24,967 nucleotides of DNA, taken from IMG/VR virus record IMGVR_UViG_3300025466_000164, positions 1 through 24,967 of that record. One strand, given 5' to 3'. The notes beneath the pieces are model-generated. The model had not been told where the DNA came from. It saw only the letters and a list, made by a program, of their open reading frames with translations, and searched no databases. Shown piece by piece: positions 1 to 24,967 of the stretch. Every line of letters starts with the position of its first letter. Within the stretch, counting starts at the first letter, position 1. The position numbers were made by a program, and so were the translations under genes. The stretch comes from a virus.

Positions 1-1133
1 CAGCAACCAATATTGCGGGTGGATCAGCCAATCAAATCCCATATAACACCGGATCGGGTGCAACTTCATTCATAACTGCGCCCACAACCGCATCTACTTA
101 TTTGCAATGGAACGGTTCAGCATTTGTTTGGGCCGCTTCGTCGAGTTCTGGTGTTACAACATTCCAAACCAGCCTGAGCGGATTAAGTCCTAGTACCGCA
201 TCAAGCGGAGCTGTGACCTTAAGTGGAACGCTAGGAATGACGTCTGGCGGTACGGGAGCGAATCTGACCGCAGCTTTAGGTTCAATCGTTTATTCTGGTG
301 CGTCAGCCCTTGCATTATTGGCTGGAAATACCACAACAACCCCTCAATTCCTAACAAGCACAGGTACAGGTTCAGCCGCACAGGCTCCAACTTTAACCGG
401 ATCAACGGGTAGTGGTTCGGTTGTTCTGTCTACAAGCCCCACGCTAATTACGCCAAACATAGGCGCAGCAAATGCTACATCCGTAACGATTGGAACGCTA
501 ACGTATACCCCAGCAAATGCGCTAATAACGGCGCAAAGCTCGGCAACGGCATATAACCAAGTAATTATCCAAAACAGTAATACAGGAGCAACTGCTTCTA
601 CGGATTACATTGTCAATAATTCACTAAGTACCGACTCCACCTATTACGGTGATTTTGGTATGAATTCATCTGGATTTACTGGTTCGGGCGCATTTAACCA
701 GCCCAATGCAGTCTATTTGACGGCAACCACAGCAGATTTGGCAATCGGCACGACTACATCAAACGCGATTCACTTTGTCATCAATGGAAGTGCGACTGAT
801 GCAGCAACCATTGCTACTACGGGCGTAACAACCTTTAATTATCAACTGGCTTCAACAGTTTCAACCGGAACAGCCCCGTTAATCATAGCCAGCACGACAC
901 AGGTTGCTAACTTACAAGCCCAATATGCAACTAACGTCTATGCTGGAGCAACTAACCAAATCTCGTATCAAACGGCGGCTAACACAACTGGATTCATAAC
1001 AGCCCCCACAATCGCCTCAACTTACTTACAATGGACGGGATCGGCCTTTGCATGGGCTACGGCTGGCGGGGGTGGAACAACCTCTGGTGCAAGTAATATT
1101 TATGTTCAACAACAATTCGGAGGCTTCCTGTAA
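1..1133 (+). CDS. Tail fibre-like protein, 5' end outside window
   Basis: The frame is open from base 3 with no stop, so the gene begins left of the window; the TTG at 102 is an internal Leu codon, not a convincing start. The visible protein is rich in Ser, Thr, Ala and Gly, has few charged residues, and carries fibre-type motifs such as SGGTG and SPTLITPNIG. A stretch at the left edge (ANQIPYNTG...TASTYLQWNGSAFVWA) recurs near the C-terminus (TNQISYQT...IASTYLQWTGSAFAWA), so the fibre is built at least partly of repeats. It ends in a Gly-rich segment and YVQQQFGGFL, and its stop overlaps the next start (TAATG). Role inferred: trimeric tail fibre or receptor-binding shaft on the virion. The general class is fairly safe, the exact role is not. 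Confidence 0.75.
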   Translation, partial: ATNIAGGSANQIPYNTGSGATSFITAPTTASTYLQWNGSAFVWAASSSSGVTTFQTSLSGLSPSTASSGAVTLSGTLGMTSGGTGANLTAALGSIVYSGASALALLAGNTTTTPQFLTSTGTGSAAQAPTLTGSTGSGSVVLSTSPTLITPNIGAANATSVTIGTLTYTPANALITAQSSATAYNQVIIQNSNTGATASTDYIVNNSLSTDSTYYGDFGMNSSGFTGSGAFNQPNAVYLTATTADLAIGTTTSNAIHFVINGSATDAATIATTGVTTFNYQLASTVSTGTAPLIIASTTQVANLQAQYATNVYAGATNQISYQTAANTTGFITAPTIASTYLQWTGSAFAWATAGGGGTTSGASNIYVQQQFGGFL

Positions 1134-1534
1134 TGGCTGCAAATACATCCCCTATATTTCCCTTAACGCCGATTATCGGTATTGGTTCATTGGCTTCAGC
1201 AACGGCGGTTACATCCCGCGCCAATATCACAGGTACAACGGGTTTGACTCAGCTAACGGCTACCTCAACAAACGGCACAAAGATTGACGCCATCACCGTT
1301 AAAGCTACGGCAACCTCTGTCGCGTCAAACCTGTTCATCTGGATTTATAACGGCACAACGTCTTATCTGTATGACGAATTTGACGTAACAGCCATCACGG
1401 CAGGAAATACGACTGATTCGTTCTTGTTGACTAAAGCCTATGCTTACTTGGTCTTGCCGCCGACCTATCAGCTATATATTAGTCAGACTGTTCAAACGAA
1501 CTTAACGGCTTACGCTCTAGGAGGCACGTACTAA
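1133..1534 (+). CDS. Small virion/tail fibre accessory protein
   Basis: This 133-residue protein starts MAANTSPIFPLTPIIG and is dominated by beta-prone Thr/Ala/Ser segments ending in YALGGTY. I recall proteins with the same opening and a similar C-terminus next to fibre genes in aquatic phages, where they are annotated only as structural or hypothetical. The start overlaps the previous stop and the stop overlaps the next start, both as TAATG, so it is translated as part of the fibre operon. No enzymatic motif is visible. A decoration or receptor-binding tip protein is the likeliest role, by context. Confidence 0.65.
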   Translation: MAANTSPIFPLTPIIGIGSLASATAVTSRANITGTTGLTQLTATSTNGTKIDAITVKATATSVASNLFIWIYNGTTSYLYDEFDVTAITAGNTTDSFLLTKAYAYLVLPPTYQLYISQTVQTNLTAYALGGTY

Positions 1535-1734
1535 TGGCATTTGCTCCGTCATTTAACTGGCCTAACAGTAATCCGCAGATTATTGCTAGCCAGGCTTTGC
1601 ACGTTTCATCGCAGACAATGACGGTGGGTTATACGATTCCCGCCGGATCATCGGCAATGACAACAGGGCCGTTTACTATTGCCGGGGGCTCGCAGTTAGT
1701 CATTCCATCTGGCTCACGATTGGTGGTTCTCTGA
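1534..1734 (+). CDS. Short fibre-tip-like protein (copy 1 of a tandem pair)
   Basis: This 66-residue product is TAATG-coupled on the 5' side and overlaps the next start at its stop. Its C-terminal half (YTIPAGSSAMTTGPFTIAG, then VIPSGSRLVVL) matches that of the next gene (YTVTSGRSAVMVGPITIAS, then TIPNGSKVVLL). That pattern of short beta strands with alternating Gly/Ser and a TIPxGS ending is one I recall at the C-terminus of many phage fibre and capsid-fibre proteins, where it probably forms a small trimeric beta-prism cap. Function is inferred from context. Confidence 0.6.
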   Translation: MAFAPSFNWPNSNPQIIASQALHVSSQTMTVGYTIPAGSSAMTTGPFTIAGGSQLVIPSGSRLVVL

Positions 1735-1976
1735 TGGCATACGGACAAGTTATTGCGGGATCGGTACAGACTGACTCGATCAACAACTCCACAGGCTTTA
1801 TATTAAGCCCCCCATCCAGCGTGATGCGTAACCGTATCATTAACGGTACGTCTGGTGCGATTAGGGCTTCTTACACAGTCACAAGCGGTAGAAGTGCTGT
1901 GATGGTTGGCCCGATCACGATTGCGTCAGGTGCATCAATAACGATCCCTAACGGATCAAAGGTAGTCTTACTATGA
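1734..1976 (+). CDS. Short fibre-tip-like protein (copy 2 of a tandem pair)
   Basis: This 80-residue protein shares its C-terminal module with the preceding gene (SxxxxGPxTIAxG, then xIPxGSxxVxL) but has a different N-terminus (MAYGQVIAGSVQTDSIN). The N-terminus resembles that of the following gene (MTYGTLNSDVIQSS), which suggests modules mixed between neighbours. The start uses the last base of the previous stop, and the next gene's ATG overlaps its TGA. Likely a virion fibre-tip component; no catalytic motif is seen. Confidence 0.6.
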   Translation: MAYGQVIAGSVQTDSINNSTGFILSPPSSVMRNRIINGTSGAIRASYTVTSGRSAVMVGPITIASGASITIPNGSKVVLL

Positions 1977-2362
1977 CCTACGGTACGCTTAACTCAGACG
2001 TTATCCAATCGTCTACAGCAGGAACCCCGCCACAGTTTAATGATGGATCAAGTACACAGATTGGTACGCTGTGCAGGGCTTGGGCTGACTGGAATGGAGT
2101 TTCATCGGTCACGATCAGAGCGTCATTTAATGTGTCAAGCATAACTCGAACTGGAACAGGTTCGTACACAATTAACTTTACTAATGCTATGCCCGATGCA
2201 AATTATTGCGTAGTAACTTCAGCCAATCCAAACAACAGCGGAAGATCGGCGGCTCTTTCAACTTATACAAGCGTAACCACAACATCATTCAACACAATAT
2301 GTAATGACACAGGAAACGCAACGGTAGATGCTAGTTATGCCAACATTGCCGTCTTCCGCTAA
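1973..2362 (+). CDS. Tail fibre domain protein (copy 1 of a second tandem pair)
   Basis: A 129-residue protein with CRAWADWNG, then IRASFNVSSITRTGTGSYTI, NFTNAMPDANY and a C-terminal ANIAVFR. I recognise the AWVNFNGT...IRxSxNVSSxTxxGxGxYxxxFxxxxPDANY layout as a common receptor-facing domain at the ends of phage tail fibres, often fused to longer fibres; here it is free-standing. It has an ATGA overlap with the upstream gene and is followed after 9 nt by a paralogue. Probably a small trimeric fibre or fibre tip. Confidence 0.7.
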   Translation: MTYGTLNSDVIQSSTAGTPPQFNDGSSTQIGTLCRAWADWNGVSSVTIRASFNVSSITRTGTGSYTINFTNAMPDANYCVVTSANPNNSGRSAALSTYTSVTTTSFNTICNDTGNATVDASYANIAVFR

Positions 2363-2371
2363 GGACTAATC

Positions 2372-2770
2372 ATGACCACAATCTTAAATGCAGTCAGCGG
2401 AACAGGATTAACCCAAACAGCGGATGGTTCTGGTGTATTAAAAGTACAGTCAAACGGTGTGACCACTAATGCTTTGGCTTGGGTAAACTTTAATGGCACA
2501 AACGGTTCAATTCGTGCGGCTTACAACGTTAGTTCTGTAACTAGAGTTTCTACTGGAACTTATTCTGTGGCTTTTACTACTGCTACGACAGACGCTAATT
2601 ATTCTGTGTCTTTAATGTCTAGTATTGCAAGTGCTGCTTCAAACGGAACAGCTAACCAACTTTTAGAATCCACTACGCCGACAACGTCAGGCTTTACATG
2701 GAATAACTACAAAACAGGCACAGGCGTGTTTGACCCGCTTTATGCTCACGTTAATGTATTCGGTAACTAA
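2372..2770 (+). CDS. Tail fibre domain protein (copy 2 of a second tandem pair)
   Basis: This 132-residue protein is clearly paralogous to the preceding one: ALAWVNFNGTNGSIRAAYN, VSSVTRVSTGTYSVAFTTA, DANYSVSL and a C-terminal AHVNVFGN line up with copy 1. The N-terminal VLKVQSNGVTTNALAW matches the usual junction between a fibre shaft and this domain. A good ribosome site (AAGGA, about 7 nt before the ATG) precedes the gene, so it can be translated independently. Role inferred: alternative or additional fibre tip. Confidence 0.7.
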   Translation: MTTILNAVSGTGLTQTADGSGVLKVQSNGVTTNALAWVNFNGTNGSIRAAYNVSSVTRVSTGTYSVAFTTATTDANYSVSLMSSIASAASNGTANQLLESTTPTTSGFTWNNYKTGTGVFDPLYAHVNVFGN

Positions 2771-2782
2771 TAAGGAAATAAC

Positions 2783-3208
2783 ATGGCAAATGTAATCATC
2801 TTCACAAACGAAAACGGCGGCGTAAGCGTATGCGTACCCACAGGCGAAATGGACATTAACGCTGTTAAAGCCAAAGACACGCCAAGCCACTCAATCATCG
2901 TAGATGACTCCACTCTGCCCCAAGCAGACAACGATTACTTCAACGCATGGGAATTGACCGGCGATACAGTCACAGTCAACATGACTAAAGCTATTGCGTT
3001 GCAGACTGATAATCTCAATAGCATTGCGAAAGCGGAAGTATCACACCGCACAACAAATGCTGGGATTGGGATTGCAAACAAGATGGCTGATGCTGATTGG
3101 TTGGCTCTGTTGGCTACCGCTAGAACGGCTATTGCTGCGGCTACCACTACAGCAGCCCTGAGATCCGCTCTGGAACCCGTACAAGCCGCTATCACGGCTA
3201 ATGCTTAA
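2783..3208 (+). CDS. Putative phage tail protein (VCVPTGE family)
   Basis: The 141-residue protein opens MANVIIFTNENGGVSVCVPT and continues with AKDTPSHSIIVDDSTLP and NAWELTGDTVTVNMTKA, a combination I recall from small proteins next to tail fibres in many Gram-negative phages. The N-terminal half looks like a compact beta domain; the C-terminal half (about residues 65-141) is alanine-rich and predicted helical. This resembles tail fibre assembly or chaperone proteins, which have a variable helical tail, but I cannot prove that role. It lies in the fibre operon with AAGGA upstream of the ATG. Confidence 0.65.
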   Translation: MANVIIFTNENGGVSVCVPTGEMDINAVKAKDTPSHSIIVDDSTLPQADNDYFNAWELTGDTVTVNMTKAIALQTDNLNSIAKAEVSHRTTNAGIGIANKMADADWLALLATARTAIAAATTTAALRSALEPVQAAITANA

Positions 3209-3217
3209 GGTGATGCT

Positions 3218-3715
3218 ATGACGATGGTATTGGACGGATCAGGCGTATTAACGACAGGGGTTCCAAACCTAGGAACAGCACAAGCATCGACCAGCGGAAC
3301 AGCGATTACGTTTACGGGTATTCCGTCTGGAGTAAAACGGATTACTGCGATGTTTAACGGGGTTTCAACTAATGGATCGTCTCTCGTACAAGTACAGATA
3401 GGATCAGGAAGCTATACTTCTTCTGGGTACAACTCAGGAGCATATACAAATACAACTAAAACCGTTGCTACCTCTGGTTTTCTAATTGATGCCTCGGGAA
3501 ATGCGCTATATCTCAGAAGTGGTTTAATTACCATCTGTGCTATGAGTTCAAATATTTGGGTTGTTGCTGGTTCATGGTCGGATCAGGCCAATTCAAATAT
3601 ATCTTATTTTTCTGGTGGCGTAACAATATCAGGCACATTAGATAGACTTCAAGTAACCACAGTAAACGGCACAGATACATTTGATGCTGGCTCAATCAAC
3701 ATCTTATACGAGTAA
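3218..3715 (+). CDS. Fibre-type virion protein, beta-rich
   Basis: This 165-residue protein starts MTMVLDGSGVLTTGVPNLGT and contains ITFTGIPSGVKRITAMFNGV and a C-terminal LQVTTVNGTDTFDAGSINIL. The pattern (xxITFTGIPxxVKRIxxxFxxVSxxGxxxxxVQ...DxFDAGxxNIxYE) is one I recall as a free-standing or C-terminal jelly-roll-like domain of phage fibres, ending almost always with FDAGSINIxxE. It sits between the tail protein at 2783 and the small protein at 3719. No enzymatic residues are seen. Probably a receptor-binding module. Confidence 0.65.
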   Translation: MTMVLDGSGVLTTGVPNLGTAQASTSGTAITFTGIPSGVKRITAMFNGVSTNGSSLVQVQIGSGSYTSSGYNSGAYTNTTKTVATSGFLIDASGNALYLRSGLITICAMSSNIWVVAGSWSDQANSNISYFSGGVTISGTLDRLQVTTVNGTDTFDAGSINILYE

Positions 3716-3718
3716 GCT

Positions 3719-4027
3719 ATGAACTGGAAAATCTTAGAAATTCGCTCAAATAACGATTTGATTGTTGCAGCAAGATACTTTTGTTCGGCTAATGACGAAA
3801 CCAATACCGTCGAAACTGAGGGATGGTGGAACTTTAATGAACCATCTCTTAAAACCCCGTTTTTGGAAGTTACTGAAGAAATGGTAATTGAGTGGGTAAA
3901 AGCCGAAACCACGAAAGATGGCGCAAATATGATTGAAACTAGGCTGACAGAACAGCTAACAGCACTAGAAGCCCAGAAAAAAGTAATTGCGCCTTGGCTC
4001 CCGCAGATTTTTACGCCTGAGATATGA
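3719..4027 (+). CDS. Conserved phage protein of the fibre region (DUF7936-like)
   Basis: A 102-residue acidic protein beginning MNWKILEIRSNNDLIVAARY, with NTVETEGWWNF, EVTEEMVIEWVKAET and a C-terminal run ending APWLPQIFTP. These landmarks match a small family I recall as DUF7936, found beside tail genes in aquatic podoviruses. The fold looks like a beta sheet followed by a helix with a Glu/Gln-rich stretch. Function unknown. It starts 3 nt after the previous stop and is followed by a 25-nt gap with AAGGA serving the next gene. Confidence 0.6.
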   Translation: MNWKILEIRSNNDLIVAARYFCSANDETNTVETEGWWNFNEPSLKTPFLEVTEEMVIEWVKAETTKDGANMIETRLTEQLTALEAQKKVIAPWLPQIFTPEI

Positions 4028-4052
4028 TACTGAAAACCACAAGGACTAACCC

Positions 4053-4778
4053 ATGACAGCCGTCAACCTTTCCTTATTCGCCGGTGCAGGAGCGCAGTTT
4101 TTTGACAACAATGCCGTTCCTTTAGCGGCGGGTTTAATCTACACCTATACCGCTGGAACCACCTCAAACCAGACAACCTACACCAGTTCGTCTGGATCAA
4201 TCGCTAATCCAAACCCAATCGTATTAGATTCCGCTGGACGGGTTCCGAATGAGATTTGGTTAATTGCGGGTAATACCTACAAGTTTGTAGTCACAAGTGC
4301 CACAGGAACAACTTATGGAACTTATGACAATATTCCCGGTGCAAACTCGATTGCTTATCCTGTAACGGTAGCTAACGGCGGAACTGGCCTTACAACATTG
4401 ACCGCCAACGCCCTATTATTAGGAAATGGAACTTCCAGCCCGCAGTTTGTAACAGCAGGAACCTCTGGAAACCTTTTAGTCGATAACGGTACAACATGGG
4501 CAAGCCAAGCGTTTACAAATTCGTTCGGGACAAGTGGATATGCCAACCTACCCGGCGGCCTACTTATAAATTGGGGAACTGTAACTGCCACGACCGCAGG
4601 GGCTACGTTCACATTCTCAACCGCTTTTCCTGTTGCGTGTAACTCGGTTGTAGTATCGAACACCGCAGGTGCAAGCTCCGCGATTGTTGTTTCAGCCGGA
4701 ACGCCTAGCAAGACAGCAGTTACGGTCTATTCAGAAAGCACTACTGTTACCGCGACAGTCTTTGCAATAGGTCACTAA
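4053..4778 (+). CDS. Tail fibre/tailspike-type protein with head-binding-like N-terminus
   Basis: Residues about 1-95 (AQFFDNNAVPLAAGLIYTYT, then VLDSAGRVPNEIWLIAGNTY and KFVV) match the N-terminal domain shared by many tailspikes and fibres that attach to the tail hub. A GGTGLTT shaft motif and the segment LLLGNGTSSPQFV follow, and the C-terminus (GYANLPGGLLINWG, then a beta-rich end) resembles the gp53-like fibre tip. So a whole short fibre (anchor, shaft, tip) is packed into 241 residues. It is TAATG-coupled to the gp4-like gene, tying it to the tail hub operon. No hydrolase motif is apparent, so fibre is preferred over depolymerase. Confidence 0.75.
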   Translation: MTAVNLSLFAGAGAQFFDNNAVPLAAGLIYTYTAGTTSNQTTYTSSSGSIANPNPIVLDSAGRVPNEIWLIAGNTYKFVVTSATGTTYGTYDNIPGANSIAYPVTVANGGTGLTTLTANALLLGNGTSSPQFVTAGTSGNLLVDNGTTWASQAFTNSFGTSGYANLPGGLLINWGTVTATTAGATFTFSTAFPVACNSVVVSNTAGASSAIVVSAGTPSKTAVTVYSESTTVTATVFAIGH

Positions 4779-5749
4779 TGACTACGCCGCTCGATATAGT
4801 CAGCCGCGCTCTTAAGGACATTGGGGCGTTAGAAGCCGGGGAAACACCGTCAGCAGACGCAGCACAAGATGCGTTTGATATGATGAATGACATGATCGAC
4901 CAATGGAGCAATGAGTCGATGATGGTGACGTACAAGACGGAAATCATCTTTCCGATTGTACAAGGCCAAACCCAATACACGATTGGCCCCGGTGGACAGA
5001 TTGGAGCGGTATTTACTGGATCAATTACCAACAACGTCCTAACAGTAACCGCTATTTCAAGCGGTGCGATTGGCTTAGGAATGACCCTAAGCGGAACTGG
5101 TATCGCATCAGGAACCACGATTGTTGCGTTTGGAACGGGTGCTGGCGGCAATATCAACGAAGCCGGGACTTACATTCTGAACACTTATCAGACCGTAAGC
5201 TCGTCAACAATCAACGCTTATTGGCAGCGTCCCTTGTCGATTAACTCGGCATTTGTGCGAATCAATACCAACTCAAACGGTATGCCGATCAACAACGGCG
5301 GCCTTGATTATCCGATCTCAATTCTGAACTTTGATCAGTACGAGATGATTGGCCTTAAGACCTTAAACGGCCCTTGGCCTAAAGCTCTGTATTACCAGCC
5401 CACAGAGTTATTGGGAAATATCTTTGTCTGGCCTAATCCGTCACAAGGCGAGATGCACATATTTGCAGACACATTGTTTAGCCGTTATTCGACTTTAGCC
5501 GACCAGATTACGCTACCCCAAGGCTTCAATAATGCTTTGAGATGGTGCTTGGCTGAAAGACTGATGCCTATGTATGGAAAGGCCAGCCAAACGCAAATAG
5601 CGATGATTACGGCCTTTGCAGCACAGTCAAAGGCTACGATTAAGCGAACAAACATGAAACCGCCTCAAGTATCGAGGTTTGATGAAGTTATTACGAGCAG
5701 CCGCAGCAAAGACGCTGGCTGGATTCTTTCCGGTGGATTCTTTAGGTAA
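4778..5749 (+). CDS. P22 gp4-like head-to-tail connector (tail accessory factor)
   Basis: The opening MTTPLDIVSRALKDIGALE and residues 25-50 (helical, DMMNDMIDQWSNE), followed by the strand ending QTQYTIGPGG, are typical of the P22 tail accessory factor gp4, which joins the portal to the tail hub. The family pattern resumes at RPLSINSAFVR (about 151-161), continues with ALYYQPTEL and VWPNP, and ends in a helical region (LAERLMPMYGK). Between them (about 77-147) lies an extra Gly/Thr-rich beta domain (GSITNNVLTVTAISSGAIG ... YQTVSSSTINA) not expected in gp4, which explains the 323-residue length. It sits just before the gp10-like hub, with one fibre gene between. High confidence in family. Confidence 0.85.
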   Translation: MTTPLDIVSRALKDIGALEAGETPSADAAQDAFDMMNDMIDQWSNESMMVTYKTEIIFPIVQGQTQYTIGPGGQIGAVFTGSITNNVLTVTAISSGAIGLGMTLSGTGIASGTTIVAFGTGAGGNINEAGTYILNTYQTVSSSTINAYWQRPLSINSAFVRINTNSNGMPINNGGLDYPISILNFDQYEMIGLKTLNGPWPKALYYQPTELLGNIFVWPNPSQGEMHIFADTLFSRYSTLADQITLPQGFNNALRWCLAERLMPMYGKASQTQIAMITAFAAQSKATIKRTNMKPPQVSRFDEVITSSRSKDAGWILSGGFFR

Positions 5750-5754
5750 TTAAT

Positions 5755-6552
5755 ATGGCAAGCACAACCTTTGTCGATGGCTCAACAGTTATCGTAGCCG
5801 CATGGCTGAATGATACGAATAACCTTGTTTATAACGGAGTATTCCAAAGCTCCAACATCACGATTACGGGTAGCTTAACGGCCCCTGTTGTAAAAGCCAG
5901 TTCAAGTCTTACCTTGCAAACCAACGGCACAACCCCCGCAATATTTGCAGATACAAGCCAAAACGTAGGATTAGGCACAAATTCGCTGGTAAGCGGATTT
6001 AAGGTCACAACTAACGGATCAGCTATTGCTAACGGAAGTTTTACCTCTTACGGATCAGACCCTAACTTATCCACAGGTTCCAGCCGGACATTTATGGACT
6101 TTTCGGGTAGCACCGGGCGAATCGGGACTGCTACGGGTACGGGATCAGGTGGATCGTTAGCGTTGTATGTAAATAACAGTTCCGTTGCCACATTAGACAG
6201 TTCTGGAAATTTAGGAACAAACGGCAACGTCACGTCAAGTGGAGCGGTTACGGGAAATAACCTGTTTGGACAAAGCCAAACATGGACTAACGTAACCAGT
6301 TCTCGCGCATTTGGTACAACCTACACAAACAGCACAACGCGCCCAATCATGGTATCCGTTTGGGGCTCTAGTACCTCGGTTGCTGAAGGTTATGTTTCTT
6401 GTTCGATTAACGGAACACAGGTCGCAAGAAACGGTTGCGATACTACGAACTACAACAATATTGATCCCGGATTAACGATCATTGTGCCCCCGAGTGCTAC
6501 TTACAATATAAGCTCTAACTGTAGTTTGTCAGGTTGGTTTGAGTTACGTTAA
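5755..6552 (+). CDS. Tail fibre protein with C-terminal beta tip domain
   Basis: A 265-residue low-charge protein. The N-terminus (TTFVDGSTVIVAAWLNDTNN, V..GVF) is a short anchor segment common in podovirus fibres; the middle has shaft repeats (SSLTLQTNGTTPAIFADTSQ, VGLGTNS; DSSGNLGTNGNVTSSGAVTG). The C-terminal part starts SRAFGTTYTNSTTRPIMVSV and ends in IIVPPSATYNI and WFELR, a tip domain I recall from many fibres. It lies between the gp4-like and gp10-like genes, so it probably attaches to the tail hub. The ribosome site is weak (AGGT). Confidence 0.75.
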   Translation: MASTTFVDGSTVIVAAWLNDTNNLVYNGVFQSSNITITGSLTAPVVKASSSLTLQTNGTTPAIFADTSQNVGLGTNSLVSGFKVTTNGSAIANGSFTSYGSDPNLSTGSSRTFMDFSGSTGRIGTATGTGSGGSLALYVNNSSVATLDSSGNLGTNGNVTSSGAVTGNNLFGQSQTWTNVTSSRAFGTTYTNSTTRPIMVSVWGSSTSVAEGYVSCSINGTQVARNGCDTTNYNNIDPGLTIIVPPSATYNISSNCSLSGWFELR

Positions 6553-6561
6553 GGATAAAAA

Positions 6562-8118
6562 ATGCCTGATTTCGGGTTTGTTGGCCCATCATATACAACC
6601 CCCTCGCTTTACCAAAATGCCGAGGAATGTATTAACTTTTTCCCCGAGATTGATTTAACCAAGCAAGCAGGGGAAAGAGGGGTTGTTGCGTTATATCCTA
6701 CGCCGGGATTAGTAGCCGCGTACCAACTGGCAAGTGCGCCGGTTAGGGGAATGAGGGCGTTATCCGGTGGGAAATACCTTATGGCGGTTGCCGGGATTTA
6801 CGTCTACACAATAGATACAAACGGCAACGTAGTGCAGGTCGGTACGTTATCCAGTAATAGCGCATCATCAACCCCAATATCTATAACTGACACGATTACC
6901 AGCCAAGGCTTGGTCGCATATTTGGCTGACGGTGTTAATCGTTATTATTGGGTAGCTTCATCTGGCTCGTTCCAAACATTACCTGCCACAGATGGCCCTT
7001 GGCAGGGCGCACAAGTTTTAGATTCGGTAGATGGTTATGTAATCTATAACCAAGCAGGAACCCAGAATTGGGCCGCTACAGACCTTAATAGTCAGTTCTC
7101 AACAAATGCTTATTACGGTTCCAAAAACGGTTCGCCTGACAATCTAGTTTCAATTATTGCTGACCGCCGCAACGTCTTTTTACTAGGTGAAGTAACAACC
7201 GAAGTCTGGATTGACGTAGGGAACACAATCAGCGGCGTAGTTTCGTTCCCGTTTAGCCGTATTCAAGGTTCTTCCATCCAGCATGGTTGTGCGGCCCCCT
7301 ATTCGATTGCGCGATTTGCCGAACAGTTTGTCTTTGTATCAAAAGACACGCGAGGACAAGGCATTATTGGGGCGATTCAAGGCTATCAGTTCATTAGATT
7401 GTCGACCCATCCCGTAGAACAATCCTTGATTGGTCAGGTTATATCAGACGCGATTGCGTATACCTATCAGTTAGAAGGCCATGAAATGTACGTTGTGACC
7501 TTTCCAACGGCTAATCTAACTTGGGTATTCGATTTAACGACAAAAATGTGGCACAAATGGTTGTCGCTAAATGCTGCAACTGACACTTATTATCGCCACA
7601 GATCAAACGCTGGCGCGTATTTTAATGGCAACTATTATGTGGGCGATTACCAGAACGGGCAGATTTATTCCTTGTCCCTTACCGCTTACACGGACGCAGG
7701 AACAACCATTAAAAGACTGCGGAGAGCCCCGCATCTTATCAGCGATTACCAAAGACAATATTTTGCCGAACTACAGATACGTTTCGAGCCGGGGGTTGGG
7801 CTTAACTTTATCCCCGCCAATCCTTCGCTTACCTCTGTTGCGGGATTAGCTGTAACAGGTACAGCGGTTGCAGGGACACCAATTATCCCGGCCCCTGGGG
7901 CAAATCCCAAAGCTATGCTGAGATGGTCAAATGATGGCGGTTCAACCTATTCAAACGAATATTGGACATCTATTGGTACATTGGGAGCATACAAGAATCG
8001 TGCAATCTGGCGGCGTTTAGGATGGTCGCGTGATCGAATCTTTGAAGTATCTATAACTGATCCAGTTAAAGCGGTTATTGTTGCGGCTAACTTGAAAGCA
8101 GAGGTAGGTGAAAATTGA
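6562..8118 (+). CDS. P22 gp10-like tail hub / DNA stabilisation protein
   Basis: The start MPDFGFVGPSYTTPSLYQNA, followed by ECINFFPE and LYPTPGL, is diagnostic for the family of P22 gp10, the hub that plugs the tail after DNA packaging and to which spikes bind. The 518-residue length fits (P22 gp10 is of similar size). The body looks like a beta-propeller: repeated short strands with landmarks such as IADRRNVFLLGEVTTEVWID, FVSKDTRGQG and VFDLTTKMWHKW. The last third (from about residue 400) is a beta-rich domain with WSNDGGSTYSNE. AAGGA precedes the ATG; its TGA overlaps the TTG start of the next gene. Confidence 0.88.
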   Translation: MPDFGFVGPSYTTPSLYQNAEECINFFPEIDLTKQAGERGVVALYPTPGLVAAYQLASAPVRGMRALSGGKYLMAVAGIYVYTIDTNGNVVQVGTLSSNSASSTPISITDTITSQGLVAYLADGVNRYYWVASSGSFQTLPATDGPWQGAQVLDSVDGYVIYNQAGTQNWAATDLNSQFSTNAYYGSKNGSPDNLVSIIADRRNVFLLGEVTTEVWIDVGNTISGVVSFPFSRIQGSSIQHGCAAPYSIARFAEQFVFVSKDTRGQGIIGAIQGYQFIRLSTHPVEQSLIGQVISDAIAYTYQLEGHEMYVVTFPTANLTWVFDLTTKMWHKWLSLNAATDTYYRHRSNAGAYFNGNYYVGDYQNGQIYSLSLTAYTDAGTTIKRLRRAPHLISDYQRQYFAELQIRFEPGVGLNFIPANPSLTSVAGLAVTGTAVAGTPIIPAPGANPKAMLRWSNDGGSTYSNEYWTSIGTLGAYKNRAIWRRLGWSRDRIFEVSITDPVKAVIVAANLKAEVGEN

Positions 8119-8330
8119 CAACTCCATCAACAAATGCAGCCAACTTTAATTTTAATTTTCCGCGTGGGCCATTTCTGGATTCTAACGGTCAACCAAACAT
8201 AGCTTGGTTAATTTGGCTTCAGAACCCTAGTTTTAACTCGGTTAAGGTATCCAACGGCGCAACAGGTACGTTTACCTCTGGAGCGCATACTTTGACGATT
8301 ACGAACGGCATTATTACTAACATTAGTTAA
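8115..8330 (+). CDS. Small tail-region protein with TxTxxNGIIT C-terminus
   Basis: This 71-residue protein starts with TTG overlapping the upstream stop (TTGA), with GAGGT about 9 nt upstream supporting the start. The N-terminal FNFPRGPFLDSNGQPNIAWL, followed by IWLQNPSF, matches a segment I recall from small podovirus proteins just after the hub gene; the C-terminal TGTFTSGAHTLTITNGIITN is a short beta-hairpin motif also seen at ends of phage fibres. Function unknown; virion association is inferred from position. Confidence 0.6.
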   Translation: MTTPSTNAANFNFNFPRGPFLDSNGQPNIAWLIWLQNPSFNSVKVSNGATGTFTSGAHTLTITNGIITNIS

Positions 8331-8368
8331 TTTCAGTAGAATCCTTAAAAGGTTACGAGGGCTTAAAA

Positions 8369-9106
8369 ATGCCATTTAGTTTTATTATCCCCGCCGTTGC
8401 AAGCATTGGAAGTGCATTGATCGGTTCTAATGCAGCCCAAGACGCCGCAAATACTCAAGCACAAGGTCAACAGGCTTCGTTAGCTCTGCAAAAGCAGATG
8501 TTTGACCAGCAACAGGCCAATCAAAAGCCTTACTTGCAAGCGGGTTATTCGGCATTGAGTGATATTCAAAACCTAATGCCAACGCTGAATAGGCCTTTTA
8601 CAGCGGCAGATTTGAATAGTTACTTAGCTCCAAACTATCAATTTATGCTGGGCCAAGGACAGCAAGCAACCCAAATGGGTACGAACGCAGCTAGCCCCGG
8701 TTCAAATGTTGACCGCGCCAATCAGATATTTACCCAAAACTATGCGGGTAATGCTTACCAAAACGCATTTAATAACTATCAATTACAGAACCAAAATATT
8801 TATAACCGCCTAGCAAGTTTGGCTGGTATTGGTCAGACTTCCGCCGGACAACAAACCCAAGCCACAACAAATGCAATGGGGACAATGGGTAATACGCTAG
8901 GCAACATCTCTACCGCACAAGCAGCCGGACAGATTGGTTCAGCAAACGCCCTAGCTGGTGGCTTAAGCAACGCTGGAAATTATGGTTTATTGAGTAGTCT
9001 GTTGCAGCCGCAAGCAGCTAGCGGTGGCGGTGGTGGTGGCGGTTACTTTAGCGGTATAGGTGCGCCGCAACCCGCCGCAAGTTCAAACATTTATAGCTTG
9101 GTGTAA
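8369..9106 (+). CDS. DNA ejection/transfer protein (P22 gp7-like)
   Basis: A 245-residue, Gln/Ala/Asn-rich protein. It opens with a hydrophobic segment (SFIIPAVASIGSALIGSNAA) followed by long helix-forming Gln/Ala stretches. The central region (FTAADLNSYLAPNYQFMLGQ, then FTQNYAGNAYQNAFNNYQLQ and NIYNRLASLAGIGQTSAG) matches the family of small DNA-transfer proteins packaged in podovirus heads and ejected before the genome. A Gly-rich linker (SGGGGGGGYFSG) lies near the C-terminus. First of three consecutive ejection-type genes, as in P22 (7, 20, 16). GAGGG lies upstream of the ATG. Confidence 0.75.
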   Translation: MPFSFIIPAVASIGSALIGSNAAQDAANTQAQGQQASLALQKQMFDQQQANQKPYLQAGYSALSDIQNLMPTLNRPFTAADLNSYLAPNYQFMLGQGQQATQMGTNAASPGSNVDRANQIFTQNYAGNAYQNAFNNYQLQNQNIYNRLASLAGIGQTSAGQQTQATTNAMGTMGNTLGNISTAQAAGQIGSANALAGGLSNAGNYGLLSSLLQPQAASGGGGGGGYFSGIGAPQPAASSNIYSLV

Positions 9107-9109
9107 AAA

Positions 9110-10546
9110 ATGGCTGATTTCACACCAGTAGGCGCAGATATTAAACCCCCGGCAGCTACATCGCTTGCAGATATGGTCAACATGGCCCGAGGTATTCAAG
9201 CCTATCAACAGGCCGGGCAAATCAACCCTTTGCTTTTGCAGCAACAACAGCTTGCAACACAGAAAGCAGCGGCTACTTTACAGCCAGATATTGAAACGGC
9301 TTTAGCCCAAGCGCGATCCGCTGGCGCATCAGCAGACGTTAATGAATTCCAAAGAAACCAGCATTACTTGAACTCTAGTATTGGCGTTTTTGGCGGTCTT
9401 TTAACCGACCCGGATTTTAATCCACAAACGCCTAACAGCGATGAGATGGTTAAAAAACTCCAAGCGGCTAAAAATTATTTAATTAATGACTTGAAGATTC
9501 CGCAGCACAAAGACAGCGGAACCGACAAAATTATTGAGTTAGCCAAAAGCGATCCCGTTGCCGCCATTCAATACATGAGAAACGGTATCCAGCAGGTTTC
9601 AGGTATTGCGACTCAAGCCGGTCAGCTTAACCAAGCTCCAACTTATGCGAATGTGGCGACCCCAGCGGGTACGGTTGCAACGCCATTTAATGTCAGTCCT
9701 TATCAGCAAGGCGTCAAACCTACTGCACCAGCATATCAGCCCGGATTGGCTCCCAGCGAACAATACCCAATCGTATACAACCCGACTACAAACGCCCCGA
9801 CATTTGTACCCAAAAACGCCTATGGCGTTCCAATGGTGGGAGCGTCCCAGCCAGCATTTGCTCAAATGCCAGAATCATCGCAAACCCGTCAGGACTTGAT
9901 GGGATACCGCGAAAATATACAAAAAGCCTCGCAAAACGTACCTGTTATCAATGACAGTTTGAATCAAATCAAAACTTTGGCTTCACAAATAGCTAAAGGT
10001 AAACCTGGACAACTTGAATCAAGTCTGGCTAAAACTGTTGGATATGTGGCTGGCGGCGATGCTGCAACCAATAACCAAAGGCTAGGACATTATTTGGCAT
10101 TGACCAGTAGCCAACTTGCTAACCAAATGGGATTAAATGGTTCTGATGCGGGACGCGCTCAAGCCGATCAGTTAATCGGTAAAGAGGATTGGACGCCCGA
10201 AGCCTTACGCAGTACCGCGTCAACAGTACAAGCCTACAATACCGGACTTGAATTGCAGAATCGCGGCCTTGAGGCGGTTCTTAAAAACAATCCATCTGCC
10301 GATATATTCCCTGCTCGGGATTTCCGCAATGCGTGGAGCCAGAACTTCAACGTGGACGCTATGCGTTTATACAATGCGAGAATGGCTGGCGGATTGGAAG
10401 GAAAGATGGAATACGATCAAGCCGTTAGAGAAATGGGCGGCAAAGATTCTCCGCAGTTCAAACGCGCAATGCAGTCGTTAGGCAATCTCAAAATGTTGGT
10501 CAATGGTCAAATCCCCCCATCTAGCCTACCCGCACCCCCACAATGA
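9110..10546 (+). CDS. Internal virion / DNA ejection protein (gp20-position)
   Basis: A 478-residue mainly helical protein with long Gln/Ala segments (LLLQQQQLATQKAAATLQPD) in the first 60 residues, a Pro-rich linker region (about 185-255) and a helical C-terminal third. I do not recognise a catalytic motif. Its size, composition and place between the gp7-like protein and the transglycosylase-bearing gp16-like protein make it the expected second ejection protein, which in P22-type phages helps build a channel across the cell envelope. Its TGA overlaps the next ATG. Function is by position. Confidence 0.65.
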   Translation: MADFTPVGADIKPPAATSLADMVNMARGIQAYQQAGQINPLLLQQQQLATQKAAATLQPDIETALAQARSAGASADVNEFQRNQHYLNSSIGVFGGLLTDPDFNPQTPNSDEMVKKLQAAKNYLINDLKIPQHKDSGTDKIIELAKSDPVAAIQYMRNGIQQVSGIATQAGQLNQAPTYANVATPAGTVATPFNVSPYQQGVKPTAPAYQPGLAPSEQYPIVYNPTTNAPTFVPKNAYGVPMVGASQPAFAQMPESSQTRQDLMGYRENIQKASQNVPVINDSLNQIKTLASQIAKGKPGQLESSLAKTVGYVAGGDAATNNQRLGHYLALTSSQLANQMGLNGSDAGRAQADQLIGKEDWTPEALRSTASTVQAYNTGLELQNRGLEAVLKNNPSADIFPARDFRNAWSQNFNVDAMRLYNARMAGGLEGKMEYDQAVREMGGKDSPQFKRAMQSLGNLKMLVNGQIPPSSLPAPPQ

Positions 10547-13143
10547 GTGATCCATTCGATATTATCCTAGCTGATCCTGAGTGGAAGTCGAACGCGAAGG
10601 TTGTAAGCCAGCCCAGCTTTGATCCAACCAAAAGCTACGGAACGCCGACCAAGATTCTCGATAATCTTCAGCAGATCGAAAGCGGTGGAGATGCTGCGGC
10701 TATTAACGCAAAAACAAAAGCGTTAGGGGCTTATCAGTTCTTGCCGGAAACCGTTCAAACATTGCACCGTCAGGGTGTTAAATTCAATCCGTTTGACGAA
10801 AACGAAAGCCGCGCAGCAGCCGACTATTATTTATCGCAACTGGCAAAACAAAATGGCGGCGATTATTCCAAAGCGTTAGCCCAATACGGCGGGTTCAAAA
10901 CAAAAGACTCGAGCAGTTATGTAAGCCGCGCATTAGCTGGTGTACAAGCACCAGAACCCGTTAATCCCGAAGGTGGAATAACCTTAAACATAACTACGTC
11001 ATCGCCAAAAGATAATGCGTTTGACGCAATCCTAGCCGATCCCGAAGGAAAAAACTGGACGCCCAAGGCTACCGAAGAACAGCCAAAAGGTGGGGCAACT
11101 GAGGGCTATGTTAGCCAACCCGGCCTTGTCGGTTCATCCAAAGCACTAGAAATTCCCGGTATTCCTGGCTATACCCCATCAGCGGCCCAGCCGAGCGAAG
11201 CCAACCCGATTTTAGGTATCCCATCGGCGGCAGTATCTACCGCATGGAACGCTGCAATGACTGTCCCGGCTAACCTGTATGGTGTTGCTAGACAGATCGG
11301 GGCAGGGCAATTCGGAACGGCTCAAGGCGGGAACTTTGCTCAAGAGCAAGCGCAACGGGCGATGGATTTTCTTGGCATTAAGCCAACGGAAGCAGGACAG
11401 GCCGCATTAGGTTATGCCCAGCCGGTATTAGAAAACGCTGCGGCATTAGCAGGTCATCCCGAACTGATGGCAGGATTAGCAGCCAGAACTGGCCCAGCAG
11501 TATCCTCAGTCACCAGACCGATTGCAGGATCGGCTGTAGGCCGCGCAGTAGGTAATGTTGCGGGAGAAATGGCTGCACCGTTTGTGGAGCCTATACGGGC
11601 CGCTCAGGAAGCATTAACCCGCGAAGCACCATCGGTTGCTAATAATCCCGACTTGCAAGCGCAGGGTGCGATTATTGCTGGGCGTCAACGCGCAATGCAG
11701 ATGCGTAATGGTTATCCCCCAGAGATAACAGAACCCGTTCCTACGCCTATCCCCGGCGCACCAGCCGGTTCAGTAGGGGCCGCTGGTGTAACGCCCGAAT
11801 CAATGGCTTCGCAAGCAAGCCCGGAGTTACAGGCCGCCGTTCAAAAGTTTGGCAGAAACGCTAATCCCGAAGTCTTGGCTAGGCACGTCGAGGCGGATAC
11901 GCTTCCAGAACCTATTAAGCTCACAGAGGGCCAAGCAACCCGCGATCCTAACAAATGGGCTGATGAATGGAACTTTAGGGATCAAGACGCTGGGTTCAGA
12001 GCCAATCAAAACAAAGCAATGACGCGGAATCTGGATTTAATTGAAGACCGCGCAAGACCTGACGTGATGGCAGCAAATGCAGTCGAGGATGGCGACAATT
12101 TAATCAAGGCATATAAAGCCTATGATGCGCCCATCAAAGACAATATCAATCAGTTATATACAAGACTCCGCGATGCTAACGGCGGGGATTTCCCAATAGA
12201 TAGCGTGACATTTGCAGACAATGCAAAAGCCGCATTAAAAGCCGACATGGCAACAGATTTTCTGCCGGCACAATTTAGCAAGATGCTAGATAGCTACGCC
12301 GAAGGCGCGCCCATGACGTTTGCCGATTTTGAAACCATGCGAACCAGATTGGCTGCGGAAAGCAGAAAAGCGGCTAGGACTGGCGATGGAAATATGGAAC
12401 ACGCGCTGTCGGTAGTTCGAGATCAACTGGAAGCGTTGCCAATACAAGACACAGCAGCAGCCGAAGTTAAACCATTGGCGGATGCCGCTCGAGCCGCAGC
12501 ACGTCAACGCTTTCAAGAAATCGCAAACGATCCTGCCTATAAAGCAGCAATCAATGATGTTGATCCCGATAAGTTTGTACAAAAGTTTGTGGTCAATGGA
12601 ACCCGGGACAATGTTGCGGAGATGGCCCGCAAGTTCCAAAACATTCAAGATATGCCGGAAGCTCCCCAATACCTTTCAGCAGCAGGTATTCGGTACTTAA
12701 AGAACCAAGCCGTAAGAGGTGTGGCTGGTGAAGAGAAATGGGTAGGTCAAGCCAGTTACAACAAAGCCGTTAAGCAATTTCAAGATTCTGGCAAGATGCA
12801 ATCATTGTTTGATCCGCAAACCGCTGAAGATTTAACTAAGTTAGGCCGAGTAGCGGCTTATGTTGAAATGCCCCCAGCAGGAGCCGCAATCAATACGTCA
12901 GGAACCGCAACTGTTTTAGCAAGACTAATGGGCGGAGCCGCAGGATTGGCTGGAACGGGCCTAGAAATGGCTGGTAATTTGGCTGGAAAACCAATCGGAT
13001 TACCTATTGGAAGCATTGCCAAAGAAGGTATCAAATCAGTTCAGGAATCAGCAGCAGCAAAGAAGCGTGTACAAGCGTATAAAGGTTTAGATTATAAAGG
13101 CCCGCAAACGGGCGGAACACCGATTAGCGGATTAAACCCATGA
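10543..13143 (+). CDS. Large ejection protein with N-terminal lytic transglycosylase domain (gp16-like)
   Basis: An 866-residue protein. Residues about 38-128 form a lysozyme/transglycosylase-like domain: catalytic-type Glu46 in QQIESGGD, then KALGAYQFLPETVQ, then YYLSQLAKQNGGDYSKALAQ. Such domains in ejected proteins cut peptidoglycan locally during DNA entry. The domain is flanked by two copies of a short motif, FDIILADPEWK (about 5-15) and FDAILADPEGK (about 160-170). Residues about 235-350 are Ala/Gly/Pro-rich and could insert in membranes; 430-770 is charged and helical; the C-terminus has an Ala/Gly-rich hydrophobic stretch (ARLMGGAAGLAGTGLEMAGN). ATGA overlaps at both ends tie it to the ejection and lysis genes. 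Confidence 0.8.
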   Translation: MSDPFDIILADPEWKSNAKVVSQPSFDPTKSYGTPTKILDNLQQIESGGDAAAINAKTKALGAYQFLPETVQTLHRQGVKFNPFDENESRAAADYYLSQLAKQNGGDYSKALAQYGGFKTKDSSSYVSRALAGVQAPEPVNPEGGITLNITTSSPKDNAFDAILADPEGKNWTPKATEEQPKGGATEGYVSQPGLVGSSKALEIPGIPGYTPSAAQPSEANPILGIPSAAVSTAWNAAMTVPANLYGVARQIGAGQFGTAQGGNFAQEQAQRAMDFLGIKPTEAGQAALGYAQPVLENAAALAGHPELMAGLAARTGPAVSSVTRPIAGSAVGRAVGNVAGEMAAPFVEPIRAAQEALTREAPSVANNPDLQAQGAIIAGRQRAMQMRNGYPPEITEPVPTPIPGAPAGSVGAAGVTPESMASQASPELQAAVQKFGRNANPEVLARHVEADTLPEPIKLTEGQATRDPNKWADEWNFRDQDAGFRANQNKAMTRNLDLIEDRARPDVMAANAVEDGDNLIKAYKAYDAPIKDNINQLYTRLRDANGGDFPIDSVTFADNAKAALKADMATDFLPAQFSKMLDSYAEGAPMTFADFETMRTRLAAESRKAARTGDGNMEHALSVVRDQLEALPIQDTAAAEVKPLADAARAAARQRFQEIANDPAYKAAINDVDPDKFVQKFVVNGTRDNVAEMARKFQNIQDMPEAPQYLSAAGIRYLKNQAVRGVAGEEKWVGQASYNKAVKQFQDSGKMQSLFDPQTAEDLTKLGRVAAYVEMPPAGAAINTSGTATVLARLMGGAAGLAGTGLEMAGNLAGKPIGLPIGSIAKEGIKSVQESAAAKKRVQAYKGLDYKGPQTGGTPISGLNP

Positions 13144-13373
13144 TTGACCAAACACTTATCAACGCAGGATTTACGTTAATTGGCGCATTAGGTGCATGGA
13201 TTCTTAAGACTGTCTGGGAAGCTATCAAAGACCTCAAGACAGACGTTAAGGAAATCGCAGCCGAAGTCCATTCCGACTACACGCGCAAAGAAGACTTCAA
13301 TAAAGCCATCGACCGCATAGAAGCATTATGTAACAAGATTTTCGACAAGCTCGACAACAAAGTAGACAAATAA
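13140..13373 (+). CDS. Small membrane/coiled-coil protein of the lysis module
   Basis: A 77-residue protein with one hydrophobic N-terminal segment (INAGFTLIGALGAWILKTVW, about 7-26) followed by a charged helical domain with Lys/Asp/Glu heptads (IKDLKTDVKEIAAEV...KAIDRIEALCNKIFDKL). That layout resembles XhlA-type and other small lysis-associated phage membrane proteins. It overlaps the ejection gene by ATGA and the next gene by TAATG. Could assist the holin or act spanin-like; no signal peptide cleavage or lipobox is seen. Confidence 0.65.
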   Translation: MIDQTLINAGFTLIGALGAWILKTVWEAIKDLKTDVKEIAAEVHSDYTRKEDFNKAIDRIEALCNKIFDKLDNKVDK

Positions 13374-13537
13374 TGGATATTGTCGATTTCATCTCTAAAA
13401 TATGGCCTATAGCAGTCGGTTTTGTGACCTTGGTTATAGTGCTGGCAAAGATGGAAGGTAGACTAACAACTGTTGAAGAAAAAGTGCGTTCCTTGTTTGA
13501 ATTGTGGAACAAACACATTGAAAAGGGAAAAGACTAA
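13373..13537 (+). CDS. 54-residue one-TM protein of the lysis module
   Basis: ATG shares its A with the previous TAA (TAATG), and the TAA at the end shares its A with the next ATG, so the reading frame fits exactly between its neighbours. The protein is MDIVDFISKIWPIAVGFVTL followed by VIVLAKMEGRLTTVEEKVRS and a charged tail: one transmembrane helix (about 11-25), then a short amphipathic helix. It has the same topology as the genes on both sides, so three TM-plus-coiled-coil proteins are consecutive. The family is not known to me; an accessory holin/antiholin or XhlA-like role is inference. Confidence 0.7.
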   Translation: MDIVDFISKIWPIAVGFVTLVIVLAKMEGRLTTVEEKVRSLFELWNKHIEKGKD

Positions 13538-13857
13538 TGAGTGCTGAAGAAGCTCACGCTAAATCTGCTCTTATTGAAAAAGTCGCGTTTGCAGTTCTTC
13601 CCATGTTATTTGCTTGTGTAGTCTATTTAATGACTACCCTGTCGTCACTCAATCAAGAGGTTACTGTACTAAACGGCAAAGTGAGTCTGGTAGTTACCAG
13701 CGACAACAAACAAGCCACGAACTCAGCAGCAGAACTCGCAAGAGAGAAACTACGGCAAGACCTTGAGCGCGAGATTCAAGACAACCGAAATCTTATTATG
13801 GACAATAAACGAGAAATAGCAATTATTGAACAAACTCTACGGGATAGATTGAAATGA
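13537..13857 (+). CDS. One-TM coiled-coil protein, possible inner-membrane spanin or holin partner
   Basis: A 106-residue protein: short charged N-terminus, a transmembrane segment (VAFAVLPMLFACVVYLMTTL, about 16-35), then about 70 residues of charged heptad-like helix (ELAREKLRQDLEREIQDNRN). An N-terminal anchor with a periplasmic coiled coil is the layout of an i-spanin (Rz), though no overlapping Rz1 lipoprotein gene is visible here. TAATG coupling upstream, ATGA coupling to the holin-like gene downstream. It may instead be a structural lysis accessory protein. Confidence 0.6.
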   Translation: MSAEEAHAKSALIEKVAFAVLPMLFACVVYLMTTLSSLNQEVTVLNGKVSLVVTSDNKQATNSAAELAREKLRQDLEREIQDNRNLIMDNKREIAIIEQTLRDRLK

Positions 13858-14360
13858 GCGATTGGTTAGACACGATAGAAAAACTGGCTCCAACGGTAGC
13901 CTCGGCGTTAGGTTCTCCAGTAGCCGGTATGGCGGTAGGCGCATTGGAATCCGCTTTAGGTATGTCAGGCGATGAAGTACAGAAAACCGTAGAAGCCGGA
14001 AAACTAACTGGTGAACAGGTTGCAGCCATTCAACAGGCCGAACTTGCTATTAAAGCTAAAGCTCAGGAAATGAACCTAGACTTTGCCAAACTGCAATATG
14101 CGGACGCAGCTTCAGCCCGTGATATGCAGAAGACGGTAAAGTCCTGGGTTCCGCCCTTTCTCGCTTTGGCTGTCACTGTTGGATTCTTCGGAATATTGGT
14201 AGGCTTGATGGTGGGCTTGACTAAACAAAACCCTGAGATAGATATTATGTTGGGAAGCCTAGGCAGTGCATGGGTAGGGATTATCTCTTTCTACTTTGGT
14301 AGCAGTGCAGGTAGCCAGGCTAAAGATCAGTTACTACATCAAAGCACACCAACACAATGA
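13854..14360 (+). CDS. Holin-like membrane protein (GTA/3TM holin superfamily)
   Basis: A 168-residue protein. The N-terminal region (TVASALGSPVAGMAVGALES, about 15-34) is weakly hydrophobic, the middle is an amphipathic helix rich in Ala/Gln/Lys, and two clear transmembrane helices follow (about 101-121, WVPPFLALAVTVGFFGILVG, and about 132-150, LGSLGSAWVGIISFYFGSSA). The VKSWVPP...ALAVTVGFF and FYFGSSAGS landmarks match the family annotated as holin of 3TMs. It lies directly before the endolysin gene, with ATGA overlaps on both sides, as expected for a holin-endolysin pair. Confidence 0.78.
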   Translation: MSDWLDTIEKLAPTVASALGSPVAGMAVGALESALGMSGDEVQKTVEAGKLTGEQVAAIQQAELAIKAKAQEMNLDFAKLQYADAASARDMQKTVKSWVPPFLALAVTVGFFGILVGLMVGLTKQNPEIDIMLGSLGSAWVGIISFYFGSSAGSQAKDQLLHQSTPTQ

Positions 14361-14797
14361 CCCAATTAAGCCCTCATTTTTCATTAGAGGAATTAACCCG
14401 TTCAGACGTAGCGGTTCGCAATGGATGGGATAATTCACCCGATGATGCAGTCCAAGCCAATTTAATGCGTCTGGCTGAATTTCTGGAGCGTGTTAAAGTT
14501 CTGTTAGACAACAAACCGGTGATGATTAACTCGGCCTATCGCTCTAAACAGGTCAATGACGCTGTTGGATCAAAGGACACCAGCCAGCATAGGTTAGGTT
14601 GTGCGGCAGACATTAGAGTGCCGGGAATGACGCCTGATCAAGTAACACAGGCCATTATTGGCTCAGGACTACCGTTCGACCAAGTGATTCGTGAGTTTGA
14701 TAGCTGGACTCACGTTTCTGTACCAAATCGTGAAGGGGAACAGCCAAGAGGCCAAGCCCTGATTATTGATAAAACCGGAACAAGGATATACGCATGA
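14357..14797 (+). CDS. Endolysin, M15 family zinc peptidase (D-Ala-D-Ala carboxypeptidase-like)
   Basis: A 146-residue protein with the M15A signature: SAYRSKQVNDAVG (59-71), SQHRLGCAADI (76-86) providing His78 and Asp85, and FDSWTHVSV (114-122) providing His119 as the third zinc ligand. The opening LSPHFSLEELTRSDVAVRNG is standard for phage M15 endolysins. It should cleave the peptide crosslink of peptidoglycan in the periplasm; no signal peptide is present, so it depends on the holin for export. ATGA overlaps with the genes on both sides. High confidence. Confidence 0.9.
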   Translation: MTQLSPHFSLEELTRSDVAVRNGWDNSPDDAVQANLMRLAEFLERVKVLLDNKPVMINSAYRSKQVNDAVGSKDTSQHRLGCAADIRVPGMTPDQVTQAIIGSGLPFDQVIREFDSWTHVSVPNREGEQPRGQALIIDKTGTRIYA

Positions 14798-14964
14798 AGA
14801 TCACCCGCGAAAAAGCTAAATGCAATGACCCTAAACACTACGTCATCGAAAAAGACTTTCAAAAAGAAATGAAGAAAGTCCACGAGTTAAACAAAGAACT
14901 CAAAGAGCATGAGCGGATGCCATTGTCGGAAGCCCACCCCATCCCCGCTTTACGCCACAAATAA
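14794..14964 (+). CDS. 56-residue charged helical protein after the endolysin
   Basis: The ATG overlaps the endolysin stop (ATGA) and the frame stays open to TAA at 14962-14964. The product begins MKITREKAKCNDPKHYVIEK and continues with a Lys/Glu-rich helix (DFQKEMKKVHELNKELKEHE), ending PALRHK. No TM segment or signal is seen. It is the last gene of the rightward late operon and its stop codon runs into the A-tract of the convergent terminator. Function unknown. Confidence 0.6.
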   Translation: MKITREKAKCNDPKHYVIEKDFQKEMKKVHELNKELKEHERMPLSEAHPIPALRHK

Positions 14965-14990
14965 AAAAAGCCCCCAAACAAGCGGGGGCT
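14963..14990 (-). terminator. Intrinsic terminator of the leftward operon
   Basis: Seven-base arms AGCCCCC (14969-14975) and GGGGGCT (14984-14990) enclose an 8-nt loop. Read on the minus strand the hairpin is followed by a run of seven T (the A-tract at 14963-14969), which is the canonical intrinsic form. Read on the plus strand it is followed by AAGGG, so it is a weak terminator at most for the late operon. It sits between the convergent operons. Confidence 0.85.
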
Positions 14991-15019
14991 AAGGGAGGAG
15001 GGTTTCAGTTTAACCAAAC

Positions 15020-15301
15020 TCAAAAAAGTTTTGGTTGCCGAAACCCAATTAACTCTTGTCTTTTTCTGGTTCCTGGATCGGTCTTTTCCCCAATAACATC
15101 CACAACACCAGATGCAAGCAGAGAATTAACGCGACCGCATACACCAGACAGTTCCATGCCTGTTGCGTCACGAATTTCTTTCCTAGTTCTAGGAATGTTG
15201 TCAGCGAGTAGTCCAAGAATCACCTCTTCCATTGGTTGCAGTTTACGTTCGGCGACTAACGACCAGTAAGCCTCACGGCTGGTATCGGTAACGGCGTTCA
15301 T
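15020..15301 (-). CDS. Winged helix-turn-helix protein
   Basis: A 93-residue protein. Residues about 22-90 fit a MarR/ArsR-like winged helix: helix EEVILGLLADN, helix RTRKEIRDATGM, recognition helix ELSGVCGRVNSLLASGVVDV, then a wing (GEKTDPGTRKRQELIGF). Small proteins of this type, with an N-terminal SREAYWS segment, occur in many phage early regions; they may regulate transcription or help replication. Its ATG directly abuts the upstream gene's TAA (TAAATG). Last gene of the leftward operon, 29 nt before the terminator. Confidence 0.7.
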   Translation of the reverse strand: MNAVTDTSREAYWSLVAERKLQPMEEVILGLLADNIPRTRKEIRDATGMELSGVCGRVNSLLASGVVDVIGEKTDPGTRKRQELIGFRQPKLF

Positions 15302-15652
15302 TTATTCACCTATTTGATGGGCTTTTTCTAACCCACGAGCAAAAGCCTCAACCATAAAAGAAGGCACATTAACTATTCGAACGTCATTGGCGATCTTTTG
15401 AATCTGTTCAGAGGTTAAAGGCTGACGGTTAGGCGGGAATACAAACACCGGAGTGCCGTTGCGGGAATTGTTGATTTCCCAATGATCCCCAGCCCAAATG
15501 ACATAAGCAAAAGGTTCCTGTTTAGCATAATCCTGAGCCTGTTTAAGAGCCTTTGCGGCGGTTTCTAACAGTTCGGGTAATGGAGTAGCGTAGCCAAACC
15601 GATTAGGCGACAAGGACTGTAATTGCTCGATTGTGAGGGATTGGATAGTCAT
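15302..15652 (-). CDS. Conserved phage early protein of unknown function
   Basis: The start at 15652 (ATG, giving MTIQSLTIEQLQSLSPNRFG) is preferred because it overlaps the stop of the small upstream gene as ATGA; the frame is open further upstream but with no better start. The 116-residue product has a central EPFAYVIWAGDHWEINN and a C-terminal RQPLTSEQIQKIANDVRIVN followed by a helix with FARGLEKAH. That C-terminal pattern (PLTxEQIxxIA...FARxIExAH) is one I recall in many small phage proteins of unknown function. Confidence 0.65.
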   Translation of the reverse strand: MTIQSLTIEQLQSLSPNRFGYATPLPELLETAAKALKQAQDYAKQEPFAYVIWAGDHWEINNSRNGTPVFVFPPNRQPLTSEQIQKIANDVRIVNVPSFMVEAFARGLEKAHQIGE

Positions 15653-15768
15653 AGACTTAACATTCCTATAATGAATACATAAAAGACAAACAAGACGCAA
15701 ACGGCTGCAAGGATTTGCACAAACAACGGCGGTTCGTATTGCTGAAAGCTCGGACGATAATCTTTCAT
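15649..15768 (-). CDS. 39-residue single-TM protein
   Basis: Found by reading the gap between two leftward genes. The ATG (complement of 15766-15768) overlaps the nuclease gene's TGA, and its own TGA overlaps the next ATG, so both junctions are ATGA. GAGGTG lies about 6 nt upstream of the ATG. The product is MKDYRPSFQQYEPPLFVQIL followed by AAVCVLFVFYVFIIGMLSL: a polar N-terminus and one long transmembrane helix (about 15-38). The precise coupling on both sides is the main evidence that it is real. Function unknown. Confidence 0.65.
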   Translation of the reverse strand: MKDYRPSFQQYEPPLFVQILAAVCVLFVFYVFIIGMLSL

Positions 15769-16559
15769 GATTTCACCTCATATTTATTTTTGATTTTCCA
15801 GAACTCAACCAACTTACTAAAACAGGCCCAGCCCCAATCCAATTCCTCGGGCGTCCAGCTAGGAATATCATGTTTCTTGCCGCAGATCACCGCAAGACCG
15901 GGAACGGTACGGCTTACCCACAGATTGGCGCAGGGTGCTTTAGGGATGCCCAAGCCTTCACGGTAAGCGGCGACTTGCCACAACTGGTCATCCCATCCCG
16001 CGACCTTGCTGGGATCGTCAAATTCCTTTGTCTTAATATCCACAACTAACCCTAGAGGGAAATCCTCGCAGGGTTTGAGGTGCAGGTCAGACTTGCCGCC
16101 AAAACCTAACGGATGGGCAAAAGACGCCTCGCAGATCCATTTCTGACGCCCGTACATCGCGTCTAGTGCTTTTTCTGCACCTATAACGTGGTCAACATAA
16201 GCCGACACCGTTTCGCCCTCATAGAAGGCTTGAATTGCGGCGTGGATCTTCGTGCCTTCGGATGCTGCATTGATTCCTGTTTCCTTTGCATCCTCCCGAA
16301 CCCGCTCGAGCCATGATTCCTCATATTCGCCTTCCAAGCGTGGCAGAGTTAATGAAGCGAGGATGGCTTGGTCAATCTTCCAGTTTACTAAGGCGGGTTT
16401 GTCTAATTGGCCTGTAATTCCGGTTACTGACACCACATATCCATGTTCTCTAGCGTCACGCAGGGTTGTGGGGCGTTCCTTGCCGTTTTTGCCGATAATT
16501 GTGTAACGGGGAGTGCCGTCACGGTCATACCAATGGCCTGATTCAGATGCTTTTGTCAT
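15765..16559 (-). CDS. RecB-like PD-(D/E)XK nuclease (phage exonuclease-type)
   Basis: A 264-residue protein with the RecB/Cas4-like nuclease core: EGTKIHAAIQAFYEG (His106), CEASFAH (Glu144), GFGGKSDLHLKP (Asp158), VVDIKTKEF (Asp174 and Lys176, the DxK motif) and QLWQVAAYREGLG, the Q-rich helix of motif IV. The N-terminus (GHWYDRDGTPRYTIIGKNGK, then TGITGQLDKPALVNWK) is typical of phage members of this family. It probably resects DNA ends for recombination or acts in replication. The SSB-like gene just upstream fits such a partnership. The ribosome site TAAGGAA precedes the ATG. Confidence 0.85.
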   Translation of the reverse strand: MTKASESGHWYDRDGTPRYTIIGKNGKERPTTLRDAREHGYVVSVTGITGQLDKPALVNWKIDQAILASLTLPRLEGEYEESWLERVREDAKETGINAASEGTKIHAAIQAFYEGETVSAYVDHVIGAEKALDAMYGRQKWICEASFAHPLGFGGKSDLHLKPCEDFPLGLVVDIKTKEFDDPSKVAGWDDQLWQVAAYREGLGIPKAPCANLWVSRTVPGLAVICGKKHDIPSWTPEELDWGWACFSKLVEFWKIKNKYEVKS

Positions 16560-16568
16560 GTTCGTTCC

Positions 16569-17228
16569 TTAAAAAGGTATGTCGCTTTCCATGTCATCAA
16601 TCGGATCATGGGACTTAGTGGACTTGGGAGCAGGGGTGTAACCCATCGCGTCTTTGTATTCTGGGCAACCCATTACTTCGGTTTTAATCCATTCTGGAAG
16701 GGCGTTAAACGTCTGATGATCAAATACAGGTTCATCTAATGAGAACAGGATTCGTGCGTTATGGCCTTTGGGAAAGCCGCGCTCTTTCATGTCATAGGGA
16801 ACCGACGATATTTGCTCAATCTTTGCAAAGCGTTTGCCAGACTGGTTAGTTCCTTGAACAATGGTCAACATACAAAAATTGTCTAAGACCTTTTCAATGT
16901 TGAAGCCTAGCAATTCCGTTTCGGTAAATGCGCGACCGCGCCATGCTTCGAGGTGCTGGCGTAGTTTGGCGGTTTCAAACATAGACCAAGTGTATTTTTT
17001 GTTGATGGTTAAAGGCTCTCCACCTTCAGTCACCATTGGCTTACCGTCATTGTCTTTGCCATGCAATTCAAAACGGAACAGCAGTTTGCGTTGTTCTTTT
17101 TCCTTGCCTTCCCATAAAACTATCTGGGTTCCGAGATCAACGATTGAGAATAGACGGGCTAAGTGGTTGCCGGCTGGAGCAATAATGAACTCGCGATTGT
17201 CGGATTCCAGTTTTAGTATGATTGCCAT
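16569..17228 (-). CDS. Single-stranded DNA-binding-like phage protein with acidic DIPF tail
   Basis: A 219-residue protein whose main body looks like a beta-rich OB-type domain (for example RKLLFRFELHG, INKKYTWSMFETAKLRQHLE, FCMLTIVQGTNQSGKRFAKI). The last residues are DPIDDMESDIPF, an acidic tip ending in Ile-Pro-Phe as in bacterial SSB, where this peptide docks partner proteins. The region LEAWRGRAFTETEL is shared by a phage family I recall as SSB-like or phage replication/recombination protein. Adjacent to the nuclease gene, 9 nt apart. AGGA lies upstream of the ATG. Function is strongly suggested by the tail, not proven. Confidence 0.72.
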   Translation of the reverse strand: MAIILKLESDNREFIIAPAGNHLARLFSIVDLGTQIVLWEGKEKEQRKLLFRFELHGKDNDGKPMVTEGGEPLTINKKYTWSMFETAKLRQHLEAWRGRAFTETELLGFNIEKVLDNFCMLTIVQGTNQSGKRFAKIEQISSVPYDMKERGFPKGHNARILFSLDEPVFDHQTFNALPEWIKTEVMGCPEYKDAMGYTPAPKSTKSHDPIDDMESDIPF

Positions 17229-17360
17229 TTAATTAATTCCTAGTAAAAGTTTGAGTAATTGCTGATCGGCTTCAGATAAATATTCTTTTAATCCATCGAA
17301 AAGGCGGTAAGCGTGTTGTTCCAGTTCTTCCATTAAGGCTTTGTGGTCGTTGTCAGTCAT
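17229..17360 (-). CDS. 43-residue helical protein
   Basis: Found in the gap upstream of the SSB-like gene. ATG is at the complement of 17358-17360, TAA at 17229-17231, directly followed by the SSB-like ATG (TAAATG). The product, MTDNDHKALMEELEQHAYRL followed by FDGLKEYLSEADQQLLKLLL and GIN, is acidic and wholly helical. It overlaps the end of the upstream gene by 8 nt. Its tight fit between two coupled genes supports it; I do not know the family. Confidence 0.6.
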   Translation of the reverse strand: MTDNDHKALMEELEQHAYRLFDGLKEYLSEADQQLLKLLLGIN

Positions 17361-17571
17361 TTGCTTTTTCCATCTGTTTGATTAAAGAGTCACGCGCACC
17401 GGGAAACGCTTCACAAAGACTGCCAATCGTTGCGATGGCAACGCCTAACTTAACTGCGCGTAAGGTGTCAGGATCGTTCAGATCAAACGCTTCGTGTTCG
17501 TTATGAAACTTCAATAGCTGATGCTCTAACCATTGCTCGGCGAGGATGAGGTTGCTTTGAATTGATTCCAT
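17353..17571 (-). CDS. 72-residue helical protein, first gene of the leftward operon
   Basis: ATG at the complement of 17569-17571 is preceded by AAGGAC at about 7 nt. The protein (MESIQSNLILAEQWLEHQLL, then NEHEAFDLNDPDTLRAVKLG and VAIATIGSLCEAFPGARDSL) is mainly helical, with a mildly hydrophobic middle segment. No known motif. It is the first gene after the strong leftward promoter and therefore expected to be expressed earliest from it. Function unknown. Confidence 0.65.
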   Translation of the reverse strand: MESIQSNLILAEQWLEHQLLKFHNEHEAFDLNDPDTLRAVKLGVAIATIGSLCEAFPGARDSLIKQMEKAND

Positions 17572-17590
17572 GATTAGTCCTTGAGTGTCC

Positions 17591-17602
17591 GGTCAAATGA
17601 CC
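17591..17602. promoter_or_regulatory. Palindrome GGTCA-AA-TGACC
   Basis: A perfect 5+2+5 inverted repeat in the leader of the leftward operon, downstream of the predicted start of transcription. It could be a regulator site or a small RNA stem. It differs in sequence from the other two palindromes in this control region. Confidence 0.4.
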
Positions 17603-17610
17603 GCAGAAGA

Positions 17611-17640
17611 ACTATAAAGCTATCTTTATACCTATGTCAA
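17611..17640 (-). promoter_or_regulatory. Strong sigma70-type leftward promoter
   Basis: On the minus strand a perfect -35 (TTGACA, complement of 17635-17640) is followed after 17-18 nt by TTATAG/TATAGT (complement of 17611-17617). Transcription would begin near 17604, about 33 nt before the first leftward ATG. This is the best promoter seen in the window and drives the nuclease/SSB operon. Confidence 0.75.
17613..17630. promoter_or_regulatory. Operator-like palindrome between -35 and -10 of the leftward promoter
   Basis: TATAAAG, 4 nt, CTTTATA: perfect 7+4+7 dyad. It occupies the spacer and part of the -10 box of the leftward promoter, the usual position for a repressor that blocks RNA polymerase. 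The Cro/YdaS-like protein encoded just to the right is a candidate ligand. Confidence 0.6.
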
Positions 17641-17653
17641 CAACTATTTTAAC

Positions 17654-17683
17654 TTGCGGCTTAACGTCAGTTTGCGTTAAGAT
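17654..17683 (+). promoter_or_regulatory. Possible rightward promoter with embedded palindrome
   Basis: TTGCGG (17654-17659) and TAAGAT (17678-17683) are 18 nt apart and lie about 20 nt upstream of the regulator ATG. The match to consensus is moderate. The spacer contains the dyad CTTAACG (17660-17666), 8 nt, CGTTAAG (17675-17681), so this promoter would also be blocked by a protein bound to it. Confidence 0.45.
17660..17681. promoter_or_regulatory. Operator-like palindrome CTTAACG-8-CGTTAAG
   Basis: Perfect 7-bp arms separated by 8 bp, 22 bp overall, 21 nt upstream of the regulator start. Size and symmetry suit a dimeric helix-turn-helix protein, and the position within the rightward promoter suggests autoregulation by the adjacent regulator. 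Confidence 0.55.
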
Positions 17684-17702
17684 TGCTTTAGGAGGTTTAT
17701 TG

Positions 17703-17939
17703 ATGAAATCTGAATTATCTAGCAGCAAAATAATTGACCTATTAGGCGGCCCAGCCGAGGTAGCAAGAATGTGTGCAGTTAGTCCCCAAGCCGTAACGCA
17801 ATGGCGGGGGCATGGCATACCTAAAGGGCAGATGGTTGTCTTGGCTGCGCGAGTAGAACGCGCAACAGGGTTTCTAGTAACTAGAAGGGGGATGTTTGAT
17901 GACTATGCACAAATTTGGCCTGAACTTGCTAATAAATGA
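17703..17939 (+). CDS. Cro/YdaS-like helix-turn-helix regulator
   Basis: The ATG at 17703 is chosen over an upstream start in the same frame because a perfect AGGAGG lies 7 nt before it. The 78-residue protein has SSKIIDLLGGPAEVARMCAV then SPQAVTQWRGHGIPKGQMVV: a helix-turn-helix at about 17-36 of the YdaS/Cro type that binds DNA as a dimer. It is the first rightward gene after the divergent control region, the position of cro in lambdoid phages. Palindromes in both early promoters are likely targets. Its TGA overlaps the methyltransferase ATG. Confidence 0.82.
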   Translation: MKSELSSSKIIDLLGGPAEVARMCAVSPQAVTQWRGHGIPKGQMVVLAARVERATGFLVTRRGMFDDYAQIWPELANK

Positions 17940-18853
17940 GAAATATGAATGAGCTGGCTCTTTTCGCGGGTGCTGGTGGAGGAATACTTGGAGGAAAATT
18001 GCTTGGATGGCGAACAGTCTGCGCTGTTGAGTGGGAACCCTATCCCGCAAGCGTATTGTGCGCCCGACAAAATGACAAAATTCTCCCGCTTTTCCCGATT
18101 TGGGATGACGTACAAACCTTTGACGGAAAGCCATGGCGAGGAATTGTTGACGTGGTATCTGGAGGGTTTCCCTGCCAAGACATCTCAGCCGCCGGAAAAG
18201 GAGCAGGAATCACTGGTGAACGATCAAGCATGTGGAAACACATGGCAAGGATTATTGGCGAAGTACAACCCCGCTACGTCTTTGTGGAAAACAGCCCAAT
18301 GCTCACTCTTCGAGGACTTGGAACAGTCCTTGGAGACCTTTCCGAGATGGGGTTCGATGCGGAATGGGGAGTTATATCAGCGTCAGACGTGGGAGCCAAC
18401 CATAAGCGAGACAGAATCTGGATTGTGGCCCACTCCCATAGCTTCGGGCGGCGGTGGAGGAAAAAATTTGGACAATCCCCGTGGTATACACCAAGGCAAT
18501 CCGTTAGCATCGGCTGTAAAAATGTCATCAAACAAGTGGCCTACACCAATATCAAACGATGCGAAAAAAGGTGCAAATTGCGATCCAAACAATACACAAA
18601 ATGGATTGGCTGGAGCGGTTCAAATATGGCCTACTCCAACAGCGCACATGGCAAAAGAAACCAATGCGCCAAGCGAAGCATTGAGGAACGAACCGTCTAT
18701 GGCAAGCCGAGTTGGTGGTCAGTTGAACCCAACGTGGGTCGAGTGGCTCATGGGGTGGCCGCTAGGGTGGACAGACTTAAAGCCATTGGAAACGGACAAG
18801 TGCCATTGTGTGCAGCAACAGCTTGGAGAATCTTAAATGTTGCCAATAAATAA
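17936..18853 (+). CDS. DNA C5-cytosine methyltransferase (Dcm type)
   Basis: A 305-residue enzyme with the family motifs in order: motif I LALFAGAGGG (7-16), a motif II acidic pair EWE (32-34), motif IV GGFPCQDIS with catalytic Cys80, motif VI VENSP (117-121), motif VIII KRDRIWIVAH (157-166) and motif X GNGQVP (285-290). The stretch between VIII and X (about 167-265) is the target recognition region and carries repeats of VAYTN/MAYSN type. It would transfer methyl groups to cytosine C5 in phage DNA, protecting it from host restriction. ATGA overlap with the regulator upstream; ATG at 17945 is an alternative start. A 295-codon ORF is nested in the +1 frame. Confidence 0.92.
   Translation: MRNMNELALFAGAGGGILGGKLLGWRTVCAVEWEPYPASVLCARQNDKILPLFPIWDDVQTFDGKPWRGIVDVVSGGFPCQDISAAGKGAGITGERSSMWKHMARIIGEVQPRYVFVENSPMLTLRGLGTVLGDLSEMGFDAEWGVISASDVGANHKRDRIWIVAHSHSFGRRWRKKFGQSPWYTPRQSVSIGCKNVIKQVAYTNIKRCEKRCKLRSKQYTKWIGWSGSNMAYSNSAHGKRNQCAKRSIEERTVYGKPSWWSVEPNVGRVAHGVAARVDRLKAIGNGQVPLCAATAWRILNVANK
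17949..18836 (+). CDS. Candidate overlapping gene nested in the methyltransferase (+1 frame)
   Basis: This ORF of 295 residues starts at an ATG 4 nt past the methyltransferase's second ATG and ends 17 nt before its stop, so nearly the whole gene is read in two frames. The product opens MSWLFSRVLVEEYLEENCLD, has SLETFPRWGSMRNGELYQR (about 130-148), three WPTP motifs (residues 160, 197 and 227) and a Trp-rich end, LNPTWVEWLMGWPLGWTDL (259-277). I recall proteins with the same start, RWGxMRNG, WPTP and GWTDL motifs annotated in other phages, which suggests the frame is conserved; I could not check. It has only a weak ribosome site and may depend on coupling. It could still be a shadow of constrained methyltransferase sequence. 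Confidence 0.5.
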   Translation: MSWLFSRVLVEEYLEENCLDGEQSALLSGNPIPQAYCAPDKMTKFSRFSRFGMTYKPLTESHGEELLTWYLEGFPAKTSQPPEKEQESLVNDQACGNTWQGLLAKYNPATSLWKTAQCSLFEDLEQSLETFPRWGSMRNGELYQRQTWEPTISETESGLWPTPIASGGGGGKNLDNPRGIHQGNPLASAVKMSSNKWPTPISNDAKKGANCDPNNTQNGLAGAVQIWPTPTAHMAKETNAPSEALRNEPSMASRVGGQLNPTWVEWLMGWPLGWTDLKPLETDKCHCVQQQLGES

Positions 18854-18906
18854 ATTTACATTTAATCTATGCGTGTCTGATCTGGCAGTCAGGCAACGAA
18901 TGATGG

Positions 18907-19016
18907 AAACCCCGTTATCTTTAGATAGGGGCTTGTGTGGTTTTAGTCATGTCCATCATCCATGCCTAAAACTGCCCCGCCCAGGGCCAAGCCCCTTTCT
19001 AAACGTAGCGGGGTTT
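18907..19016 (+). ncRNA. Long three-tier hairpin ending in a T-tract: terminator or structured RNA
   Basis: Three nested pairs of arms are seen: AAACCCCG (18907-18914) with CGGGGTTT (19009-19016); a 16-nt arm ending GGGGCTTG (18920-18935) with CAAGCCCC... (18988-19003), one mismatch; and GTTTTAGTCATG (18940-18951) with CATGCCTAAAAC (18961-18972), one mismatch, closing a 9-nt loop. The 3' arm runs into TTTTTCTTT, so on the plus strand it would terminate transcription after the methyltransferase. It is far larger than a normal terminator, which suggests an extra role such as a stable or processed RNA. Confidence 0.6.
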
Positions 19017-19022
19017 TTCTTT

Positions 19023-19204
19023 GGCTCAGACCGCCTTGCTCGCCGGGATAACCAAAACACTCGGGCAAGGGGAAAGCAAGCGATGCGGGAAAGGTTGAGA
19101 GCTTGCTGGGGTGGCGAAGGTCAGAGCCCCTATCCGAAAGTCTGCCGGGTAAACGTGGCTCCGAAGAGCAATGTTTTGAAGGAACTCAGGGAAGGCTGGG
19201 TTCC
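19023..19204 (+). ncRNA. Possible structured RNA downstream of the long hairpin
   Basis: Paired segments visible by eye: GGCTCAGACC (19023-19032) with GGTCAGAGCC (19119-19128), one mismatch; TCGCC (19040-19044) with GGCGA (19113-19117); AGCAAGC (19075-19081) with GCTTGCT (19101-19107) inside; then GGAAC-CAG (19181-19189) with CTG-GTTCC (19196-19204). The region is purine-rich with several GAAA/GGGAAA segments typical of RNA loops. I do not recognise it as RNase P, tmRNA, a tRNA or a group I/II intron. Low confidence, as no folding or covariation could be computed. Confidence 0.35.
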
Positions 19205-19243
19205 GTCCACCAAAGAGCAATTAACCCCTACGAGTACAAGATC

Positions 19244-19435
19244 ATGAGAGAACTGGTGTTAGCTGGTTGCCTCGGAGGTACTCTGTTCCTGCTCATTTAT
19301 TCCGCAACCTACAATCTTATTCAATCTAAACAGATTGACCAGCTAAAAGCGGATGCGATTAAACAATCGTTTGAATATGATGTTTGCATCGAGCGCGTTC
19401 AACAATTAACTGCAAGAGAGAGGCCGCCTAAATGA
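19244..19435 (+). CDS. 63-residue membrane-anchored coiled-coil protein
   Basis: The ATG at 19244 (MRELVLAGCLGGTLFLLIYS) is preferred over a longer frame starting at 19103 because upstream codons fall in the GC-rich non-coding-like region and because this start puts a transmembrane helix (about 4-20) at the N-terminus. The rest is a short charged helix (LIQSKQIDQLKADAIKQSFE). The TM-plus-helix layout is like a very short i-spanin, and a lipoprotein gene follows nearby, but it is far from the endolysin. Its TGA overlaps the next ATG. Confidence 0.55.
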   Translation: MRELVLAGCLGGTLFLLIYSATYNLIQSKQIDQLKADAIKQSFEYDVCIERVQQLTARERPPK

Positions 19436-19551
19436 TTTGGCTATACGAGAAACTATTTGGTTGTTGGCATAGATTTCAAATCAGAAAGCGTTGGAAAGGA
19501 TGTTTAGACGAGGTTTATCAAGTGTGTTTGAAATGCGGAAAACTAAAATAG
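19432..19551 (+). CDS. 39-residue Cys-containing (zinc-ribbon-like) protein
   Basis: ATG overlaps the previous TGA (ATGA). The product is MIWLYEKLFGCWHRFQIRKR followed by WKGCLDEVYQVCLKCGKLK, with CLKC near the end and upstream CWH, a pattern I recall from tiny phage proteins that end in YQxCxxCG. The CxxC pair with the upstream Cys/His could bind one zinc. The coupling and motif support it as real. Function unknown. Confidence 0.6.
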   Translation: MIWLYEKLFGCWHRFQIRKRWKGCLDEVYQVCLKCGKLK

Positions 19552-19748
19552 CGTTTATTTGTGCGGTTTTGACAGGTTGTGCTGTACAGCCGCAGGTAAC
19601 TTGCCAGCCATCATTTGAGGTTAAAAAGCATTTTATTGGTTTAACTAACGATGAAATAACGGAGATTCTTGAACAAACGGGTGATTCTTGGGATTTAGCT
19701 GTTCTTGTTGAAACAAAACTAAGGGGGAAGAATGAGCGATTTAGATAA
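19533..19748 (+). CDS. Small lipoprotein
   Basis: The start at 19533 is chosen because it gives a textbook lipoprotein signal: MRKTKIAFICAVLTGC, two Lys and an Arg, a hydrophobic core and the lipobox LTGC with Cys16 as the lipidated residue. The mature 56 residues are AVQPQVTCQPSFEVKKHFIG then LTNDEITEILEQTGDSW. The ribosome site is weak, so translation may depend on coupling to the overlapping zinc-ribbon gene. It may be an outer-membrane lipoprotein (superinfection exclusion or o-spanin-like). It overlaps the cupin gene by 17 nt. Confidence 0.62.
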   Translation: MRKTKIAFICAVLTGCAVQPQVTCQPSFEVKKHFIGLTNDEITEILEQTGDSWDLAVLVETKLRGKNERFR

Positions 19749-20118
19749 TGTTGTTTACATTGGCGATCCACAGCCGGCAACGTATATGGAATTTGCCGAT
19801 GCGGATGGGATTTGGGTGCGGTTCTATGATTTACCCAAGGCTGGTAACGCAGCCCCGCAGCATAGCCACAAACATGACCACGTTAGCCTTTTATGCCGAG
19901 GATCAGTTAGAGCCTATAAAGATGAAATGATCTTAGGGACGTTCACGGCCCCTGCAATGATTACCATTCCAAAAGGTTCGAAGCATATGTTTATCGCGTT
20001 GACCGACGATGTTTTGCTGGCTTGTGTTCACAACATGAAAGGCCGCGAAGGGCTGGAGCCGAAAATCGAGGAAGTTTACGACCCTATAAGCGCAAGGGGG
20101 TTACTCAATGAGCTTTGA
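19732..20118 (+). CDS. Cupin-fold protein
   Basis: A 128-residue protein with the two cupin motifs: PQHSHKHDHVSLLCRGSVRA (His44, 46, 48 and 50, then a Gly turn) and ITIPKGSKHMFIALTDD (Pro80, Gly82, His85). These histidines are placed to bind a single metal ion in a small beta barrel. Cupins may be enzymes (dioxygenase, isomerase) or sugar or ligand-binding proteins; the sequence does not say which. AAGGGGG precedes the ATG. It sits in the early operon, overlapping the replication-like gene by 11 nt. Confidence 0.75.
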   Translation: MSDLDNVVYIGDPQPATYMEFADADGIWVRFYDLPKAGNAAPQHSHKHDHVSLLCRGSVRAYKDEMILGTFTAPAMITIPKGSKHMFIALTDDVLLACVHNMKGREGLEPKIEEVYDPISARGLLNEL

Positions 20119-20605
20119 TGAATTTTGGGAAGCGTATCCACGGCATGTTGCTAAAAAGGCCGCTGAAAAGGCGTGGAGAAGGTTGGCATTGCATGAGCAG
20201 GTCGCGGTAATGGATGTAATCCAAAACCATTGTGAATACTGGCGCATCAAAGAAACTGACAAGGAATTTATTCCGCACCCCGCTACATGGTTAAATCAAG
20301 GCCGCTGGGAAGATGAGCTAGACCTTACACCAAAGCAGAAAAAGCCGCCGATTCCTTGGTATTCAACAGATCAACTTACATTAGCAAAAGGTCAAGAGAT
20401 TGGACTTATTCCCCGACCCGGAGAAACCATGCCAGAGTACCGCCAACGAATATCTCAACACCTCACGGGATCAGGAACAGAAACACGAGCAGTTCAAGTA
20501 CCAATGCCTAGTGAGGTATCTGTTAGCGAAACGCGCCGTGTTGGGTTCCCGCGACTTTCAGACATACTTAAGAGACAAATACCCGGAAAACCCGAAACTG
20601 TTTGA
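20108..20605 (+). CDS. Replication-protein-like (FWxAYPR family)
   Basis: A 165-residue protein with the opening MSFDEFWEAYPRHVAKKAAE and WRRL, then the segment FIPHPATWLNQGRWEDEL (about 56-73). Both landmarks are standard in the C-terminal part of lambda O-like and other phage replication proteins, where this module follows a DNA-binding domain; here it stands alone, so it may be a replication accessory or loader. Residues from about 105 are polar and disordered-looking and overlap the next gene in another frame. AAGGGGG lies 8 nt before the ATG. Confidence 0.7.
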   Translation: MSFDEFWEAYPRHVAKKAAEKAWRRLALHEQVAVMDVIQNHCEYWRIKETDKEFIPHPATWLNQGRWEDELDLTPKQKKPPIPWYSTDQLTLAKGQEIGLIPRPGETMPEYRQRISQHLTGSGTETRAVQVPMPSEVSVSETRRVGFPRLSDILKRQIPGKPETV

Positions 20606-20663
20606 TGAACTACGAAAACAATGGGTAAAGGGGAATAGGGGATCATGGGGTGACTGGCGATAG
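20400..20663 (+). CDS. Small basic phage protein (DUF7696-like), overlapping the replication gene
   Basis: An 87-residue product from a TTG start preceded by AAAGG at 8 nt spacing. The C-terminal part, FKYQCLVRYLLAKRAVLGSR, then LFDELRKQWVKGN, resembles a family of small phage proteins I recall as DUF7696, with pattern FRxxCxVRxxL...KRG...LxxExxxQW. It overlaps the last 206 nt of the replication-like gene in the +1 frame and the NinB gene start by 14 nt. The overlapped tail of the replication protein is low-complexity, which makes the new frame plausible. Confidence 0.5.
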   Translation: MDLFPDPEKPCQSTANEYLNTSRDQEQKHEQFKYQCLVRYLLAKRAVLGSRDFQTYLRDKYPENPKLFDELRKQWVKGNRGSWGDWR

Positions 20664-21030
20664 TTTTATATTATTGAATGACGCGCAACGTAAAAAAGCC
20701 ATGCTGGCAGTTAAAAACGCGCCGGATGGTTACGTTTGCACGATAAAAGAGAAAACCCGGACGATTGAGCAAAACGCCAAGATGTGGCCTTTGTTGCATG
20801 AAATAGCCGAGCAAGTCGAATGGTACGGCGAGAAACTGTCAGCCGAGGATTGGAAAGACGTATTTACCGCAGGGTTAAGAAAGTCTCGCGTGGTTCCTAA
20901 TATTGACCGATCCGGGTTTGTAATTCTGGGTTTAAGCACCAGCCGCTTAACCAAATCAGAGTTTTCAGAGTTAATTGAGCTTATTATGGCGTTTGGTGCG
21001 GAAAAAGGTGTGCAGTTTGCGGAAGAATAA
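20650..21030 (+). CDS. ninB: NinB-like recombination protein (lambda Orf family)
   Basis: A 126-residue protein from a GTG start. FILLNDAQRKKAMLAVKNAP, then KTRTIEQNAKMWPLLHEIAE, QVEWYGEKLSAEDWKDVFTA and GLSTSRLTKSEFSELIELIM are the characteristic NinB segments. NinB/Orf proteins mediate loading of recombinases on SSB-coated DNA. The neighbours, an HNH protein and RusA, are the usual partners in the nin-like region of lambdoid phages. High confidence. Confidence 0.88.
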   Translation: MTGDSFILLNDAQRKKAMLAVKNAPDGYVCTIKEKTRTIEQNAKMWPLLHEIAEQVEWYGEKLSAEDWKDVFTAGLRKSRVVPNIDRSGFVILGLSTSRLTKSEFSELIELIMAFGAEKGVQFAEE

Positions 21031-21295
21031 AAAAGCATACATGGATCGGGTGGCTAACCTTGGTTGTGTGGTCTGTAAAACCCTTTTCAACACATTTGAA
21101 CCCGCTCAAGTTCATCACATAAGGGAAGGCCAAGGAATGGCTCAAAGAGCGTCAGATTGGCTTATCGTGCCATTGTGTCCTGCGTGTCATACTGGCCCAC
21201 AAGGATTGCATGGTGATCGGAGCATGATGCGTATTGCCAAACTGGAAGAACTTGATTTGTTGGCCCTGACTATCGAGGCTTTGCATGAGGCTTGA
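21017..21295 (+). CDS. Ref-like HNH protein
   Basis: The TTG at 21017 is preferred (AAAGG 8 nt upstream) over TTG at 20975 (inside NinB, no ribosome site) and ATG 21041. The 92-residue product carries LGCVVC (Cys17, Cys20), VHHIREGQGMAQRASDW (His33, His34) and LCPACHTGPQGLHGD (Cys54, Cys57, His58): a zinc-bound HNH-type core as in the P1 Ref RecA-dependent nuclease and related phage proteins. It overlaps NinB by 14 nt and RusA by 11 nt. Role: DNA cleavage in recombination, by family. Confidence 0.8.
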   Translation: MRKNKKAYMDRVANLGCVVCKTLFNTFEPAQVHHIREGQGMAQRASDWLIVPLCPACHTGPQGLHGDRSMMRIAKLEELDLLALTIEALHEA

Positions 21296-21665
21296 GTTAC
21301 CGTTACCGCCAAGTGTGAATAGTTACTGGCTTCATGGTAACCGCAGAACTTATTTGTCTAAAAATGCGGTTGAGTTTAGGGCAATCGTAGCGGTTTATTT
21401 GAAACTGATTGACGCTGAATATTTGGGAAATGATCGGCTGGTTGCGGTAATTACGTTTCACTTTGCCAATAAGCGGACACAAGATTTGGACAACCGCGTT
21501 AAACCGCTTTTAGATGCGTTACAGGAAGCGAATTTGTTTGCAGACGACTCGCAATTTGACTGTTTAATGATTAAACGGGGTGAGATCATCAAGAACGGTA
21601 AGTGTATTGTTATGATTAGCAAAATGGGTGACAATCCTGATGCGATTTCGCAAATCCCCTTTTAG
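21285..21665 (+). CDS. rusA: RusA-type Holliday junction resolvase
   Basis: A 126-residue protein with LPLPPSVNSYW (5-15), the strand GNDRLVAVITFHF and the catalytic region QDLDNRVKPLLDALQEANLF then ADDSQF: Asp67, Asp69, Lys73 and Asp87/88 correspond to the RusA acidic residues that bind magnesium and the lysine that assists cleavage. It resolves four-way junctions formed by replication and recombination. Completes the NinB / HNH / RusA set. A GAGG precedes the ATG. High confidence. Confidence 0.92.
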   Translation: MRLELPLPPSVNSYWLHGNRRTYLSKNAVEFRAIVAVYLKLIDAEYLGNDRLVAVITFHFANKRTQDLDNRVKPLLDALQEANLFADDSQFDCLMIKRGEIIKNGKCIVMISKMGDNPDAISQIPF

Positions 21666-21679
21666 CTAAAGGAAAAATC

Positions 21680-22021
21680 ATGGGTTATTACAACAAAGAA
21701 GTAGAACCGAAAGGCGTTAAGTCTTCGGATATGACAGGCCAAAAACGCGTAGGCGCGTCTAAAGTCGATAAAGAAGACGGTGGCGTTCCTTCAACAACTG
21801 GTGCTAAAGCCCCCAAAGGCGCAACTTCATCAGATATGAGCGGCGAGCGTAAGGCTCCCATCGCTGGTGGCGTTGGCATGGGCAAGGCTGATGGTCTTGG
21901 TCTTCGTGAAGAATCCCACATGGGTATGCACGATGGTCGCCTAGGCGAGATGAAAGGCCACATGGGCGAAAAAACCGTTTATGAGCATGAGCGTTACCCT
22001 CACGATCAGGACGGGATGTAA
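21680..22021 (+). CDS. Hydrophilic Gly/Lys/Met-rich protein with internal repeat
   Basis: A 113-residue protein with no hydrophobic core. It holds a repeated segment: KGVKSSDMTGQKR (11-23) and KGATSSDMSGERK (46-58). The C-terminus is rich in Gly, Met and His (ESHMGMHDGRLGEMKGHMGE). It is likely disordered. AAAGGA lies upstream of the ATG, and a terminator follows, so it ends the recombination transcription unit. No function known to me; possibly a virion-associated or scaffold-like small protein. Confidence 0.55.
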   Translation: MGYYNKEVEPKGVKSSDMTGQKRVGASKVDKEDGGVPSTTGAKAPKGATSSDMSGERKAPIAGGVGMGKADGLGLREESHMGMHDGRLGEMKGHMGEKTVYEHERYPHDQDGM

Positions 22022-22032
22022 AAAGATGAAAA

Positions 22033-22057
22033 CCCCGGCGTTTTGTGGACACCGGGG
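22033..22057 (+). terminator. Intrinsic terminator-like hairpin
   Basis: CCCCGG (22033-22038) pairs with CCGGGG (22052-22057), extended by weaker pairs inward around GTTTTGTGG; followed by CTTTCT. The T-tract is short, so termination may be partial, allowing read-through to the next operon. Confidence 0.65.
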
Positions 22058-22088
22058 CTTTCTGACCACCAAACAAGGGGGTGTTTGA

Positions 22089-22328
22089 ATGGCTGAGATA
22101 TATGTTACTGGAACCTGCAAATCCTGTATTTACTTCGTGGCAGGTTTTCCAGTAGGCGAGTGCCGCAGATTTCCGAAACCTTACTCTTGCAGCCAAAATC
22201 ATTGGTGCGGGGAGCAAAAGGAAAACGAAGCTATGGTAATTCCGCCAATGCCGCTCGAAACCCTTCCGGTTATTGAATCCAAACCGCGCCGAGGGAGGCC
22301 ACGAAAAAATGAAGTTCAAACCGCTTAG
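22089..22328 (+). CDS. Cys-rich protein with AT-hook-like C-terminus
   Basis: A 79-residue protein. CKSC (10-13), GECRRFP (23-29), YSC (34) and HWCGE (38-42) give five Cys plus a His, a compact zinc-binding layout I recall in small phage proteins (CKSCxxFxxG...CRRxP...NHWCGE). After a Pro-rich linker comes PRRGRPRKN (66-74), an AT-hook-type minor-groove motif. It could bind DNA; role inferred. AAGGGGG lies before the ATG, and it overlaps the GroES-like gene by 20 nt. Confidence 0.7.
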   Translation: MAEIYVTGTCKSCIYFVAGFPVGECRRFPKPYSCSQNHWCGEQKENEAMVIPPMPLETLPVIESKPRRGRPRKNEVQTA

Positions 22329-22617
22329 AGATTTAATTGTCGTATTACCTGAAGAACGGGTGAAATCCGCAATTATTGACGTTGTTATGAGTGAAGAACC
22401 CAATATGGGTACAGTAGTCGCTACTGGCCTGGGTGAATACAACGCCAAAAACGTATTGATCCCGCAACCTGTAGAAGTCGGACAAAAAGTTCGTTTTGGA
22501 ACAATGGGTAAGGATGAATATCTTAAGTATCGCCCTTACTTTGAGGATGGTGTAAGATACCTTATCATGTCATGGAAAGACGTCTGTTTTATTGAGGGAA
22601 ACGAAGATGCCGCTTAA
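22309..22617 (+). CDS. GroES-like co-chaperonin (Cpn10)
   Basis: The start at 22309 is chosen for GGAGG 10 nt upstream and because it gives the canonical opening MKFKPLRDLIVVLPEE. The 102-residue product has GTVVATGLG (34-42), VEVGQKVRFG (56-65) and the C-terminal LIMSWKDVCFIEGN, matching the beta-barrel layout of Cpn10 (GxVxAVGxG...VKVGDxVxF...yLIMxExDIxxI). Residues about 19-31 (KSAIIDVVMSEEP) would be the mobile loop. It probably caps host GroEL for capsid folding, like T4 gp31. No GroEL is present in the window. Confidence 0.8.
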   Translation: MKFKPLRDLIVVLPEERVKSAIIDVVMSEEPNMGTVVATGLGEYNAKNVLIPQPVEVGQKVRFGTMGKDEYLKYRPYFEDGVRYLIMSWKDVCFIEGNEDAA

Positions 22618-22750
22618 GAAATCTACCAGCAAGAAAGCGTTCGAAGAAAACATTAAAACGGAAGTAAAAGCCGGTAAGCCTGTAAAGCAAGCCGTAGCTA
22701 TTGCTTACTCCGAAAAACGTGAAGCCGCAAAGAAAGGAAAAAAGAAATGA
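22607..22750 (+). CDS. 47-residue Lys-rich phage protein
   Basis: ATG overlaps the GroES-like gene by 11 nt. The product is MPLKKSTSKKAFEENIKTEV then KAGKPVKQAVAIAYSEKREA and a poly-Lys end. The core (SKKAxxENIxxExxAGKPxKQAVAIA) is one I recall in many tiny proteins near phage terminase or structural genes. Strongly basic; possibly virion or DNA-associated. Its TGA overlaps the next ATG (ATGA). Confidence 0.7.
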   Translation: MPLKKSTSKKAFEENIKTEVKAGKPVKQAVAIAYSEKREAAKKGKKK

Positions 22751-22914
22751 TTAACTTGCAACATGACATTGCTGAAGTGGACATGATCCTCAAACATTTG
22801 GCTATGGGTGCGTACCAAGACGTGGCCGCGCTTATCCACAAGATTCAAGGACAAGCCATTCCTCAGCATCAAGCTAACCAAGCAGCAGCAGAGCAAACGG
22901 AACAGGCAAGCTAA
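22747..22914 (+). CDS. 55-residue helical protein
   Basis: ATGA overlap with the Lys-rich gene. The product is MINLQHDIAEVDMILKHLAM then GAYQDVAALIHKIQGQAIPQ and an Ala/Gln tail. The first 35 residues form an amphipathic helical hairpin of a type common in tiny phage proteins (LxxxDxxLxxLxxxPYxEVxxLIxKIxxQ). Only 1 nt separates it from the next ATG. Function unknown. Confidence 0.6.
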   Translation: MINLQHDIAEVDMILKHLAMGAYQDVAALIHKIQGQAIPQHQANQAAAEQTEQAS

Positions 22915-22915
22915 C

Positions 22916-23188
22916 ATGGCCCACGATAAGCCCATCCCTCATAAAACGACAGGTAAAGGTAAAACCTACAACCCGACCGAAAAAGGGGCTGGGCTTACCG
23001 CTAAAGGCCGCGCCGAGTACAACGCAAAGAACAATGCAAACCTAAAGCCGCCCGCACCCAATCCCAAGACAAAGAAAGACGAAGGCCGTAAAGCCTCTTT
23101 CTGCGCGAGGATGGAAGGCGTAGTTAAACACTCCAAAGGCCCGGCAGAACGCGCCAAGGCCTCACTCAAGAACTGGAACTGCAAATGA
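22916..23188 (+). CDS. 90-residue Lys-rich protein (DUF6321-like)
   Basis: The start at 22916 directly follows the preceding stop and gives MAHDKPIPHKTTGKGKTYNP. The landmarks GAGLTAKGRAEYNAKNNANL, KPPAPNPKTKKDEGRKASFC and ARM, ending LKNWNCK, correspond to a conserved family I recall as DUF6321, found in phages of diverse hosts near virion genes. Strongly basic, two Cys. Function unknown. Its TGA overlaps the next ATG. Confidence 0.75.
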   Translation: MAHDKPIPHKTTGKGKTYNPTEKGAGLTAKGRAEYNAKNNANLKPPAPNPKTKKDEGRKASFCARMEGVVKHSKGPAERAKASLKNWNCK

Positions 23189-23349
23189 CCAAGCCCGGAC
23201 TGTATGCCAACATCCACGCCAAGCAGGAACGGATTAAACGCGAGAAGGCCGAAGGTAAACCGGTAGAGAAAATGCGTACGCCGGGAAGCAAAGGCGCACC
23301 TACAGCAGCAGCGTTTAAGCAATCAGCAAAGACTGCAAAGAAGAAGTAA
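23185..23349 (+). CDS. 54-residue Lys-rich protein (GLYANIHAK family)
   Basis: ATGA overlap upstream. The product is MTKPGLYANIHAKQERIKRE then KAEGKPVEKMRTPGSKGAPT and a Lys-rich end. GLYANIHAKxxRI...GSGEKMRxPGxKGAPT is a pattern I recall in many phages and in scattered prophages, usually beside DUF6321-type genes. Very basic. Function unknown; association with virion DNA or capsid is a guess. Confidence 0.7.
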   Translation: MTKPGLYANIHAKQERIKREKAEGKPVEKMRTPGSKGAPTAAAFKQSAKTAKKK

Positions 23350-23378
23350 ACAAAACAACAACTTGGAAATTATATTAA

Positions 23379-23663
23379 ATGTCAAATCGAGGTGCGCCGG
23401 AAGGAAACCATAATGCAGCTAAGGGTAGGATGTTTTATGCCGAACTGCGGAAGGTCTTCGTCCAAAACCCCGAGCGATTAAGGAACGTAGCAGAGGGCTT
23501 GATTGCAGCAGCCGAAGCCCGTGAGCCTTGGGCCGTCAAAGAACTGATGGACAGAATGGACGGCAAGCCTGTTCAAGTGAATCAGCTAGAGAATACGGAC
23601 GGCTCCCCTCTGTCTGGAATCATGGTCACGTTTGTAAACCCATCGGAAGACGATGGAAAGTGA
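23379..23663 (+). CDS. Small terminase-like protein
   Basis: A 94-residue protein directly upstream of the large terminase. NRGAPEGNHNAAKGRMFYAE is a common opening for DUF5681-type or small-terminase-related phage proteins; then a helical segment (LRNVAEGLIAAAEAREPWAV, KELMDRMDGKPVQVNQLENT). It lacks an obvious helix-turn-helix. The role (recognition of the packaging site with the large subunit) is inferred from position and from the overlap of 11 nt with the large terminase gene. Confidence 0.65.
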   Translation: MSNRGAPEGNHNAAKGRMFYAELRKVFVQNPERLRNVAEGLIAAAEAREPWAVKELMDRMDGKPVQVNQLENTDGSPLSGIMVTFVNPSEDDGK

Positions 23664-24939
23664 AGTTCAGTCGGCAATAGCTAAAGCCGAGTTCCCCAAA
23701 AAACTAGAGTGCTTATTCAAACCCGCTTATAGCCGGTATCGCGTCATGTATGGGGGACGCGGTGGAGCGAAGTCTTGGGGGATTGCCAGAGCCTTGCTAA
23801 TCAAAGGCGCACAAAAACCGCTCCGAATCCTTTGCGCCCGTGAATTGCAAAAGTCGATCAAGGATTCTGTTCACAAACTTCTGTCTGACCAAATCGATTC
23901 AATGGGCCTAAACGGCTTTTATGAAATTACCCAAGACGCTATCCGGGGCGGTAACGGCTCTGAGTTTATCTTTGTTGGCCTAAAGAACAACGTCACCAGC
24001 GTGAAGTCTATCGAGGGCGTGGATATATGCTGGGTGGAAGAGGCCGCCAACGTCAGCCGTAACTCATGGAACGTATTGATCCCGACTATCCGCAAGGAAG
24101 GCTCGGAGATATGGATTAGTTTTAACCCCGAACTAGAATCAGATGAAACGTATGTGCGGTTTGTGGCTAACCCGCCAAACAACGCAGTCGTTCAAAAGGT
24201 CAACTGGTCTGATAATCCTTGGTTCCCCGAAACCTTGCGTATTGAGATGGAAACGCTTAAAGGCCGAGATGTTGAGCAGTATTACAATGTTTGGGAAGGT
24301 CTTTGCCGTCAAACCGTCGATGGGGCAATCTTTGCCAAAGAAATGCAACTGGCAGAATTGGATGGTCGTATTACCCGTGTTCCTTACGATCCAACCAAGC
24401 CCGTTCACGCTATCTTTGACTTGGGATGGTCAGACCAGACGGCTATCTGGTTCCTTCAGTTCGTCGGCATGGAAACACGGCTGATCCGATACATTGAGGA
24501 CAGCCAGCAAACCATCAGCTTTTACCTCGCCAAAATGCAAACCTACGGCTATATCTATGACACGCTCTGGTTGCCGCATGATGCTGAGAACAAGACATTA
24601 GCCGCTAATGGCAGGTCGATTGAGGAAATTGTTAGAAGTAGCGGATTCAAAACAAGAATTATTCCCCGCGTCCCAATAGTGGACAGCATTAACGCAGCGC
24701 GTACAATATTCAGTAATTGCTGGTTTGACCGCGAGCATTGCCATGACGGGCTGCAATGCTTAAGACATTATCGTTATGACGTTGACCCGGATACCAAAGC
24801 GTTTAGTCGAACACCGTTGCATGACCAGTATAGTCACGGTGCAGACGCATTTAGGTACATTGGGCTGATGATTAACGAACCTCGGCAACCGAAAAAGCCT
24901 AAACCCTCTTACGCGGCTCCGGCCTCATGGATGAATTGA
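23653..24939 (+). CDS. terL: Terminase large subunit (PBSX-type)
   Basis: A 428-residue packaging motor. Walker A is GGRGGAKS (34-41); Walker B is ICWVEEA (125-131) with catalytic Glu; the coupling segment SFNPE follows. The C-terminal RNase H-like nuclease has Asp256 in FDLGWSDQTA, HDAE further on, and Asp398 in HGADAFRY. The layout and motifs match the PBSX/phage terminase family. The length is as expected. Stop TGA overlaps the ATG of the following gene. High confidence. Confidence 0.95.
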   Translation: MESEVQSAIAKAEFPKKLECLFKPAYSRYRVMYGGRGGAKSWGIARALLIKGAQKPLRILCARELQKSIKDSVHKLLSDQIDSMGLNGFYEITQDAIRGGNGSEFIFVGLKNNVTSVKSIEGVDICWVEEAANVSRNSWNVLIPTIRKEGSEIWISFNPELESDETYVRFVANPPNNAVVQKVNWSDNPWFPETLRIEMETLKGRDVEQYYNVWEGLCRQTVDGAIFAKEMQLAELDGRITRVPYDPTKPVHAIFDLGWSDQTAIWFLQFVGMETRLIRYIEDSQQTISFYLAKMQTYGYIYDTLWLPHDAENKTLAANGRSIEEIVRSSGFKTRIIPRVPIVDSINAARTIFSNCWFDREHCHDGLQCLRHYRYDVDPDTKAFSRTPLHDQYSHGADAFRYIGLMINEPRQPKKPKPSYAAPASWMN

Positions 24940-24967
24940 TGGATATTGAAAAGCTCGAAGACGATTC
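24939..24967 (+). CDS. Start of next gene, probably portal (truncated by window)
   Basis: ATG shares its A with the terminase TGA. Only nine codons are visible (MDIEKLEDD). In this class of phage the portal gene directly follows the large terminase, so that is the likely identity, but the sequence itself cannot show it. Confidence 0.4.

Follow-up and report, generated by a model that had tools for sequence, protein, structure and literature searches.

Two-polypeptide C5-cytosine methyltransferases are a known kind of enzyme. M.EcoHK31I needs both of its polypeptides in vitro, and its small subunit is read from another frame inside the gene for the large one. The larger subunit of M.EcoHK31I carries motifs I through VIII and motif X, with the recognition domain predicted to lie there as well, and the smaller carries motif IX (PMC3404938). 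M.AquI is also one enzyme from two polypeptides, split past motif VIII, the small subunit having motifs IX and X (PMC3404938). Splits of C5-methyltransferases between motif VIII and the recognition domain, natural and artificial, reassemble or complement well (PMC5944983). The locus described here is very probably one orphan two-polypeptide phage C5-cytosine methyltransferase, with a catalytic polypeptide (alpha) and a DNA-recognition polypeptide (beta) encoded in overlapping frames.

The window, by which we mean the whole 24,967-base virus record that was analysed, carries the alpha and beta ORFs on its + strand. The features discussed below are these:

17634..17939, + strand: upstream gene, Cro/CI-like DNA-binding protein (matches to phrog_35 and phrog_8008)
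17936..18853, + strand: alpha, 305 aa, predicted large (catalytic) domain of a C5-cytosine methyltransferase, with motifs I-VIII and X and without motif IX
17945..17951, + strand: ATGAATG, containing an alternative alpha start (17945) and the beta start (17949), 4 nt apart
17949..18836, + strand: beta, 295 aa in the +1 frame, putative small (DNA-recognition) domain with motif IX; phrog_1008, the frame being open in relatives
18158..18187, + strand: alpha motif IV, SGGFPCQDIS, with the predicted catalytic Cys80 (nearly invariant in alignment A2; alignment with HhaI)
18345..18374, + strand: beta block RWGSMRNGEL, conserved, overprinting alpha between motifs VI and VIII
18401..18433, + strand: alpha motif VIII, HKRDRIWIVAH; selection dominated by beta starts 3' of it, judging from codon-position divergence and substitution classes
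18426..18716, + strand: putative beta recognition region (substitution classes; WPTP units)
18426-18437, 18537-18548 and 18627-18638, + strand: WPTP units of beta, read as VAHSH, VAYTN and MAYSN in the alpha frame
18717..18782, + strand: putative beta motif IX, GGQLNPTWVEWLMGWPLGWTDL, over frozen alpha codons and aligned to canonical motif IX through single-ORF relatives
18773..18805, + strand: alpha motif X, RLKAIGNGQVP (substitution classes)

An initial annotation of this DNA had found the 295-codon ORF (17949-18836) inside the 305-codon methyltransferase ORF (17936-18853), its ATG lying 4 nt past the second methyltransferase ATG (17945) and its end 17 nt short of the methyltransferase stop, and those coordinates are exact. 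The three WPTP copies it had matched to VAHSH, VAYTN and MAYSN are one repeated unit read out of frame. Just upstream, in the ATGA at 17936-17939, the TGA of the preceding gene shares bases with the ATG of alpha, an overlap that suggests translational coupling. The neighbouring genes encode, besides the Cro/CI-like DNA-binding protein, a replication initiation protein, NinB, RusA and terminase. None of the examined neighbours could be recognised as a restriction enzyme, which makes the methyltransferase an apparent orphan. A scan for promoters and terminators gave nothing above chance.

Alpha matches phrog_363 (E = 2.7e-70) and, over residues 7-204 only, PF00145 (E = 8.6e-31). Foldseek places M.HaeIII (1dct) and M.HhaI at the top of its matches, and the AlphaFold model of alpha is like both over about 165 residues. 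The features of PF00145 that alpha possesses are the AdoMet fold and motifs I, IV (PCQ), VI (EN), VIII (RxR) and X, but it departs from the single-polypeptide form of that family, where one chain also holds motif IX and, between motifs VIII and X, a recognition domain: the Pfam match stops at residue 204 and motif IX is found in the +1 frame.

Viral homologues were gathered separately for each protein (80 loci with beta and 80 with alpha, 120 distinct sequences in all), and the expected number of +1 stops was obtained by redrawing synonymous codons from neighbouring genes. Over alpha residues 5-290, the 120 viral loci have a single +1 stop where about 1,035 would be expected if only the methyltransferase were selected, counts that are not independent trials, the loci being related. 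Whole genes should average 8.4 such stops, and 5 were counted in total; within residues 5-34 there are none, as against 115 expected. The +2 frame of the same genes contains 17.6 stops per gene. When the codons of the window's own gene were reshuffled among identical residues, the mean was 6.2 +1 stops, and the frame came out open in 3 of 30,000 trials. The reverse test found no stops in the alpha frame against roughly 2,000 expected if only beta mattered. Bacterial loci, drawn from several phyla and about 32-52% identical to beta, behave in the same way, with one +1 stop against 250 expected and an open frame in 69 of the 70. Even those loci that were added by the alpha search alone, and hence picked regardless of beta, have a +1 stop in only 1 of 46. 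The codon-preserving nulls reject a chance ORF for viral and bacterial loci alike; codon reshuffling and stop counts bear out the earlier impression that the +1 product is not random. The lone core stop among the viral loci is that of L003 (L003:2501-3364), at alpha residue 148 (GTA GCT), and may be an error or a real loss.

The register of the two frames is such that position 3 of an alpha codon is position 2 of a beta codon, and position 1 of an alpha codon is position 3 of a beta codon. Substitution classes were counted in 49 disjoint pairs of loci, the opportunity being roughly equal for each class. In the catalytic part, changes silent in alpha outnumber those silent in beta by 1347 to 358, and over the first 150 or so residues of beta, substitutions are mostly silent in alpha. 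The ratio is reversed in the recognition region (alpha residues 167-262; 507 alpha-silent, 1122 beta-silent) and in the motif IX stretch (47 and 111), and it returns to 223 and 28 in the stretch of motif X. The alpha codons beneath beta WVEWLMGWPLGWTDL are nearly frozen, with Pro as CCC in 119/119 and Gly as GGG in 119/119. From these ratios and the frozen codons it follows that the stronger selection acts on alpha at motifs I-VIII, on beta at the recognition region and motif IX, and on alpha again at motif X. Protein-level selection thus acts on both frames, and the part on which it acts differs between them. Within the RWGSMRNGEL block, beta residues W134, G135 and G140 are at least 90% conserved, and a related block is present in Catdawg and Pharaoh.

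The proposal of the initial annotation that this is a dual-coding gene is thus strongly supported, by the stop counts and by the substitution classes in both frames. It had allowed that the idea would fall if most homologues had stops in the +1 frame or if changes were synonymous only in the methyltransferase frame, and the homologues clearly show otherwise. One could still suppose that the +1 ORF is a by-product of the codon choice and composition of the methyltransferase, with no second protein, and the canonical C5-methyltransferases of IPP48 and Drs3 do have long stop-free +1 stretches over their catalytic part. Those cases may themselves be conserved overlaps, however, and a by-product cannot yield the codon-preserving null results, the handover between frames, or frozen codons such as the invariant Pro CCC. 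We consider this explanation extremely improbable.

Relatives with other arrangements are informative as to what the two frames encode. In all 80 bacterial-genome relatives, beta is read in frame +1 of a methyltransferase. One continuous ORF is matched by both phrog_363 (the alpha family) and phrog_1008 (the beta family) in Gordonia phage Jabberwocky (gp4) and in Mycobacterium phage OldBen, with E values for phrog_1008 of 3e-67 and 2e-72, respectively. Inside the genes of OldBen and Jabberwocky, SET(W/L)PTSGMTRNG...LPTP can still be read in the +1 frame, ahead of its stop. This leftover suggests that the single-ORF fusions may have arisen from the overlapping form, a direction inferred from the sequences. 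Two bacterial loci (L256 and L260) and two mycobacteriophages (Pharaoh and Catdawg) have an alpha that stops past motif VIII and a beta that holds motifs IX and X.

Several other variants were seen. In Mycobacterium phage Empress (L175) and in GigiOuiOui (L178), a truncation or frameshift interrupts alpha ahead of motif VI, but the beta-like gene, which has motifs IX and X, is intact; their near relative OldBen (L179) has one ORF of 543 aa. Six bacterial loci (L207, L211, L215, L232, L248 and L257) have an intact beta and an alpha cut short, possibly through decay or sequencing errors. The genes of Streptococcus phage IPP48 (L182:1048-2286) and Methanobacterium virus Drs3 (L184:1240-2373) encode canonical C5-methyltransferases that belong to a different class and have an in-frame motif IX. 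In both, residues 31-170 are free of +1 stops, with 8.2 and 5.1 stops expected, respectively, and 0 seen. The +1 product of IPP48, which includes ...CSLSDILEEEVDERYFLS..., is phrog_16143 and occurs in 208 phage records; it is possibly encoded by a second, separate overlapping gene.

How beta comes to be translated may be judged from its start. Of the 120 viral loci, 118 retain the ATG at 17949, even though the synonymous Asn codon AAC would abolish it, and the alpha codon 4 nt 5' of it varies (ATG, GTG, TTG, TTA or CTT). A site resembling a Shine-Dalgarno (SD) sequence lies 4-19 nt upstream of the beta ATG in 100 of 119 loci, compared with 33 in a control interval; that of the window itself is weak. 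In eight loci (L102, L103, L105, L111, L126, L139, L141 and L142), the start of beta lies further 5', over different alpha residues, and there M(S/A)W(L/I)xS is retained despite its different register relative to the NELALF of alpha. The persistence of this sequence in another register speaks for selection of the beta N-terminus as protein.

An alternative is that beta is not translated from a start of its own, and that programmed +1 frameshifting yields a single fused enzyme, with its catalytic part from alpha and its recognition region and motif IX from the +1 frame. Dominant selection does change frame past motif VIII, and the single-ORF relatives show just such a fused order. Yet the +1 frame is stop-free from its first codons on and has a conserved ATG, and the M(S/A)W(L/I)xS kept by relocated starts argues against frameshifting as the sole route to beta. 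Moreover, with motif X back in the alpha frame, a frameshift-fused product would lack motif X in most members. We judge frameshifting to be improbable, and separate translation of two polypeptides remains the preferred reading.

Beta itself matches phrog_1008, a family named "DNA methyltransferase", over residues 41-278 (E = 1.3e-36). It has no sequence match in Pfam, NCBIfam or PDB; an unrelated domain was considered and rejected, there being no match in PADLOC either. Its predicted structure when modelled alone is of low confidence (pLDDT 52, pTM 0.20), which might be expected of a domain that depends on a partner but is not positive evidence for one. Direct BLASTP of beta against a single-ORF relative was not significant, so that profile methods were needed, and comparison of profile with profile links beta to the single-ORF relatives over the repeats and the EWMMG region (E = 4.5e-7). 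An alignment of these relatives with four canonical methyltransferases puts their motif opposite RRLTPRECxRLQGFPD, which is classical motif IX. By alignment through the relatives, beta WVEWLMGWPLGWTDL is thereby assigned to the place of motif IX in C5-methyltransferases. Each beta of the viral set has from 0 to 3 WPTP-like units, a range that would accord with variable specificity.

Beta might nonetheless be a separate protein with no DNA-recognition domain, whether a regulator or inhibitor of the enzyme or an anti-restriction factor. Its 150-residue N-terminal part is not accounted for by the small domain, and it contains no recognised domain; but its best-conserved part is motif IX, the very motif missing from alpha, and in actinophages the beta family shares one ORF with the catalytic family. 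A separate role of this sort seems to us unlikely. Among the roles that the initial annotation had floated for the +1 product, those of partner and specificity factor are the best supported, by the presence in beta of recognition repeats and a motif IX that alpha lacks, and that of inhibitor finds no support. It had also mentioned proteins with the same motifs, mostly hypothetical, in other phages. Related proteins do exist, most of them having either no name or the name "DNA methyltransferase" (phrog_1008); one is "g49 internal gene" in Paenibacillus phage Diva.

The two-polypeptide reading is favored because both frames are selected over different parts and both families occur within one protein in the single-ORF relatives, because the ATG of beta and the SD-like site before it are so widely kept (118/120 and 100/119), and because the division of motifs (I-VIII and X against IX) is that of M.EcoHK31I (PMC3404938) and the split lies between motif VIII and the recognition domain, as in splits that complement well (PMC5944983). 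According to this model, alpha would be the large domain, binding AdoMet and providing catalytic Cys80 and motifs I-VIII and X, and beta would be the small domain, with motif IX and a target-recognition region containing the WPTP repeats. We infer that each is translated from its own start codon, the two starts lying 4 nt apart and the amounts probably being similar, and that they assemble physically into a single active enzyme with a specific methylation site, both subunits being needed and beta determining the specificity. The methylation would most likely shield phage DNA from host restriction.

There are at least 599 candidate stretches in viruses and 356 stretches in bacterial and archaeal genomes; plasmids contribute only 5 records. 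Beta has been noticed in places, as the internal gene of phage Diva and as one of paired "DNA methylase" genes in mycobacteriophages. Other records annotate alpha only, RefSeq E. coli PT62 among them, and beta is left out of most current annotations. It is rather likely, though less so than the reading of the locus itself, that these genes form a class of C5-methyltransferases, widespread in phages and bacteria, in which a nearly complete dual-frame gene encodes, in its two frames, the two domains of one enzyme. If so, then the closely spaced starts would set the ratio of alpha to beta, the recognition repeats in beta could change without touching catalytic residues, and many methyltransferase genes thought complete, such as that of E. 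coli PT62, would be half enzymes. Since automatic annotation often gives alpha only, a cloned alpha without beta may be taken for an inactive methyltransferase. The overlap would also account for a large PHROG family whose name comes only from association.

At about 890 nt, with both frames selected, this is one of the clearer cases in phages of a long overlap between genes on the same strand. There would be a functional reason for it, in that each frame supplies one of two domains that complete each other in a single enzyme. The sharing of constraint between overlapping frames can also be examined here, since the frame under stronger selection changes at a known domain boundary.

Literature searches turned up no description of such an overlap in phages, and the known systems resemble it in part. 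M.EcoHK31I (YGGCCR), compared by its described motif partition, likewise has motifs I-VIII and X on one polypeptide and IX on the other, and its small subunit, too, is read from a different frame of the DNA that encodes the large one. Its recognition domain is predicted to be in the large subunit, however, whereas selection here places that domain in beta; here, too, beta spans nearly all of alpha, the starts are 4 nt apart, and no neighbouring restriction enzyme is recognised. The partition of M.AquI (CYCGRG), which gives IX and X to the small subunit, is shared by L256, L260, Pharaoh and Catdawg but not by the window, where motif X sits in alpha and the genes overlap over almost their full length. 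In Jabberwocky gp4 and OldBen the beta family picks up the same motif IX (EWMM..PAG) and recognition repeats (LLPTP), but in one ORF, with the beta-like +1 frame left only partly, as a shorter open stretch. The ShiLan element also hides a second protein in another frame of a phage methylase gene, but it is a mobile insertion with an out-of-frame HNH homing endonuclease and no subunit overprinted on the catalytic domain (PMC11855218). What appears to be new is the nearly complete dual coding with starts 4 nt apart, the repeats in beta, the breadth across phages and bacteria, and the frequency with which beta goes unannotated.
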